Shown: positions 1-64,000 of the stretch, one piece after another
Numbering within the stretch: position 1 is the first letter of the stretch
Layout of the letters: every line of letters begins with the position of its first letter
NCBI RefSeq assembly: GCF_030908405.1
Contig: NZ_CP133089.1
Location: forward strand, 1,240,001-1,304,000
Length of the DNA: 64,000 nucleotides
Direction: 5' to 3'
Source: Aminobacterium sp. MB27-C1
Lineage (GTDB): Bacteria > Synergistota > Synergistia > Synergistales > Aminobacteriaceae
Made by a program: the position numbers and the translations under genes
The notes under the pieces: model-generated
What the model was told of the DNA's origin: nothing
Database searches by the model: none
The model's input: the letters and a program-made list of their open reading frames with translations, nothing else

Positions 1-859
1 CCTCAAAAACTATTTTACGGCACTTTTCAATCAAGGCCAATACGTCTGTTGCCGTAGCGTCCCCTGTATTAAGTATGAAGTTAGCATGGGCCTCAGAGAC
101 CACTGCTCCACCAACCTTTAGCCCTTTGCACCCACATTGATCCAAAAGTTTTCCGGCACTTGTTCCTTCTGGGTTCTTAAAAATACACCCTGCACTTTTA
201 TAGCCATGCGGTTGGGCACTTCGCATTTTTAAAAATTCGTCTGTTCTAGCCCTGATAATAGTCAGGGGAACAGCTTCCATAATAAGGCAACAAGAAGCTA
301 TAGTGTAATGGAGCTCCTTAAACTGAGAATAACGATATCCCCAAGAAATATCATTTTTATCTAAGCGTCTGATCTGATGGTGCTCATCAACAACCTCAAC
401 CCACTGCAAAAGATCTGAGATTGCCTCTCCCTGTGCACCGGCATTGCCAATCAAAGCCCCTCCTAATGTACCTGGTATACCCACGGCAAACTCTAAACCC
501 GCAAAGCCATATTTCAATCCAAAGTTAACAAGTTGCGCAAGAGGAACCCCTGCTTCTACTGTTATTAACGCTTTATCTGTTTCTCTTATCACTGAGAAAG
601 ACGAAAGATACTTTGTACAAACAACTACTCCTCCTATTATTCCATCATGGATAATAAGATTGCTGCCCCCTCCTATAATACGAACAGGGCTCTCTTCTTT
701 TAAGGATGAAAGCGTTACAAGATCGCGTACACAAGAAGGCCAGACGCAAACTTCCGCTATTCCCCCCACTCCCAATGTCGTTAAGGATGAAAGGGGAAAG
801 CTACTTTTGACCTGTCCTGCTACTTCCTTTTCTAAAAACGTAACGCCCCTTTGATTCAT
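1..859 (-). CDS. murB: UDP-N-acetylenolpyruvoylglucosamine reductase MurB (3' end beyond window)
   Basis: MurB reduces UDP-GlcNAc-enolpyruvate to UDP-MurNAc with NADPH and FAD, the second committed step of cytosolic peptidoglycan precursor synthesis. Translating the minus strand from ATG at 859 gives an unbroken frame to the window edge, with the FAD-binding stretch GGGSNLIIHDG near residue 60, a GTLGGALIGNAGAQGE stretch, and the C-terminal GCIFKNPEGTSAGKL block followed by EAHANFIL. The usual active-site serine of the GSxFKNP motif is read here as cysteine, a conservative change for the proton donor. The start lies two bases after the murC stop, so the two genes are translationally close within the division and cell wall operon. 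The gene is cut by the left edge. Confidence 0.95.
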   Translation of the reverse strand, partial: MNQRGVTFLEKEVAGQVKSSFPLSSLTTLGVGGIAEVCVWPSCVRDLVTLSSLKEESPVRIIGGGSNLIIHDGIIGGVVVCTKYLSSFSVIRETDKALITVEAGVPLAQLVNFGLKYGFAGLEFAVGIPGTLGGALIGNAGAQGEAISDLLQWVEVVDEHHQIRRLDKNDISWGYRYSQFKELHYTIASCCLIMEAVPLTIIRARTDEFLKMRSAQPHGYKSAGCIFKNPEGTSAGKLLDQCGCKGLKVGGAVVSEAHANFILNTGDATATDVLALIEKCRKIVFE

Positions 860-861
860 TT

Positions 862-2277
862 TTAAACCACTCGCTTCTCAAGTTCCTCTAGCAACATTTC
901 TCCTACTGCTGGAACATCTCCAGCTCCAACAGTTACGACAACATCTCCTTCATGTGTTGATTCTTTCAATAAAGCCACTGCATCATACATATCCGAACAG
1001 AGAACACAGTTTTTATATTCTCTAAGTTGTAATTCCGAATAAATAAGATTAGAATCTACGCCTTCAAGAGGTTCCTCATCTGCAGGATAGACAGGAAGTA
1101 AAAAGAGTCTGTCTGTTTGAGAAAGGACTTCTGCAAATTGCTTATACATTGCAGCTGTTCGAGTAAAGCGGTGGGGTTGAAAAACGATATTAAGTCGTCT
1201 ATCTGGAAACATCTGCGACAAGGCATTGAGAGTTGCAGCCACTTCACGAGGATGATGCCCATAATCATCGTAAACATCAAGTCCATTAGCAGAACCTATA
1301 TATTGCAAACGACGTTTAGCACCTCTAAACGTTTTTAATGTCTTTTTTATCATCGGGAATGGAACTTCAAGACGATCTGCGACAACACAAGCAGCCAAGG
1401 CATTCATAATATTGTGATCTCCCGATACAGATAACTCTACCTCATCGACAAATTTACCATTTTTGGTAACAGAAAAAGAAACGCCACCACCTGGAACATG
1501 TTCTACGTTATATGCACCCCAATCCCAAGCGTTGCCCCATCCATATGTTATCACGTCATTTTTAAGATGGTTTTGGTCCAAAATTCGTGACAACCCAACA
1601 TCCTCTCCACAGAGGACAACAACACCATCATCTTTAGGGTTGACTAAAAATCTACCAAAGGCCTCTATTACACTCTCAAAGGTAGGATAGTGATTGACAT
1701 GATCCCAATCGGCATTTGTTAAAACCGCTATATTAGGGTGAAAACCTTCAAAAGATCCATCACTTTCATCAAGCTCTGCTACCATATAAGGGCCTTCTCC
1801 CAGTTTCGCATTTACCCCAATGTCACAAAGCTCTCCTCCAATAGCCAACGTCGGGCTTAACCCTGACTGTTCTAATATAAGAGCAATCATGGAAGAAGTA
1901 GTTGTTTTTCCATGGGTCCCTGCTATTCCTATTCCATACTGAGCATCAAAAATCCAACTCAGAACTTCGCCTCTTTTAGCTGTACGAATTCCTCTATTTC
2001 GTGCCTCAACAAGCTCTTCATTATCTTCTGGAATTGCGCTGCTATAGATAACAAGATCGGGAGAAAACTCGTCTAAATGTTCTTTCCCATGACGGAGCAT
2101 AAAACCGATATTATCTCGAATAACTTTATCGACATAGGATGTCCAGTTCATATCGCACCCGCTTACATCGTACCCAAGATCTTTCAGCAAGAGGGCGAGT
2201 CCGCTCATACCAGCTCCGCCTATCCCCATGAGATGAATTCGATTAATACCTTTCAGATTTGTTATCATTAAGTCCAA
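862..2277 (-). CDS. murC: UDP-N-acetylmuramate--L-alanine ligase MurC
   Basis: MurC adds L-alanine to UDP-MurNAc in the cytosol, using ATP. The 471-residue product has the normal family length. It shows the N-terminal nucleotide-binding GIGGAGMSG (about 18-26), the ATP P-loop GTHGKTTT (120-127) and, later, the conserved DDYGHHP stretch of Mur ligases. The frame opens with TTG directly after the murG stop, with GGGAGAG seven bases upstream. An ATG three codons further in (2268) is an alternative start and gives the same domains. It sits between murG and murB in the usual dcw order and is probably co-transcribed with them. Confidence 0.96.
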   Translation of the reverse strand: MDLMITNLKGINRIHLMGIGGAGMSGLALLLKDLGYDVSGCDMNWTSYVDKVIRDNIGFMLRHGKEHLDEFSPDLVIYSSAIPEDNEELVEARNRGIRTAKRGEVLSWIFDAQYGIGIAGTHGKTTTSSMIALILEQSGLSPTLAIGGELCDIGVNAKLGEGPYMVAELDESDGSFEGFHPNIAVLTNADWDHVNHYPTFESVIEAFGRFLVNPKDDGVVVLCGEDVGLSRILDQNHLKNDVITYGWGNAWDWGAYNVEHVPGGGVSFSVTKNGKFVDEVELSVSGDHNIMNALAACVVADRLEVPFPMIKKTLKTFRGAKRRLQYIGSANGLDVYDDYGHHPREVAATLNALSQMFPDRRLNIVFQPHRFTRTAAMYKQFAEVLSQTDRLFLLPVYPADEEPLEGVDSNLIYSELQLREYKNCVLCSDMYDAVALLKESTHEGDVVVTVGAGDVPAVGEMLLEELEKRVV

Positions 2278-3363
2278 TTACAGACTCTCCCTTCGCGTCA
2301 ACGAGATTAAAACGTCCCAGATCCTTTTACTGCTGTTACTCTCATAACTATCTGGTCGTCTCCCGTTAAGCCTCATGCAATCGTGAGCTTTTGTTATACA
2401 GTCTATGAGATGTTGTTTAAGTTCATGCTTGGACGCATGTTCATCCCACACAATATTTCCAGTCATTTGTTCAAATAAGGCTGCATTCCTCTCTTGGTGG
2501 CCATCAGAAGCGCCACGCCACGGAACGATAAGAGAAGGAACACCGAGAACCATTAATTCCGCAAGGGTAGATGCCCCTGCTCTCGCTATGACAGTATCTA
2601 CAACCGAATAGATTATAGACATATCCCACTGTCTTTCAACTGCCACAATGGTATCTGTTCCAAAGCAACGTCCCTTACCGCCTACGACAAGAAAAGTTAC
2701 ATCGTTAAGATCAGACTCTTTTGCTAATTCACATATTGTTTGAAAGAGAGGGGTACTTGTAAGAGATCCACTTAATACACCAACGATAGGGCCTTTCGGA
2801 AAAGCTACCCCTGTATCTAGTTTACTCCAAGCTTCCTCACGGTCAACTATTTTAAATCTTCGAATTGGAATTCCCACGTGATTAAATTTACTTTTTCCCA
2901 GAGGATAGCACTCTGTCCATCCCGCAAGGATTGGAATTCCAAGCTTTTTCGCTATTCGTGTCACTTTACCAGCTATAGAATTTTGTTCATGAATTATTAC
3001 AGGAACTTTGCAAAGCAAACATGCTAACATCGGAGGAAAAGAAACATATCCTCCAAAAAGAACACACACATCCGGCCGATCTTTTCTCAAAAAACGCAAC
3101 ATCTTAAAAAAGGCCGAAAAAAGGCTCAACGTGCGATGAATGATTTTTCTCATCTTTAATATTCCAAGAGGAGAACCTTCAACCGGCAAAATTTCAGGAG
3201 TTATCCCGCAACCTTTATATATTTCTCTTTCCAAAAGTCTTGATCCACATATATACGTAATATCGACAGGGTTATCGATATTTTCTTTCATCCAATTACC
3301 TAATGAAACAGCTGGGAAAATATGTCCGCCTGTTCCTCCTGCCACAAAAACTGCTTTTTTCAT
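2278..3363 (-). CDS. murG: UDP-GlcNAc:lipid I N-acetylglucosaminyltransferase MurG
   Basis: MurG transfers GlcNAc to lipid I at the inner face of the cytoplasmic membrane, making lipid II. The start chosen is the ATG at 3363, which overlaps the ftsW stop as ATGA and begins MKKAVFVAGGTGGHIFPA. The open frame continues 19 codons upstream inside ftsW, but that part is not MurG-like. The glycine-rich GGTGGH (9-14) and a C-terminal donor-site region with DGHQERNA are visible. At about 361 residues the length is normal. The overlap suggests translational coupling to ftsW. Confidence 0.95.
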   Translation of the reverse strand: MKKAVFVAGGTGGHIFPAVSLGNWMKENIDNPVDITYICGSRLLEREIYKGCGITPEILPVEGSPLGILKMRKIIHRTLSLFSAFFKMLRFLRKDRPDVCVLFGGYVSFPPMLACLLCKVPVIIHEQNSIAGKVTRIAKKLGIPILAGWTECYPLGKSKFNHVGIPIRRFKIVDREEAWSKLDTGVAFPKGPIVGVLSGSLTSTPLFQTICELAKESDLNDVTFLVVGGKGRCFGTDTIVAVERQWDMSIIYSVVDTVIARAGASTLAELMVLGVPSLIVPWRGASDGHQERNAALFEQMTGNIVWDEHASKHELKQHLIDCITKAHDCMRLNGRRPDSYESNSSKRIWDVLISLTRRESL

Positions 3364-4460
3364 GACTGTACACCTACTATCTCTTTCGTTATGCGAACAA
3401 TAAGGCCTGCTCGCACCCACATCATGAGCAAGGAACTTCCCCCATAGCTCACAAATGGCAACGGCATACCGGTTAATGGCATCAACTTCGTTACACCGCC
3501 GACATTAATAAAAAAGGGCAACAAGACAGAAATTACAAGCCCCCATAGAAGCGTTCTCATAAAAAAGTCAGAAGTATTTCTATAGACTCTATAACATCTC
3601 CACGTCCAGAACGCAAAAAGAAAAACAACTAGAAACGTTCCTATAAAGCCAAATTCTTCCCCTATTGCCGCAAAAATATAGTCCGTATGAGCAGCAGGAA
3701 GATAGTTCATTTTTTGTAGTCCTTTCCCAACACCTACACCAATAAGCCCTCCATTAGCGAAAGCTACAAGCCCCTGTATAACCTGAAATCCACTATCTAA
3801 AGGTTCTTTCCATGGATCTAAAAATGCAACATATCTACGGAAACGATAACTTTCTTTTATAATGACGGGGAAAAGAAGTGCCAGCCCCCCTGTTCCGACA
3901 ATAAGAGGATATCCCCATCCCTGACTTTCTACATGCACTCCCATGCAAATAATTGATAATAGAAGCATGCCGCCTATATCAGGCTGCATAACCAACGGAA
4001 GCGCAGAAAAAGCAATCATAGCCATAGTTATAAACCAAAATTTCCGAGAAGCCGTCTCTTCCGAGCGTGATAGACATTTGGACAAATGAATAACTGTAGC
4101 GAACGACAACAGTTCTATGGGCTGAAACTGAACAGGTCCCACACTTACCCATCGCTTCGCCCCACCTGCCTCAATCCCTAGTCCTGGAATGAGCGTTAAA
4201 AAGCAAAGAAAAAAAGCTAAAATCCAAAGAGGGGCGCTCATCCTTTTCCAAACACTTATCGGTAATAAATACATGGTAAACATGGCACATAGCCCAAGAA
4301 AGCTCCATTGGACTTGCTTAAAACCAATAATAAATGGAGATCCCCACACTTCCATAGACTCCTGAGAAGTGAGAGAAACGATCATCACCAGCCCTAAACA
4401 ATTAAGGACAAGGGGAATGATCCATAAAAGAGGATCTACGCGTGGTATTTTTTCGATCAC
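3360..4460 (-). CDS. ftsW: Peptidoglycan glycosyltransferase FtsW (SEDS family)
   Basis: A polytopic membrane protein of the SEDS family that polymerises lipid II glycan at the septum with its partner class B penicillin-binding protein. The 366 residues contain about ten hydrophobic segments. The family block PAAHTDYIFAAIGEEFG (about 255-271) includes the presumed catalytic Asp near 260, and PLTGMPLPFVSYGGSS (328-343) is the second signature. It starts with GTG at 4460, overlapping the murD stop as GTGA, and its own stop overlaps the murG ATG. Its place between murD and murG supports FtsW over RodA. Confidence 0.94.
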   Translation of the reverse strand: MIEKIPRVDPLLWIIPLVLNCLGLVMIVSLTSQESMEVWGSPFIIGFKQVQWSFLGLCAMFTMYLLPISVWKRMSAPLWILAFFLCFLTLIPGLGIEAGGAKRWVSVGPVQFQPIELLSFATVIHLSKCLSRSEETASRKFWFITMAMIAFSALPLVMQPDIGGMLLLSIICMGVHVESQGWGYPLIVGTGGLALLFPVIIKESYRFRRYVAFLDPWKEPLDSGFQVIQGLVAFANGGLIGVGVGKGLQKMNYLPAAHTDYIFAAIGEEFGFIGTFLVVFLFAFWTWRCYRVYRNTSDFFMRTLLWGLVISVLLPFFINVGGVTKLMPLTGMPLPFVSYGGSSLLMMWVRAGLIVRITKEIVGVQS

Positions 4461-5830
4461 AACAATCCTCCATACGCTTTGACAAGGTGCTGGAAATGTT
4501 CACCCCGTTTCTTATAACTCGGGTACATATCCCAACTTGTGCAAGCCGGAGAAAGAAGTACAGTCTCTCCGGGACGAGCTAGCTCCATTGCCCTTTTAAC
4601 TGCATCTTCCATTGATTCCACCTCAACACACTGTGTAAAACCAATGTTCTCCAAAGCAGAAACAATCGCTCTTTTTTCTGCTCCAAGCACTATGGCAACT
4701 CGTGCTTCTTTTTTAACTACTTCTGCGAGAGGTGCATAATCCTCTCCTTTACCTTGTCCTCCAAGAATAACAACTTTAGATCCATGTATTGAGGCTAGCG
4801 CAGTTGAGCTTGCTGCAACATTTGTCCCTTTCGAATCATCAATATATCTAACGCTATTTATCTCTGCAACAAAAGTGCATCTATGAGGCAAAGGGACAAA
4901 ATCAACAAGCTGGTCAGGAATTTTCTCACAAACTACCCCGCCAAGAGAAAGAGCAGAAACTGTCATTGCAACATTTTCTAAATTGTGTCGTCCTATAAGA
5001 GGCACATCTTTATATTCGAAAAGTAATTGTTCTTTTTCATAAGAAAGCCAGGCACCCTTTTCTTCCATTCTGATAAAAGCGTTTGTTTCGAAGACAGGTG
5101 TTTCTTTATACCAATATAAAGAAGCAACACTCAATCTATTTTGAACATTAAGAGCCTTAATATCTCTATTCTGTACAACAGCCCAACACCCTGCATTCTG
5201 TAAATGAAGTAGATTTGATTTCGCCTCAATATATTTCTCGTAGGAACCATGCCAATCAATATGATCCGGCGCAAGATTAGTAACAATAGCAACGTGGCTT
5301 TTTAAAAGGTGAGCCCAATACAGCTGGAAACTGCTCAATTCAACAACAACAAAGTCCCAATCTTGATTCGTATACAAAGAAAGAGGGTTCCCAATATTTC
5401 CAGCCACAGCCGTTTTATAACCATATTTATTCAAGAGATGTCCCGAAAGCATTGTTACCGTGCTTTTGCCATTACTTCCCGTAACACCTATTATTTTCCC
5501 TCTAATATGTGGCGCCACAAAATCTATTTCGCCGATGATAGGAATATTACGTTGCCGAGCCTCCTTCAATATCGGAACTTCTGGTGAAACACCAGAACTT
5601 ACAACAATACAATCTGCTTCCAAGGCTCGGGGACTATTTTTACCGACTTCCCATTGAATTCCCTGTCTTTTAAACTCTTCTTCGCTTCCAAATGGAAGTG
5701 AATCCTTTTTTTCTGTAACAAAAACATTCGCGCCAAGAGTTTTAGCCAATTGAGCTAGTCCCTTTCCGCTCACTCCAGCACCAAGAATTGTTATATTTTT
5801 TCCCTCAACAGGCTGAATATTCTCTGTCAT
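4457..5830 (-). CDS. murD: UDP-N-acetylmuramoyl-L-alanine--D-glutamate ligase MurD
   Basis: MurD adds D-glutamate to UDP-MurNAc-L-Ala in the cytosol. The ATG at 5830 is preferred over a GTG six codons upstream because AAGAAGG lies seven bases before it. The product then has 457 residues. It shows an N-terminal Rossmann GAGVSGKG, the ATP loop GVTGSNGKST (about 115-124), a DHIDWHGS stretch typical of Mur ligases, and DDSKGTN in the C-terminal half. Its stop overlaps the GTG of ftsW. Confidence 0.95.
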   Translation of the reverse strand: MTENIQPVEGKNITILGAGVSGKGLAQLAKTLGANVFVTEKKDSLPFGSEEEFKRQGIQWEVGKNSPRALEADCIVVSSGVSPEVPILKEARQRNIPIIGEIDFVAPHIRGKIIGVTGSNGKSTVTMLSGHLLNKYGYKTAVAGNIGNPLSLYTNQDWDFVVVELSSFQLYWAHLLKSHVAIVTNLAPDHIDWHGSYEKYIEAKSNLLHLQNAGCWAVVQNRDIKALNVQNRLSVASLYWYKETPVFETNAFIRMEEKGAWLSYEKEQLLFEYKDVPLIGRHNLENVAMTVSALSLGGVVCEKIPDQLVDFVPLPHRCTFVAEINSVRYIDDSKGTNVAASSTALASIHGSKVVILGGQGKGEDYAPLAEVVKKEARVAIVLGAEKRAIVSALENIGFTQCVEVESMEDAVKRAMELARPGETVLLSPACTSWDMYPSYKKRGEHFQHLVKAYGGLL

Positions 5831-5869
5831 CGTTGTGCCTTCTTTCACCTAATCAATGAAAATTTCTAT

Positions 5870-6817
5870 CTATAACAAAGAGATTAAACTAATCAATATA
5901 ACTGCACCTATACTATGTATTAGCCAAAAGCGCGTAACAATCTGATTCTCGCTCCATCCCAAAAGTTCGAAATGATGATGTAAAGGGCTCATTCTGAAAA
6001 CTTTTCTCTTAAACTTATGGATAGCAATAAGTTGTATGGATACAGAAAGAATTTCTATACCAAATAAAAATCCCAAGGGGACAATGGCTATAAGAAAATT
6101 ACTAAATACACAAAGACTTACAAGAATACCCGCAAGAAAATGTGATCCTACATCCCCCATAAAAACAGATGCCGGGTTGGCATTATACCAAAGAAAAGCA
6201 ACACACATGGCAAGAGTTGCTAAAGCACACCCACGCACCAAATTATCGCCTGAAATCCATACCAAAAAGGCGATAATGGAGATAATAGTTGCTCCGATAG
6301 CCAAGCCATCAAGACCATCTGTTACATTTACGGCATTAAGCATTCCTATAGTTATAAAAGCTAATAATGGAACAGCAAGCCACCAAGAGAGCTCCATTCC
6401 AGGCCAAAGAAAGATACCATGCTTTAAAACAATCAACGCAGACCATGGGATAACAAGTAATATTTGTGCTGCAAGTTTAGAAAGGCTCGAAAGGCCTTCA
6501 CTTGATCGACTTTTAAATTTAAGCCAGTCATCAGCAAAACCAATTAAAGCTGCACCCCAAGGCAATACCCAGAGTTTTAAAAGATTTCCCAATGTACCCC
6601 AGCCCATAAAAGTCATAAGAACTATAGCTATTAAAGAAGCAACAGGAAACATAACGCCACCCATTGAAGGTGTTTTTCCTTTCGTTTCGACATGAAGTTG
6701 AGGTCCATACTCTTTTTGAACCTGTGTCATATGCCAACGTCTAGACCGTTGAATCCAATCCTTTTCCAAAATAACACTACTTATCAAAATAATGACAAAG
6801 AGAAATAGCGACATCAC
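5870..6817 (-). CDS. mraY: Phospho-N-acetylmuramoyl-pentapeptide transferase MraY
   Basis: MraY moves phospho-MurNAc-pentapeptide from UDP onto undecaprenyl phosphate, making lipid I in the cytoplasmic membrane. The 315-residue protein has about ten membrane segments. Family residues are visible: TPSMGG (49-54), the Asp pair in FADDWLKF (94-101), NVTDGLDGLA (164-173), NPASVFMGDVGSH (214-226) and the histidine cluster in SPLHHHFELLG (277-287). The start is GTG at 6817 or ATG at 6814, both within the murF stop (GTGATG), with GGAGG upstream. It ends 39 bases before the murD start. Confidence 0.95.
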   Translation of the reverse strand: MMSLFLFVIILISSVILEKDWIQRSRRWHMTQVQKEYGPQLHVETKGKTPSMGGVMFPVASLIAIVLMTFMGWGTLGNLLKLWVLPWGAALIGFADDWLKFKSRSSEGLSSLSKLAAQILLVIPWSALIVLKHGIFLWPGMELSWWLAVPLLAFITIGMLNAVNVTDGLDGLAIGATIISIIAFLVWISGDNLVRGCALATLAMCVAFLWYNANPASVFMGDVGSHFLAGILVSLCVFSNFLIAIVPLGFLFGIEILSVSIQLIAIHKFKRKVFRMSPLHHHFELLGWSENQIVTRFWLIHSIGAVILISLISLL

Positions 6818-8220
6818 GACTCTGTTTCCTCCATAAGAATCAATACAACTTTTTCAAGGTTGTGGATATGAGACCCTTTGAGCAAAACAGCGTCACCTTT
6901 CCCAATCATTTGAGCCAGTTCCTTGGCAAAGGGCTGAATAGCAGATAGAAGTACGATCTTATTCCTCAAAATTTCTGGTAATTTTTCCCATCCCCAACGC
7001 CATTCCTCTCCGATAAGAAAGAGAGCATCAAGAAAAGACGTCTCTCGCAGCACTTCTTCGTGCAATTGATCTTCGTCAAGCCCTAGTTCTTTCATGCTTC
7101 CAAGCACAGCTATCTTTCGTCCCACAACTGCGAGAGAAGCAAAAGTAGAAAGAGAAGCCTTCATTGATAATGGATTCGCATTATAAGCATCATCAATAAT
7201 AAGAGCACCCCTATGAGTTGCAAATACGCATCCTCGTCCAGGAAGAGAACTCATCGTCTCCAAATTTTTTATAGCCTCTTCCCGAGGGTATCCCATTTCA
7301 AGATAGACAGCGAAAGCAAAAGCAATGAGTAAGGAATTATGCGATCCCCATAAGCCGCTATATATATCACTTACATGACCATCTATAGTGGATATCGTTG
7401 TTTTTAAGCGAGGCAAATTCTCAACGAGGTCAAAAGTTGTTTCTAAAACTCTAACTTCACCCCTTTGAAGTCCTACTCCAATTTTTCGATACTTCCCTGA
7501 AAAAAGAGAAACAGCATGTGCGAGCTTATCGTTATCAGCATTGTAAATAAGAGTTTTCAAAGCTGGCGTTTTCGCAATCTCCATTTTCGCAGATATAACC
7601 CCATCTATTGAACCGAGTCCTTCAAGATGTGCGGATGTAGCCTCAGTAATAATAGCCCTTGTAGGAGGAAAATAACGTACCATTTCTTCTATTTCGCCAG
7701 GTTTGTTTGTCCCCATTTCGAGGATAAGGACAGACGTGCCCGCAGGCATGCCTAAAATTGTGAGAGAACATCCTATAAGAGTATTAAAACTCTTTTCTGC
7801 TCCATAAACTAAAGGAGCCCCCTCAAAACATTTTTTAAGAAGCTCCCTTGTTGTCGTTTTGCCGACACTTCCAGTTATCGCTACAACTTCATCAGGCGAA
7901 CAGGCTGAAAGATACGCCTGTGCCATTCGAGCCAAATCTGTTGTTGTATTTTCCACCTCAATAAGGGCTTGCCCTTCTTTGAGATTATTTTTTGAGAAAC
8001 GATCCTTTTCTGCTATAACAAGAACTGCCCCTCGTTTAAAGGCATCTTGTATATAATCATGACCATCTTGATTATTTCCTCGAATAGCTACAAAGGCAGA
8101 ACCAGGACAAACCTCTCTGCTATCAACACAAAAAAGATCAGGCAAATTTAAGTCGTCCCCCCACCATGAAACGCCTATAGACTCTGCCAAATCAGAAACT
8201 TTCCATAGCAACCATTTCAA
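6814..8220 (-). CDS. murF: UDP-N-acetylmuramoyl-tripeptide--D-alanyl-D-alanine ligase MurF
   Basis: MurF adds the D-Ala-D-Ala dipeptide to complete the UDP-MurNAc-pentapeptide. The 468-residue frame contains FVAIRGNNQDGHDY (about 43-56), the ATP loop GSVGKTTT (117-124), a LEMGTNKPGEI stretch and IIDDAYNANPLSMKASL, all characteristic of MurF. The start is TTG at 8220, one base after the murE stop. No ATG occurs nearby in frame, so TTG is the likely start. Overlap with mraY at the 3' end indicates one operon. Confidence 0.95.
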   Translation of the reverse strand: MKWLLWKVSDLAESIGVSWWGDDLNLPDLFCVDSREVCPGSAFVAIRGNNQDGHDYIQDAFKRGAVLVIAEKDRFSKNNLKEGQALIEVENTTTDLARMAQAYLSACSPDEVVAITGSVGKTTTRELLKKCFEGAPLVYGAEKSFNTLIGCSLTILGMPAGTSVLILEMGTNKPGEIEEMVRYFPPTRAIITEATSAHLEGLGSIDGVISAKMEIAKTPALKTLIYNADNDKLAHAVSLFSGKYRKIGVGLQRGEVRVLETTFDLVENLPRLKTTISTIDGHVSDIYSGLWGSHNSLLIAFAFAVYLEMGYPREEAIKNLETMSSLPGRGCVFATHRGALIIDDAYNANPLSMKASLSTFASLAVVGRKIAVLGSMKELGLDEDQLHEEVLRETSFLDALFLIGEEWRWGWEKLPEILRNKIVLLSAIQPFAKELAQMIGKGDAVLLKGSHIHNLEKVVLILMEETES

Positions 8221-8221
8221 T

Positions 8222-9730
8222 CTAATTCCACCTCAATCCCACATCTAAAGCCCATTGCTGAATAGCTTTTGAATCGCTATATTCTATTTTTTGATCATGC
8301 ATAAGTATAAAACGTTCAGGTCCTTTCCCAGTAATTACGACAACATCTCCCGCTTTAGCCATGGAAAGAGCTGTACGCACAGCCTCATTACGGTCAAGAA
8401 TTCGATAATGAGGTGGATTTGTGGGTACATTCGTAATTCCCGCTTCTATTTCTTCAGCTATTTGTGACGGGTCTTCACTTCGAGGATTATCCATCGTTAC
8501 AATAATAACATCTGCAAAACGTGCTGCAACCTGTCCTAAGAGAGGCCTATTGGCACTGTATCTTTCTCCTCCATGTCCAAAGACAGAAATGATCTTTCCC
8601 TGACATACCTCTCTTAATGTAGAGAGTACGTTTTCCAAAGCATCTGGCGTATGGGCATAATCGACAACTCCACAAACTTTATTGCTAAAAAAGTACTTTT
8701 CCAATCGCCCTGGAACTTGGGGCATTGTTTCCAATCCCTTTTGTATAACATCAGGAGCAAATCCCATTTTATAGCACATAGTAATAGCACCTAAAGCATT
8801 ATATATGTTGAAGCGCCCCGTAAGGGGCAAGCCCAAAGCTATATGTTCATCGTTAGGAAAAGTTACATTCATATGTATTCCAGAAAGAGACATTTCAAAA
8901 GAGTTGAGAGTAATATCATGACATTTATTTTCATTAAGACCAAAAGAAAGACACCGTTCTTGGAATGCTGAAAACAAAGTCTCTCCGTATTTATCGTCTA
9001 TATTTATAGCTGCACACCAATCGTCTATGACATATTCATCAAAAATTTTTTTCTTTGCAGCGAAATAATGCTCCATATCTTTATGATAATCAAGATGTTC
9101 TGGGGTTAAATTGGTAAAAAGCAAGCTCTTAAAAAGACATCCGTTCAAACGTCCCTGAATAGCCCCATGAGAAGAAGCCTCCATAACAACACTTGTACAT
9201 CCATTTTTTACCATACGTGAAAGAAGACGTTGTATTTCACAACTTTCTGGCGTTGTTCTGTCTGCTTCAAGATCTCTTTTACCATCTGAATATAGAATTG
9301 TTCCGATAAGCCCGCACTTTTCTCCCGCCGTTTCTAAAATACTACGGACCATATATGAGGATGTACTTTTACCATTGGTCCCTGTTATGCCATAAAGAGA
9401 GATTTTCCTTGAGGGGAATCCATAGACAGCTGCCGCTGCATATCCCATTGCCCAGCGAGCATCTTCCACGATAATCTGAGGAACTGATAAAGGTAAGGGA
9501 TATTCACAAAGTAAAGCAACTGCACCTCTTTGTACTGCATCTGCAGCATATTGGTGTCCATCATGTTTTTCTCCTCTAATGCAACAGAAAAGGCTGCCAT
9601 CCTTACATTCTTGCCCTTTATTAAATACATCGTGCAGAGCAACTGACGAATCTGACACATTATGAGTTTCTTTCAAAAGTTTTTTTTCTTTTAACGTCTC
9701 AAGGACAAGCTGCAAATTCGACATGGACAT
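8222..9730 (-). CDS. murE: UDP-MurNAc-L-Ala-D-Glu--2,6-diaminopimelate ligase MurE
   Basis: MurE adds the third residue of the stem peptide. The 502-residue product has the ATP loop GTNGKST (117-123), MEASSHGA (183-190), LTPEHLDYH (208-216) and DNPRSEDP (414-421). In this family DNPR is associated with meso-diaminopimelate as substrate, while lysine-type enzymes differ here, so a diaminopimelate-type peptidoglycan is inferred. ATG at 9730 or at 9724 could start the gene, both behind AGAGG. It lies between the division penicillin-binding protein and murF. Confidence 0.95.
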   Translation of the reverse strand: MSMSNLQLVLETLKEKKLLKETHNVSDSSVALHDVFNKGQECKDGSLFCCIRGEKHDGHQYAADAVQRGAVALLCEYPLPLSVPQIIVEDARWAMGYAAAAVYGFPSRKISLYGITGTNGKSTSSYMVRSILETAGEKCGLIGTILYSDGKRDLEADRTTPESCEIQRLLSRMVKNGCTSVVMEASSHGAIQGRLNGCLFKSLLFTNLTPEHLDYHKDMEHYFAAKKKIFDEYVIDDWCAAINIDDKYGETLFSAFQERCLSFGLNENKCHDITLNSFEMSLSGIHMNVTFPNDEHIALGLPLTGRFNIYNALGAITMCYKMGFAPDVIQKGLETMPQVPGRLEKYFFSNKVCGVVDYAHTPDALENVLSTLREVCQGKIISVFGHGGERYSANRPLLGQVAARFADVIIVTMDNPRSEDPSQIAEEIEAGITNVPTNPPHYRILDRNEAVRTALSMAKAGDVVVITGKGPERFILMHDQKIEYSDSKAIQQWALDVGLRWN

Positions 9731-9760
9731 ACTGCCTCTCTTTCGTACTCATTCTAGTTC

Positions 9761-11419
9761 CTATAGATTAAGTAAAGCCATATCTTCAACAATAGATTTA
9801 AAAAGTGGGCCGGCTACATCTCCACCATAATAACGTCCTTTTGATGGCTCTCCTATAACTACGAGCATAGCGTATTGAGGAGATTCATAGGGCCAGAATC
9901 CAATAAAGGAAGCCACCCATTTATTTTTTGCATAAACTCCTTTTTCCGCTACCTGCGCTGTACCTGTTTTTCCAGCCAATGTCGTCACCTGTGTATCTGC
10001 CCTTTTGCCTGTTCCATTAATAACAACATCCCTCATTACTTTTCTTACCCATGCTGCAATGGAAGGGCTAACTACCGTCCGAATAACCTCTTTTTGCCCC
10101 TTATATATAACTCGCCCCTTGCTATCTGTTACTTCTGCAACAATGTATGGGCGCAAAAGGTCTCCACCATTTACGATAGCACTTGTCGCAGTTAAAAGAT
10201 GCAAAGGAGTCATACCTATTCCCTGCCCTATCGCTATATTAGCAGGCACAACTCCCCTCCATTGTTCCGGCGATGGTAAAAGGCCAGATTCAACGCCATT
10301 AAGTTCTACACCTATAGGTTGACCAAATCCCCACTCTCTAAGACTGTTATACATATTAAAAGGAGGAATGCGTAACCCTAGCTGCGCCATTCCGACATTT
10401 GAAGATTTTACCACGATATCCCCTAAAGAAAGTTTTCCCCAATTATGATATCCTGCTTCAGAAATTGAACCGTCTGCTACTTTGATTCTGTGAGGAGTTT
10501 TAAATATTTCAGAAGGATAAGTTACTCCCTTTTCAAGAGCAATCGCCACTATAACAGGCTTAAGAGTCGAGCCAGGCTCATAGACCCTACCTATAACACT
10601 GTTAAAAAGTTTTTTGGTATCAAGAAGGTCCTTTCTGTTGTTAGGGTTAAAGCTAGGGACGCTTGCCATTGCTAATATTTCACCTGTTTGAGGATTCATA
10701 CAAAGAGCAGCTCCCCATCGTGCTTTATGCATATTCACTGTCTCTTCCAAACGACGTTCAACTACATATTGAATTCGCATGTCGACTGTCAGGCAAACCT
10801 TTCCCTTATGCTCTATTTTGTCAAGGTCCGATAGTGTTGTTGTCACATCTATTGCCTGACCAGAAGCATCTTTAATAAAAAATCGAATTCCTGGAGGTGA
10901 GTATAAAAACTGATCCCAAACAAATTCTGTTCCACTAAGGCCTTTATCATCAATATCGCAAAAGCCTAAAACGTGAGATAGAAGAACATTTTGTGGATAA
11001 ATACGCTTCTTTTCTTGAATTCTGTAAAGGCCAGGCAAATTCAAAGCACTCATAGCATCTGCTTCTTGCTGGTTTACCTTTCTTGCTACCCAATGAAAGC
11101 GTCCAGATAGAGGTGAAGATATTTTTTTTATTACGCTAGTTGGAAGATGTTTTTTTAGTGCCTGTGCGTTAGAAGGGGCCCAGAAGGCAGGATCGATAAA
11201 GAAACTGTAAGCAGGCACTGACAATGCTAAGGGGTTCCCTTGTGTATCGACAATAGAGCCACGAGTTGTACTTACCGGTATTTCACTCCAATATTGTCTT
11301 TGAGCTTGGCGTACAACTCTTTTATCAGGTAAACAATGTACATAAAAAAGACGAATAATTACAACAATAAATAACAGAAAAACCCAAGGCCAAGGTCCTT
11401 TAAAAAAGTTTTTTTTCAT
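9761..11419 (-). CDS. ftsI: Division-type class B penicillin-binding protein (FtsI/PBP2-like transpeptidase)
   Basis: A membrane-anchored D,D-transpeptidase that cross-links septal peptidoglycan in the periplasm and is the expected partner of FtsW. It has a short cytoplasmic head, one membrane segment (about 10-28), the pedestal region beginning RGSIVDTQGNPLA (53-65), and a transpeptidase domain with the three active-site motifs STLK (284-287), SSN (339-341) and KTGT (484-487). At 552 residues it is normal for FtsI or SpoVD-type proteins. No PASTA domains follow KTGT. The dcw position makes FtsI the best call, though rod-type PBP2 shares the fold. Confidence 0.93.
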   Translation of the reverse strand: MKKNFFKGPWPWVFLLFIVVIIRLFYVHCLPDKRVVRQAQRQYWSEIPVSTTRGSIVDTQGNPLALSVPAYSFFIDPAFWAPSNAQALKKHLPTSVIKKISSPLSGRFHWVARKVNQQEADAMSALNLPGLYRIQEKKRIYPQNVLLSHVLGFCDIDDKGLSGTEFVWDQFLYSPPGIRFFIKDASGQAIDVTTTLSDLDKIEHKGKVCLTVDMRIQYVVERRLEETVNMHKARWGAALCMNPQTGEILAMASVPSFNPNNRKDLLDTKKLFNSVIGRVYEPGSTLKPVIVAIALEKGVTYPSEIFKTPHRIKVADGSISEAGYHNWGKLSLGDIVVKSSNVGMAQLGLRIPPFNMYNSLREWGFGQPIGVELNGVESGLLPSPEQWRGVVPANIAIGQGIGMTPLHLLTATSAIVNGGDLLRPYIVAEVTDSKGRVIYKGQKEVIRTVVSPSIAAWVRKVMRDVVINGTGKRADTQVTTLAGKTGTAQVAEKGVYAKNKWVASFIGFWPYESPQYAMLVVIGEPSKGRYYGGDVAGPLFKSIVEDMALLNL

Positions 11420-11462
11420 CGCGTTATGTCCATGCTATTATCCAAACTTTCGTATAATTAAA

Positions 11463-11879
11463 TTACTCTTTCGCTGTAGCTTGTGAAGAGAATAGCGAAA
11501 AAAGAAAGTCTAAACGCCCTCTATGCGAAGGGGAAAAAGCAACATTTATCGCCTGTCCGTGTAGAGGATTAGTCATGGCAACAAGCACTTGTTCCGTTTT
11601 ATTATTTGCAACCATGCCAAGATGTTGCTGCGAATATCCATAGATAGCTTCTGGAGACGTAAGAGAGGAAAGATCACGACGCATATCCACTTCTTGCATC
11701 TCATAATTTTCTATTTGAAGGTTAATATCATGAAGACGGCCTTCGAGACGAGTAGCATAAAGCCTTAAAACGCCTAATCCCACAAAAGAAAAAACCATAA
11801 CGAACATGAAAGAAACAAAGTAAGGACTTACTTTTCGTCTCGACTCACAAAACTGCTGACACGCTTGAGTATCGTACAC
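11463..11879 (-). CDS. FtsL-like septal protein (single membrane span, coiled coil)
   Basis: A 138-residue protein with a short N-terminal cytosolic part, one membrane segment at about 20-40 (FVSFMFVMVFSFVGLGVL) and a following heptad-rich region (LEGRLHDINLQIENYEMQ) before an SSLTSPEAIYGYSQQHLGM stretch. This layout and the slot between rsmH and the penicillin-binding gene match FtsL, the small divisome linker. Sequence similarity is too weak to name it firmly. The start is GTG at 11879 behind GGGGAGGTGG. Confidence 0.7.
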   Translation of the reverse strand: MYDTQACQQFCESRRKVSPYFVSFMFVMVFSFVGLGVLRLYATRLEGRLHDINLQIENYEMQEVDMRRDLSSLTSPEAIYGYSQQHLGMVANNKTEQVLVAMTNPLHGQAINVAFSPSHRGRLDFLFSLFSSQATAKE

Positions 11880-11896
11880 GATCTGTCCACCTCCCC

Positions 11897-12814
11897 CTAA
11901 ATAGAACTCTCCTTCTCTACTTTTTGGAACGCTCGCAACTTTGCACTTCTCGCTTTGTAATTTCTCTCAACTTCTTCATCGGTAGGTTTTAAGGGTCTGC
12001 GGTTTAAAAGTATTCCCAAACCTGAACTAGCCCACTCTCTCATGGCGTATTTAACGATGCGGTCTTCTAAAGAATGATAACTGACTACGACAATAACTCC
12101 TCCTGGAGCAATATTATCTATAGCAGATGAAAGGCCCTCTTCTAATTCATGCAATTCATCGTTCACATAAATTCTCAACGCCTGAAAGACCTTACGTGCA
12201 GGATGTCCACCCATTTTTCTTTGCACCGGTGCTGGTAAAGAAGCTCTGATAGCATCAACGAGTTGAAATGTTCGTTCTATTGGTCCATTTTTATCCCGAA
12301 ATCTAGCTATACCAGAAGCGATACGCCTTGAATAACGCTCCTCTCCGTACTTCCAAAAGATATCTGCAAGATCTTTTTCTGAGAAAGTATTAATAATATG
12401 AGCAGCAGAAAGCACCCTTTCTTCCTGCACGCCCTCCATCCTCATATCAAGTGGGCCGTCATTCTGAAAAGAAAAACCACGCTCAGGAACGCTAATTTGC
12501 AAATTAGAAACGCCAAGATCAAAAACCACTCCATCCGGCCTCACTTTTTCTTCCATAAGCACTGTAGATAAAGAGCTAAAGGAGCATCTATGAGTAGAAA
12601 CTCTGTGAGAAAAAGGCTCTAGTCTCTTCCTTGCCAAAGAAAGTGCTTCTCTGTCTCTGTCGATACCAATTAATTGAACGTCAGCAAATTCCTTTAATAT
12701 CTCTTCGGCATAACCACCTAACCCTAACGTAGCATCAACAATAATGTGCGGTTCTTCTATATTTTTAAGTTTTTCAATAACTTCATTCACCATAACAGGA
12801 ATATGCTCTATCAT
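11897..12814 (-). CDS. rsmH: 16S rRNA (cytosine(1402)-N4)-methyltransferase RsmH (MraW)
   Basis: RsmH methylates N4 of C1402 in the decoding centre of 16S rRNA. The 305-residue protein begins MIEHIPVMVNEVIE, has the SAM-binding DATLGLGGYAEEIL (about 27-40), the RGFSFQNDGPLDMRM block and VVSYHSLEDRIVK, all diagnostic. The ATG shares its first base with the mraZ stop (TGATG), and the gene is followed by the FtsL-like frame, so it is the second gene of the dcw operon. Confidence 0.96.
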   Translation of the reverse strand: MIEHIPVMVNEVIEKLKNIEEPHIIVDATLGLGGYAEEILKEFADVQLIGIDRDREALSLARKRLEPFSHRVSTHRCSFSSLSTVLMEEKVRPDGVVFDLGVSNLQISVPERGFSFQNDGPLDMRMEGVQEERVLSAAHIINTFSEKDLADIFWKYGEERYSRRIASGIARFRDKNGPIERTFQLVDAIRASLPAPVQRKMGGHPARKVFQALRIYVNDELHELEEGLSSAIDNIAPGGVIVVVSYHSLEDRIVKYAMREWASSGLGILLNRRPLKPTDEEVERNYKARSAKLRAFQKVEKESSI

Positions 12815-13239
12815 CAGAATCCCTCTATTTCTTCTGCTATTGCTGGTAACTCTTCCATGATCTGCAAGCTATAAGTGTTCCAAAGTTCTTTATCCCATAA
12901 CTCTATATGATCACTTACTCCGACAAAAAGAGCGTCTGATTGTAGAGATGCATGATCACGAAGCAGCTGTGGGATAAGTATTCGGCCTGCACTATCGATA
13001 GGAAGCTCGTGGGCACTTGCTAACATTACACGCATAAGTCCTCTCGATTTGCTTTTTGAGAAAGGAAGTTCTTGCAACTTTTCGAGAACTCTTGACCAAT
13101 TTGACATGGGATAAATAGATACACACTGATCAATACCTATAGTGGCAACCACACATTGGCCGAGTTCCTGCCGGAATTTAGCAGGAAGAACTGTTCTACC
13201 TTTTGAGTCGACCTTGTGTTCATAGGTTCCCACCAACAT
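12814..13239 (-). CDS. mraZ: Transcriptional regulator MraZ
   Basis: MraZ is an AbrB-fold DNA-binding protein that forms rings and controls the dcw operon it heads. The ATG at 13239 is chosen because GGGAGGA stands six bases upstream. A longer frame from GTG at 13254 would begin within that site. The product of about 141 residues has both DxxGR/LP repeats: VDSKGRTVLPAKFRQEL near the N-terminus and IDSAGRILIPQLLRDHA in the second half. Its stop overlaps the rsmH start. Confidence 0.96.
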   Translation of the reverse strand: MLVGTYEHKVDSKGRTVLPAKFRQELGQCVVATIGIDQCVSIYPMSNWSRVLEKLQELPFSKSKSRGLMRVMLASAHELPIDSAGRILIPQLLRDHASLQSDALFVGVSDHIELWDKELWNTYSLQIMEELPAIAEEIEGF

Positions 13240-13249
13240 GGGGATTCCT

Positions 13250-13293
13250 CCCACTTTATGACATTTTCTACCACTTTATCCCACATTATCACC
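13250..13293 (-). promoter_or_regulatory. Probable MraZ-binding repeats at the dcw promoter
   Basis: On the minus strand just upstream of mraZ, GTGG-type boxes recur at a ten-base interval: GTGGGATAAA (starting at 13284), GTGGTAGAAA (13274), a degenerate ATGTCATAAA (13264) and GTGGGAGGAA (13254, which doubles as the ribosome binding site). A GTGATAAT box precedes them. MraZ proteins studied elsewhere bind short GTG(G)-containing direct repeats upstream of their own gene. A possible -10 (GATAAT, 13285-13290) overlaps the first box, and no strong -35 is seen. Confidence 0.65.
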
Positions 13294-13307
13294 CTTTCTA
13301 AATAACA

Positions 13308-13360
13308 AATAAGCCCATAGAACCATAAAAATCTCTTTTTAATGGTTCTATGGGCTTATT
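13308..13360 (-). terminator. Terminator after RNase P RNA
   Basis: An 18-base perfect inverted repeat (13308-13325 with 13343-13360) encloses an A/T loop and is followed on the minus strand by TTATTTGTTATTT. It lies downstream of rnpB and upstream of the dcw promoter, so it isolates the two units. It could act in both directions. Confidence 0.85.
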
Positions 13361-13380
13361 TTTCATCAAACTATAATAAT

Positions 13381-13719
13381 AAGGAGCACTTTATAAGCCG
13401 GGTTCTGTATGAAAAATGGTCATTTATCTAGTAAAAACCTCGCGGTTTTTCTCAAGCGACCGTACCCAGAGGTCAGCGGGCAGCCTCATCCCTCTCTATT
13501 CGGTCTTGCTCCGGGCGGGGTTTGCCAAGCATATCAGTTGCCTGATACCTGGTGGGCTCTTACCCCACCTTTTCACCCTTACTTCAAAAAGAAGCGGTAT
13601 CTCTCTGTGGCACTTTCCTTTGGTTTGCACCAACTGGACGTTATCCAGCGCCCTTGCCCTATGGAGCCCGGACTTTCCTCTACACTATAAAAGTATAGCG
13701 ACCATTTAAAATACTCCTT
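13381..13719 (-). ncRNA. rnpB: RNase P RNA (bacterial type A-like)
   Basis: The catalytic RNA that removes tRNA 5' leaders. The minus strand carries GAGGAAAGTCCGGGCTCC near the 5' end and the 3' ACAGAACCCGGCTTA, the universal ends of bacterial RNase P RNA, with CAAGACCGAATAGAGAGG between them. The outer helix P1 forms from AAGGAGTATTTTA (13719-13707) with TAAAGTGCTCCTT (13393-13381), thirteen pairs including G-U. Those ends define the coordinates to within a few bases. The gene is about 340 nucleotides and is followed by a strong terminator. Confidence 0.95.
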
Positions 13720-13726
13720 AAGGCTT

Positions 13727-13755
13727 ATTTTAGCATGTTTTTCTTCTTTTTGTTA
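13727..13755 (-). promoter_or_regulatory. Possible rnpB promoter
   Basis: TAAAAT (13727-13732) preceded by TGC suits a -10 for rnpB, whose 5' end is about seven bases downstream. TAACAA lies 17 bases upstream as a weak -35. It overlaps the region holding the divergent cheR promoter. Confidence 0.45.
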
Positions 13756-13756
13756 T

Positions 13757-13786
13757 TTGAATGCTGTTTATGGTATATAGTATTAT
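13757..13786 (+). promoter_or_regulatory. Possible cheR promoter
   Basis: TTGAAT (13757-13762), an 18-base spacer and TATTAT (13781-13786) lie 38 bases before the cheR ATG. The match to a vegetative promoter is fair. A flagellar-type sigma site was not seen. Confidence 0.45.
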
Positions 13787-13824
13787 TTGTTAATATAACT
13801 CAAATATTCTTATGAGGTGACATT

Positions 13825-14628
13825 ATGCCAGAACGGAAAAATTACGACTCTCCTGAATACGACATCTTTAAAAAGAAAATAAAATCAATGACAGGTTTAG
13901 ATCTTAATTCTTATAAAAATCAAATTCATCGGCGCGTTCACATGCTTATGCAGCGATGGGATGTAACATCGTATGAAATATACTACGAAATCATAAAGAA
14001 AGACGACAAGAAACTTCGTGAATTTTTAGATTATTTAACAATCAACGTCTCCGAGTTTTTCAGAAATCTTCCACGATGGCAAGACTTAGAAATGAAAATC
14101 ATTCCAGAGCTTATAAAAACGAGAGGGTCAAAACGATTAAAGCTATGGAGTGCAGGATGTGCTACAGGTGAAGAACCTTATTCACTTGCAATTTTGTCTT
14201 CAGAAACAGGATTAAGTTGTCCTCCACACGTACTGGCTAGTGATATTGATGAAGGGGCTATAAAAATAGCTAAAAATGGAGTTTACCAAAAAAAGCAAAC
14301 CATTAATATCCTTCAAGAGCGTATAACGAAATATTTTACTTCAATTGACAGTGAAACATTAGAGATTAAAAACGACGTTAAAAAGCGTGTTTCGTTTGAA
14401 CGTATCAATCTCATAGAAGATGGATTTAAGAATGATTTTGATTTAATTTTATGCAGAAACGTCGTTATTTATTTTGAAGCTGAGACTAAAAGAAAACTTT
14501 ATGAAAAATTCTTCAAGGCACTAAGGCCTGGCGGTTGTTTATTAGTCGGATCTACAGAACAGATTTTTGAACATAGAAGCATAGGTTTTGAATCTGCAGG
14601 CCCCTTTATTTATCGAAAACCACAATAA
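13825..14628 (+). CDS. cheR: Chemotaxis protein methyltransferase CheR
   Basis: CheR methylates glutamates on chemoreceptors using S-adenosylmethionine. The 267-residue product has the N-terminal helical CheR domain (about 5-70), then the SAM domain with LKLWSAGCATGEEPYSLA (about 109-126), SDIDEGAIKIAKNGVY, and LILCRNVVIYFE near 210. ATG at 13825 follows GAGGTG with a good spacing. It is the only plus-strand gene in the first 33 kb and stands alone between rnpB and the ATPase operon. No cheB, cheA or cheW is nearby, though a chemoreceptor lies at 28143-30227. Confidence 0.95.
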   Translation: MPERKNYDSPEYDIFKKKIKSMTGLDLNSYKNQIHRRVHMLMQRWDVTSYEIYYEIIKKDDKKLREFLDYLTINVSEFFRNLPRWQDLEMKIIPELIKTRGSKRLKLWSAGCATGEEPYSLAILSSETGLSCPPHVLASDIDEGAIKIAKNGVYQKKQTINILQERITKYFTSIDSETLEIKNDVKKRVSFERINLIEDGFKNDFDLILCRNVVIYFEAETKRKLYEKFFKALRPGGCLLVGSTEQIFEHRSIGFESAGPFIYRKPQ

Positions 14629-14650
14629 AATAAGGTAAAAAGCATACAAA

Positions 14651-14687
14651 AGGAGCAGAGGCATAATAACCTCTGCTCCTTTTTTTT
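14651..14687. terminator. Bidirectional terminator between cheR and the ATPase operon
   Basis: AGGAGCAGAGG (14651-14661) pairs with CCTCTGCTCCT (14670-14680) and is followed by seven T on the plus strand. The complementary run of A before the stem gives U-residues for the minus strand too. It serves both converging units. Confidence 0.85.
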
Positions 14688-14694
14688 CTTGGGT

Positions 14695-15318
14695 CTAGTG
14701 AGAGCGAACGATATCTTTAATCTTCATCAACCGGCTAAGAGTCGAGCGCTCTTGTTCATCGAGCTTCATCGTTATATAACGAATCGTCTCGTTGAAGTTT
14801 GGAATCATAACATGTTCAAGAGCATTGACACGACGTCTTGTTTTTTCAATTTCTGAAGCCATAAGACGAATCGCTTTCTCTTTTGCTGCGAGTGTAATAA
14901 GTCTCGGAAGCAACTTTGAAAACTGTTCCAAAGCAACATCAAGGCTTCCTTGCGTTGTGGCAAGACCGTAGCTAAAAGGATTTCCTTCCTGTTCAACAGC
15001 ATATTCCGGAACAACAACACTCATAACATTTTTCTTAGCAACACTCAAATTACAGCGAGTACCAGAAATCATGAGAGCTTGTTCCAACATTACTGGTAAT
15101 GTCTGTGCCCGTGCAAGAAGGAAGCTGCGATAACATGCCATCAATTCTGACTCTAACTCCTCGCGGAGAGCTTTGGCTTCACGTGCACGTTCAAGAAACT
15201 CCTTAATCAAAGCATCCTGTTTATCTTTAAGAAGCTTATGACCGCGCTTCGCAACAACAAGTCGCTTTTTTAAACGTGATAACTCCATCCGGTTGGGGTT
15301 GACGTTCAACCGAGCCAT
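14695..15318 (-). CDS. ntpD: V-type ATP synthase/ATPase subunit D
   Basis: Subunit D is the coiled-coil central rotor shaft of V/A-type ATPases. The 207-residue frame begins MARLNVNPNRMELSRLKKRL, the typical family start, and is helical throughout with a second coiled coil near the C-terminus (LEHVMIPNFNETIRYI). ATG at 15318 lies 13 bases after the subunit B stop. It is the last gene of the operon, followed by a terminator. Confidence 0.95.
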   Translation of the reverse strand: MARLNVNPNRMELSRLKKRLVVAKRGHKLLKDKQDALIKEFLERAREAKALREELESELMACYRSFLLARAQTLPVMLEQALMISGTRCNLSVAKKNVMSVVVPEYAVEQEGNPFSYGLATTQGSLDVALEQFSKLLPRLITLAAKEKAIRLMASEIEKTRRRVNALEHVMIPNFNETIRYITMKLDEQERSTLSRLMKIKDIVRSH

Positions 15319-15331
15319 ACTTCGTCACCCC

Positions 15332-16753
15332 CTACTCTGTAGCAGAAACTGCTTCTTTGTTTGTCTCCTCTTCGTGCAGCCTCGGTTTAAGATACTTCTC
15401 AATGTAAGCATCGCGAATACGCTTGAGTTCCTTCACCGGGATCATCGTTAAGAGATTCCAACCTAATTCAAGAGTCTCTTTCACTGTACGATTTTCATAC
15501 TCCCCTTGGCGCACGTATTTATCCTCGAACTTATCAGCAAAACTTGCGAAAGCTTTATCTTCTTCAGTTAAAGCACCTTCACCAAGAATAACTGCAAGTT
15601 CTTTTGCTTCTTTACCTCGTGCATATGCCGCAAAGAGCTGGTTCATAAGGTCAGCGTGATCTTCCCGTGTTTTCTCCTTACCAATGCCCTTATCTTTCAA
15701 ACGAGAAAGAGAAGGCATAACGTCTACTGGCGGATAGATACCCTTTCTGTGAAGCCCACGGCTCAAAATGATCTGCCCCTCTGTAATATATCCAGTGAGG
15801 TCTGGAATCGGGTGCGTTTTATCATCTTCAGGCATTGTCAAAATTGGAATCTGGGTGATAGATCCTTTCTTACCTTTAAGACGACCGGCTCTCTCATACA
15901 TAGTCGCAAGGTCGGTGTAAAGATATCCAGGATAACCTCTACGTCCAGGAACCTCTTTACGAGCTGCTGAAATTTCACGAAGAGCTTCGCAGTAGTTCGT
16001 CAAGTCTGTCAGAATAACAACGACGTGCATGTCCTGCTCAAAAGCAAGGTACTCTGCAGCAGTCAACGCTAATCGAGGTGTTGTAATACGCTCAATTGCA
16101 GGGTCATCTGCCAAGTTAACAAACATAACCGTTCTCTGAATAGCGCCTGTTCTTCTAAAATCTTCCATGAAGAAAGATGCTTCTTCAAATGTAATACCCA
16201 TAGCGGCAAAAACGACGGCGAAATCTTCGTGTCCACTGATAACAGTCGCCTGACGAGCAATTTGTGCAGCCATACGGTTGTGAGGAAGTCCGCTTCCGGA
16301 GAATATAGGAAGCTTCTGTCCTCGAACCATTGGGTTCATTCCATCAATGGTAGAAATTCCTGTCTGAATAAATTCAGAAGGATAATCCCGAGAGAACGGA
16401 TTCATAGGCATACCGTTAATATCCAACTTCTTATCTGGAAGAATCGGAGCTCCACCATCTATAGGTTCGCCTCGTCCGTTAAAAATGCGCCCCAACATAT
16501 CACGGCTCACTGGCAGGGTAAGAACTTTTCCAAGGAAGCGAAGTTTTGTTTCCTTAATGTCTATACCATCTGTTCCTTCGAATACCTGAACGAGAGCTCT
16601 ATCAGACGTTATTTCGAGAACACGGCCACGGCGCATTTCTCCGCTAGCTAGCTCTATCTCAACGAGCTCGTCGTAACGCACATCCTTGGTTTTTTCCACA
16701 ACCAGGAGCGGGCCCGACAGTTCTGTGATAGTACTATACTCCTTAGGCAGCAT
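15332..16753 (-). CDS. ntpB: V-type ATP synthase/ATPase subunit B
   Basis: Subunit B is the non-catalytic nucleotide-binding partner of A in the V1/A1 head. The start is placed at ATG 16753 ([14 protein letters not shown]), inside the end of subunit A by 11 bases. A longer frame adds ten residues with no family resemblance. At 473 residues the length is normal. [20 protein letters not shown] replaces the Walker A loop, as expected for [21 protein letters not shown] and [17 protein letters not shown] are further family blocks. Confidence 0.96.
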
Positions 16754-18539
16754 CACTATCGCCCCCCACTGGTATAAGTGCATTTATCTCAGATTTCATT
16801 GTTGCATCAAGAGAATCAAGCTGAGATATTTCTTTTTCATCAACATAACGCATACGTGCAATTTGCTCACGTACAGGCAAGTTGAAGACTTCATCCATTG
16901 ACGCCCCTCGTTTAAGTGCATCCATACCAAGATGATGGAATATCAGTATGTTCTTCAGCATCTTAAACTGTTTTTCCATAGAAGCATATGTATCGATTTC
17001 ATGGAAAGCATTCTGGTGAAGGAAATCTTCTCTCAAAGATTTCGAAGTTTCAAGAACCATACGTTCTTCCTTAGAGAGAGCGTCAACTCCAACAAGTCGT
17101 ACAATCTCTCTAAGCTGATCTTCTTCTTCGAGAAGAGACATGCCTTCAACTCGTAAGCCACTCCACTCATCATCGAACTTTGTATCCCAATACTTATCAA
17201 GAGTATCCGTATAAAGAGAATAGCTCAAAAGCCAATTTATGGCTGGGAAGTGTCGCTGATAAGCCAAGCTTGCATCAAGTCCCCAGAAAACCTTTGTAAC
17301 TCGTAATGTGTTCTGGCTAACAGGCTCTGAAAGGTCTCCACCAGGAGGAGAAACTGCTCCGATAGCTGTTACGGATCCCTCTCTGCCGTCTGAGCCTAAG
17401 CAAATAGCACGACCAGCTCTTTCATAGAAAGATGCAAGTCGTGTACCCAAATATGCAGGATATCCTTCTTCACCTGGCATTTCTTCAAGACGTCCGGACA
17501 TTTCACGAAGAGCCTCAGCCCAACGGCTTGTAGAGTCTGCCATCAAAGCAACTGAATATCCCATATCGCGATAATATTCAGCCATTGTAATAGCTGTATA
17601 AATGCTCGCTTCTCGGGCAGCAACAGGCATATTCGATGTATTAGCGATAAGAACCGTACGTTTCATCAATGGTTCTCCAGAACGAGGGTCTTCCAACTCA
17701 GGGAATTCAAGAAGAACGTCTGTCATTTCGTTACCACGTTCGCCGCAACCAACGTAAACAACAATATCCGACTCTGCCCACTTAGCCAATTGGTGCTGAA
17801 TAACTGTCTTTCCAGATCCGAAAGGACCGGGGACACATGCTGTTCCACCTTTGGCTATGGGGAAAAATGCGTCTACAACACGCTGTCCAGTGGTAAGAGG
17901 GATAATGGGCGGTAAACGACGCGCAACTGGGCGAGGTTTACGTACAGGCCAACGCTGCAACATTGCAACATTGGTTTCCTTTCCGTCTTTATTTTTAATG
18001 ACAGCTACCGTTTCTTCTACAGTAAATTCTCCATCTTTAATGTCAGCAACCGTTCCTGCAACACCGTAGGGAACCATTATTCTATGCTCGACAAGAACTG
18101 TTTCTCTAACAACACCGAGAACATCTCCAGCCTTAACTGCGTCTCCGGCTTTTACGCGAGGTTCAAATTTCCATTTTTTATTTCTATCGATTGCAGGTAC
18201 ATCGATACCACGAGATATAAAGTGGCTTTTAGCCGCTTCTTCAATTAAGTTCAAAGGACGCTGAACTCCATCGTAAAACTGCTCTATGATTCCTGGACCT
18301 AACTCGACGCTCAAGGGTGCCCCAGTACTGATAACAGGTTCGCCTGGCATAAGACCTGATGTTTCTTCGTAGGCCTGGATCGAAGCAAGGTCACCCTTAA
18401 GTTCGATTATCTCACCTACTAGTCCTATATTACCGACTCGCACAACGTCATACATACTGGCGCCATACATACCCTTTGCGACAACAAGCGGTCCGGATAT
18501 TTTTTCTATGGTCCCTTTAATGACCTTTTCCGTGGCCAC
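16743..18539 (-). CDS. ntpA: V-type ATP synthase/ATPase catalytic subunit A
   Basis: Subunit A hydrolyses or makes ATP in the V1/A1 head. The 598-residue product has the Walker A loop GPFGSGKT (about 238-245), the long non-homologous insert of A subunits between about 110 and 200, [34 protein letters not shown] with the Walker B region, and [17 protein letters not shown]. The start is GTG at 18539, nine bases after GGAGG. The stop lies within the first codons of subunit B, so the two are translationally coupled. Confidence 0.97.
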
Positions 18540-18564
18540 AATAAATCGCCTCCAGCATAAAAGT

Positions 18565-18903
18565 CTATTTCACTGCAAAGATATCCATCCCAACCGCTCG
18601 TTCCACGCTATTTCGGATGGATGCTAGCCCAGCTCCAGAACCTCCCTTGAGGCCAGGAATAGGCAATACGCTCACAGGATATTCTTCATTAATACTGTCC
18701 ACAACAGACATATATTTCACAAAAAGAAATTCCTGTATAAAAACAACCGCATACTTCTCTTTGGCTAATTTCAGAAGGAGAGTTGCAAACTTCTCATCAT
18801 CTTCTTCAGAGATCACGAAAGGTTTAACCCCCACTGCCTGAAAAGGAAGTACTGTTTCGTATTCGCCAATGGCTGCCATTGGTTGGTTCAGTTCATTAGC
18901 CAC
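18565..18903 (-). CDS. ntpG: V-type ATP synthase/ATPase subunit F (NtpG)
   Basis: Subunit F binds the lower end of the D shaft. The 112-residue frame carries [15 protein letters not shown] and [12 protein letters not shown] in the first two thirds and ends with [20 protein letters not shown], the conserved loop of the family. GTG at 18903 overlaps the last codons of subunit C by eight bases. Names differ between systems: F in archaeal and thermophile usage, G in Enterococcus. Confidence 0.92.
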
Positions 18904-19906
18904 GACGCATCAACCTCCTTGCCAGGTCTTTATCCATGCCATTTGCTACAGAAACTAGGGCTATTCTTAGATTTTTAGCCTCAATTTCTTTATTCCACAA
19001 ATAACTTAAGACATTCTCTGGGGCAAAAGCACCATATTTGGCTGTTTTCAAAATCCCTGTTATGTAATCGTCCAGTACCTTCTCCATCTCAACAAGAAGT
19101 GCATTCATATCAGAACTATCCTGAATTAATGAAAGTGCCTGCCCTATGTCCGCATATGAAAGAACCCTAGTCCAGCTCTCTATTGGCTCAGAAAGCATAG
19201 CTAAAAGTTTCTCAACAGAAACAAAGCCTCCAGCGTGAAGATACGGTTCTACCGCAGTAGTGTCTTTTTCCATTCTTTTAAGACGAAGCATATTCCGCAA
19301 ATTTTCCGCGTCAATCTTACCGCGTACCCACAACAACGGGGTTTCATAATCCAGTTCACGGGCCATTTTCAACATTTCTCGGAATAAGACTCCGTCTAAG
19401 AAACACTCTACATCTAGCACATTATGTGTCTGCTCCCACAAGGCCAATGCCTTGGGAAAGGCCAAATGAAGATTATAAGGAAGCAAACGGAAATCTTCAC
19501 TTTCTACAGCCATAATCATGTCGTCAGTAGGAATATTTCCTAAATGGGTTAAAAGCTCAAAACGGCGATCTTCTCCTTCACGTTGAAGAATTTGACTTTT
19601 TAAAAGCACTTTCACGTTATGAAAATCATAGGGCAAACGGCATATCTCAACTAATTTAGCGTCAGGAGCAAATTTAGCAACTTCATCGTAAACATAAAGA
19701 AGCTCTGACTCTATTGCCTTGTCAAATTCAGCGTTTGTCTTAAGCTCGGCAAACCAGGAAGCATAAACAGTTTCACCTAAAACTTTCATTGCGCTATCCA
19801 AGTCGCCACTATCGATAAGTCTCTGCAGCACGCTATCATCGAGAAGGCGGTTTTCCATAGCCCGCAGGCGAGCAACTGTATATCCATACCGCACTGCTGT
19901 AGCCAT
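18896..19906 (-). CDS. ntpC: V-type ATP synthase/ATPase subunit C
   Basis: Subunit C is the funnel-shaped stator-rotor adaptor (family also called d/AC39) on the c-ring. The start is set at ATG 19906 (MATAVRYGYTVARLRAME) behind GGGAGGTGGG. Fourteen further upstream residues read through that ribosome site and are unlikely to be translated. The 336-residue all-helical product has the family blocks YDFHNVKVLLK and WNKEIEAKNLRIALV. Confidence 0.93.
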   Translation of the reverse strand: MATAVRYGYTVARLRAMENRLLDDSVLQRLIDSGDLDSAMKVLGETVYASWFAELKTNAEFDKAIESELLYVYDEVAKFAPDAKLVEICRLPYDFHNVKVLLKSQILQREGEDRRFELLTHLGNIPTDDMIMAVESEDFRLLPYNLHLAFPKALALWEQTHNVLDVECFLDGVLFREMLKMARELDYETPLLWVRGKIDAENLRNMLRLKRMEKDTTAVEPYLHAGGFVSVEKLLAMLSEPIESWTRVLSYADIGQALSLIQDSSDMNALLVEMEKVLDDYITGILKTAKYGAFAPENVLSYLWNKEIEAKNLRIALVSVANGMDKDLARRLMRRG

Positions 19907-19922
19907 GCTGCCCACCTCCCGT

Positions 19923-20504
19923 CTACTCAGAGAACAGCCGTTTTGCAACGTCTGCCTCTATATCTTCTCTAACCCATTTAATCAGCATATCGAAAGAACA
20001 ATTCGTATCGATCTCGCCTTTTCTCAGGATAAATCCTCCAGAGATAGGGGAGGTTGCCTTGTCAAAAGTAAGAGAAGTCTTATGTTTTTCGTTATATTTA
20101 TTCAGCCATTCTTCGTTGAGATTCTTCTCTTTGGCTGAGACAAACAGTGTTTCTTTTCCAGTGTCTACAGCCTTTTCAAGAAGTTTCTCGCAAAAGTCCA
20201 CATACCTCTCCGCAGGAAGATTTGCCATTTCATGCAAAGCTCCATCAAAAGCATGAGATATAAGATCCTGCCGAGCCCCAAGCATTATTTTTTTCACATC
20301 GAGGTTAGCCACGATTTCACGGCGTTTAAGGACTTCGGGTTTTTCAGCGCTAAAGCGATCACTATAAGAAGACTCAATCTTACTAACTTCTGCCTCAGCA
20401 GCTTTTCGGACTTCGTCTGCTTTTTCTTTTGCAACTTCAAGTATTTTTTCAGCTTCTAATTTTGCATCTGCCTCGATTTTTACCTTTATATCTGCCAAAG
20501 ACAT
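19923..20504 (-). CDS. ntpE: V-type ATP synthase/ATPase subunit E
   Basis: Subunit E pairs with G as a peripheral stator stalk. The 193 residues start with a long charged helix (ADIKVKIEADAKLEAEKILE) and end in a small globular domain with GGFILRKGEIDTNCSFDMLI, typical for E. ATG at 20504 follows AGAGGTG. It lies between the c-ring and subunit C genes. Confidence 0.92.
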   Translation of the reverse strand: MSLADIKVKIEADAKLEAEKILEVAKEKADEVRKAAEAEVSKIESSYSDRFSAEKPEVLKRREIVANLDVKKIMLGARQDLISHAFDGALHEMANLPAERYVDFCEKLLEKAVDTGKETLFVSAKEKNLNEEWLNKYNEKHKTSLTFDKATSPISGGFILRKGEIDTNCSFDMLIKWVREDIEADVAKRLFSE

Positions 20505-20528
20505 TACTATTCACCTCTGGCTCAACGG

Positions 20529-21038
<510 letters not shown>

Positions 21039-21049
21039 TTAATATGCAA

Positions 21050-23056
21050 CTAAGGTTCTTTTTTCTCAGGAATAGAAACAAAATTTGTATTGAGCGCTAG
21101 CGGGGCGAAGCTTCTGCCACCACCTGAATAAAACTTACTGAAGAACTCTACGTATTGCAAACGCAATGAATGGACAAACGCTCCCAAAACGTTAACAGCA
21201 ACACTGAACAAATGTCCACCTAAAAGAAGAATCAACGCTAAAATCCAACCAACAAAAGGGATACCTCCAGCAAGACCTGCCAACATATTAATAATTGACG
21301 CAATGGCTGCAGAAGCAAGACCTAATGCTAGCAATCGGCTATAACTCAAAACATCTCCAAGGTAAGCTGTTACATTGTAAAGGCTGAGCACACCCGAAAT
21401 GGCCTTTTGTACAATGCCGCTTTTTGCCCGACCCTGTGTCGACACAAGAATTACAGCACCTAAAATTGCTAAGATTTTACCGATTCCTCCTATACCTCCA
21501 GATAATTTTCCGCTCGCAGCTCCTCCCAAGAGCAAGAGTCCCGTGAGGAAAACTATCCATCCGCCCTGATCAGCAAAAGCTCCCATATAATCTTTTTTGC
21601 GCAGACAATCGTAAAAGGCAATAAACAGCCCAAAGAAAAGCTGCACAATACCCAATGCCAGTGATACAAAAAGTATTGTCATCGGGTCATCCATAGGATT
21701 AATCAAAACTGGGATATTTTTGAGAGGACGCAAGAACTTAAACATACCAAAAGCATCAATAAGATCTCCAAACCAGCTACCAGTTACAGATCCCACAAGA
21801 ATAGTTGCAATGGCTGAGAAAATAAACAATTTGAAGAACTGTTTAGTTCCATGGGGCATGCGCTTAAACTTTTTCATGAAAAATGCGAAAAATCCAAGCA
21901 TTATGAGCCCATACCCACCATCCCCTAAACACATTCCAAAAAATACGAAGAAAAATGGTGCTAAAAACGGGGTGGGGTCAAGTTCGCCATATTGTGGTAC
22001 TCCATAAAGTTTCGTAAGGGTTTCGAAAGGAAGGGAAAACCCTTTATTAACCAAAAGAGTAGGAGGTTCATCTTCTGGTTCCGGATCGGAAACAACTAAC
22101 TCAAGAACAGACTGATACGGAACAAGGTCCTTTTTCAATTGCTCAACTGCAGAAGAAGGAACCCACGCCTTAAGGATAACAGTTTTATCCGTAAAGCTAC
22201 CATTGATCAGCGCTTCCTGTCTTGACTTGAGAATTCCCCAATAATCACTGAGAGCTCTTATTGTAGGAACCCACTTTTCAGCATTTTCTGTTACTACAGC
22301 TTGAATTTCCTGTTCTTCACGCTCCAAAGCATCTTTGCGAGCATCAAGACTGATTAACTCTTCCCCAACACTGAGTTTTAAATGAGCAGGAATATCAATG
22401 CGGGAAAATGAATATTTTGAACACACATCTAGAACTTTTTGTTCTAAATCTCTTCGATAGAAAATAGCAACCCAAGTTTCCTTTTCTTTCTCCCCATAAG
22501 AAGCAATGAAAAATTCACCGCTATCGCCTAACACTTCGCCAACAGCCTGCTTCCAGCTGGCCAAATGGTCAACAGGCATTGTCCCAACAGAACCTTTTAC
22601 AAACTGGGTTCCGTTAGAAAGAAGATCAAGAGCATACGGCAACTCCGTAAGGTTTGAAAGAATAGATTTTGTTCCCTCAATTTGAGTAATTTCCGAATGA
22701 ATTTCCACAAGCCTACGCTCAAGAGTACGCATTTCTTCTGCACATTTTTGAATATCTGTTTTTTCAGAAAGGTTAATAAGCTCCTGAACAGAACAATTCG
22801 GTCTTTCTCCTAACGCTCGAGCTAAAGGAGAAATCGTATCATTAAAATTTGGTTCTAAAAAACGCAGAAGGAAACGTATTTCACTGAGCAAGTTATCAAT
22901 ATGTTGCAAACGAGATGGAAAATGATCCCCAGAATCATCAAGCTCCTGCCGTGAAATAATTTCACAGGAACCTGACTTTTGGAGGACTGCCAGCACATCC
23001 TCAATCACTGAATTATGAACGTAAAGTTCAAGTTTGTTAAATCTAGCCACGGCCAT
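21050..23056 (-). CDS. ntpI: V-type ATP synthase/ATPase subunit I (a-type stator)
   Basis: Subunit I forms the ion half-channels facing the c-ring. The 668-residue protein has an N-terminal cytosolic arm with coiled coils (about 1-330, including RRLVEIHSEITQIEGTK) and a C-terminal membrane domain of seven or eight helices starting near PTPFLAPFFFVFFGMCLGD. It ends with LFSVAVNVLGAFVHSLRLQY, the conserved last segments. ATG at 23056 overlaps the end of the small subunit G gene by 14 bases. Confidence 0.95.
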   Translation of the reverse strand: MAVARFNKLELYVHNSVIEDVLAVLQKSGSCEIISRQELDDSGDHFPSRLQHIDNLLSEIRFLLRFLEPNFNDTISPLARALGERPNCSVQELINLSEKTDIQKCAEEMRTLERRLVEIHSEITQIEGTKSILSNLTELPYALDLLSNGTQFVKGSVGTMPVDHLASWKQAVGEVLGDSGEFFIASYGEKEKETWVAIFYRRDLEQKVLDVCSKYSFSRIDIPAHLKLSVGEELISLDARKDALEREEQEIQAVVTENAEKWVPTIRALSDYWGILKSRQEALINGSFTDKTVILKAWVPSSAVEQLKKDLVPYQSVLELVVSDPEPEDEPPTLLVNKGFSLPFETLTKLYGVPQYGELDPTPFLAPFFFVFFGMCLGDGGYGLIMLGFFAFFMKKFKRMPHGTKQFFKLFIFSAIATILVGSVTGSWFGDLIDAFGMFKFLRPLKNIPVLINPMDDPMTILFVSLALGIVQLFFGLFIAFYDCLRKKDYMGAFADQGGWIVFLTGLLLLGGAASGKLSGGIGGIGKILAILGAVILVSTQGRAKSGIVQKAISGVLSLYNVTAYLGDVLSYSRLLALGLASAAIASIINMLAGLAGGIPFVGWILALILLLGGHLFSVAVNVLGAFVHSLRLQYVEFFSKFYSGGGRSFAPLALNTNFVSIPEKKEP

Positions 23057-23369
23057 ATCTAGCCATCACCTCTTCCGCAATCCAGGCAGCGGTTTCTTTA
23101 ACTCGCCCCTGATGGCTATTTAGAAAAGCTTGCGCGCTTTCTTCACCTGTCTTGACTATTTTCTCCGCTTTAGCTTCAGCCTCCTGCTCCACTTTTTGCA
23201 AATTGTCTCGATATTGTCTGAAGGCCTTTTGTTTTGTTTCTTTAACTCGCATTTCAGCCTCATTCTTTGCTTCACTGATTAAACGAGCTGCTTCATTTTT
23301 TGCATCTTTAACCATTTGCTTTGCTTCCGATTCTGCTTTTTTGATTTCATCAGCCAGGTTCGTCGCCAT
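23043..23369 (-). CDS. V-type ATP synthase/ATPase subunit G (AtpH-like stalk)
   Basis: The first gene of the operon encodes a charged, nearly all-helical protein of 108 residues (ADEIKKAESEAKQMVKDA and onward) with heptad repeats, as in the peripheral stalk subunit that pairs with E. ATG at 23369 follows AGGAGGTGGG. The frame extends three codons further up through that site. The family is poorly conserved, so position in the operon is the main evidence. It is called H or F in some nomenclatures. Confidence 0.85.
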   Translation of the reverse strand: MATNLADEIKKAESEAKQMVKDAKNEAARLISEAKNEAEMRVKETKQKAFRQYRDNLQKVEQEAEAKAEKIVKTGEESAQAFLNSHQGRVKETAAWIAEEVMARYGRG

Positions 23370-23441
23370 ACCACCCACCTCCTTCCTGCTTCAACAAAGT
23401 ATTCATCAGTGTAGGCTGTATTTGAGCATAAAGCCTGAGTT

Positions 23442-23470
23442 ATTGTAATACCCATAAAAATTTGTGTCAA
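23442..23470 (-). promoter_or_regulatory. Consensus promoter of the V-type ATPase operon
   Basis: TTGACA (23465-23470), a 17-base spacer and TACAAT (23442-23447) stand about 70 bases upstream of the first ATPase gene on the minus strand. This is a near-perfect vegetative promoter and leaves a leader of about 65 bases. Confidence 0.85.
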
Positions 23471-23571
23471 ACTTAACAAATTATCAAAATGTTTATAGTA
23501 TGATAATTTAAACTATTAAATTTACATTTAAAGGGGATTTTTTTCACTAAGAAGGCCCGCTCCACAAAAAA

Positions 23572-23647
23572 TGGAGCGGACAACGGGATTCGAACCCGCG
23601 ACCCTTAGCTTGGGAAGCTAATGCTCTACCAGCTGAGCTATGTCCGC
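23572..23647 (-). tRNA. tRNA-Gly (anticodon CCC)
   Basis: A full cloverleaf of 76 nucleotides including an encoded CCA. The acceptor stem starts GCGGACA, the D-arm region has TAGCTCAGCTGG, the anticodon stem TTAGC/GCTAA encloses TTCCCAA giving CCC, and the T-loop region is GGGTTCGAATCCC. It has its own promoter at 23662-23690. Downstream bases 23557-23564 can pair with the tRNA 3' end (see findings). Confidence 0.96.
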
Positions 23648-23661
23648 GCCACCGATAGCAC

Positions 23662-23690
23662 ATTATAAACGTGGAACCTTCTTTTTGCAA
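23662..23690 (-). promoter_or_regulatory. tRNA-Gly promoter
   Basis: TTGCAA (23685-23690), a 17-base spacer and the perfect -10 TATAAT (23662-23667) lie 14 bases upstream of the tRNA 5' end. Confidence 0.8.
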
Positions 23691-23807
23691 CACGCCCTAC
23701 CCCACATTCTAAAAGAATGGATCTCATCGTTAATAATATAACACTCTTATATTTAAAATCGTTTTTATCTTTTATATATTTCACTTTTTATTTAAGGACC
23801 ACTCTAT

Positions 23808-26800
23808 CTACCAGAAATGAGCCATCTTAAGAGATATTTTTCTCTGATTACCTCGATTAGAAAACTCTGTTTCAATTTTCCCTTCTATCATCCAATCATC
23901 CGCAAATTGTTTTTCCCCTTTTAAAGATAGGAGAAGCCAGTCTCTGCTTTGTTCATTACCCTTTACAGTAAAATAATTAGAAGGAGCGCCTGCAAAAGCA
24001 ACTAGGAGATCTGGATTTTCTCCAGATAATACACGTTTATAACCTGCAATAAATTGACAATAGCTATCATTAGTCCTCTTTGCGAATTCTAACCCTATAG
24101 TACCGGTTGAATACGTATTTGTTAAGCTTTTAACCTTCTGCGAATAAATTCCTGCTCCACTTTCTTCATATCCATCTTGCCAATACTTAGAAAGGACGAA
24201 TGAAAAAAATGGATGAACATACCAATCTTCGCATTCCCCTTTAGAAGAAGACCATCTTGAATGAATTCCAAACTCTACATTTTTACTGTCATAATTACTT
24301 AAAGCTTCAAGCCCTAAACTTGAAATATTACGGCAAAGATCATACTTTTGCATTCCACCAGCAATATATGTCTGTAGATGAAGAGAATCTTTTTGGTAGC
24401 TTCCATATAATCCCAAACGCCAGTCTTCTTCATCACCAGATGTGAATAAGCCGTCTACTGAGCCTTCTCCGTAAGCAAGCATCTTTCCAACATGCCAATA
24501 TTGATTAACCTCGTTATCTCTTCCCACAACAACGTTGAAGGTTTTAGTTCGCAATTCACCTAATCCCAGCCTGGAATCACTATCAAGTTTCTTACGACCA
24601 TTACTCAGTTCTCCCCACCATGAAGAATTTATACGCCGTGATGAAAAGGAGGTTTGCCCCAACACTTCATTCAAGGGAGTCATTGTAATTAAACAAGCTT
24701 GTGCCCCCCCGTAAATTTCCTCATACGCTCGACGAGCTTGTTTATCTGATAAATTATAAAGAGGATCCAGCTGCCTCTGAGTAGAAGAACCTTCGAAAGT
24801 TATAAACATCTCTTCCAAACGAGAGGCTGTATCATTTTGAATAGGCGTTAAATGCGCCAAAGAATCAAGAGAGGCAATTTTATTAATAAAAACCACTGCC
24901 TCATGTGTATCGTGAACTGCTTCTGCCTCTAAAAAAGCGGAAAAAAGGTTAGGAGCAAAAACTCCGGAAATGCCGCTGCTTGCTCGTAAAAATTGATAAC
25001 GGCTATTGGGACGTAAAGCTGATTGGCTTAAAGGACGAACAGTAGTCCCATCAATATCTGCAGAACCATTAACTACGAGATGTCCATTTTCCAGTGCATC
25101 TACCGCTACTTCTATAGCACCATCGCTTTCTAGGTTTCCTCTTATTGTTAAAGTACCTGGCTGATTCATTTTCCCAGGGCGCAATGTACCATGGTTAATC
25201 ATATTACTTTCAAGAACACCACTTCCTGATAAGGTTCCTTCTGCTTCGCTATAGACATTAGCAACAACTGAACCGTCTATTTGTAGCTCTCCTTCAGAAA
25301 CAACACTGACTCCCATATACGAATTATCTCCCGTAAGAACAAGTGTTCCTCTACCAGTTTTGTTAAGTCCGACAGGTAACCCTGCTAATGTCCCCGTAAT
25401 AGCCCTTTTTTCTCCTATGTCATTGCTCCACACGCTATAATACCCATGAGTATCAATAGAGTAGAGAGCTTGAGCAATACCATATTGGATGTTTATATCG
25501 TGGGAAGATAGACGTCTGGCATTAAAAAGCCCAGGACCACGGACAGCCTTCCCCACATCTAGCAAGCCTTGTCCAAAAACTGCCTCTCTTTGAACATTAT
25601 CGTAAATATTCATATGCGGTTCTACCCAAGCTAGCCAATCATCTGCTGTCAGAAAATAGCGTTTCAAAAAGTCAGCCGCCTGATAGTAATCGCGCAAATC
25701 CTGCTCTATTTGATCTGGGGAAGGACGAACATTTTCTAAATAGAGCAAATTTGCACCTCCTATAAAAGGCCGATAGTTTTCATCATATTTTGTAACAAGA
25801 CTGAGTGTATATCGCGGCAAATCAAAATGATTATTTGCAGTGGAAAGAACAACATCAACCAATTGTTTTCCATTCATATAGGGAAAAGCCTGCTGCACCA
25901 AACCTAAAGTTGCACTTACATAAGGAGCTGCCATCGAGGTTCCACTCATATTTATATATCCACTACCTGTACCACCAGAATAAGCAGAATTGATATCTAC
26001 ACCTGGAGCAGCAATGCTATTTTCTTCAACCTTTTGAGCCAGATTTGAAAAATTAGCAACAAAAGCGGGATCACTTGTATTTTTACTGGGATCAAAGGCT
26101 ACGACACTTAAGGTGTTTCCCGCTAGTTCTGGAAAATAATATGCAAGTCCCCCCTCATAACAAGGACCAAGGTGTCCATCATTTCCTGCAGCAAAAACAA
26201 GCACTTTATCGTAATCCAAAACCATTTTTCTAAAATAATCAGAAGAAAGAGGATTCATGGAAATATATTTATTTATATTATTTATTCTATCTTCCTCTGT
26301 TTTAACGTCATCAAGATAGAATTCAGAAAAAGTTCCCCAACTATTATTTATAATCTTCGCGTCTTCAATAAGATACGTTTTAGGATACAGATACCCTAAT
26401 TCGTTGTCAGAAAAAGAAGTGCGTAAAGAGACTACCCCTGCATCAAAAGCCAATCCATGCATTCCTATATTATCTTTATTAGCAGCCATTATTCCCGCAA
26501 CATGCGTTCCATGATCATTTTTATTCCAATCCCATGGATCCATCGAAATAGGGTATTCCAAATGAGGATTTTTCCCAAAAAATTCCGGATGACTAAAGAG
26601 AACTCCGGTATCAGCCAGCGCTAATGTGATCCCTTTGCCTGTAAAACCAAGCGCATAGGCATCTGCAGCGTGAATAGCATCCAAACCGGTGCTATTCCAA
26701 TATTCCCATGTTTTAAAATCATCAGCTGTTGAAGCTTCAACAAAAGAAACATAAAAAAACAGGAGAAATAGAGGCAAAAATATGCAAAAAAGAAAATAAG

Positions 26801-26819
26801 TCCACAAACGTTTGAACAC
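23808..26819 (-). CDS. Subtilisin-like (S8) serine protease autotransporter
   Basis: A 1003-residue secreted protease anchored by its own outer-membrane barrel. A hydrophobic signal peptide ends near residue 29 (VEAS). The S8 domain follows at once with the catalytic triad Asp70 in LALADTG, His103 in NDHGTHVAG and Ser295 in SGTSMAAP, and Asn213 (AAGND) as oxyanion residue. A linker with a PATR-type repeat (GRGTLVLTGDNSY, near 487) leads to a beta-rich passenger stem. The last 270 or so residues form an autotransporter barrel ending in MAHFW, with the expected terminal aromatic residue. No separate propeptide is visible before the protease domain. GTG at 26819 follows AAGGAGAG. Confidence 0.93.
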   Translation of the reverse strand: MFKRLWTYFLFCIFLPLFLLFFYVSFVEASTADDFKTWEYWNSTGLDAIHAADAYALGFTGKGITLALADTGVLFSHPEFFGKNPHLEYPISMDPWDWNKNDHGTHVAGIMAANKDNIGMHGLAFDAGVVSLRTSFSDNELGYLYPKTYLIEDAKIINNSWGTFSEFYLDDVKTEEDRINNINKYISMNPLSSDYFRKMVLDYDKVLVFAAGNDGHLGPCYEGGLAYYFPELAGNTLSVVAFDPSKNTSDPAFVANFSNLAQKVEENSIAAPGVDINSAYSGGTGSGYINMSGTSMAAPYVSATLGLVQQAFPYMNGKQLVDVVLSTANNHFDLPRYTLSLVTKYDENYRPFIGGANLLYLENVRPSPDQIEQDLRDYYQAADFLKRYFLTADDWLAWVEPHMNIYDNVQREAVFGQGLLDVGKAVRGPGLFNARRLSSHDINIQYGIAQALYSIDTHGYYSVWSNDIGEKRAITGTLAGLPVGLNKTGRGTLVLTGDNSYMGVSVVSEGELQIDGSVVANVYSEAEGTLSGSGVLESNMINHGTLRPGKMNQPGTLTIRGNLESDGAIEVAVDALENGHLVVNGSADIDGTTVRPLSQSALRPNSRYQFLRASSGISGVFAPNLFSAFLEAEAVHDTHEAVVFINKIASLDSLAHLTPIQNDTASRLEEMFITFEGSSTQRQLDPLYNLSDKQARRAYEEIYGGAQACLITMTPLNEVLGQTSFSSRRINSSWWGELSNGRKKLDSDSRLGLGELRTKTFNVVVGRDNEVNQYWHVGKMLAYGEGSVDGLFTSGDEEDWRLGLYGSYQKDSLHLQTYIAGGMQKYDLCRNISSLGLEALSNYDSKNVEFGIHSRWSSSKGECEDWYVHPFFSFVLSKYWQDGYEESGAGIYSQKVKSLTNTYSTGTIGLEFAKRTNDSYCQFIAGYKRVLSGENPDLLVAFAGAPSNYFTVKGNEQSRDWLLLSLKGEKQFADDWMIEGKIETEFSNRGNQRKISLKMAHFW

Positions 26820-26907
26820 AACAATACTCTCCTTAAATTAAATAGAAATCTCTCAATCTTCTCTGAATTTAATCTTACTGTATTCTATATGTTTCTAAAT
26901 AAAAATT

Positions 26908-26941
26908 AAAGCCAAAGACAAAAAACTTGTCCTTGGCTTTT
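26908..26941 (-). terminator. Terminator after the SAM methyltransferase gene
   Basis: AAAGCCAAGGAC pairs with GTCTTTGGCTTT around an A/T loop, followed on the minus strand by AATTTTTATTT. It separates the methyltransferase gene from the protease gene. Confidence 0.75.
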
Positions 26942-26976
26942 AACTTTATTCATATACATCGTTAGCTATACGTTAC

Positions 26977-27687
26977 TTATTTTACTGTTGCTATTAAACC
27001 TATTGTGTCAAAATATTGACCATTTTCAGCTTTCATCATTTCTATATCCCTCTTGGCATATGGGTTATCACACTCTAGCCAATCTTCCCATGCCTTTTTG
27101 TGGCAAGATAAAGACAGACTTTGTTCTATTTTTATCTTCATAGACTCTCTCCATAAAGCATGCCACCAACTTCTTGAATAAAAATTCATATCTTCTTCTT
27201 GCCAATAAGGCTTTAAGACCTCAGGAACATCATTAAAAAAATCTTTTTTCAATCCAGGAATGGCAACTGCTATAATGCCATCTTTCTTAGTCAAAGGAAC
27301 TATATACTCGTCTAAGAAGCCCCTTTTTGCACCAAAATAGTGATATGCGTCTACACTAATAACTACATCAAAGAAACCTTTAGCATAGGGTAATTCATGA
27401 GCATCTGCATGGATTGGAATAATTTTATGGTCAAGCTGAACAGATTTAAACCGTTCATAATTATCTGTTGCATCAATCCATAGATCTGTAGCAAACACTT
27501 CTACATCGTATATTCCTGCTAGAAAAATTGATGTTAGACCCATACCGCAACCCAAATCTAAAACACGCATCCCTGAATGTAATTCTACTGAAGCTAAAAG
27601 CTCTTCAAGAATTCTGACACAATTTGGTCCCATCATGTTTTGAAGCAAGAATTCCCTAGTAAACAAATCTTCTCTTTTGGTTTTCAT
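26977..27687 (-). CDS. Class I SAM-dependent methyltransferase, substrate unknown
   Basis: A 236-residue cytosolic protein with the Rossmann-type SAM motif MRVLDLGCGMGLTS (about 40-53), the acidic motif II in FATDLWIDA, and motif IV-like FFDVVISVDAYHYFG (about 103-117). The C-terminal third (SRSWWHALWRESM) is not recognised. It resembles small-molecule methyltransferases of the methyltransf_11 type, but no substrate can be inferred. ATG at 27687. It appears to be a single-gene unit with its own terminator. Confidence 0.85.
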   Translation of the reverse strand: MKTKREDLFTREFLLQNMMGPNCVRILEELLASVELHSGMRVLDLGCGMGLTSIFLAGIYDVEVFATDLWIDATDNYERFKSVQLDHKIIPIHADAHELPYAKGFFDVVISVDAYHYFGAKRGFLDEYIVPLTKKDGIIAVAIPGLKKDFFNDVPEVLKPYWQEEDMNFYSRSWWHALWRESMKIKIEQSLSLSCHKKAWEDWLECDNPYAKRDIEMMKAENGQYFDTIGLIATVK

Positions 27688-27775
27688 TTTTGCATTCCTC
27701 TCTTATCTGTGGGGTTGTTTCTTTATACCATCTATTGAGTAAAAGAGAGACCTCCTTCATGTTTCTGAAACAAAA

Positions 27776-27806
27776 GAGAGCCACAAGATTTAATCTCATG
27801 GCTCTC
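27776..27806 (-). terminator. Terminator after a truncated small gene
   Basis: GAGAGCCA (27776-27783) pairs with TGGCTCTC (27799-27806), followed on the minus strand by TTTTGTTT. It begins five bases after the stop of the small frame at 27811-27921. Confidence 0.6.
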
Positions 27807-27810
27807 TTCA

Positions 27811-27921
27811 TCAAGAGTTACATTCTTTACGAGGAATATAAATATATTCTCCTTCAACATAGTTTTGAAGAATATCTAGTAAACCTTTTGGCAACCGCTC
27901 AGATGCCTTTATATAGCCCAC
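27811..27921 (-). pseudogene. Truncated CD3324-family small protein (N-terminal part only)
   Basis: A 36-codon frame from GTG 27921, directly behind GGGAGGGAG, reads VGYIKASERLPKG and then LDILQNYVEGEYIYIPRKE before stopping. This matches the first third of the CD3324-type small helix-turn-helix proteins of anaerobes, recalled as usually about 80-90 residues with a further conserved tryptophan-containing part after IYIPRK. Here the frame ends and a terminator follows at once, so the DNA-binding part is missing. It is called a truncated remnant, although the ribosome site and terminator are still in place. The 27690-28142 interval otherwise holds only this frame and two hairpins. Confidence 0.55.
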
Positions 27922-27963
27922 AATGCTCCCTCCCAAATCGTTATTCTATCTATTTAGGACTGA

Positions 27964-28010
27964 GCAAAGGCTATTCCACGTTTACGATTTGTTTATGCAA
28001 TAGCCTTTGC
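27964..28010. repeat. Inverted repeat with 12-base arms
   Basis: GCAAAGGCTATT (27964-27975) and AATAGCCTTTGC (27999-28010) are perfect inverted copies 23 bases apart. No clear T-run follows on either strand. It may be a terminator remnant for the chemoreceptor transcript that ends at 28143, or an unrelated secondary structure. Confidence 0.5.
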
Positions 28011-28142
28011 TACGCATAACAAACCGAATCCATCATAATAATACAAATCTCCCCTTTTAAATAATTTGTGTTAATCAACCATAATTATACTTTACTTAGA
28101 AACAAAATGCTTCTACGTTCTTTGTTGACATGAAGAAGACTC

Positions 28143-30227
28143 TTAAACTTTAAATTTTTCAATGACGCTTTGCATCTCTACTGCCAACTTAGATAATCCT
28201 TCACTAGACGAAGCTATTTCTTCCATAGAAGCCAACTGTTCTTCAGTGGCCGCTGAGACATTCTGTGCTTCATTTGCCGCGGTTTTGCTCAATTGATCAA
28301 TCTCTTGAGCTGAACCTACAATTTGCTGACTACCCGCAGACATTTGTTCAATAGCCTTTGATATTTCTATAACTTGGCGAGATACTTCACTTACTAAAAG
28401 CGAGATTTCCCGAAAGGATTCTCCTGTAGCAGAGACAACGTCTGCACCTAATCTGACTTCCTTCGTACCAGTACTCATAGCAAGAACGGCATCATCTGTG
28501 TCTGACTGAATTTCGCCTATTAAATCAGAAATTTGTTTGGTCGCTTTTTGGGCCTGTTCTGCCAACTGTCGAACCTCTTCCGCTACTACAGCAAAACCAC
28601 GTCCATGCTCTCCTGCACGTGCAGCTTCAATAGCAGCATTAAGAGCTAAAAGGTTTGTCTGATCAGCAATGCTGTGAATCGTATTGACAATCTGTCCAAT
28701 TTCCTTGGATCGATCACCTAATTTTGAAATGACTCTAGCGGAAACATCAACAGTTTCTTCAATTCTATTCATTTGACTAACAGCTCTTTCGACAGCTTTA
28801 TCACCATTCTCAGCACTGTTAACCGCTTGTTTTGATTGAGAAGATACTTCATTTACATCTATAGCTATTTGTTGGATGCTCGCAGATATCTCTTGAACGA
28901 CATCAAAAGTATTTTTTGCTGCATCACGCTGATCTTTAGCTCCTTGTGCCATTTCTGTAATTGATACAGCTACTTGATTGGCTGATTGAGCTGATTGCTC
29001 TGAACTTAACGATAGCCGTTCAGATGCGCAAGCTACCTCTCCTGATAGATGCCGCACTTTTGAGATAATAATTCTAAGATTACTTAAAAATTGATTCACT
29101 GCTTTCGCCAAGTCTCCAAGTTCGTTTTTACTGTCTATCTTAATCTCTTGCGTTAAGTCTCCACCTTTTTGAGCAAGTATTGAAAGTTCTTGTTGTAAAA
29201 CAAAAAGAGGGCCAGTGATTTTTTTAGAAAACCAATATGAAAATAAAGCAGAAATCAAGATAACAACTACTCCTATAATAATGTTTTTTGTCGCAACATT
29301 ATTTATAAAAGCTAATGCAGAGCTTTTTTTCTGAACCATAACTAAATTCCAAGGAGAAGAATTTCCTGGCATTGGAACACTTCTATAAGCACAAAAATAG
29401 GCATCACCATTAATATCTGTATACTCTCCTACTCCCGTTTCTCCGTTAATAACTTTGTTAATAATGTTTTTTAATGTCGCAGAAATAGCAAAATCAACTT
29501 CTTCTGTCAATTCATTTCCTTTTATATCTCTTAGAATATGACCTTGGCTGTCTTTTTTTAATATTATTTTTTTCTGTGTTTTATAATTAAATAACTCTGC
29601 AACTTGCTCCTTATCTGGGTGAGCCACAACAATACCCTCACCATCTAAAAGATATGCGTAACTACCCGCTCCAAAGTTATATTTCTCCACCATTTTTTGA
29701 AGTGTACTTGTTTCAATATCTGCCATCATTACGCCAACTAGCTTATTTTCACGATACATTCCGTTTACAGCCGTAGTAACGGCCATATTTCCAGCAACAG
29801 AATAATAAGATTTTGTAATATAGGATTTCTTTTTGTTTATAAATTCTTTAAACCACCAACGATCAGCTCGATTAGCTAAAGCACCACTCGACCGAGCTGT
29901 TTGATCCCCATTAAGAGTATGACTGGCAAGAAGCTGAAAAAAAGGATATCGTTTCACCATATGTTCCAATATACTTTTTTTATTTTCTTTATCGCCGTTG
30001 ACCATGTCTCCATTTATGGCAACTTGTGCATTAAGGTTATAAGCATTCTGCATAAACTGAGCTATATTCGCAGCTAAGCTTTCAGCTAAAATTGCATTAG
30101 TCTGTTGGACATTCTTTGCGTATCCAGAAGATATCAAATAATAACTAACGGAAAGAGACAACACTATTGCAAAGATTACCAATGTGCAATTTATGAGGAT
30201 AAATTGATGGCGAATAGATTTAAACAT
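28143..30227 (-). CDS. Methyl-accepting chemotaxis protein with dCache sensor
   Basis: A 694-residue chemoreceptor. One membrane segment near the N-terminus (about 8-30) and another near 315-335 ([18 protein letters not shown]) flank a periplasmic domain of about 280 residues. A HAMP domain follows, then a cytoplasmic signalling domain whose tip includes [19 protein letters not shown] and [14 protein letters not shown]. The periplasmic part contains DRWWFKEF and GVMMADI, which partly match the amino-acid-binding dCache signature, so an amino-acid-like ligand is possible. ATG at 30227 follows GGGAGG. It stands alone and would be methylated by the CheR at 13825. Confidence 0.95.
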
Positions 30228-30394
30228 ACATAGCTTCCTCCCTTTAATTTATGATAATTAGTGAAATGTGGTTGTCATTTAGATGTAATCAAGATATATA
30301 GACGTCGTGTAAAATACCTCCTAATGCATTCAGAATTCTCTTTACCAAAAACATTAAAAATTCAAAATGCTATTTTATAATAAAATTCAAAAAA

Positions 30395-30424
30395 AAGTCA
30401 CTTAGAGTTACATCTAAGTGACTT
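30395..30424 (-). terminator. Terminator after the second autotransporter gene
   Basis: AAGTCACTTAGA (30395-30406) pairs perfectly with TCTAAGTGACTT (30413-30424). On the minus strand eight T follow the stem. The interval 30228-30484 holds this hairpin and the chemoreceptor leader; no clear promoter was recognised. Confidence 0.88.
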
Positions 30425-30484
30425 TAACAAGGTAATAAACTCTCTTTAAATAACGTTTGCTTTTATCGGATTAAGTCTACTTCT

Positions 30485-32638
30485 CTAAAACCTCCATCGA
30501 CAGCCTAGGGAGACTCCCCAATCCTTACTGGTGGTGTCGCCCCACGATCTTTCGGCATCAAGGTAGATCTGGTAATTCGGCGTGTCCTTTACAAATCCAA
30601 AACCCGCTACCACCTGGTCTCCTTCAAGAGTCGTCTCAAAACCTGTGCCATCCACCCGAACCGTGCTGTCTCCCTCGAATTCCTGTATCCAGCTCACCTT
30701 CCCGTATAGCTGCTGGCTGCCTCCTGATTCGCAGGCTCTCTGTCTACCGAAGACGCCACCAACTCGAAGCTGAAGGGAACGGCTTCGATCTGCCTCTACA
30801 TGAAGACCATTCTCGCTGATGTAATCGGCGCTTCCCGCCCAAAAGCCTGAGACCTCCATCTGCGGTTCCACAAAGTAACCATCTCGCGTATCGATGTGTC
30901 TGCCAACTTCTGCTGAGAGTCCGAATCCCCTGTTCTTAAAAGAACCTTTATCGTAAGAGCCGCCAAGTACCGGGGTGGTAAAACTATGATCGAAGCTGTT
31001 GTATTTGCCGATAATATCGAGATAGAAACCGTCATCTCGAAGCCAGCTCTGGTAGAGCCCGGCATAGATGCTTTCTGTATCTCCTGAACCTCCGCTGGTA
31101 AAGCTGTTATCTGCTTCGGCATATCCCAAAACAAAACCGGTAAAGCTCTTTCCATTTTTGTAACTTCGGGGACGGTCCTTCCCCACTTCTATGCCATGAA
31201 TCTTCTGATCGTAGTCTGTTCCTCCAGATGGGCTTACACTGTATTTCGTTGCGTAGGTCCGTGCCCAGATATCGCCGCTGTTCTGACTTCCCATGCGAAG
31301 TTCACCCATACGCTTCTTGATGTCATTCATTTCGCTGTACCAAAGAGAATGAATGGCCGCACTTTCGTTCATAAGGCCACGAACCGGCGTCGATGGCGCA
31401 TAAGTATTGTAGAGATAATAGTCTCTCTCATCTAACCCACTATGAGTAGAAGACAAGGCCGAACCTTGTGCCACACCGAAACGATAGATACCGATATCAC
31501 TACCTCCGTCAAAGGTAGCCGTGTTGGTAGCACTGTCTCCGATGTCGACAACCTTTACAACACCACTATTCCCCTCGCTGTTGTTCACAGCCACATAGTG
31601 ATTGCCACTGGCACTGTTTTCAATATAGACACGGTCAGAAGTGCCGGCATGTAGGTCGGAATTGAGATGGAAGGTGCCGTTGTTACCGGAAAGGTTGCGG
31701 ACTGTCAGTGTTCGGTACGTGTCTCCGGTTGGGGCAGTAAAGCGGAAATGACCGGAACCGAAGATGAGATTTGTAAGGTTGGAGTCGCCCGGGGTTGTCC
31801 ATGTGGCGTTGCTGTTGAGAATAATGTTGCCTGTCGATGCACTACCTACTCTTGTTATGCCATAAAGCCAACTGCCATTTTCCGCAACAATATTAATTGT
31901 ACTTCTATCATACAAACTTCCATAAGAGGAGTTGAAAAGCATCTCACGTCCAATAATAGATTGACCATCAACCCTAACTCTAATCTGCCCCTCATATAAT
32001 GTCTCAAAAGCAATTCCTGCCGACTGAATAGCAACATTATTTAAGGAGGCTATTCCCCTAGAAGTAGCCATCACAGCATGATTTTCATTCCCCATTGTAA
32101 CAATGTTTCCATTATTCATGGTAATAGTTCCTTCCATTACGGCAAGAGCCTCACTAGACGATGAATTGTTATTAACAACAATGGAAACATCATTCAGTAC
32201 AATCGACGATGAGGCATTCTCCACATGGGCGCCGTCTCCCCCTAAACTTGTGATATAGAGACTGCCTCCATTCATGGTAATCATGCCTCCAAAATAACTA
32301 CCAACACCGTGACCATAAAGCCCCAAATTCTTAATAATAACGTTGTTAAGCGTAATGCTGCCATTATCTCGAGCATATGCACCACGGCCGCGTTCCATGC
32401 CTGTTTCAGTACTCCATACAGTAATCGACAAATCATTCATCGTAGCAGTTGTGTTCGAATTCTTCACGGTGAGTGCACTGCCAGTATTTGTAACAATATT
32501 GTCAGTGACCATGTGAGATTGCCCATCATCAAAAAGTAGTGGCCCGGTATCCGCCAAGCTCTTCGATATCCCAGGTACCATAAGCAATGTCCAAAGCGCG
32601 CAAAAAGCTAACAAGCAGTACCTTCTTCGCCTTATCAT
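30485..32638 (-). CDS. Autotransporter with beta-helix-like passenger
   Basis: A 717-residue outer-membrane protein. A signal peptide (basic RRRR start, hydrophobic core, cleavage near SLADTG about 29-34) leads to an Asn/Ser/Thr-rich passenger of short repeating strands (about 35-380; for example GNIVTMGNENHAVMATS), as in adhesin-type beta-helices. The last 270 or so residues are an autotransporter barrel starting around GDIWARTYATKYSVSP and ending SLGCRWRF with a terminal phenylalanine. No protease or lipase motif is visible, so an adhesin or surface-structure role is only a guess. The barrel half of the gene is visibly richer in G+C than the passenger half. ATG at 32638 follows AGGAGG. Confidence 0.88.
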   Translation of the reverse strand: MIRRRRYCLLAFCALWTLLMVPGISKSLADTGPLLFDDGQSHMVTDNIVTNTGSALTVKNSNTTATMNDLSITVWSTETGMERGRGAYARDNGSITLNNVIIKNLGLYGHGVGSYFGGMITMNGGSLYITSLGGDGAHVENASSSIVLNDVSIVVNNNSSSSEALAVMEGTITMNNGNIVTMGNENHAVMATSRGIASLNNVAIQSAGIAFETLYEGQIRVRVDGQSIIGREMLFNSSYGSLYDRSTINIVAENGSWLYGITRVGSASTGNIILNSNATWTTPGDSNLTNLIFGSGHFRFTAPTGDTYRTLTVRNLSGNNGTFHLNSDLHAGTSDRVYIENSASGNHYVAVNNSEGNSGVVKVVDIGDSATNTATFDGGSDIGIYRFGVAQGSALSSTHSGLDERDYYLYNTYAPSTPVRGLMNESAAIHSLWYSEMNDIKKRMGELRMGSQNSGDIWARTYATKYSVSPSGGTDYDQKIHGIEVGKDRPRSYKNGKSFTGFVLGYAEADNSFTSGGSGDTESIYAGLYQSWLRDDGFYLDIIGKYNSFDHSFTTPVLGGSYDKGSFKNRGFGLSAEVGRHIDTRDGYFVEPQMEVSGFWAGSADYISENGLHVEADRSRSLQLRVGGVFGRQRACESGGSQQLYGKVSWIQEFEGDSTVRVDGTGFETTLEGDQVVAGFGFVKDTPNYQIYLDAERSWGDTTSKDWGVSLGCRWRF

Positions 32639-32755
32639 GAAGGCCTCCTAACGAAATGACATAAGTTTATTTATTTTAAACATATACAACTAAGTTAAAA
32701 ATACGTCTAGATTTTATTTTAACATGTATTTTTTTATATCGTTCCAGAATAGAAA

Positions 32756-32782
32756 ATCGCCTAGACGGATGTCTCAGGCGAT
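32756..32782 (-). terminator. Terminator after the cysteine-rich hydrolase-like gene
   Basis: ATCGCCT (32756-32762) pairs with AGGCGAT (32776-32782), extended by AGAC/GTCT inside. On the minus strand TTTTC follows. The rest of 32639-32862 shows no gene. Confidence 0.65.
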
Positions 32783-32862
32783 AATATAATATCTATATTA
32801 AATTTAACGAACATAAAATCTTTAATGTAACTCAATTTAAAATAAACAATTGAATTGATTAT

Positions 32863-33297
32863 TTATAATTCTACCGTAACAAAGCACTTATCATCATTCC
32901 ATAACGTTTTTCGAACAGAAAAAGTGGCACTTGGTTTAATGCCCTTAATCATCGCTTCTATCGGTGAGAGGCAATAAATTTGACATGGGCTACTTGCTCC
33001 CATTTTTTTGCACATAGAGCACAAGATACAGCTCATATTTACTGCAAAAAAGCCATTTTCAATATCTTCACAATTCCAACTGGCACAACCAAACAAATTT
33101 TGAACATTTACAAATGCTTGTTTAGGATCTTGAACACTAAATTTCTTAGCCAACATCGCTCCATTTTTCATTTGTTCATTGCGCTTTTGTCCCATGATTT
33201 TTTCTAATATCCCCTCGTTGCTATATCGTAAGGTTGAATCAGCAAGGGCCGCAGCATAACATAGCTGTAACATCTTGAATTTTTCTTCGAGATTCAT
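32863..33297 (-). CDS. Cysteine-rich protein resembling the thiazoline carboxylate (ATC) hydrolase family
   Basis: A 144-residue cytosolic protein with a helical N-terminal half and a cysteine-rich C-terminal half containing SCILCSMCKKMGASSPCQIY (about 90-109), LSPIEAMIKGI and TLWNDDKCFV. This pattern recalls small proteins annotated as L-2-amino-thiazoline-4-carboxylate hydrolase. The biochemical function of most members is untested, so the call stays at family resemblance. It is divergent from the OsmC-like gene on the other strand, with 80-90 bases between them. ATG at 33297. Confidence 0.55.
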   Translation of the reverse strand: MNLEEKFKMLQLCYAAALADSTLRYSNEGILEKIMGQKRNEQMKNGAMLAKKFSVQDPKQAFVNVQNLFGCASWNCEDIENGFFAVNMSCILCSMCKKMGASSPCQIYCLSPIEAMIKGIKPSATFSVRKTLWNDDKCFVTVEL

Positions 33298-33385
33298 TTT
33301 CTGACCTCCATCGTTATTTTTTAAATCTCTACAAAAGATCTTATTTGGGTAGTCAAATGCAATTAATAATGAAAGGATGATTAAT

Positions 33386-33820
33386 GTGAATAATAACCAG
33401 TCGGAAGTAAATGTAAAACTAACAAATCAAAAAGTTCAATTCAGCGGCGTATCAAAAACTAACCCTAATCATCCGATTGTTTTTGATTACCTACCCCCTT
33501 TAGGCGATGGACAAGGCTATAAAGGTCTCGAATTATTACTTATGAGTTTTGCCGGATGTGTAAGTACAACTATTGTGTATTTATTGAGAAAAATGGGGAA
33601 AAATGTCTCGGGATTCACTATTAAAGCAATAGGGATAAATAGAGCTCAACCTTTATCGCTTCAGAAGATTGATTTTGAAGCTATTTTAGAATCTAGTGAT
33701 GCTAGTGATTTGGATCTTAAAAATGCTATATTACAAGCTGAAAAATTATCTCCCGTATGGGTAACATGCAAAAACGATATTGAAGTTAATACGAAATCCA
33801 GAGTAATAAAGGTTTATTGA
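33386..33820 (+). CDS. OsmC/Ohr-family protein
   Basis: OsmC-type proteins are thiol-dependent peroxide-handling proteins. The 144-residue frame contains the buried helix with the first conserved cysteine in LLLMSFAGCVSTTIVYLL and the second in SPVWVTCKNDIEV near the C-terminus, the spacing expected for the family. The GTG at 33386 is preferred because GAAAGGA lies at a workable distance. An ATG three codons earlier (33377) abuts that site. It is divergent from 32863-33297 and convergent with 33849-34442. Confidence 0.8.
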   Translation: MNNNQSEVNVKLTNQKVQFSGVSKTNPNHPIVFDYLPPLGDGQGYKGLELLLMSFAGCVSTTIVYLLRKMGKNVSGFTIKAIGINRAQPLSLQKIDFEAILESSDASDLDLKNAILQAEKLSPVWVTCKNDIEVNTKSRVIKVY

Positions 33821-33848
33821 AATCAAATTTTTTTAACAACAAGCGATC

Positions 33849-34442
33849 TTATTGTATGTTTCTTTTTATAAAATCATGAATATATAAATTTGATATTTGG
33901 GTTTGTTTTGAATTGTACCACTCTGCATATTTATCCATGAAGCCATGCAATGCTTCCAATTTGAATATCTCTACATTAGACTTTTTTCGAAGCTCCCCGA
34001 CGATATTGTCGACATTAAAAGAATCTTGCTCTGCAAATAGCAAAAGAGTCGGACAAAATGGCTGCAGAAAAAGGTAATCACGTATACGAGAACCGTAACA
34101 ACATATAATTCCGTTACACTTCACGTTCTCACAACATCGCCATGCGATAGTTGCTCCTATACTGAATCCAATAATAAAAATTTTTTCATAATTGAGCGCT
34201 AAGTGCTTTATTAAACTTTCAATTTCTTTATAAACGTCAAAGCCTACATTGCTAACAAAATATTCATACGCATCATGGGTCTCTGCATATGAAAAATTGT
34301 CGCGTCTCAACATATCTGGACAAAACACATCAAATCCTTGCCCATGAAATTCTGCACACACGTCTTCAATGAAGTTATTTAAACCATATATTTCGTGAAG
34401 AACAATAATTGCCATTGTATTATGACTTTTATATTCGTACAT
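33849..34442 (-). CDS. Dienelactone hydrolase-like alpha/beta hydrolase
   Basis: A 197-residue alpha/beta hydrolase. The early strand and turn AIIVLHEIYGLNNFI (about 11-25) are typical of the dienelactone hydrolase family. The nucleophile elbow is GFSIGA, with Ser where classic dienelactone hydrolases have Cys. The acid is in FAEQDSF and the histidine in LEALHGFMD. The substrate is unknown. ATG at 34442 follows GAAAGG. Confidence 0.8.
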   Translation of the reverse strand: MYEYKSHNTMAIIVLHEIYGLNNFIEDVCAEFHGQGFDVFCPDMLRRDNFSYAETHDAYEYFVSNVGFDVYKEIESLIKHLALNYEKIFIIGFSIGATIAWRCCENVKCNGIICCYGSRIRDYLFLQPFCPTLLLFAEQDSFNVDNIVGELRKKSNVEIFKLEALHGFMDKYAEWYNSKQTQISNLYIHDFIKRNIQ

Positions 34443-34504
34443 TCATTAACCTTTCAAAGCGAAGTAGAGATTAGAGCAACTTCGAAATAGATATTAAAAG
34501 AAAC

Positions 34505-34936
34505 TCACAATACAAGCATATCATTCTCGTCAAATGACCAAGAAGGATTATATGCAACCTCCCAATAATAGCCATTTGGATCGATAAAATAACCGCTATA
34601 ACCACCCCAGAAAACTCTTTGCGGTTCTTTGGCTATAGTTGCTCCTGCTTTTTTTGCAAGATCCATAATTTCATGTACCTCAGCCTCATTTTTCACATTG
34701 TAAGCTAAAGTAATTCCTGCAAAACCAGAAGCGATCTGTGGCGGATTCATCTCATTGATATCTTCAGCTAGAAGTTCCAATGGATATAATTCGAATTTTG
34801 TTCCGGTAGTGTTAAAGAAAATAACTTTCGGTTCATCTTCTGTTACATCAGTAGAAAAACCTAGCCCGTCACGGTAGAAACGAATTGACTGGGCCATATC
34901 CTTTACACCGAGACAAATAATACTAATCCTATTCAC
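34505..34936 (-). CDS. Glyoxalase/VOC-family protein
   Basis: A 143-residue protein of the vicinal oxygen chelate fold with the two beta-alpha-beta modules: IICLGVKDMAQSIRFYRDGL at the start, and GYSGYFIDPNGYYWEVAYNP near 110-129. A Glu in YWEV is a likely metal ligand. The specific reaction cannot be told; bleomycin-resistance-like, lyase and dioxygenase members all look like this. GTG at 34936 follows AAAGGGGAG. A perfect TATAAT lies about 70 bases upstream, just beyond the group II intron 3' end, without a good -35. Confidence 0.82.
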   Translation of the reverse strand: MNRISIICLGVKDMAQSIRFYRDGLGFSTDVTEDEPKVIFFNTTGTKFELYPLELLAEDINEMNPPQIASGFAGITLAYNVKNEAEVHEIMDLAKKAGATIAKEPQRVFWGGYSGYFIDPNGYYWEVAYNPSWSFDENDMLVL

Positions 34937-35018
34937 AAAAAAGCTCCCCTTTCACTAAAAACTTAAGAATATCTCTAGTTTAATATTTATTTTCTTAAAT
35001 TATATCCAAAAAGCGGTA

Positions 35019-35336
35019 ATCGGGTAGGAGGCTAAGCAACTAGTTGGTCAGCCGACCTCCCACAGCACCGTACGTACCGTTCGGTATACGACGCTTCCAA
35101 ATATCCGCCACATTTACACCTTCTGATTTCGTGTAGCTATTGGGCTTTGACTTGTTATGCAGCCTTACCCTCAGAAGATTGCCTGATGTGATTCCTGTTC
35201 GTCAGACCGGAGGTTTGCCGCCAGCTTCCTTCAGATCCCACCTCGCGATAGACACCCTTGCTCTTGGCTATGTGCTTGCCGCTACAGGCCGCACTCGGGA
35301 CTTTCACCCGTTAGATTGCGCCCATGCTGGGCGCAC
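35019..35336 (-). mobile_element. ORF-less group II intron (about 318 nt)
   Basis: The minus strand begins GTGCGCCCAGCATGGGCGC, the standard 5' end of bacterial group II introns, and continues with CGGGTGAAAGTCCCG. Near the 3' end, domain V is complete (35064-35095): AGC GTC GTA TACC, loop GAAC, GGTA, a CG bulge, then TAC GGT GCT, with all arms paired and the catalytic AGC triad. Domain VI follows, with GGGAGG (35061-35056) pairing to CC-U-ACCC and an unpaired A at 35025, seven bases from the 3' end CCCGAT. The whole is far too short for the intron-encoded reverse transcriptase, and none is found. Domain I may also be shortened. It sits immediately after a terminator hairpin, as terminator-targeting group IIC introns do, but the class was not determined. 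Confidence 0.85.
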
Positions 35337-35339
35337 ATA

Positions 35340-35369
35340 AAAAACTCCTAGCAAAACTAGGAGTTTTTA
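35340..35369 (-). terminator. Terminator hairpin at the 5' boundary of the group II intron
   Basis: AAAAACTCCTAG and CTAGGAGTTTTT flank a five-base loop. On the minus strand the stem is followed by TTTTTTAT and then directly by the intron 5' end. It lies just after the stop of the decayed RlmD-like tail and would be that gene's terminator. Confidence 0.8.
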
Positions 35370-35376
35370 GAGCAGG

Positions 35377-35476
35377 TTATCTTTTTTGTAATAAAGCAAC
35401 ACTCTCCACATGACTCGAGAGGATAGCATTGACGTCCTGAGACAATTTTTGAACCTTATGTATGCGGGAACATATC
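35377..35476 (-). pseudogene. Decayed 3' end of an RlmD/TrmA-like rRNA methyltransferase gene
   Basis: On the minus strand one frame reads LRFDMFPHT then stops (up to about 35456), and a second frame reads SHVESVALLQKR and stops at 35377. Together they mimic the conserved C-terminus of RlmD/TrmA methyltransferases; the intact rlmD 2.1 kb away ends FDMFPQTVHVECVVLMSKGK. About 44 bases and a frame change separate the two blocks here. A terminator follows. The likeness covers only some twenty residues, so the call is tentative. Confidence 0.45.
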
Positions 35477-35517
35477 AAATCTTAGCATCTTATTGAAACT
35501 TCATTAATTAAAATATT

Positions 35518-36045
35518 TTATATTCTCAAAATATATTCTCTACTTTCAAATTCCACATCTCCACTAAACTTAGAATACTTCCCATCCTTTAGATAGACGA
35601 ACCCCATCTTTTCTAATATATGTCTAGATGCTAAATTCTTTTTTGCATGTTTTGCAAACAACTCATTTATTCCCAATTGTGATTTAGCAAAATGTATTAT
35701 CTTTTCAACAGCTTCAGATATAATGCCTTGACCCCAATACTGACGCATAATAATATATCCGATTTCATACATTTTTACTTTTGGATTATAAGTTATACCA
35801 CCTGATCCTATTAAAGCACCCGTCTTCTTTAATTCAAGTCCCCACGTATAGTTCTTATCGTTATAGATTAACTTTTCTTCTGCATTTAGCCACTCTTTAG
35901 TAACATTTATGTTTGTATGCATATCCCATTCCATATATTTGGTGGTCTCAGAGTCACTACTCCAATTCTTAAAGACTTCTTCTGCGTCATCAATTTTTAA
36001 AAGTCTTAATATTAATCTGTCTGTTTCTAATATTGGTGTTATCAT
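35518..36045 (-). CDS. GNAT acetyltransferase, RimJ/RimL type
   Basis: A 175-residue acetyltransferase. It opens ILETDRLILRLLKIDDAEEV (about 5-24), the usual start of the RimJ/RimL and ribosomal-protein-type GNAT group, and has the acetyl-CoA loop region MRQYWGQGIISEAVEKII (about 99-116) and ASRHILEKMGFVYL. Its substrate is unknown. It lies in the degraded pocket between the intron and the IS fragment but looks intact. ATG at 36045. Confidence 0.85.
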   Translation of the reverse strand: MITPILETDRLILRLLKIDDAEEVFKNWSSDSETTKYMEWDMHTNINVTKEWLNAEEKLIYNDKNYTWGLELKKTGALIGSGGITYNPKVKMYEIGYIIMRQYWGQGIISEAVEKIIHFAKSQLGINELFAKHAKKNLASRHILEKMGFVYLKDGKYSKFSGDVEFESREYILRI

Positions 36046-36119
36046 CTCTCATATATCCTTTCTGCCCCTTATTTCAATTTATAAAAGATTGTTTGATCAA
36101 CCTAATCTCTAGTGTAGGA

Positions 36120-36266
36120 TCCCCCTATGGTTACAAGAAACTGAACTATTGTCTGAAAGAGGATTATGGGCTGATAATCAACCATAAAAAAACTTATAGG
36201 CTTTTTAAAAAGCTAAATATCTTACGACCACAGCGGAAAAGAAAACCATACAGGCCAGCAAAGTAG
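36120..36266 (+). pseudogene. IS3-family transposase OrfB fragment (HTH_21 region)
   Basis: About 49 codons read SPYGYKKLNYCLKEDYG, then LIINHKKTYRLFKKLNILRP, then a basic tail and stop. This is the N-terminal helix-turn-helix region of IS3-family OrfB transposases (compare YGYR-x-L and INHKKVYRL). No DDE catalytic domain, OrfA or terminal repeats are found around it, so it is a relic. The interval 36046-36415 holds this fragment and otherwise nothing recognised. Confidence 0.7.
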
Positions 36267-36415
36267 CTTAAATTATTCTACTCAGCTCATTGGGATAACA
36301 GCTTTTTTTAAACAGCACATGGATACAAAAAAGAAATAAGAAAGAATGTTTTTAAGATAGTTTGTGAAGTACTATGGATTACAAGGATATTCTCCATATT
36401 TAGGTAGGGTTGGAA

Positions 36416-36896
36416 CTAATATAATTTAAAAAGAACATTTTCATAATTTTTAACATAGTATTTGATATTTTTTCTGCCTTTTTTGAATATGGTATGCCCT
36501 TCGGTTTCCAGCTTTGCCTTTTGGGCTTCAACACCTCCTGGATATTTGGGATTTAATTCACCATTAGCTTTAAGTGTTCTCCAATATGGTGTTTCATTCT
36601 CACTTCGTTGGAAACTTGCCTATGCTGCAATGAAAACAAAAATCCCAGCAGTAATCGGCTCCGTAAAATCCGCACCACTTAGCTTTGCAAAATATTCGCG
36701 TATTTCTACGATCGTAATGACATTACCATACGGCACCAAACTCATTACCTTATCATATTCAATAGGCGGAGCGAAATACAATTCTGTCCCCGCCATACTT
36801 TTCAATGCTCTTATGGTCGGTGATCGTCTGAAATTTAGGCATATCTTTGTTGTCATTTAGCATTGCATTAAAATCTTTTTTATCCTCATTGGCCAT
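36416..36896 (-). pseudogene. MGMT/Ada-like DNA alkyltransferase-family gene, broken by frameshift and nonsense
   Basis: From ATG 36896, behind AAGGAGGTG, the frame reads ANEDKKDFNAMLNDNKDMPK and on to KYGGDR, where one extra base near 36781 shifts it. In the next frame it continues YFAPPIEYDKVMSLVPYGNV, EIREYFAKLSGADFTEPIT and GIFVFIAA, meets TAG (36620-36622) where a Trp is expected, and then ASFQRSENETPYWRTLKANG, KYPGGVEAQK and KYYVKNYE to TAG at 36416. This is a complete MGMT-family gene (small proteins related to O6-alkylguanine alkyltransferases) with two lesions. Its length, 160 codons plus one base, fits a single insertion. Confidence 0.8.
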
Positions 36897-37376
36897 ATAC
36901 AGCACCTCCTTACACAAAGCATATTCTGTTTCATAAATTCCATCTACCTTCCTAAATCCGTTTTTTACATATAAATTTATAGCTGGTTTATTTATATCCA
37001 CAACAAAAAGCCTTAAATATTTAGCGTTCTTCTGCTTAGTGAGCGCAGTAACATGCTTAAGCATGTTACTGCCAATTCCCCGTTTTGAATAATCATTAAC
37101 TCCAAAGCGGTCAAGATATAATGCCTTGTCATGGTCATTTTCCCATTTAACATAACTTTCTCCAGAATTTGATTCACATGATGCAAACGCTGCAACTATA
37201 TCATCATGCTCCTCGACCAATAAAAAAAGGCGATTATTTTCAATATCATCGCTAAAAAGCTCGCACGGATAGATTCGTCCCAAATTAGTATTGTTTCTGC
37301 TCATATTATCAATTATGTTTCCATACACTGCTTTGAGTTTCGATAAGTCTCTAATATTAGCCAATCTAAAATCCAT
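36759..37376 (-). CDS. GNAT acetyltransferase running in frame into the broken MGMT gene
   Basis: Residues 1 to about 160 form a GNAT acetyltransferase: MDFRLANIRDLSKLKAV, then LDRFGVNDYSKRGIGSNMLK with the acetyl-CoA loop (about 92-111), and KPAINLYVKNGFRKV. There is no stop at the natural end. The frame runs on through the MGMT start codon for about 46 residues until the frameshift brings a stop. The ribosome site of the MGMT gene lies within the last GNAT codons. Either a stop was lost or the genes were coupled or fused before decay. The substrate is unknown. ATG at 37376. The 216 bases up to rlmD contain no gene. Confidence 0.75.
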   Translation of the reverse strand: MDFRLANIRDLSKLKAVYGNIIDNMSRNNTNLGRIYPCELFSDDIENNRLFLLVEEHDDIVAAFASCESNSGESYVKWENDHDKALYLDRFGVNDYSKRGIGSNMLKHVTALTKQKNAKYLRLFVVDINKPAINLYVKNGFRKVDGIYETEYALCKEVLYMANEDKKDFNAMLNDNKDMPKFQTITDHKSIEKYGGDRIVFRSAY

Positions 37377-37592
37377 ACCAATTCACCTGCAAATTTCTGT
37401 ATATCACTGCAAAGAAAGACTTTTATCTGTCCATCATTCGACCTGTTCCCACGTTTCTGCCAAACTCCAAAAAGCATCTATCCTGTACACTCGCCAAAGG
37501 CTGTTATCAATCCTGTACTATCGCGAATGGATCCGCCCCTATAGACTTTATTCCCATGAACGGGCAAAATCACAATCACAGAAATGGCTTAT

Positions 37593-39011
37593 TTACTGTG
37601 CTTTCCGTACATTTACTCTTTTACCCTTTGACATCAAGACGACACACTCCACATGAACGGTCTGCGGAAACATGTCAAAGGGTTGAAGCTTTTCCAATTT
37701 ATAACCGCCGGAATGAAGCAGAGCAACATCCCTTGCCAACGTCGCGGGGTTACAGGCTACGTAAAGGACCTTCTCTGGTTTCCATTCTAAAATCTGCTGA
37801 ATAACTTTAGGGTCACAGCCACTTCGTGGAGGATCAAGGATTACAGTGTTAAAGTTTTGTTTTAAATTCGAAACGATATCTTCAGCTTTACCCTCGTAGG
37901 CAATAATATTAGAAAATTTATTTAATGCAGCATTCTTCTTTGTAGCCTCCACAGCACTTGGCCATTCCTCAATCGTAGTTAATCTCTTGAATTTTGGAGC
38001 TAAAAAAAGTGACATTGCTCCAACACCTGAATAAAGCTCCAAAGCTTCATTTTCTTCTTCTTTTTCTAAACAATCTGAGCAGAATGCAAAAAGCTGTGCA
38101 GCTTGATAACTGTTTACTTGGAAAAAAGCTGTTCCATCATAATGAATTTCTCGAGAATTCAAAATTTCTTTAAGCTCTCCCTGCCCATAAAGGATTCGAG
38201 AGTTTTGTCCTAAAATAGTGTTTCCTACTTTTGCATTTTCATTTTCTATAACGCCAACAAACGCTGCATCAGGTACTGCAAAGTTTTGCCACAATTGAGA
38301 AATCCTCTTGATTTCCGAATCAGACAAATGTTTCCGAACAACGTAACAAGCAAGAAGTTCACGAGAAAAGCTGCCGCACCTAAAAATAATATGACGTAAA
38401 ATACCTGAATGCTTCTTTTCGTTATACCCATCTATATTCAATTTTTGTAAGGGATGTACAAAACGGCCATACATTTGGTTTAAAGCTGGCTCTAAAATAG
38501 GGCAAGCGTCTATAGGAATCAGGGAATGACTTCTTCGTTTAAAAAATCCTACTTCGTTCTTTCCTGAGCTGTTCTTTCGAACAGGAAAAGAAGCCTTATT
38601 ACGATATCCCCACTCTTTGGGACTTGGAATACAAGAAGAAATAACATCTTCCACCGAGATATGGGCAATACGAGAAAACGCTTCTTTTACAATCTGAGTT
38701 TTTAGTTCAAGTTGCATTGAATAAGAACAATGTTGTAGCTGACACCCTCCGCACTCCCCGTACCATGGACAACGTGGAGATGTTCTCTGAGAATGTGGTT
38801 TCAAAATATTTTGAAGTTCGGTAACGGCGTAATGTTTCTTTTTTAAAATAACTCTTGCTTCAACTTCTTCCCCTGGCAACGCTCCAGGAACAAAGAAGAC
38901 AAAGCCATCCCCTTCACGCCTTGCAATACCACTTCCATCACTACTTAAAGTATCAATCTTAAGACATACGCTTTCTTTCAAAAAAAGGTCATCCTTCCCC
39001 AAGAGTTTCAC
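37593..39011 (-). CDS. rlmD: 23S rRNA (uracil-C5)-methyltransferase RlmD/RumA family
   Basis: The 472-residue product has an N-terminal TRAM domain (about 14-70), the iron-sulphur cluster cysteines in CPWYGECGGCQLQH (about 81-94) and a C-terminal SAM methyltransferase domain with LELYSGVGAMSLFLAP, VILDPPRSGCDPKV and the catalytic-loop VLYVACNPATLARD. It ends with FDMFPQTVHVECVV. These proteins make 5-methyluridine in 23S rRNA; RlmD and RlmC types cannot be told apart from sequence alone. GTG at 39011 is the best start. Confidence 0.92.
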   Translation of the reverse strand: MKLLGKDDLFLKESVCLKIDTLSSDGSGIARREGDGFVFFVPGALPGEEVEARVILKKKHYAVTELQNILKPHSQRTSPRCPWYGECGGCQLQHCSYSMQLELKTQIVKEAFSRIAHISVEDVISSCIPSPKEWGYRNKASFPVRKNSSGKNEVGFFKRRSHSLIPIDACPILEPALNQMYGRFVHPLQKLNIDGYNEKKHSGILRHIIFRCGSFSRELLACYVVRKHLSDSEIKRISQLWQNFAVPDAAFVGVIENENAKVGNTILGQNSRILYGQGELKEILNSREIHYDGTAFFQVNSYQAAQLFAFCSDCLEKEEENEALELYSGVGAMSLFLAPKFKRLTTIEEWPSAVEATKKNAALNKFSNIIAYEGKAEDIVSNLKQNFNTVILDPPRSGCDPKVIQQILEWKPEKVLYVACNPATLARDVALLHSGGYKLEKLQPFDMFPQTVHVECVVLMSKGKRVNVRKAQ

Positions 39012-39047
39012 TCATATTATCATAGGCTCTTTATAGAACAAACAAAC

Positions 39048-40223
39048 CTAAGAGGTTGAAATCTCCCCAGCCTTCTTCAGTGCCTGCTTAGCAATAATTG
39101 GTCCCAAAAGTTCATAAACTACAGTAGACCCCAATATAATGTTGCGCAATTCACTTCCCATTCCAGGAAGCGCTTCTTCTGCCAGAAGTGATAAACCTAT
39201 AGCAACTCCAGCTTGAGGGATGAGGGTAAAACCTAAATATTTTTGAACCTTTTCAGGCGTTCGGGCTATTCGCGCCCCAACGTATGCTCCCAATACTTTT
39301 CCTATAACGCGAAAAACAATATATCCTATCCCCAAAACACCAACTTTTCGTAACATTGAAAGCTGTAAATCTGCTCCAGATAATGTAAAAAACGCGACAA
39401 AGATCGGAGGTGTAAAACGATCAACAACAGAAAGAACTCTATCTCGAGCATAGACGACATTAGAGACAGTGGCTCCAATCATCATAGAAACAAAAAGAGA
39501 AGAAAGAGAAAATGTAGTCGCTAATCCTATACCTAAAAAAATGGACGCTATCGTTACACAGAGAAGAGCGTCTTCCCCCTTAACTCGGCCAGAAGCAAAA
39601 GATAGGAAAAGGCCTATACATAGCCCTAAAAGTAAGGAGAGGCTTACTTCACGTAAGATTCGCCCAACCACTGAAACAAGCGACACGACACTACCCGTTT
39701 GTATTAACGCTTCCGCAAAGGCAACAGAGATTCCGAACGTAAGAATAGCCACCGCATCATCCATGGCAACGACAGGAAGAAGGGTATCAACTAAAGGGCC
39801 TTTGGCTTTATATTGTCTTATAACAAGAATAGTTGCTGCAGGGGCAGTAGCTGCAGCAATAGAACCTAAAACCAAGCTAAAATGGAGCGTCTGTTTAAAA
39901 ATGAAAAACATTGAAGCAGAAACAAACAAAACTGCTCCGAGCGACTCCATTAAAGTAATTCCAACGACAGATAGTCCTAACTTTCTAACATGTTTCAAAT
40001 TAAATTCACTGCCTATACTATAGGCTATAAAACCAAGTGCAACTTCGGAAACAATAGAAAGAGAGGAAACAACATCTTTAGGCATTAATCTCCCTACAGA
40101 AGGACCTATTATGATTCCTGCCAATATATAGCCAGTCACATTTGGCAGTTTCATTTTTCTCACAATTTTGGACATGAGGATTCCTGCCAATATGACTATG
40201 GCAATATAGTACAAGACATGCAC
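39048..40223 (-). CDS. CPA2-family monovalent cation/H+ antiporter
   Basis: A 391-residue membrane protein with about twelve helices and no cytosolic regulatory (TrkA-N) domain. It has the KefB/NhaA-superfamily pattern: LPNVTGYILAGIIIGPSVG (about 26-44), an ALGFIAYSIGSEF region, and VVAMDDAVAILTFGISVAFA with the paired Asp residues expected for electrogenic exchange. The ion is probably Na+ or K+. A small PII-like gene lies 61 bases upstream and probably shares its transcript. ATG at 40223. Confidence 0.88.
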   Translation of the reverse strand: MHVLYYIAIVILAGILMSKIVRKMKLPNVTGYILAGIIIGPSVGRLMPKDVVSSLSIVSEVALGFIAYSIGSEFNLKHVRKLGLSVVGITLMESLGAVLFVSASMFFIFKQTLHFSLVLGSIAAATAPAATILVIRQYKAKGPLVDTLLPVVAMDDAVAILTFGISVAFAEALIQTGSVVSLVSVVGRILREVSLSLLLGLCIGLFLSFASGRVKGEDALLCVTIASIFLGIGLATTFSLSSLFVSMMIGATVSNVVYARDRVLSVVDRFTPPIFVAFFTLSGADLQLSMLRKVGVLGIGYIVFRVIGKVLGAYVGARIARTPEKVQKYLGFTLIPQAGVAIGLSLLAEEALPGMGSELRNIILGSTVVYELLGPIIAKQALKKAGEISTS

Positions 40224-40284
40224 GAAGAATCGACTCTCCTTAGATATATATTTTTTATTGAATTACTACTCTAAATCTGGAAAT

Positions 40285-40635
40285 TTACTTGGGGGAGCGA
40301 GGAACAAGTCCCTCGACGTGAGTTACTGGAATTGTAAATAAAATACCAACATCTGGTTTTGAAAGATCCTCTACAACTCTTTTAACTGCGTCTATTGCTG
40401 GTTGAACCTGTTCGTCGTCTAATACAACAAAGATCGTTTTATTATATGGATATTGGTCATTAATCAACATTTTTATAGAACCAAAAAGCGGAATTTTATC
40501 CACCTCTTCATGAAGAACACGAGCCATCCCCTTACTATCAATAATAGTTCCACCCTGCACTCCAATATCAAGAAATTCTTTAAAAAGACTTTCCACCTTA
40601 TCAACCTTATTAAGGACTATAACTAGCATCTGCAT
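40285..40635 (-). CDS. PII-like signalling protein
   Basis: A 116-residue protein with the ferredoxin-like PII fold pattern: MLVIVLNKVDKVESLFKEFL, then GVQGGTIIDSKGMARVLHEE, a short middle in place of a long T-loop, TIFVVLDDEQVQPAIDAVKR, and GILFTIPVTHVEGL at the end, as in the PII C-terminal strand. The uridylylated Tyr region of GlnB is absent, so it is PII-like. It directly precedes the cation antiporter, which suggests nucleotide-controlled regulation of transport, as with other PII-like and transporter pairs. ATG at 40635 follows AAGGAG. Confidence 0.78.
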   Translation of the reverse strand: MQMLVIVLNKVDKVESLFKEFLDIGVQGGTIIDSKGMARVLHEEVDKIPLFGSIKMLINDQYPYNKTIFVVLDDEQVQPAIDAVKRVVEDLSKPDVGILFTIPVTHVEGLVPRSPK

Positions 40636-40689
40636 GGCACACACTCCTTACAGTGTTATATTATTTCATACATCATACACTATAAATGA

Positions 40690-40724
40690 AAAGCCGACTT
40701 GACTTTAACAAGTCAGCCGGCTTT
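40690..40724 (-). terminator. Terminator of the korDABC operon
   Basis: AAGCCGACTTGACTT (40691-40705) pairs, with a small internal loop, to AAGTCAGCCGGCTT (40710-40723). The minus strand reads GGCTTTTCATTT after the stem. It lies 48 bases after the korC stop. Confidence 0.8.
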
Positions 40725-40771
40725 TCTGCTCGGAAACCAAGCTATTCTGCTTCTATCGAGGGGTGTGTTAT

Positions 40772-41332
40772 TTACAAATGTAAGCTGTTTTTGAACATCT
40801 GGTAGCCTTCATCAAAGGCCTGAGAGTTCAATTCTTTAGTACCTGCCGGTACCTTCTCAAGAATGGCTTTTTTAACAGATTCTGGATGCACTACATTCTC
40901 AAGCTCAAGCACACGAGCCACAGCACCAAGGGCCACCATATTTGTTACAAGTTCTCTGCCAAGCTTTTCGCGTGCCGTACGCAAAATAGGCAAGTGATAT
41001 ATATAAGCATCGACCTGTGGAAAATCAGTAACAAAAGTATCGTCAAGAATAATTCTTCCTCCAGGAAGCGTATCAGAAGAAAATTCTTCACATGCCTGCT
41101 GCGTCAAAATAACCTGAAGGTTAGGTCGTGTAACTTTAGGATAATCTATCGGCTCTGTGGATATTACCACTTCTGCTTTAGATTTACCGCCTCTCGCTTC
41201 TGGACCATAAGACTGGGTCTGCACAACATAAAGTTTTTCCTCATGAAGAGCAGCTGCTTCTCCAGCTATTACCGCAGCCAAAATAATTCCTTGTCCGCCA
41301 GAACCAGCAAATCGAATTTCATACCTACTCAT
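40772..41332 (-). CDS. korC: 2-oxoacid:ferredoxin oxidoreductase, gamma subunit
   Basis: The gamma subunit of the CoA-dependent 2-oxoacid oxidoreductase. The 186 residues start YEIRFAGSGGQGIILAAVI (about 3-21) and have VVQTQSYGPEARGGKSKAEV (about 36-55), both hallmarks of this subunit. ATG at 41332 overlaps the beta subunit stop by eight bases. The complex oxidises a 2-oxoacid with CoA and thiamine diphosphate, passing electrons to ferredoxin. 2-Oxoglutarate is the most likely substrate from the D-A-B-C gene order. Confidence 0.93.
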   Translation of the reverse strand: MSRYEIRFAGSGGQGIILAAVIAGEAAALHEEKLYVVQTQSYGPEARGGKSKAEVVISTEPIDYPKVTRPNLQVILTQQACEEFSSDTLPGGRIILDDTFVTDFPQVDAYIYHLPILRTAREKLGRELVTNMVALGAVARVLELENVVHPESVKKAILEKVPAGTKELNSQAFDEGYQMFKNSLHL

Positions 41333-42152
41333 GATCCTTCCCCCTTACTCGTTCAATAAGAGAAAGGTACTGCTCTGTATATTCAGGAACATCCTTATTG
41401 ACAAATTCACCAGTGACAATCTTCCCAACAAGCTCTTCCGGCGACATATTCTTTGCCTTCACGAGAGATACGCTGTTCTCTTTAAAGAAGTTAATATTAT
41501 CAATTGGTGTTCTCCGTTTATTTCTTCGACCAAACTGTGTATGACAACTTGATACAATTTCTATAACCGAAAATCCTTTTTTCTTTATACCGTTAACAAT
41601 ATACTGCTCAGCTAACTTTGGATTTGCAATTGTCGCACGAGCTACATAAGAAGCTCCAGCACCTTCTGCTAAACGACAAATGTCAAAAGGAGGATCTATT
41701 GCTCCGTAAGGAGTCGTTGTTGCTAGAGCACCTTGGGGTGTCGTCGGGGAAGCCTGCCCACCAGTCATACCATAAATATTGTTGTTCATGACTATAGCTG
41801 TAATGTCAATATTTCGTCGGCAAGCATGAATGAAATGGTTTCCTCCAATAGCTGAACAATCTCCATCACCCATAACATCGACAACGGTAAGAGAAGGATT
41901 AGCTAATTTAATACCTGTAGCATATGCAAGCGAACGACCGTGGGTTGTGTGTACGGTGCAAGCATCAATATATCCAGGCATACGGCTAGAACAGCCTATA
42001 CCAGAAGCTATGACAGTCTGGCTTTTCTTTTTATCAAGATCCACAAGCGCACGAAGCAGCGCATGCATAATGATTCCATGGCCACATCCAGGACACCAAA
42101 TGTGAGGGAAAAACCGTGTTCGTAACCAACTCATTACTTCCTGACTTGGCAT
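41325..42152 (-). CDS. korB: 2-oxoacid:ferredoxin oxidoreductase, beta subunit (thiamine diphosphate binding)
   Basis: The beta subunit holds thiamine diphosphate. The 275-residue product has HIWCPGCGHGIIMHALLRAL (about 17-36) and the cofactor motif VMGDGDCSAIGGNHFIHACR with NNNIYGMTGGQASPTTP after it (about 92-135). This matches the 2-oxoglutarate-type group, which lacks fused ferredoxin domains. ATG at 42152 stands one base after the korA stop. Confidence 0.94.
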   Translation of the reverse strand: MPSQEVMSWLRTRFFPHIWCPGCGHGIIMHALLRALVDLDKKKSQTVIASGIGCSSRMPGYIDACTVHTTHGRSLAYATGIKLANPSLTVVDVMGDGDCSAIGGNHFIHACRRNIDITAIVMNNNIYGMTGGQASPTTPQGALATTTPYGAIDPPFDICRLAEGAGASYVARATIANPKLAEQYIVNGIKKKGFSVIEIVSSCHTQFGRRNKRRTPIDNINFFKENSVSLVKAKNMSPEELVGKIVTGEFVNKDVPEYTEQYLSLIERVRGKDHE

Positions 42153-42153
42153 C

Positions 42154-43287
42154 TTAGGCCACCTCCTCTATAGCAGAGAGAATGTCTGAAGGTTGGAAGA
42201 GCTCGCCATTTACCAAGTTCTGAGGTACAACTTTAGCTTTTCCATGAACGGCTCTTTCTACTTCAAGAACCATCTGCCCACAATTTAACTCAGGAACAAG
42301 AATTGTTTTTGCTTTTCGAGCAAGACGCTCAATTTCTTTATCAGGGAAGGGCCAAAGAGTGATCGGTCTGAAATAGCCTACGTGAAGCCCTCTGCTACGA
42401 GCCTCTCGAACTGCTCTAAGACTCGATCTGGCCACACTTCCATAAGAGACGACGATAACATCAGCATCATCAACATTTTCAGTTTCATACTCTACGATAT
42501 CATCTCTGAAGCGATCGACTTTCCTCATCAAACGAAGCATTTTATTCTCTATTTCGTCTGAATTATTCGTTGGGAAACCCCAATCGTTATGCGTTAATCC
42601 CGTTACATGCCATGTATAACCATCACCGAAAGAAGCCATGCACGGCAGATCATCCTGAGGATCTGGACGATAGGGAACAAATTTTTCAGGTACATCGACT
42701 GGACGTTTTCTATTCACTATAGGATACGAACCAACTTCAGGAAGAACAATTTTCTCTCTCATATGGCCTAATACTTCATCGCTCATGATGAGAACCGGCT
42801 GTCTAAAACGTTCAGCAGCATTGAAAGCTCTGATTGCTAACTCAAAGCATTCCTGAACGGAACATGGAGAATAACAAATAGTAGCGTGATCTCCATGAGT
42901 TCCCCAGCGAGCCTGCATAACATCCTGCTGGCTTATTTTTGTAGGAACTCCCGTCGAAGGGCCACCTCTCATAACATCAACAATGACTACAGGAATTTCT
43001 GCCATATAAGCAAGTCCTAAGTTTTCCTGTTTCAAAGAGAATCCCGGACCTGATGTTGCCGTTAAAGCTTTTTTCCCTGCGATAGAAGCCCCAATAATTG
43101 CCGCCATTCCTGCAATTTCGTCTTCCATCTGGATAAAACGGCCATTAAGACGAGGCAACTCTGTAGCCATAATTTCTGCTATTTCCGAGGAAGGGGTAAT
43201 AGGATAACCAGCAAAAAAGCGGCAACCAGCAGCGAGAGCTCCATACGCTAACGCCTCATTTCCTTGCCAAAAACGAACCTCAGGCAT
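42154..43287 (-). CDS. korA: 2-oxoacid:ferredoxin oxidoreductase, alpha subunit
   Basis: The alpha subunit forms the pyrimidine-binding part of the active site. The 377 residues include ALAAGCRFFAGYPITPSSEI (about 17-36), ATSGPGFSLKQENLGLAYMA and VIVDVMRGGPSTGVPTK, typical of KorA and VorA proteins. ATG at 43287 overlaps the ferredoxin-like korD stop by eight bases. Confidence 0.94.
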   Translation of the reverse strand: MPEVRFWQGNEALAYGALAAGCRFFAGYPITPSSEIAEIMATELPRLNGRFIQMEDEIAGMAAIIGASIAGKKALTATSGPGFSLKQENLGLAYMAEIPVVIVDVMRGGPSTGVPTKISQQDVMQARWGTHGDHATICYSPCSVQECFELAIRAFNAAERFRQPVLIMSDEVLGHMREKIVLPEVGSYPIVNRKRPVDVPEKFVPYRPDPQDDLPCMASFGDGYTWHVTGLTHNDWGFPTNNSDEIENKMLRLMRKVDRFRDDIVEYETENVDDADVIVVSYGSVARSSLRAVREARSRGLHVGYFRPITLWPFPDKEIERLARKAKTILVPELNCGQMVLEVERAVHGKAKVVPQNLVNGELFQPSDILSAIEEVA

Positions 43288-43489
43288 CCTCTTTTCCCTC
43301 CTTTACAGTTACTGCAAAATCTGGGCAAGTATTTTCACACTGCCTACAACCAATACAATCTTCAATTCTTTCAACTTGAGCTTTGCGCTGCTCATTAAAA
43401 CCTAAAACTTTTTTGGGGCATATATTAATGCACAATCCACATCCTTTGCACCATGCCCTATTAATTATTACTTCGTGTTTTTTGGGCAA
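43280..43489 (-). CDS. korD: 2-oxoacid:ferredoxin oxidoreductase, delta subunit (2[4Fe-4S] ferredoxin-like)
   Basis: A 69-residue ferredoxin-like subunit with two cluster motifs, CKGCGLCINICPKKVL and CIGCRQCENTCPDFAV. It passes electrons from the active site to external ferredoxin. TTG at 43489 is chosen because GGGAGG lies just upstream and the family begins with such a PKKHEVIIN stretch. The longer frame to 43588 runs through the promoter and operator region. Confidence 0.88.
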   Translation of the reverse strand: MPKKHEVIINRAWCKGCGLCINICPKKVLGFNEQRKAQVERIEDCIGCRQCENTCPDFAVTVKEGKEDA

Positions 43490-43549
43490 AGCCGCCACCT
43501 CCCAAAGAGATAGGGAATTAAAAAACAAATAGTTGTTTTTTGAAAAACC

Positions 43550-43588
43550 CAGTATGCCAAGCATACTGTTTTCGGTTTTTTTATTCAA
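43550..43588 (-). promoter_or_regulatory. korDABC promoter overlapped by a palindromic operator
   Basis: On the minus strand TTGAAT (43583-43588), a 17-base spacer and TATGCT (43560-43565) form a promoter about 70 bases before korD. The perfect palindrome CAGTATGCCAAGCATACTG (43550-43568, eight-base arms, three-base centre) covers the -10 and the presumed start point. That is where a repressor would block transcription. The regulator is unknown. Confidence 0.6.
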
Positions 43589-43650
43589 GCTCTTATTTGT
43601 TTTTCTCTTTTTTATCTTTTTTTATTTTTATGGTAAAAAAGATAAAAACT

Positions 43651-43694
43651 ATTGATCTTTTAAGCGACTTATATAAATCGCCTAAAAGATCAAT
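43651..43694 (-). terminator. Hairpin terminator after tsaB
   Basis: ATTGATCTTTTA (43651-43662) pairs with TAAAAGATCAAT (43683-43694), with further GCGA/TCGC pairing inside. On the minus strand AGTTTTTATCTTTTTT follows. The stem includes the first base of the tsaB stop codon. Confidence 0.8.
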
Positions 43695-44398
43695 TACTTA
43701 TTTTTAATATTCTTTTGAAACGTCCCGAAATCTGGATCTCTTAAATAAAGTGGCCTTACTTGTTCTGGAGACACTTCTCTGGCTTTATATTGAGTTCCTA
43801 AGTAAGCAAGAATTCCTCCTGAAACAATGCAATGAACAAGTGGATATTCCGGCGTTTCAGAAAAAAGTTCTGCAATTCTTTTCACATCATCACAAAGGCA
43901 ACAAACATTATTATCCTGTTCGTTATATAGCCTGCTAATTTCACCCCGAATATCATCTATTTCGAAAAAGGAAGGATGAATAAGTTCTTTCTGCAAGCCG
44001 TCGCCTTCTCCACAATATGCCGCAGCATAAACACCACCGCGACCAGCCCAAACCAAAGGAACTGCTGTGATTCCAAATTTTGAAGCAGAATATGCCATTA
44101 CTTCAAGGGTAGAAAGAGGAATAACCGGGATTTCTAATCCCTTTGCTAATGCACAACCATAAGCAATGCCTACTCTAACACCAGTAAAATAACCAGGACC
44201 AACAGTAAGAGCAACAGCAGAAATATCTTCTAAAACTATATTTTGCATAGTGAGCATATGCTCAACAAGTTCCGGTAGTTTTGAAGCCTGCTGTCTTCCT
44301 ATATTCAAATTCATCTCTGACAAAATTACGCCATCTACGGCAAGCCCAAGATTTGTCCATCGAGTGCAACAATCTATTCCTAATATAATTTGGCTCAT
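43694..44398 (-). CDS. tsaB: tRNA threonylcarbamoyladenosine biosynthesis protein TsaB
   Basis: TsaB is the inactive kinase-fold partner of TsaD, required for t6A37 formation in tRNAs reading ANN codons. The 234-residue product has IILGIDCCTRWTNLGLA (about 4-20) and ALTVGPGYFTGVRVGIAYG (about 63-81), the signature of the family. ATG at 44398 overlaps the tsaE stop (ATGA). Confidence 0.92.
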   Translation of the reverse strand: MSQIILGIDCCTRWTNLGLAVDGVILSEMNLNIGRQQASKLPELVEHMLTMQNIVLEDISAVALTVGPGYFTGVRVGIAYGCALAKGLEIPVIPLSTLEVMAYSASKFGITAVPLVWAGRGGVYAAAYCGEGDGLQKELIHPSFFEIDDIRGEISRLYNEQDNNVCCLCDDVKRIAELFSETPEYPLVHCIVSGGILAYLGTQYKAREVSPEQVRPLYLRDPDFGTFQKNIKNK

Positions 44399-44862
44399 GA
44401 TTTTGACTCCTCTAGCTCTTTATATAAAGCATGCAATTTCTGGCAGGCCTTTTCCCCTTTAGCTTCAAAAGATATCCGTCGAACATTTTCACTTACCCTA
44501 TCAAAGAATAATATCCACGTATCTTCTGGGGGAAGGACATTTAATCGATCTGGCCATTCTATGACCATGACAAAACCATCATCAAGATACTCACTTAGAC
44601 CAAGGTCATATTCTTCTCCCTTTTCAAGACGATATAAATCAACATGAGCAAGAGGAAGTCGCCCGTTATATTCGTTGATAAGAGTAAAGGATGGACTTCG
44701 TACTCCCCTGGCCCCCAATCCTTCTCCAAGCCCTCGTACAAGCATAGTTTTACCTGCGCCTAGATCCCCATAAAGAAGAATACTTAACCCCGGATAAACA
44801 TGGTCCGACATGTATATACCAACTTGTTTCGTCTCTTCAGGGGATGCTGTCGTTATTTCCAC
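44395..44862 (-). CDS. tsaE: tRNA threonylcarbamoyladenosine biosynthesis ATPase TsaE
   Basis: TsaE is the small P-loop ATPase of the t6A complex. The 155-residue protein has Walker A GDLGAGKT (32-39), a GVRSPSFTLINEYNG stretch after it, and HVDLYRLEKGEE, all conserved in the family. GTG at 44862 is the likely start. It is coupled to tsaB by overlapping start and stop. Confidence 0.92.
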   Translation of the reverse strand: MEITTASPEETKQVGIYMSDHVYPGLSILLYGDLGAGKTMLVRGLGEGLGARGVRSPSFTLINEYNGRLPLAHVDLYRLEKGEEYDLGLSEYLDDGFVMVIEWPDRLNVLPPEDTWILFFDRVSENVRRISFEAKGEKACQKLHALYKELEESKS

Positions 44863-44881
44863 CTTTTCCGCCTCTTTCTTT

Positions 44882-45109
44882 CTATTTTTTGCTTTTCCCT
44901 ATAACATAAAAAAGGATAAGTGTTCCCGCTATTAATGACCCCATAACCAACAATGCAGAGCCCACAGGCCAATCTTTATGGAGCTGCTTCATTCCCAGCA
45001 TCCAGAAAGCTGCCATAAGAAAGGCAATAAACGTCATGTGTAATCCCCGCATACGCGCTTTTTCGGTTTTCCTTTTCTCCTCTTCCCAATCAACTTTTCG
45101 TCTTCTCAT
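44882..45109 (-). CDS. Small membrane protein of unknown function
   Basis: A 75-residue frame with a strongly charged N-terminus (RRRKVDWEEEKRKTEKAR) and two membrane segments, about 24-40 and 50-70. No family is recognised. ATG at 45109 overlaps the end of the NAD(P)H-hydrate repair gene by 20 bases, and tsaE follows 19 bases later, so it is a real member of this operon. Confidence 0.7.
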   Translation of the reverse strand: MRRRKVDWEEEKRKTEKARMRGLHMTFIAFLMAAFWMLGMKQLHKDWPVGSALLVMGSLIAGTLILFYVIGKSKK

Positions 45110-46619
45110 GTCCGCCTCTCAAGCCATGAAGGATTGAAGGAATTTCCATTGCTATTTCACGAGACAACAATCCATCAATACCTTGTTTTTGAGCAAGATT
45201 GCGACCTGCTCTTCCATGTACCCAGGCCCCTAAAGAAGCAGCATAAAGAGGCGAAAAATGTTGAGCTAAAAAGGTTCCCACAATTCCAGAGAGAACGTCT
45301 CCAGATCCAGGTATGGAAAGTTCGGGGCCTCCTTCTTGAACAACAATAGACTGACATTCTGTACAAATAACAGTTCCGTAACCTTTTAAGATAACTGTTC
45401 CCCATTCATTAGCAAGTTGTCTTGCTGCGTAAAGACGCGAAGAAGCTATATCTTTGGAAGAAATTTCAAGAAGCCTTGCAGCTTCACCTTCATGAGGAGT
45501 TAAAAGAACATCATCTCTTTTTTTGAGTGATGTCCTCAATTCTGCTAGCCAAAACAATCCGTCTCCATCTACAAGAAGAGGATGAGGCCAATTATTCCAC
45601 ATATATTCTATCAAAGCGCCACTCCAACGATCGCGCCCCAGCCCAGGGCCAACGACAGCAGCTGTTCCTCGATCTGCCCAGCAAAGAAGTTCTTCGAAAT
45701 TTTCATGAGCCAAAGGTGTAAAAACGGCTTCTGGAACAAAAGAAGTCCCCTCATTGCACACTTCGTTATTACTTGCGACAATGACAATACCACAACCGCT
45801 CTTAAGGGCCCCTACCGCAGAAAGCAAAGGTGCTCCTCTGTAATGACGACTTCCACCCACTATAAGAAGTGTTCCCCTACCACCCTTATGAAGGGTGCAT
45901 TTCCGTTTCGGCAAAAGATCAATGCTATCTTTTTCTTCCCAGATGCTAAGATTCGCCTTTGGGGGAAGAACAGAAGAAGGAGGAACTCCTATCGATACAA
46001 CATCGACATAGCCCGTATGTGCCGCTGCTGGCATTACTCCCAGCCCCGTCTTCATGGCAAGCATAGTAATGGTAATAGAAGCCGATACACAAGGAGAATA
46101 AATCTCTCCTGTCTCAGCATTAATGCCGCTTGGAATATCAATCGCAATAATATTTTCCTTATCCTCTAACAACGTTATGATTCGTGCAATTTCTCCTCTG
46201 GGATTTCCTCTACTCCCCGTTCCTAGAAGACAATCAAGAATTACATCATTTTCAGATATAGCCAATGTAATCTCTTCGCCTGTCATTGTATCTGAGCAGC
46301 GCATAGGAACATTGAGTTGCGCTAATATATCTAAATTAGTTCGCGCATCACCTTTAATCTTTTCTGGAGGTGCCGTTAAAATAACTGTTGGAGAAAACCC
46401 CCAACGCACAAGATGCCTAGCTATAACATAGCCATCCCCGCCGTTATTTCCAGGACCGGCAAGAACAAGAAATTTTTTGGCACGTGGAAAAAAGCGATGT
46501 GCAGAAATTGCAGCTTCCAATCCTGCATTTTCCATGAGAACTATTCCTGGTATTTTTAAATTTTCTATAGAAAGAATATCTGCTTTCCGAATTACATTTG
46601 GATCATATAGATATTTCAC
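45090..46619 (-). CDS. Bifunctional NAD(P)H-hydrate epimerase / ADP-dependent dehydratase
   Basis: A repair enzyme restoring hydrated NADH and NADPH. The N-terminal epimerase half has IVLMENAGLEAA and LVLAGPGNNGGDGYVIARHL. The C-terminal ribokinase-like dehydratase half has KGGRGTLLIVGGSRHYRGAP, AVVGPGLGRDRWSG, LLTPHEGEAARLL and IPGSGDVLSGIVG with the catalytic Asp. The start is GTG at 46619, behind GGAGGTGG. The longer frame to 46667 lies within acpS. About 509 residues, normal for the fused form (NnrD/YjeF). Confidence 0.94.
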   Translation of the reverse strand: MKYLYDPNVIRKADILSIENLKIPGIVLMENAGLEAAISAHRFFPRAKKFLVLAGPGNNGGDGYVIARHLVRWGFSPTVILTAPPEKIKGDARTNLDILAQLNVPMRCSDTMTGEEITLAISENDVILDCLLGTGSRGNPRGEIARIITLLEDKENIIAIDIPSGINAETGEIYSPCVSASITITMLAMKTGLGVMPAAAHTGYVDVVSIGVPPSSVLPPKANLSIWEEKDSIDLLPKRKCTLHKGGRGTLLIVGGSRHYRGAPLLSAVGALKSGCGIVIVASNNEVCNEGTSFVPEAVFTPLAHENFEELLCWADRGTAAVVGPGLGRDRWSGALIEYMWNNWPHPLLVDGDGLFWLAELRTSLKKRDDVLLTPHEGEAARLLEISSKDIASSRLYAARQLANEWGTVILKGYGTVICTECQSIVVQEGGPELSIPGSGDVLSGIVGTFLAQHFSPLYAASLGAWVHGRAGRNLAQKQGIDGLLSREIAMEIPSILHGLRGGHEKTKS

Positions 46620-46986
46620 CTGAAACCACCTCCACAATAACAAAGGCGATAGCATAGTCACCATCATGAGAAAGACTAATATGTACCGTTACATTTTGTT
46701 CTTCAACCCATTGCTCTATTACAGGCGAAAAACATGGTACAGGAGCGGATGACGTGCGCTGAAGCCAAAATCCTTTAAAGATAACTTTAAAAAAATCAAG
46801 ACCTGTAGCTTTAGCAAAAGCCTCTCGTGCCGCAAAAGATGCCGCAAGATGACGTGCAGGGTTCGCTTTAGACATGGCATAGTCATACTCAGCCTGATGA
46901 AAAACGCGCTTTAAAAGATGCTCGTTATAAAGTAATTTCTCCATTCGAGATATTCGACAAAGGTCAACACCGATTCCCTTGATCAT
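46603..46986 (-). CDS. acpS: Holo-[acyl-carrier-protein] synthase AcpS
   Basis: AcpS transfers 4'-phosphopantetheine from CoA to acyl carrier protein. The 127-residue product begins MIKGIGVDLCRISRM (metal-ligand Asp8) and has AASFAAREAFAKATG with the second acidic ligand, then VHISLSHDGDYAIAFVI. The stop lies 16 bases inside the next gene, as is common for acpS with the hydrate-repair gene. ATG at 46986. Confidence 0.94.
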   Translation of the reverse strand: MIKGIGVDLCRISRMEKLLYNEHLLKRVFHQAEYDYAMSKANPARHLAASFAAREAFAKATGLDFFKVIFKGFWLQRTSSAPVPCFSPVIEQWVEEQNVTVHISLSHDGDYAIAFVIVEVVSGEISI

Positions 46987-47122
46987 AAAAGCCCTCCCCT
47001 TCTCTTGCTTCTTTTATACCACGCTATTTTAAAAAACACCTAATTGGCACAGAAATCTTTTGTGATAGGATACAATTTAGGGTAAAAGAAACTAAATATG
47101 CTGCATGAGGAGGGAAGAAACG

Positions 47123-48178
47123 ATGAGACAGATCCTTTCTCAATCAACACTAGACCAATTAGTGCACCGAGCCGTTGAAAAAAAATATATTTACGGAGCT
47201 GTTTTTTACGTATCATCTGCTGATAAAAGTGTTGATTTAATAAGTGCCTCTGGAAATATGCACGAAGACAGCCCATATTTTATTGCGAGCATTAATAAGC
47301 TCTTTATATCCTCCATTATTCTAAAACTCGCTACAACAAAGACTTTGAATTTAAACGATAAAATTTCGAAATATCTCTCCGATGAAATTCTTCAAGGCTT
47401 ACATGTTTACAGAGGGAAGGAGTATTCTTATACCCTTTCTATTGCTCATCTTATGTCTCAAACATCAGGACTTCCTTGTTACTTAATTGACAAGCAAAGC
47501 GATGGGAAGAAATTCATGGAAGAAATTGAAGCAGGAATTGACCAACAGTGGCCTATTAATAAAGTCATAAAAAAAGTAAAAGGGATGAAACCACATTTCC
47601 CACCTGGAGAAAAAAACCGAGCAAAATACACAGATACAAATCATCAAATTCTAGGGCTCATTATAGAAAATATTACAGGGGAACCTATACGTATCGTTTT
47701 AAAAACTTTATTTCGCGAATTAGGCCTCTCTCAAACCAAGGTATACGAAGAAGGTATAAGTGAGAAATTTATTCCTATCCGATATAAATCTAAAATAATG
47801 CACATCCCCATGTTTCTTAACTCTACACAAAACGACATTATTTCTACAGCAAGAGACCAAATGGCGTTTTTAAAAGCATTTTTCGACGGCTATTTTTATC
47901 CCAAAGAACACCTTTATGAATTAGAAAAATGGAATAAAATATTTTTCCCCTTTTACTATGGTGTAGGAATAGAAAAATTTTCTCTACCCCGTATTTTTTC
48001 TCCCTTCCATCCTGCTTCTGTAATGATAGGACATTGTGGGTCTACGGGCGCAGTAGCTTTTTATATCCCCAAAGAGCAACTGTATATTACAGGAACAATA
48101 AACCAGCAGGCAAAACCGAATGTAGCTTTTCAAACAATGATAGGAATCATACAGGCAACGAAAAAAGCCGTCCTCTAA
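47123..48178 (+). CDS. Serine hydrolase of the beta-lactamase/class C penicillin-binding fold
   Basis: A 351-residue protein of the AmpC/esterase superfamily. The nucleophile motif SxxK is ASINKL (Ser56, Lys59), HLMSQTSGLP (about 109-118) is the familiar block, and the HxG triad motif is GHCGSTG (His304). The YxN motif reads YTD (169-171), with Asp in place of Asn. No signal peptide is seen, so it may act in the cytosol. ATG at 47123 is taken because GAGGAGGG stands before it; an earlier ATG overlaps that site. The substrate is unknown; peptide or ester hydrolysis are both possible. Confidence 0.82.
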   Translation: MRQILSQSTLDQLVHRAVEKKYIYGAVFYVSSADKSVDLISASGNMHEDSPYFIASINKLFISSIILKLATTKTLNLNDKISKYLSDEILQGLHVYRGKEYSYTLSIAHLMSQTSGLPCYLIDKQSDGKKFMEEIEAGIDQQWPINKVIKKVKGMKPHFPPGEKNRAKYTDTNHQILGLIIENITGEPIRIVLKTLFRELGLSQTKVYEEGISEKFIPIRYKSKIMHIPMFLNSTQNDIISTARDQMAFLKAFFDGYFYPKEHLYELEKWNKIFFPFYYGVGIEKFSLPRIFSPFHPASVMIGHCGSTGAVAFYIPKEQLYITGTINQQAKPNVAFQTMIGIIQATKKAVL

Positions 48179-48192
48179 CGAAGACGGCTTAA
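48165..48192 (+). terminator. Terminator of the serine hydrolase gene
   Basis: AAGCCGTC (48165-48172) pairs with GACGGCTT (48183-48190); the stem spans the stop codon. AATTTCT follows on the plus strand. Confidence 0.6.
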
Positions 48193-48203
48193 TTTCTCTA
48201 AAA

Positions 48204-48278
48204 TGGTGGGTGGTAGAGGATTCGAACCTCTGACCTCTTCCGCGTCAAGGAAGCGTTCTTCCCCTGAACTAACCACCC
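48204..48278 (-). tRNA. tRNA-Val (anticodon GAC)
   Basis: A 75-nucleotide cloverleaf with encoded CCA. The acceptor is GGGTGGT/ACCACCC, the anticodon stem CTTCC/GGAAG encloses TTGACGC giving GAC, and the T-loop region is GAGGTTCGAATCCTC. It is transcribed from the consensus promoter at 48290-48318. Confidence 0.95.
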
Positions 48279-48289
48279 GACGAAACGGT

Positions 48290-48318
48290 ATTCTACAGGT
48301 CTTGGCCTGAAATGTCAA
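48290..48318 (-). promoter_or_regulatory. tRNA-Val promoter
   Basis: TTGACA (48313-48318), a 17-base spacer and TAGAAT (48290-48295) lie 11 bases before the tRNA 5' end. It is the same pattern as at tRNA-Leu. Confidence 0.88.
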
Positions 48319-48353
48319 TAACATAAAAGAGCTAAAAAGGAGTTAAACTAGTT

Positions 48354-49166
48354 TTAACTGTTCTTCTTTTTCTCTCCCAACTCTTTTCCTCGGCGTGTAG
48401 CTTCTGTAATGGCACGTATAAAAGCTGCTCGGACTGCCCCTTCTTCCAATTGATAAAGCCCTTCAATAGTTGTTCCTCCCGGAGTGACAACGCCGTCTTT
48501 AAGATCCGCTGGGTGCCTTCCTGTGTCTAAAACCAACTTTGCAGCCCCAATCATTGTAGCGGCTGAAGCCTTCAATGCTAAATTCTTAGGAATTCCAACA
48601 CGGAGTCCTCCGTAGGTCAACGCTTCAAGCACTGTAAACATATACGCCGGCCCTGACCCAGATATACCCGTAATAGCATCAAGATTCGGTTCTATTGTTT
48701 CTTCACTTTCTCCCAAAAGATCAAAGAGAGATTTCGCGACGTTTCTATCTTCATCCGTTGCACCCAAAGATGATGTATATGCTGTAAAAGCAGCATTAAC
48801 AGATGCGCAAATATTTGTCATTCCTCGAATCCATCGAGCCGCTGGTGCTGCTTCCATAAGCTGTTCCAAACGTAGGCCAGCTGCCATGGAAAAACAAAGT
48901 TTATTCGATAAATTCGTAGCTAAAGAGGCAATTACTGGTAATTGAATATGAGGTTTTAAGGCAAAAACGACAACATCTGCCCTATTAATCGCTTCCTCAC
49001 TATCAGCAATGTAATGAACGCCCTCTTTCTCTAAGGCTTCCACTTTCTGTCTATCTTTGTCATAGGCAAAAACAGTGCATTTCTTATGGGCCCAACCCTG
49101 TGCCACAGAACCGCCCAACATTCCAGCACCAATGACGGCTATTGACTCTACATTTTTATTCACCAT
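48354..49166 (-). CDS. proC: Pyrroline-5-carboxylate reductase
   Basis: ProC reduces pyrroline-5-carboxylate to proline with NAD(P)H. The product has AVIGAGMLGGSVAQGW (about 11-26), VVVFALKPH, the ITGISGSGPAYMF block and TPGGTTIEGLYQLEEG near the C-terminus. ATG at 49166 is favoured by its distance from AAGGAG; an ATG two codons earlier is closer than usual. It overlaps the end of rlmB by 11 bases. A weak hairpin (AGTTAAA/TTTAACT) around the stop, followed by CCTTTTT, may end the transcript. Confidence 0.95.
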   Translation of the reverse strand: MVNKNVESIAVIGAGMLGGSVAQGWAHKKCTVFAYDKDRQKVEALEKEGVHYIADSEEAINRADVVVFALKPHIQLPVIASLATNLSNKLCFSMAAGLRLEQLMEAAPAARWIRGMTNICASVNAAFTAYTSSLGATDEDRNVAKSLFDLLGESEETIEPNLDAITGISGSGPAYMFTVLEALTYGGLRVGIPKNLALKASAATMIGAAKLVLDTGRHPADLKDGVVTPGGTTIEGLYQLEEGAVRAAFIRAITEATRRGKELGEKKKNS

Positions 49167-50037
49167 GACCATCTACTCCTTTTCCCCTGGCCCACTCAAA
49201 CATTCCCAGTGCCGCAGCAACACTGGCATTGAGAGAGCCGGTTTTGCCCGTTATAGGAATACGAACTAACATATCACATCGTTCAGCAACAAGACGGGAC
49301 AATCCCTCTCCTTCCGCCCCAACGACAAAAACAGCCTTATCAGGATAAGTTGCTTCCCAAAGTGTCTGTTTTGCATTATGGTCAAGACCTACAACCCAAA
49401 ACCCTTCGCCTTGAAGCTGCACAATCGTCTGCGCTATATTTGTCACAGAAATCATGGGGAGACGCAAGGCTGCCCCCGCACTTACTTTGACAACAGTTCC
49501 TCCTGGCAAAGCAGAACGTCTTTTAGGATAAATAACAGCTGTTGCTCCAGCAGCTTCCGCAGATCGAATAATAGCACCTAAATTATGAGGATCAAGGATA
49601 TGATCAAGAACGACAAGAAGAACTGGTGTCTTATTGGATGCAATCGTTGGTAAAAAATCATCCAATTCTAATTGATCTACAGCAGTAATCTTAGCTACGA
49701 CACCTTGATGATTCTCTCCAATACACATAGTATCAAGAACCATCGGTGCAACCTTTTGAAACGTTACTTTTGCAGAACGGGCAAGAGTTGTCACTTCTCC
49801 AGAAAAAGATGGGTGAACTCTCTCAGAAATCCATAATTTCAGACACTTTTGAGGAGAATAACGCAATAAATCAAGAATGGGTTGACGCCCCCACATAAGG
49901 TCATCTAGTTGCTGCTCTCCTTGTTCTTTATTTTTTTCTTTGCTTTTGTCTTTGTTTTTATATATATCACGATGTCTCGTATCGCGATCTTTAGAATTCT
50001 TAAAACTTTTCGTGTTACGATGCTGTTTTGCGCTCAT
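49156..50037 (-). CDS. rlmB: TrmH/SpoU-family rRNA 2'-O-methyltransferase (RlmB-like)
   Basis: A knotted-fold RNA 2'-O-ribose methyltransferase. After a lysine-rich N-terminal tail (to about residue 45) comes the substrate-binding domain (LMWGRQPILDLLRY) and then the SPOUT domain with LVVLDHILDPHNLGAIIRSA, VFVVGAEGEGLSRLV and RIPITGKTGSLNASVAAALG, the three family motifs. ATG at 50037 is chosen over two earlier in-frame ATGs because GAAAGGG stands at a suitable distance. RlmB (23S G2251) is most likely, though group 3 TrmH proteins include other sites. It overlaps the uvrA 3' end. Confidence 0.9.
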   Translation of the reverse strand: MSAKQHRNTKSFKNSKDRDTRHRDIYKNKDKSKEKNKEQGEQQLDDLMWGRQPILDLLRYSPQKCLKLWISERVHPSFSGEVTTLARSAKVTFQKVAPMVLDTMCIGENHQGVVAKITAVDQLELDDFLPTIASNKTPVLLVVLDHILDPHNLGAIIRSAEAAGATAVIYPKRRSALPGGTVVKVSAGAALRLPMISVTNIAQTIVQLQGEGFWVVGLDHNAKQTLWEATYPDKAVFVVGAEGEGLSRLVAERCDMLVRIPITGKTGSLNASVAAALGMFEWARGKGVDGHGE

Positions 50038-52855
50038 AATGTTCATCCCTTTCAAGCTGTCTGGCATATTCATGAAGATATGCAGACGTGTATCCCTCTC
50101 TGCTCTTTATTATTTCTTCAGGAGTTCCTTGGCAGACTATTTTTCCTCCCTCCATACCACCCTCGGGCCCCAAGTCGATAATGTAGTCAGACGATAACAA
50201 AACATCCAAGTTATGTTCTATCGTTACAACTGTATTCCCCTGATCGACTATTCGATGCAAAATCTGGAGCAATTTCTTTACATCGGTATAAAAAAGCCCT
50301 GTTGTTGGTTCGTCAAGAAGATATAATGTCGGCCCAGTAAAACGTTTACTTAGTTCTTTTGCTAATTTTACCCTTTGCGCTTCTCCCCCACTCAACGTTA
50401 ATGCTGACTGGCCCAAACGGATATACCCCAAGCCCGCATCTTGTATGAGGGCTAGTTTTGAAGCTATTCGAGGTATATCTTTAAAAAACTCTGATGCCTC
50501 ATCCACTGTCATATTAAGAACATCTGATATATTCTTCCCTTTATAACGAACTTCGAGCGTTTCTCTATTGTACCGTGTACCTCCGCAAACCTCACAATCT
50601 ACATAGACATCGGGCAAAAATAGCATGGAGACCTTGACAGAACCAGCACCGCCGCAAGCTTCACATCGTCCCCCACGAACATTAAAACTAAACCGCCCAG
50701 GAGCATAACCTCGTATTTTAGACTCTGGAAGCTCAGCAAAGAGTTCCCGAATAAGAGTAAAAAGCCCTGTATACGTTGCGGGGTTCGACCGCGGAGTCCG
50801 CCCAATAGGACTTTGATCTACAAGCACAACATTTTTAAAGACTTCGGCGCCTTCTATTTTAAGGTGTTTTCCTGCCCTCTCTCTAAAATCTCTGTCAAGA
50901 ATACGCTTCATTCCTTTATATAAAACATCGTAAAGGAGGCTGCTCTTTCCCGATCCCGAAACCCCGCTAATGCATGTAAAAACACCAACTGGTATAGGAA
51001 CATCAATATTTTTCAGATTATGATGGGCAACTTTTTTTAGCGTGAGCCAATTGGAAGGTCGCCTGAGATTCTCTCTCCGAACACATCCCGACACCTCTCC
51101 TCGAAGATATGGACCTGTCAAAGCCTTGCTGCTTTTAACCTCTTCTGCCGTTCCAGAATTAATAATTTCTCCACCTAATTCACCAGCCCCAGGCCCCATT
51201 TCCACAATAGCATCAGCTGCAAGCATTGTTTCCCTATCATGCTCTACAACAACAACAGTGTTGCCCAAATCCCGAATAGATCTGAGAGTGCGCAAAAGAC
51301 GATCTGTATCTCTAGAATGAAGACCTATCGTCGGCTCGTCAAGAACATAAAGAACGCCGCTAAGCTTCGAACCTATCTGCGTAGCCAGACGAATACGTTG
51401 ACTCTCTCCTCCACTTAGAGTATCGGCTCGTCGTAAAAGGGAGAGATAACCCACTCCCACATCAATAAGAAAAGAAAGCCTCTTTTCGAGTTCAATCATG
51501 ACTTGCCCCATGATTTTCTTTTCATTATCAGTAAACTCCATCTCTTTCAAAACGGGCAAAAGCCGGTCAACTGGCATTTCAACGAGCTCTCCAATAGTGT
51601 AATTTTTGAGCTTTACCATCAAAGCTTCTGGACGAAGACGAAGTCCGTGACATGTTTGACATACATCTTCTATACGATATCCCGCTAACTCGTCCATGAC
51701 ACTTTCAGATTCAGTCTCTTTCCAACGATTTTCAAGCCAAGAAAGCAACCCTTCGTATTTTCCCATATATTGACGACGTTCTCCTCGATCCGAAAAAAAC
51801 ATTGGAAGCCGCTCGTCACTACCGTACAGGATAAAATGCCGAACTTCTTCGGGAAGCTTTTCATAAGGCAAAGACATATCCCATCCTTTCGTCTGGGAGA
51901 AGGTGTAGAGTTTACTCAACATATAGTGTTTTTTCTTCCAAGGAAGAAGTGCGCCTTCTTCAACCGAACGGACTGGGTCTACGGCATGTTCCTCACAAAA
52001 ATGCTCATGGCTGCCTAGTCCAGAACACTCTGGGCAGGCTCCGAAGGGGCTATTGAAGGAAAAAAGTCGTGGCTCTATTTCTGGAAGAGAAATGCCACAA
52101 TCAGGGCACGCATAATTTTCTGTAAGAAGCTGCTCCTCTCCCCCCTCTGTAACGAGCAGAACATAGCCGCCAGAGAGAGAAAGAGCAGATTCGACAGCTT
52201 CGCTGATGCGGCCTTTACGATCTTCCAGAACCTTTAAACGATCTATAACAACTTCAATAGTGTGTCTCTTATTTTTATCAAGAGGAATTTCTTCTTCAAG
52301 CCAAAAAGTAGTGCCATCCACTCGAACTCGCATAAACCCTTTTTCTCTATTTTGTGCAAAGAGATTTTTAAACTCGCCTTTTTTCCCTCGAACCTGAGGG
52401 GCAAGTATTTCTAAACGCTTTTCTGGATAGTTGCGGAAAATAATATCGACAATTTCATCTAAGGAATGCCTGACCACAGCCTTTCCACACGATGGACAAT
52501 AAGGAATTCCTAAACGGCCATAAATCAATCGCAAATAGTCGTAAACCTCGGTAACTGTTCCCACTGTTGAACGAGGATTATGTGAAGTTCCTTTTTGTTC
52601 AATGGATATAGCTGGGGATAGACCTGATATATCGTCTACATCTGGTTTCTTTTGTACACCAAGAAATTGTCTTGCATATGCAGAAAGAGATTCAACGTAA
52701 CGTCGTTGCCCTTCCGCATATAACGTATCAAAAGCTAAAGATGATTTTCCTGACCCCGAAGGCCCGGTAATAACTACTAATTTATTCTTTGGAAGTGTAA
52801 CGTTTATATTTTTGAGATTGTGCTCTCTTGCTCCTCTTATGCTGATGAGATGCAA
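50015..52855 (-). CDS. uvrA: Excinuclease ABC subunit UvrA
   Basis: UvrA finds bulky DNA lesions and loads UvrB. The 946-residue protein has two ABC ATPase modules: Walker [10 protein letters not shown] (31-39) and [10 protein letters not shown] in the second half, signature motifs [12 protein letters not shown] and [12 protein letters not shown]. Zinc-binding cysteine motifs CPDCG...CPECSG and CEACG...CEVCGG are present. TTG at 52855 begins [16 protein letters not shown], in line with the family start, with GGAG upstream. This start lies 74 bases inside uvrB. Confidence 0.96.
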
Positions 52856-54833
52856 CTCGTTGCCACTCCTTCCCTTTCGAATCTGTTAATATATCACGAA
52901 TTTGCGCCGCTTTTTCAAAATCAAGTTTTTCAACAGCTTCCCACATTAATCGCTCAAGATCAGCATGGGTATATTCTTCTATGTCCTTTCCTCTCTTTTT
53001 ACCTCGTTTACTCTTAACTAATTCTATATCCTCCATAAGCTCTTCTGGCAAAAGACTTTGTACCGACTTATAAATAGATTGAGGAATTATTCCATGCTCA
53101 TCGTTAAAGCGCATCTGTATCTCTCTACGACGCCGCGTTTCCTCCACAGATGTTTTTATACTTTCAGTTTTTTCATCGGCATAAAGAATAACTTGCCCGC
53201 CAATATTCCTCGCAGCCCTTCCCATAATCTGAATGAGCGAACGATGAGACCGCAAAAATCCTTCCCTATCAGCATCAAGGATAGCAACTAACGATACTTC
53301 AGGGAGATCCATACCTTCTCGTAACAAATTAACTCCTACGAGTACTGAAATCTCTCCGTTTCGAAGATCTCGGATGAGTTCAGCCCTTTCAAAAGTATTT
53401 AATTCAGAGTGTATGTACTTTACTCTAAACTGAAGTTCTGCAAGATATTCAGCCAAATCTTCAGATGACTTCTTCGTTAAAGTTGTAACAAGTGCTCTTT
53501 CACCTCGTTCAGTTACTTCCCGAAGTCTATTAACGAGATCATCAACTTGTCCCGTTGCTGGACTTACAATAATTTCAGGGTCGACAACTCCCGTTGGTCG
53601 TATAATCTGCTCTACAAGACTACCAGACACTTTACGCTCCCAATCCCCTGGAGTAGCTGAAATAAAGATAGCCTGATGAAGATTTTTTTTAAATTCCTGC
53701 CAGTTCAGAGGCCTATTATCCAAACAGGAAGGAAGGCGGAATCCATTCTCAACTAAAGTGAGTTTTCTGGCTCTATCTCCATTGTACATTCCTCGCACCT
53801 GAGGAAGCGTAATATGAGATTCGTCGATAACCATAATGAAATCATCAGGGAAAAAGTTAAGGAGAGTTCCAGGAGGCTCACCAGGCTTACGACCATCAAG
53901 ATAACGAGAGTAATTTTCTATGCCTGAACAATATCCTGTCTCAGCCAACATTTCCATATCGTATCGAGTTCTCATTTCTATACGCTGTGCCTCAAGGAAT
54001 TTTCCCTGCGCTTTAAAAGAAGCAACCTGTTCGTCCAACTCTTGCTGGATCTGGTCCATAGCCTTATCAATGGCATCCCTGCTTGTTATATAGTGTTGAA
54101 CGGGGAAAACTGAAGCCTTTTCTAAAGACCGTAAAGAATGCCCGCTTACGGGATCAATGTCATCTATTCGTTCTATTTCATCGTCATAAAAAGCAATTCT
54201 AATGGCAGTCTCACTATAAGACGGATAAATCTCTATAACGTCGCCTCGTGCCCTGAATTTACCGGGCTCAAGAATCATATCATTTCTAGCGTAATAGTTA
54301 TCGAGTAATCGTTCCATAAAATTGCGACGATCCCATTTTTCACCAACAGAAAATGGGAAGATAACCTCTTCGTACATTTCCTTTTTTCCCAAGCCATAAA
54401 TACATGATACGCTCGCAACAACAATTACATCTCTTCGCTCTATGAGAGCTTTCGTCGCTGCTAATCGTAATCTTTCAATACGATCGTTAACGGAGGCATC
54501 CTTTTCTATATATGTGTCACTTGACGGGATATAAGCTTCGGGCTGGTAATAATCATAATAACTTACAAAATAATGAACTGCATTGTCAGGGAAGAATGAT
54601 TTAAATTCAGAGTAAAGTTGCGCAGCTAAAGTCTTATTATGTGCAAGGACAAGAACTGGACGATCGAAGTGGGCTAAAACATTGGCAACAGTAAAAGTCT
54701 TACCACTTCCGGTAACCCCTAAAAGGGTTTGGAATCGTGTATTTTTCTCTATGGAAGAAATTAATTGTTCTATTGCTTCAGGCTGATCCCCTGAGGGAGG
54801 CCAATCAGATCTCAATTTAAAAATTTCAGCCAT
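52782..54833 (-). CDS. uvrB: Excinuclease ABC subunit UvrB
   Basis: UvrB verifies damage and positions UvrC. The 683-residue product has the helicase P-loop [10 protein letters not shown] (about 39-48), the beta-hairpin motif [26 protein letters not shown] and the C-terminal UVR domain [17 protein letters not shown] basic tail of about 20 residues lies in the region overlapping uvrA. ATG at 54833 follows AAGGAG and GGGAG sites. Confidence 0.97.
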
Positions 54834-54884
54834 GATGTACCAACTCCCTTTCTCCTTAGTCTATCATTCATGGCAGTAAAAAAA

Positions 54885-54914
54885 AGCGTGCCTGCAAGGA
54901 GTAGCAGACACGCT
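54885..54914 (-). terminator. Terminator of the tilS-hpt-ftsH operon
   Basis: AGCGTGCCTGC (54885-54895) pairs with GCAGACACGCT (54904-54914), and the minus strand continues with eight T. It lies 20 bases after the ftsH stop. Confidence 0.9.
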
Positions 54915-54933
54915 TAAGGTCGTTAAAGTAAAA

Positions 54934-56853
54934 CTATACGGGGTTGCCGGCAACTTCAGGTTTAGCGCTGCCTTCATGCTGCGCTTCTTTTATTTCTTCT
55001 GTCTCAGTCTCTTTTGTCTGAGCATAATTCTGCTCTTTTACTTCTTCCTCCTGAGGTGCCAATCCCAATAGTTCATCAAGTTCCTTACCTTCTATAACTT
55101 CTTTCTCAAGGAGTGTACTCGCTACCATTTCAACTTGATCGTTCTTTTCAGTCAATATCTGTTTAGCCTTTTCATAACAACCGTCAATGATAGCTTTAAC
55201 TTCTTGGTCGATCATATAGGCTACGTTATCACTATAATTTTTATCTTCAGTAATATCGCGTCCCAAAAAGACTTCCTGATGTTTATGACCAAGTTTAACA
55301 AGTCCAAGAGTATCGCTCATACCAAATTCGGTAACCATTCTTCGCGCAATTTGGGTAGCTCTCTCTAAATCGTTACCTGCACCAGTCGTAACATTTCCAA
55401 AGATAAGTTCCTCAGCAACACGTCCACCAAGAAGCACCGTAATTTGATTGAGCAATTCGGTTTTAGACATCAAGAAACGATCTTCCACCGGCAATTGCAA
55501 CGTGTATCCCAAGGCCATGTGACCACGAGGAATAATAGAAATCTTATGCACTGGGTCGCAATCTGGTAAATATTTAGCAACAAGAGCGTGGCCAGTCTCA
55601 TGATAAGCAATAATCTTCCGCTCTTTATCACTTACAAGGCGGCTCTTTCGTTCTGGTCCAGCAATAACTCGGTCAATGCCTTCCTCAAACTCCGCCATAG
55701 TAACAAGATTCTTACCTGCCCGTGCGGCTAAAAGGGCCGCTTCATTCACAAGATTCGCTAAATCTGCACCTACGAAACCTGGAGTACGACGTGCTACAAC
55801 GCCGAGATCAACATCATCTGCCAACTTCTTACTTCGAACGTGAACAGCCAATATTTCCTCGCGTCCCTTAACGTCTGGACGATCTACAACTATATGTCTA
55901 TCGAAGCGACCAGGACGTAATAATGCTGGATCCAATATATCTGGTCTGTTTGTTGCCGCAATAAGAATTATCCCTGTTGATTCGTCAAAACCATCAAGTT
56001 CAACCAAGAGTTGGTTAAGAGTCTGTTCTCTTTCATCATGTCCACCACCAAGACCCGCACCACGATGACGTCCAACAGCGTCCATTTCGTCAATAAAAAT
56101 GATACAAGGCTGGTATTTTCGTGCCTGCTCAAAAAGATCTCGAACACGAGCTGCACCAACACCAACAAACATTTCAACAAAATCAGATCCGCTTACACTA
56201 AAGAAGGGAACATCTGCTTCTCCCGCTGCAGCTCGAGCCAGTAAAGTTTTACCTGTACCAGGAGGTCCCAATAACAATACACCTTTAGGTACTCGTGCCC
56301 CCAACGCTCTGAATTTGCCAGGATCACGAAGAAACTGAACGACCTCACTTAACTCTTCTTTAGATTCATCACAACCAGCAACATCTGCGAACGTTACTTT
56401 CGGACGATTATCAAGGAAAAGCTTAGCTTTGCTCTTGGCAAAACTCATCACCTTGCCACCGCCACCTTGCATATTGTAAAGGAAGAATATCCACACTCCA
56501 ATTAGAAGCAAGGTAGGGAAGAAGGAAGATATCATAGTAGCCCACCACGGTGTTTTTTGAGGGGCCTCTACTTGCACGTTAACGCCCTTGCTAGCTATTT
56601 CCTTTGCAAGATCTCCAGCACCAACAACTTCGGCCTGGAAACTTCTTCCATCTATAAAACGACCCGATATTGTATTTTCTTTAATTGTAATACTCTTAAC
56701 TTGTCCCGTATCTACTGCTGTTAGGAACTCGGAATACGTAATCGCTTCAGATTGTTGTGGCCCATGCGCCGGAGATAAAAAAACGTTTACGAGGCTTACA
56801 ACAAGCACAACGAGAATCAGGTACAATCCGAGGTTCTTAATCAATCGCCCCAC
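54934..56853 (-). CDS. ftsH: ATP-dependent membrane zinc metalloprotease FtsH
   Basis: A hexameric inner-membrane AAA+ protease degrading misfolded membrane and regulatory proteins. The 639 residues have two membrane segments (about 7-26 and 110-127) around a periplasmic loop, the AAA domain with GPPGTGKT (196-203), [12 protein letters not shown] and the SRH region, and the zinc site HETGH (418-422). An acidic tail follows. GTG at 56853 shares a base with the hpt stop (TAGTG). Confidence 0.97.
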
Positions 56854-57431
56854 TAAATATCGCCGCCTCTCATTGAATTACCCACTTCGGGGCTATCCGT
56901 ATTTGTTTCAACTATATGAATAGATGGCAAATTTCGCCATTTTCCTGCATAATCCAATCCATACCCTACCACGAACTTATCAGGAATATCAAATCCTTTA
57001 TAATCTACTTTCACTGGAACCTTTCTGCGTTCTTCTTTATCGAGGAGCACACAGACACGAACACTCTTTGGCTGACGTTCTTGCATCATACGAATAAGAT
57101 ACGACAATGTCAGACCGGTATCAACAATATCCTCAACGATGAGAACGTTCTTTCCCTTTATGCTAGTATCCATATCTTTTATTATCTTGACTATTCCACT
57201 TGTTTTAGTCGAATCACCATATGAAGATACAGCCATAAATTCCATAATAACATCAACATCTTTATCAATGTGCCGAATAAGATCGGAAAGGAATACAACA
57301 GCTCCTTTTAAAATCCCTACTGTTACCAGTTCTTCCCCTGCATATTCTTTGCTTATCTCTGTAGCAATCTCTTTTACTCGCTCTTGAATCGTCTCTTCAG
57401 ACAAAAGTATATCTGAAACTTCATAGTTCAT
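56853..57431 (-). CDS. hpt: Hypoxanthine phosphoribosyltransferase
   Basis: A purine salvage enzyme converting hypoxanthine or guanine with PRPP to IMP or GMP. The 192-residue product has the PRPP-binding loop [14 protein letters not shown] (about 96-109), the flexible-loop [14 protein letters not shown] and [17 protein letters not shown] near the C-terminus. The tilS-hpt-ftsH order is widespread in bacteria. ATG at 57431, seven bases after the tilS stop. Confidence 0.96.
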
Positions 57432-57438
57432 TTTATTG

Positions 57439-58860
57439 TTATCCCTCCAGAGCTGAAGAATGTGGCTCCAGCCTCAAAATTATCCATGGCCCACTCCAGG
57501 AATTTTTATTTGAAAACTCTTTGCTTGGCGTGGAAAAATCTTCAATAATTGGAATCCATCGCCATCTATCTTTATCACCAAAAAATGGCCATATTTTCTC
57601 TAACCACCAGGGGATTTTCTTCAATGTATTTTTTTCTGCCATTCCTCTTTTAGACGTTAAAGAAGAAAGAGAAAGACAAGAATCATTTCTCAAGGGATAT
57701 ACTCCCCAAAAAACCTTCAGAGAAGAATTCAAATGCTTAGGAACTGATTGTTTTTTTTCCCACGAAACAGACCAAACACCCCAATACGCCCGACCTTCCT
57801 CATCGTCAAAAGTCAACTCCAGTGGTGTAGCGTGAGTATTATACAGGAGTTTTGGATTTATCCATACCATAAAACCTGAACCGCAACAAATAAAAACTCT
57901 ATTTTCCCATTGAAACAACCAACGTCCAGATTTTCTTATTGTTGACACTAAAGAGTTTAGTCTATTTCTTGTTAAAGTTTTTAAATTCAGATCTCTGCCT
58001 ACGGCTCGTATAAACCAGGCAATTTCCTGATCCGAAAGAGAACGAATAAAAGCCAAATCTGCTGCGTAGAAAGAAAAAGGGAAATCACGTTTCGCCCACT
58101 GGAGAAGGAGCGCTCCCTGTTCCTCTTCTCTTTGTCTGTATTCTTGCATATCCTGAGCTAAATCTACAAGGTGTTGTCGCGTAGAAGGATTTATAGTTTT
58201 TTCCAACATAGGGATAACTTCATGACGGATTCGGTTCCGCGCGTACACAGTATCAGAATTTGTGGGGTCAGTTCTCCATGTAATGCCTCTCGCTGTTAAA
58301 AGGCGCTGCAAGTCTTCCCTCCACCAATTAATAAGAGGACGAACATATTGCTCTCGAACTTCAGGAATTCCGACAAGGCCAAAGGGGCCTGAGCCGCGAC
58401 AAAGGTTGAAAAGAAGGGTTTCCGCCACATCATCAGCAGTATGACCCAAAGCAACAATTTCTGCTTGACATGAAGATGAAACATATTCAAGAAAGTCATA
58501 GCGTATTCTACGCGCTCCTTCCTCAAGCGTTTCACCCTTTTCAAGGAGTTGGGGAACAGCTACATGCTTTATTTGAAGATCGCAATGCCACTGCTTTGCA
58601 AGAGCTTTTACAAAGTCAGCATCTTCAAAAGAACTTTTTCCACGAATACCGTGTTCTAAATGGGCAACTACAACTTTTCCAGGCCAAAACTGAACAAAGA
58701 ACCACAATAGCGCTACAGAGTCGCTACCTCCAGAGACAGCAACAACTGCAGGACCTTTTTTTCCTGCCCAGCCTTGTTTTTGAGCAACGGCCCAGAATTT
58801 ACTACGTAAGTAAGGAAGAGATAATTCATATGGAAGTTGTTTTTCAATATTTTCTGTCAT
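57439..58860 (-). CDS. tilS: tRNA(Ile)-lysidine synthetase TilS
   Basis: TilS converts C34 of the CAU-anticodon tRNA-Ile to lysidine, allowing AUA decoding. The 473-residue protein has the PP-loop VAVSGGSDSVALL (about 40-52), HLEHGIRG, LGHTADDVAETLLFNLCRGS and the RIRHEVIPML region, followed by a long C-terminal part less well conserved. ATG at 58860 is used, since the longer frame would start within the upstream tRNA terminator region. It lies directly downstream of the tRNA-Leu/fMet/Met transcript. Confidence 0.95.
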   Translation of the reverse strand: MTENIEKQLPYELSLPYLRSKFWAVAQKQGWAGKKGPAVVAVSGGSDSVALLWFFVQFWPGKVVVAHLEHGIRGKSSFEDADFVKALAKQWHCDLQIKHVAVPQLLEKGETLEEGARRIRYDFLEYVSSSCQAEIVALGHTADDVAETLLFNLCRGSGPFGLVGIPEVREQYVRPLINWWREDLQRLLTARGITWRTDPTNSDTVYARNRIRHEVIPMLEKTINPSTRQHLVDLAQDMQEYRQREEEQGALLLQWAKRDFPFSFYAADLAFIRSLSDQEIAWFIRAVGRDLNLKTLTRNRLNSLVSTIRKSGRWLFQWENRVFICCGSGFMVWINPKLLYNTHATPLELTFDDEEGRAYWGVWSVSWEKKQSVPKHLNSSLKVFWGVYPLRNDSCLSLSSLTSKRGMAEKNTLKKIPWWLEKIWPFFGDKDRWRWIPIIEDFSTPSKEFSNKNSWSGPWIILRLEPHSSALEG

Positions 58861-58900
58861 ATCACACTGCCACCTCCCACACAAGAGGTGAAACAAAAAT

Positions 58901-58922
58901 GGCGGGAGATGAGTCTCCCGCC
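58901..58922 (-). terminator. Terminator of the tRNA transcript
   Basis: GGCGGGAGA (58901-58909) and TCTCCCGCC (58914-58922) form a tight hairpin, followed on the minus strand by ATTTTTGTTT. It ends the Leu-fMet-Met tRNA transcript 41 bases before the tilS start. Confidence 0.85.
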
Positions 58923-58937
58923 TTTAGTTTTTATATT

Positions 58938-59014
58938 TGGTGGCGGTGACTGGAATCGAACCAGTGACACTGCGGGTATGAACCGCATGCTCTAGCCATC
59001 TGAGCTACACCGCC
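58938..59014 (-). tRNA. tRNA-Met (elongator, anticodon CAT)
   Basis: A 77-nucleotide cloverleaf with encoded CCA. The acceptor GGCGGTG/CACCGCC is fully paired, the D-arm region is TAGCTCAGATGGCTAGA, the anticodon stem TGCGG/CCGCA encloses TTCATAC giving CAT, and the T-loop region is TGGTTCGATTCCA. A tRNA-Ile with lysidine cannot be strictly excluded, but the body looks like elongator Met. Confidence 0.9.
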
Positions 59015-59095
<81 letters not shown>

Positions 59096-59172
59096 ATAAT
59101 CAACACATTGTATATACTAACTCGGTTGCCTTAACTTTGCAACTTCCTGCAACATGTTTTGCAACTTTTACG

Positions 59173-59258
59173 TGGTGGGCGAGGCGGGACTTGAACCCGC
59201 AAGAGCTAACGCTCGGGGGATTTTAAATCCCCTGTGTCTGCCGTTCCACCACTCGCCC
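59173..59258 (-). tRNA. tRNA-Leu (anticodon TAA)
   Basis: An 86-nucleotide class II tRNA with encoded CCA. The acceptor is GGGCGAG/CTCGCCC, the anticodon stem GGGGA/TCCCC encloses TTTAAAA giving TAA, and the long variable arm CGAGCGTTAGCTCTT is followed by the T-loop region GGGTTCAAGTCCC. It is first in the three-tRNA transcript. Confidence 0.95.
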
Positions 59259-59278
59259 TTGCTGCGAGGACAAGGGGA

Positions 59279-59307
59279 ATTCTACATGACTCATGAGTTG
59301 TTGTCAA
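59279..59307 (-). promoter_or_regulatory. Promoter of the tRNA-Leu/fMet/Met transcript
   Basis: TTGACA (59302-59307), a 17-base spacer and TAGAAT (59279-59284) lie 20 bases before the tRNA-Leu 5' end. Confidence 0.88.
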
Positions 59308-59329
59308 GTATGAAAGTTGTTCCGGTGAC

Positions 59330-60958
59330 TCATTGCGGAAATGAAAGAATATATGGAACAACAACAATTACGACTTCATTTCGATCCCTTTCAACATATT
59401 GAGACGAAAATATCGACTTCAGAATTGGGATATCTCCTAAAACAGGGAACTTGTAATGGTTTTTCCTTTTCTGCTCCTTAAACAGTCCACCGATAACAAA
59501 AGGTTCTCCATCACGAATACGAACATGCGTCTCAACTTCTCTTGTACTTGTTTCAGGGTATAACTCTCCCCTGGCCCCTTCCCTCCACGAAATAACCTCT
59601 CCTGTTTGTATTGCTAATTTGATTGTTATAACTCCATCCCTTCCTACAAAAGGTGTTATTTCCAATTGGGGACCAACTTCTTCTGAAATATATGTGGGAT
59701 TTCCTGCTTCATCACGAGTCGAAACATATGGATACTTTTGAACAAGACGTATACGAGCACGTGTTCCTTCTACAGTTATTACAGAAGGTTTGGCTAAAAC
59801 ATGGCCGCGCTCATCTTTTTCAAGCATGGTAAAAAGTGCATCCAACTTTTTAACGGCGCCGGAAAGTGGAGGATCTTCGTCCGCAAGCTGTTTCCTAGAA
59901 CTTTTACTATATCTTATTTGTCCAAGGCTCCCCTTGCCATTATATGTAAGCATCCAATTTTTATAGATAGAATCAAGGCAAGAAGCAACTTCTTCCGATG
60001 CTCTATCTGATACTTCCACTATCCGTGCTTCTATCATTACCTGATTTCCTGGCCGATCTATAAGATCTATATAATGCTTCACGCTCTCCAATTGTTCACT
60101 ATCTCCTGTGATATAGAGAGTATTAAGACGTTTATCTTCTATAATTTTCTTAATGCCTGTTGCTTGTTTTAAAATTTTTGCCACATCTTTTACGTTACTA
60201 TAAGCCAATCTGAAACGTTCAGTATTTTTTGTCCTGAAAATATTCTCTAGATGCTCCGTTGTGCCTATAAAAAGTGTCTTTTCACCTAACATAGCAAATC
60301 GTAAATTATGCAACTTTAATAAATAAGAAAAAGCTTCCATAGCAGGTATATCTTCTAAAACTAATGTTATTTCTTTTTCAGGTACTGAATCATCTACAAT
60401 TAAATTTAAATTCCAATACTCGGCAAAAAGTCTAAAAACATCGGATAAAAGAGCTCTACGGAGGGAAATAGAAACAGGATCCGATGTAAGTTTATTTTTT
60501 CCTTTTTGGGGCTTATTATCATCGTACATCTGATTATCGTTTCGCTTCTTAAGTATAAGAATTCTTTGAGGCAGCTGTTGATTTATTTTACTTTTCCAAG
60601 AAAGAGATAGATCGTTGGAATGAACTATCGTCATCTCTATATCATTTCCCTTTTGCTGTGCTTTGATGGAAGAAAGAAGGGGGAAATTGTACATACGTTT
60701 CCACTGCGAAGACGGGAGAGTAACCTGTTCCCAAAGCAACACTGTCATGTTAGGATGTTCCTCCGCTATCTTTGGACACGGTAGGTTTTCTCCCGATACG
60801 CGTATATACAGATTTTGAGATCCAACTTGTTGAACAGAAAGGCCTCTCATGACAGATATTTCTGCACCGTAACTTTCAGAATTTAATATAAAGAAACTTA
60901 TAACAAATATTAAAAAAAACTTCTTTCTGACACGGGGAAATGGGGTTTTTCTAATCAT
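59330..60958 (-). CDS. pilQ: Secretin (PilQ/GspD-like outer membrane pore)
   Basis: The outer-membrane gate of a type IV pilus or type II secretion machine. The 542-residue protein has a signal-type hydrophobic start (about 12-28), an AMIN-like N-terminal part (about 30-150), an STN/N0 domain around LNLIVDDSVPEKEITLVLED, an N1 domain (LAYSNVKDVAKILKQATGIK), and a secretin core ending with the signature FPVLGDIPILKSIFSS. It is short next to large secretins of 650 or more residues. ATG at 60958 overlaps the upstream gene by eight bases. Gene order after pilM/N/O-like genes supports PilQ. Confidence 0.9.
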   Translation of the reverse strand: MIRKTPFPRVRKKFFLIFVISFFILNSESYGAEISVMRGLSVQQVGSQNLYIRVSGENLPCPKIAEEHPNMTVLLWEQVTLPSSQWKRMYNFPLLSSIKAQQKGNDIEMTIVHSNDLSLSWKSKINQQLPQRILILKKRNDNQMYDDNKPQKGKNKLTSDPVSISLRRALLSDVFRLFAEYWNLNLIVDDSVPEKEITLVLEDIPAMEAFSYLLKLHNLRFAMLGEKTLFIGTTEHLENIFRTKNTERFRLAYSNVKDVAKILKQATGIKKIIEDKRLNTLYITGDSEQLESVKHYIDLIDRPGNQVMIEARIVEVSDRASEEVASCLDSIYKNWMLTYNGKGSLGQIRYSKSSRKQLADEDPPLSGAVKKLDALFTMLEKDERGHVLAKPSVITVEGTRARIRLVQKYPYVSTRDEAGNPTYISEEVGPQLEITPFVGRDGVITIKLAIQTGEVISWREGARGELYPETSTREVETHVRIRDGEPFVIGGLFKEQKRKNHYKFPVLGDIPILKSIFSSQYVERDRNEVVIVVVPYILSFPQ

Positions 60959-61469
60959 TTCGTGTCCCTTTTAAGCTCTTCTTATCATCACGTAATTCTT
61001 CTATGTTGAGTTTTGAAAAATTCGATAATAACGTTTCTTTTTCGAGCATGATTCCTTTCATTTCATCAACATGATCAACAAGATAAAAAGTGCCCTTAGC
61101 TCCTTCAAGACATCCGGAAATAGTAAATGTTTCCTGGGTAGTTTTTTGTGAACCTTGTCTTTCCACATATGAATATTCCTGTTTTAAAAAGGGAGTTTTT
61201 CTACGATGAGTAGGAAAAAGTTGATGGGCGCAGTTTTCTCCCTCTCTTTCTTTTTGAAGAACACTATTTATTTTTTGGATCAATCGTTGATTATATGAAT
61301 GACAATCGACGCTATCTTCTGCGGGAATAGCACACGAAGATTGTTCTTTAATAGATCTCTGGTAATAAGACGGCAACCCAAACTTTACGTTATAAAATAA
61401 AATACAAATGGCAATTCCCCAAAAAAGAGAAAGAAAGCTCTTTACAAAAATGGGTAATGATTTATCCAT
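60951..61469 (-). CDS. PilP-position pilus assembly protein, poorly conserved
   Basis: A 172-residue protein with one membrane segment near the N-terminus (LFWGIAICILFYNV) and a hydrophilic, presumably periplasmic remainder ending in a charged tail (LRDDKKSLKG). The slot between the PilO-like gene and the secretin is where PilP is found, and TFTISGCLEGAKGTFYLVD could be a short beta-domain of that kind. Sequence alone does not prove it. ATG at 61469, behind GAGGTG; the frame extends four codons further. Confidence 0.6.
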   Translation of the reverse strand: MDKSLPIFVKSFLSLFWGIAICILFYNVKFGLPSYYQRSIKEQSSCAIPAEDSVDCHSYNQRLIQKINSVLQKEREGENCAHQLFPTHRRKTPFLKQEYSYVERQGSQKTTQETFTISGCLEGAKGTFYLVDHVDEMKGIMLEKETLLSNFSKLNIEELRDDKKSLKGTRND

Positions 61470-61971
61470 GAACGGCTTCACCTCTACGTTCTTTCAAGTA
61501 AACTTGCAATACCGTACAATTCTTTTTGGATTTTAATTCTCCAGACACAATAAAGTAGGGGCATCTATTTTCTTCACATCTTTTTAAAAAATAAACACAA
61601 TCAGAATAGAGACCTTCCAGTCTAACTTTTATCTTTTTTCCATCTGAATTTTGTATAACATCACAAGCCAAGAAACTACAATCCTTTATTATTTTTGAAA
61701 TCCATGCCAATGGGATTTGATTTTTATTTGTTGTATATTCAATCAAACTGCTTTTATTTAATATAGAGTATATTTTTTCGAATTGTTTGTTATCTTGGAG
61801 TAAAAAAGCAATACTTTGTTTTATCATTTTTTCCTCATTAGAATATTTCAGATACATATCATGTTTTTCCAGTAGCTGACTGTAAAGAGTTCTTAAGGAA
61901 ATAGACATATACAAAGAAAACAAAACTATGCACGAAAAGAATATAAACTGGAGCAAACTTTCTTTTTTCAT
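61462..61971 (-). CDS. PilO-like inner membrane assembly protein
   Basis: A 169-residue bitopic protein: short cytosolic start, membrane segment about 8-28, a helical region (RTLYSQLLEKHDMYLKYS) and a small C-terminal domain with KIKVRLEGLYSDCVYFLKRC, which resembles the ferredoxin-like domain of PilO and GspM. ATG at 61971 overlaps the upstream stop (ATGA). The assignment leans on operon position and topology. Confidence 0.6.
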   Translation of the reverse strand: MKKESLLQFIFFSCIVLFSLYMSISLRTLYSQLLEKHDMYLKYSNEEKMIKQSIAFLLQDNKQFEKIYSILNKSSLIEYTTNKNQIPLAWISKIIKDCSFLACDVIQNSDGKKIKVRLEGLYSDCVYFLKRCEENRCPYFIVSGELKSKKNCTVLQVYLKERRGEAVHG

Positions 61972-62510
61972 GATTTTTCTTCCTTTGCCATTAATAAAAA
62001 CTTCATTTTAAAAGAATGCATCTTTTCTTTTTTTGAAAAATACGGAATCTCTATTTTTATATATCTGAATTCTGCAGACATATCATTACGCCAATTAAGA
62101 ATTTCGTCGACTTTTCCCTCTCCAATAAGTAAAAGTTTGCTATCAGTAAAAGTAATGGAATCTAAGGTAACACTATCAGGAATAGAACAAAGAAGGTAAT
62201 CCAAAATATAAGAATAATGGAAGGGATCTCTTCGCATCAAACTTAAAATTGATATACATTTTTCTCTCAGTTCAAGCTGTTCCTGCTCTAATTTGTTATG
62301 GAGAGTCGACAAATTTCTTATTCTCTTTCTCTTGAGCAATATCGCTTTATCGAACTCAGTAACATCTCGATGGAAGTTATAAGCAGCAAAAGTCCCTGTG
62401 ACTATAAACAAAAGGAAAAAGCTCAAAAACCCCCAACGTTTAAACGTTGTATAAAGCGACGTTTTACCACTTCGAGAATGTGACTGAAGAAGATCTAATT
62501 TGATGTGCAC
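61968..62510 (-). CDS. PilN-like inner membrane assembly protein
   Basis: A 180-residue bitopic protein with a short cytosolic N-terminus starting HIKLDLLQS, as in PilN (which there contacts PilM), a membrane segment (about 27-44), a coiled coil (LSTLHNKLEQEQLELREK) and a C-terminal domain with SIPDSVTLDSITFTDSKLLL, the usual PilN phrase about when strands begin. GTG at 62510 overlaps the PilM-like stop. Confidence 0.7.
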   Translation of the reverse strand: MHIKLDLLQSHSRSGKTSLYTTFKRWGFLSFFLLFIVTGTFAAYNFHRDVTEFDKAILLKRKRIRNLSTLHNKLEQEQLELREKCISILSLMRRDPFHYSYILDYLLCSIPDSVTLDSITFTDSKLLLIGEGKVDEILNWRNDMSAEFRYIKIEIPYFSKKEKMHSFKMKFLLMAKEEKS

Positions 62511-63388
62511 AAAAAATCCCTCAACGCTAAACCTAAAGCTATTTCATATCCGACGATAGATTGGCCCTTGTCGTCTAAACTCCACATATTCTGCAAAGGG
62601 GGAAGCTCTCTCATATTAGTGGAAAAAGTTTTGAGAATAGCTTTTTTATCCTTTAATGCATGAGATACCCAAAACCAATGGGGGTTTTCGGGAAATGAAT
62701 AATAAGGATTTTCATCTCCCAATAAGCCTTCTTCATCAAAGTCAATTAGCTCTGAAGAAATAACCCCCTCAGGAGAAATGTAGATTTTAATTACGTTATT
62801 ACCCTTGGGACAAAAGACAGAAAGAGGTAAATAATCATCTTGATAAGGCCCTTGTAGCCCTCTTAGAAGTGCAAGTTGAGGAGGTTCAAGGCACGAGGCG
62901 CCTAATTTACATCGCTTCAATATTTTTAAAAATTTACTGACTGTTTTTCTAGAAGTCAGAGCGACCAAAAGTAACGATTCAGAAGAATCTTCTTGCTCTT
63001 TATAACAATAACTATCAAAACACAGATCTTCCCATTTTTTCTTTAATCTCCTTTGACATTCCCAACGAATTGATTTTTCAAGTTCATTTCTTTGCATAAT
63101 CGGGAATTTCAATGTTTCAAAATATGTCTCTCTTATAGGCAAAGCACAGTTGAGCAAAGAGTTATGAGGAATCCCCATTTCATTCTTTATTTCCTTTATA
63201 CGCGTCACCCAATCATCGAAAGTTTCAAAAAGCAAATTTTCTCTCGGAATAGTTTTTTTACATACCTTTTGCACAGCAAGATAGCCACCTTCCCACCCGA
63301 GAGATATATATCGAATCCAATTATTTCCGATATATAACCCACTCAATGGCATTTTTCTTTTCTTTTTTTTAAAGAAAGAAACAAACAC
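62495..63388 (-). CDS. PilM-like actin-fold assembly protein
   Basis: A 297-residue cytosolic protein with the opening LYIGNNWIRYISLGWEGGYL (about 18-37), as in PilM, and ALPIRETYFETLKFPIMQRN, matching the PilM phrase before its helical domain. The nucleotide-binding DxG-type second half is weakly conserved and shorter than usual (families near 350). GTG at 63388 follows AAGGGA. It would dock on the PilN-like protein. Confidence 0.7.
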   Translation of the reverse strand: MFVSFFKKKKRKMPLSGLYIGNNWIRYISLGWEGGYLAVQKVCKKTIPRENLLFETFDDWVTRIKEIKNEMGIPHNSLLNCALPIRETYFETLKFPIMQRNELEKSIRWECQRRLKKKWEDLCFDSYCYKEQEDSSESLLLVALTSRKTVSKFLKILKRCKLGASCLEPPQLALLRGLQGPYQDDYLPLSVFCPKGNNVIKIYISPEGVISSELIDFDEEGLLGDENPYYSFPENPHWFWVSHALKDKKAILKTFSTNMRELPPLQNMWSLDDKGQSIVGYEIALGLALRDFLCTSN

Positions 63389-63401
63389 TATTTATCCCTT
63401 C

Positions 63402-63941
63402 TTATTTATCGTTATTAGAATAGAATGACCATGTTTTTTCACATTTTTCGTTGTCAAATAAATTACGGATCATACACTCAACAACATAACGTACAGATTT
63501 TTCGGACGCTATTGAACGTAAATGATAGACAGCTGATTTTTTCCCCTCTATTGATTGAGCCGATAGAATAGAAAGATCAATTTTTACATGAACATCTTTA
63601 CTATTAAAGGATGCTATATGAGCAGGTAGTTTGATATTACAGCTTTGCTGCTCTTTGCATAAAGGGGAAATATTTCCCTCTATCCAAAGTATTGCTCGGT
63701 TTATTCCTGAAACCGCAGCACAATGTAATCTGACTCCTCTATCAAAAGTTTTATTTACTTGTAATTTCTCGCTTAAGATTTCAAAAAGAAACGGAAAAAA
63801 CAAGAGAAAAACTGATAAAAAAAGTAAGACGAATATAAAAATAAATCCCTTGTTTTGATCTACATGTTTCGAAGATAAAGGCCTGTCTTTATCTTCGAAG
63901 ATTCTACTCCATGATTTTCCTTGCTTTGAACTTTTACACAT
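63402..63941 (-). CDS. PilX/GspK-like minor pilus assembly protein
   Basis: A 179-residue protein with a hydrophilic head of about 31 residues, a membrane segment starting NKGFIFIFVLLFLSVFLLFF (about 30-49) and a periplasmic domain with four cysteines. The head and hydrophobic segment are like PilX-type minor pilins, whose segment begins G-F/A; a type IV prepilin cleavage site KG|F is possible. ATG at 63941 lies within the previous gene. The assignment is by topology and position. Confidence 0.55.
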   Translation of the reverse strand: MCKSSKQGKSWSRIFEDKDRPLSSKHVDQNKGFIFIFVLLFLSVFLLFFPFLFEILSEKLQVNKTFDRGVRLHCAAVSGINRAILWIEGNISPLCKEQQSCNIKLPAHIASFNSKDVHVKIDLSILSAQSIEGKKSAVYHLRSIASEKSVRYVVECMIRNLFDNEKCEKTWSFYSNNDK

Positions 63942-64000
63942 ACCTCAAGTACTCTCCTCTGACGGTCATATGTAAATAAAATCTTAGAAATACCATTTAT
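63860..64000 (-). CDS. C-terminal end of an upstream gene, probably a minor pseudopilin (5' end beyond window)
   Basis: The minus strand from the right edge has an open frame of 46 codons to TAG at 63860, reading ISKILFTYDRQRRVLEVCVK and ending KTGLYLRNM. It overlaps the PilX-like gene by 82 bases in another frame. The strand pattern FTYDRQRRVLEVCVKV resembles the tail of PilW/GspJ-type pseudopilins, but the piece is too short to be sure. Confidence 0.5.
   Translation of the reverse strand: MNGISKILFTYDRQRRVLEVCVKVQSKENHGVESSKIKTGLYLRNM

Follow-up and report, generated by a model that had tools for sequence, protein, structure and literature searches.

A 318-nt group II intron with domain I joined directly to domain V, probably a deletion remnant of a group IIC retroelement

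The DNA analysed here, referred to as the window, is a 64-kb stretch of the genome of Aminobacterium sp. MB27-C1. The host genome measures 2.43 Mb, consists of a single contig and is 99.95% complete. On the minus strand of the window, a GNAT acetyltransferase gene is followed by an intrinsic terminator, a 318-nt group II intron read from 35336 to 35019, and a gene of the VOC/glyoxalase family (Table 1). The two genes are listed for context only; the VOC gene is present in seven other genomes of the family, with 30 to 64% identity among the better matches. Two further features were noted in the window. An autotransporter gene (PF03797, 129.5 bits) occupies positions 30485 to 32638 of the minus strand, and a short ORF on the plus strand (36033 to 36266) carries an HTH_21 match (PF13276, 34 bits) and resembles a scrap of an IS3-type transposase.

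Table 1. Features at the intron locus, in the order in which the minus strand is read (positions are those of the window).
Feature	Positions	Strand	Basis and remarks
GNAT acetyltransferase gene, upstream (context only)	35518..36045	-	PF13302, 119 bits; ends about 145 bases short of the terminator hairpin
5' exon: intrinsic-terminator hairpin and T-run AAAAACTCCTAGTTTTGCTAGGAGTTTTTTAT	35337..35376	-	last bases TTAT = IBS1
Intron 5' end GTGCG and domain I	35096..35336	-	RF02001; begins with 5' hairpin 35336-35317; EBS1 ATAA at about 35158-35155
Putative deletion junction	35095..35098	-	D1 ...GGATATTTGGA joined to AGCGTCGTATACC... of DV
Domain V, GCGUCGUA/UACC-GAAC-GGUA-CG-UACGGUGC	35065..35094	-	RF00029, 38.0 bits, and pairing
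Domain VI and 3' end	35019..35064	-	RF00029; bulged A at 35025; fold of 35066→35019, z -2.3
VOC/glyoxalase-family gene, downstream (context only)	34505..34936	-	PF00903, 63 bits

An earlier note on this DNA had described a group II intron of this extent with no ORF, giving no strand, and had suggested a covariance-model search. Such a search detected domain I (D1): over the 64-kb window, the Rfam model of class IIC D1, RF02001, matched 35252→35081 with 126.9 bits (E = 1e-25; cut-off, 32 bits). The model of domains V and VI (DV and DVI), RF00029, agreed as to position, matching 35096→35019, but at 38.0 bits (E = 6e-6, relaxed threshold, 551-base stretch) the match fell just below the cut-off of 40. 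Both ends were placed as the note had them. The 5' end, GTGCG at 35336, fits the GUGYG rule and directly follows the terminator hairpin and T-run. The RF00029 match stops at the 3' end, CCCGAT at 35019, which fits the AY rule, and the unpaired A of DVI is the seventh base counted from that end. The 3' end of relatives is placed at the equivalent base by two IIC introns that lie head to tail, with zero bases between them, in another genome (locus L064, G162:C1:1289000-1292500, at about 2795/2796), where ...CTACTCGAT runs straight into GTGCGCCC.... Folding of the whole intron RNA was uninformative, the result being hardly better than that of shuffles (z -1.2).

The terminator hairpin of the 5' exon has 13 bp (-15.7 kcal/mol, z -4.6, fold of 35376→35337), and together with TTTTTTAT it abuts the intron. 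The sequence ATAA in a loop of D1 is complementary to the last four exon bases, TTAT, giving a 4-bp EBS1-IBS1 match with pairs judged by eye. In two relatives, L005 and L008, the equivalent D1 loop also matches their own, different exon end by the same inspection. The exons without the intron would join as ...TTTTTTAT followed by TACCGC..., and the empty terminator would read ...TTTTTTATTACCGC.... In a DNA-level search, the flanks of the locus had no syntenic counterpart in either of the two further genomes of the genus.

The earlier note had left the class of the intron unfixed. RF02001, the terminator site and the EBS1-IBS1 match all point to group IIC. Moreover, D1 is 68 to 76% identical to the D1 of IIC introns from the same phylum and from Alkalihalophilus plasmids. 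On this sequence evidence, we assign the intron by descent to group IIC. Its D1 score compares with 137 to 154 bits in most phylum relatives and 102 to 116 bits in L009, L034, L035 and L070; going by these scores, the decay of D1 appears moderate.

A TATAAT just past the 3' end had been put forward as a possible influence on the VOC gene. The box is indeed present, about 14 to 19 bases beyond the intron, but any influence on the gene would be hypothetical: it is a lone -10-like box that lacks a suitably spaced -35 match, and it is absent from the list of a consensus promoter scan. Its position would suit a role of the intron sequence in cis, reused as a spacer, a 3' structure or a promoter part for the VOC gene, and a persistent intron fragment, FRE652, has been proposed to act in cis (PMC5894124). 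Given that no sigma-70-like promoter passes the scan at this box, and that no conservation is demonstrable because the locus lacks synteny within the genus, we consider such a role highly unlikely.

To call the intron ORF-less is correct but understates what is gone. Alignment with relatives showed that D2, D3 and D4 are all absent and that DV follows D1 with nothing in between. A single, clean gap in the alignment extends from ...TTTGGAAG as far as CGTCGTA, and at this gap ...TGTGGCGGATATTTGGAAG runs into CGTCGTATACC.... In most phylum relatives, the D2-D3 model RF01998 matches roughly 10 to 100 bases past RF02001, and D4, which may or may not contain a reverse transcriptase, comes next; RF01998 was found neither in the window nor in the whole genome. 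The intron also lacks the J2/3 motif AGCAGARGYCRTAGTA, which almost every relative read across this region has. The RF02001 match has full-length coordinates, and these hide the loss of D2 to D4 because its final 15 or so positions are bases of DV. In relatives, GGA stands at both borders of the gap (...TGGAGGGGAAAG on the D1 side and ...AAGGAACCGCC on the DV side), which would fit a deletion between short repeats. We also considered a split intron that obtains D2-D3 from another locus, and rejected it, since the genome contains no RF01998 match and no second RF00029 match.

DV is fully paired, as the earlier note had read it, with 8 bp, a 2-nt CG bulge, 4 bp and a GAAC loop. The AGC triad reported with it proved to be a register error within AGCGUC. 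When DV was aligned to RF00029 and to relatives, the triad was CGU, neither AGC nor the CGC of the relatives. The basal pair is G-C here versus C-G in relatives, with both sides changed, and most-conserved positions of DV that are near-invariant in relatives are altered. The exchange of both bases of the basal pair might point to constraint on DV. Viral contigs yielded neither this DV nor its form with the CGU triad and flipped basal pair.

A profile search detected no RVT_1 domain anywhere in the 99.95%-complete genome. The statement that no reverse transcriptase lies in the window was therefore borne out, and the proposal of a protein supplied from elsewhere in the genome found no match to rest on. 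ORF-less bacterial introns normally share their genome with a related intron protein (PMC4424553), and no such protein occurs in this host. The whole genome likewise holds no second match to RF02001. A DNA search of the genome returned the intron itself only; it is single copy, and the full-length copy with the same ends that had been envisaged was not among the results. These results bear on the idea of a live non-autonomous element that moves or splices with the help of an intron protein acting in trans. Clean ends and a canonical IIC target would be expected of such an element, and other members of the order have full-length relatives whose size would accommodate a reverse transcriptase. 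However, the genome has one copy and no RVT_1 domain, the fusion occurs in no other genome searched, and the intron has lost the portion of D4 expected to anchor the protein. We regard this possibility as extremely unlikely, and a live derivative served by a trans-acting protein was rejected for want of any RVT_1 match in the genome.

We searched for other D1-DV fusions with two junction patterns. The strict pattern matched none of the 84,980 species genomes and none of the 2.9 million viral contigs searched; of 15 candidate D1 ends from related loci, a set that includes some chance coding matches and the window itself, it fits only 6. The relaxed pattern gave nine matches in the genome collection and one in the viral contigs, and among the 183 genomes of the order it matched the host genome only (none in the other 182). 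Five of the ten relaxed matches were read, and none is a fusion: four are ordinary non-intron sequence, and the fifth, L090, is a real, normal intron in which the match lies in the ORF tail, 1.5 kb away from D1. The other five had no intron-family match at curated cut-offs. Both patterns demand the DV sequence ACGTACGGTG, and they would overlook fusions whose D1 or DV ends differ strongly; within this scope, the D1-DV fusion appears to have arisen once. The idea that fused mini-introns propagate as a family was unsupported, with no strict match and no fusion among the relaxed matches that were read. By its content, the intron would be a deletion remnant, and its exact D1-DV-DVI layout appears unusual, having been encountered once only.

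The intron shares its 5' GUGCG, D1 (RF02001), DV/DVI and 3' CGAU with group IIC introns such as the Oceanobacillus iheyensis intron and, within its own phylum, those at L061-L064 (G162), L058 and L009. Like them, it sits directly after a terminator and shows EBS1-IBS1 pairing. Unlike them, it is devoid of D2, D3, D4 and a reverse transcriptase and has the triad CGU instead of CGC. With ORF-less bacterial introns (PMC4424553; L009 in G012, L056 in G022 and L057 in G188) it has in common that both ends are kept and no intron-encoded protein is present, whereas L009, L056 and L057 retain the D2-D3 region. The latter three are ORF-less IIC introns of about 0.67 to 0.78 kb; the J2/3 motif is seen in L009, RF01998 in L057 and the variant AGCAAAAGGCATAGTA in L056.

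Taken together, these observations suggest that the locus very probably holds the product of an internal deletion in a normal IIC retroelement, now an immobile and most likely non-splicing remnant. A normal group IIC retroelement would have retrohomed behind the terminator, with IBS1 TTAT paired with EBS1 ATAA. We infer that a single later deletion, probably mediated by the short GGA repeats, took D2, D3 and D4, including the reverse transcriptase gene. D1, DV and DVI would have been left with both ends, without the J2/3 strand for the active-site triple helix and without the gamma-gamma' 3' contact. The remnant may be tolerated because its position behind the terminator breaks nothing. Bacterial copies of group II introns are mostly truncated or inactivated (PMC4424553). 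The triad and the bulge engage J2/3 in a triple helix, and the gamma-gamma' contact pairs A287 of J2/3 with the final base of the intron (PMC3669008); in addition, IIC introns depend on their own protein for branching (PMC7161350). Because these roles of J2/3 are lost and the protein needed for branching is not encoded, splicing is predicted to be very unlikely. The earlier suggestion of a live deletion derivative is thus not supported, given the loss of D2, D3 and J2/3, the altered triad, the single copy and a fused form found nowhere else.

A fairly intact D1 and the pairing still present in DV and DVI count against a dead remnant. Total loss of catalysis is uncertain because DI and DV alone suffice for minimal activity in another intron, yeast aI5gamma, according to PMC7912774, which cites Koch et al. 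1992. The locus might accordingly be imagined as a natural minimal D1-D5-D6 ribozyme, whose RNA folds and hydrolyses the 5' splice site, possibly trimming terminator read-through, with no full splicing. The preserved D1, DV and DVI, the intact EBS1-IBS1 match, a DV that is paired with its basal pair changed on both sides, and the catalytic minimum known from aI5gamma speak for this ribozyme. Against it stand the loss of J2/3 and D3, the CGU triad, the alteration of DV positions that relatives hold near-invariant, an RNA that folds hardly better than shuffles, and the occurrence of a single copy in one genome; we judge it unlikely. That a natural D1-D5-D6 intron should keep 5'-site hydrolysis without D2, D3 and J2/3, as the counterpart of laboratory-trimmed introns, seems to us quite improbable.

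Like the laboratory minimal aI5gamma (Koch et al. 1992, cited in PMC7912774), the remnant keeps D1 and D5, and D2 to D4 are among the domains deleted in both. However, the aI5gamma constructs are engineered forms of a IIB intron with demonstrated reactivity, whereas the remnant is IIC and any activity of it would be hypothetical. In its present state it is another example of a bacterial intron in decay. The deletion would nevertheless have left precisely D1, DV and DVI, the layout built by biochemists to ask which group II parts are essential, and the remnant offers a cheap natural construct for testing. It also illustrates that the presence of DV and DVI is no proof of an intact intron.

Other intron remnants differ in the parts retained. 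FRE652, the Sinorhizobium fragment (PMC5894124), is likewise an inactive genomic remnant with no reverse transcriptase; unlike the intron described here, which keeps both ends but no middle, it has lost its 3' part. A further type was observed on Alkalihalophilus plasmids (L034, positions 3008-3420, and L035), where IIC D1-D3 occurs without an annotated reverse transcriptase gene or a DV that has the usual sequence. Intron decay is also observed elsewhere in the genus. In a sister species (G001), two short fragments from the 5' end of IIC introns (GTGCGCCCAGCATGGGCGCA...) lie beside terminators, at about 1500-1560 of L026 and about 1505-1535 of L033, and one of them adjoins the repeated sequence TGCCAGGTCTTGAAATTGTGC and a gene resembling a REP-type transposase.
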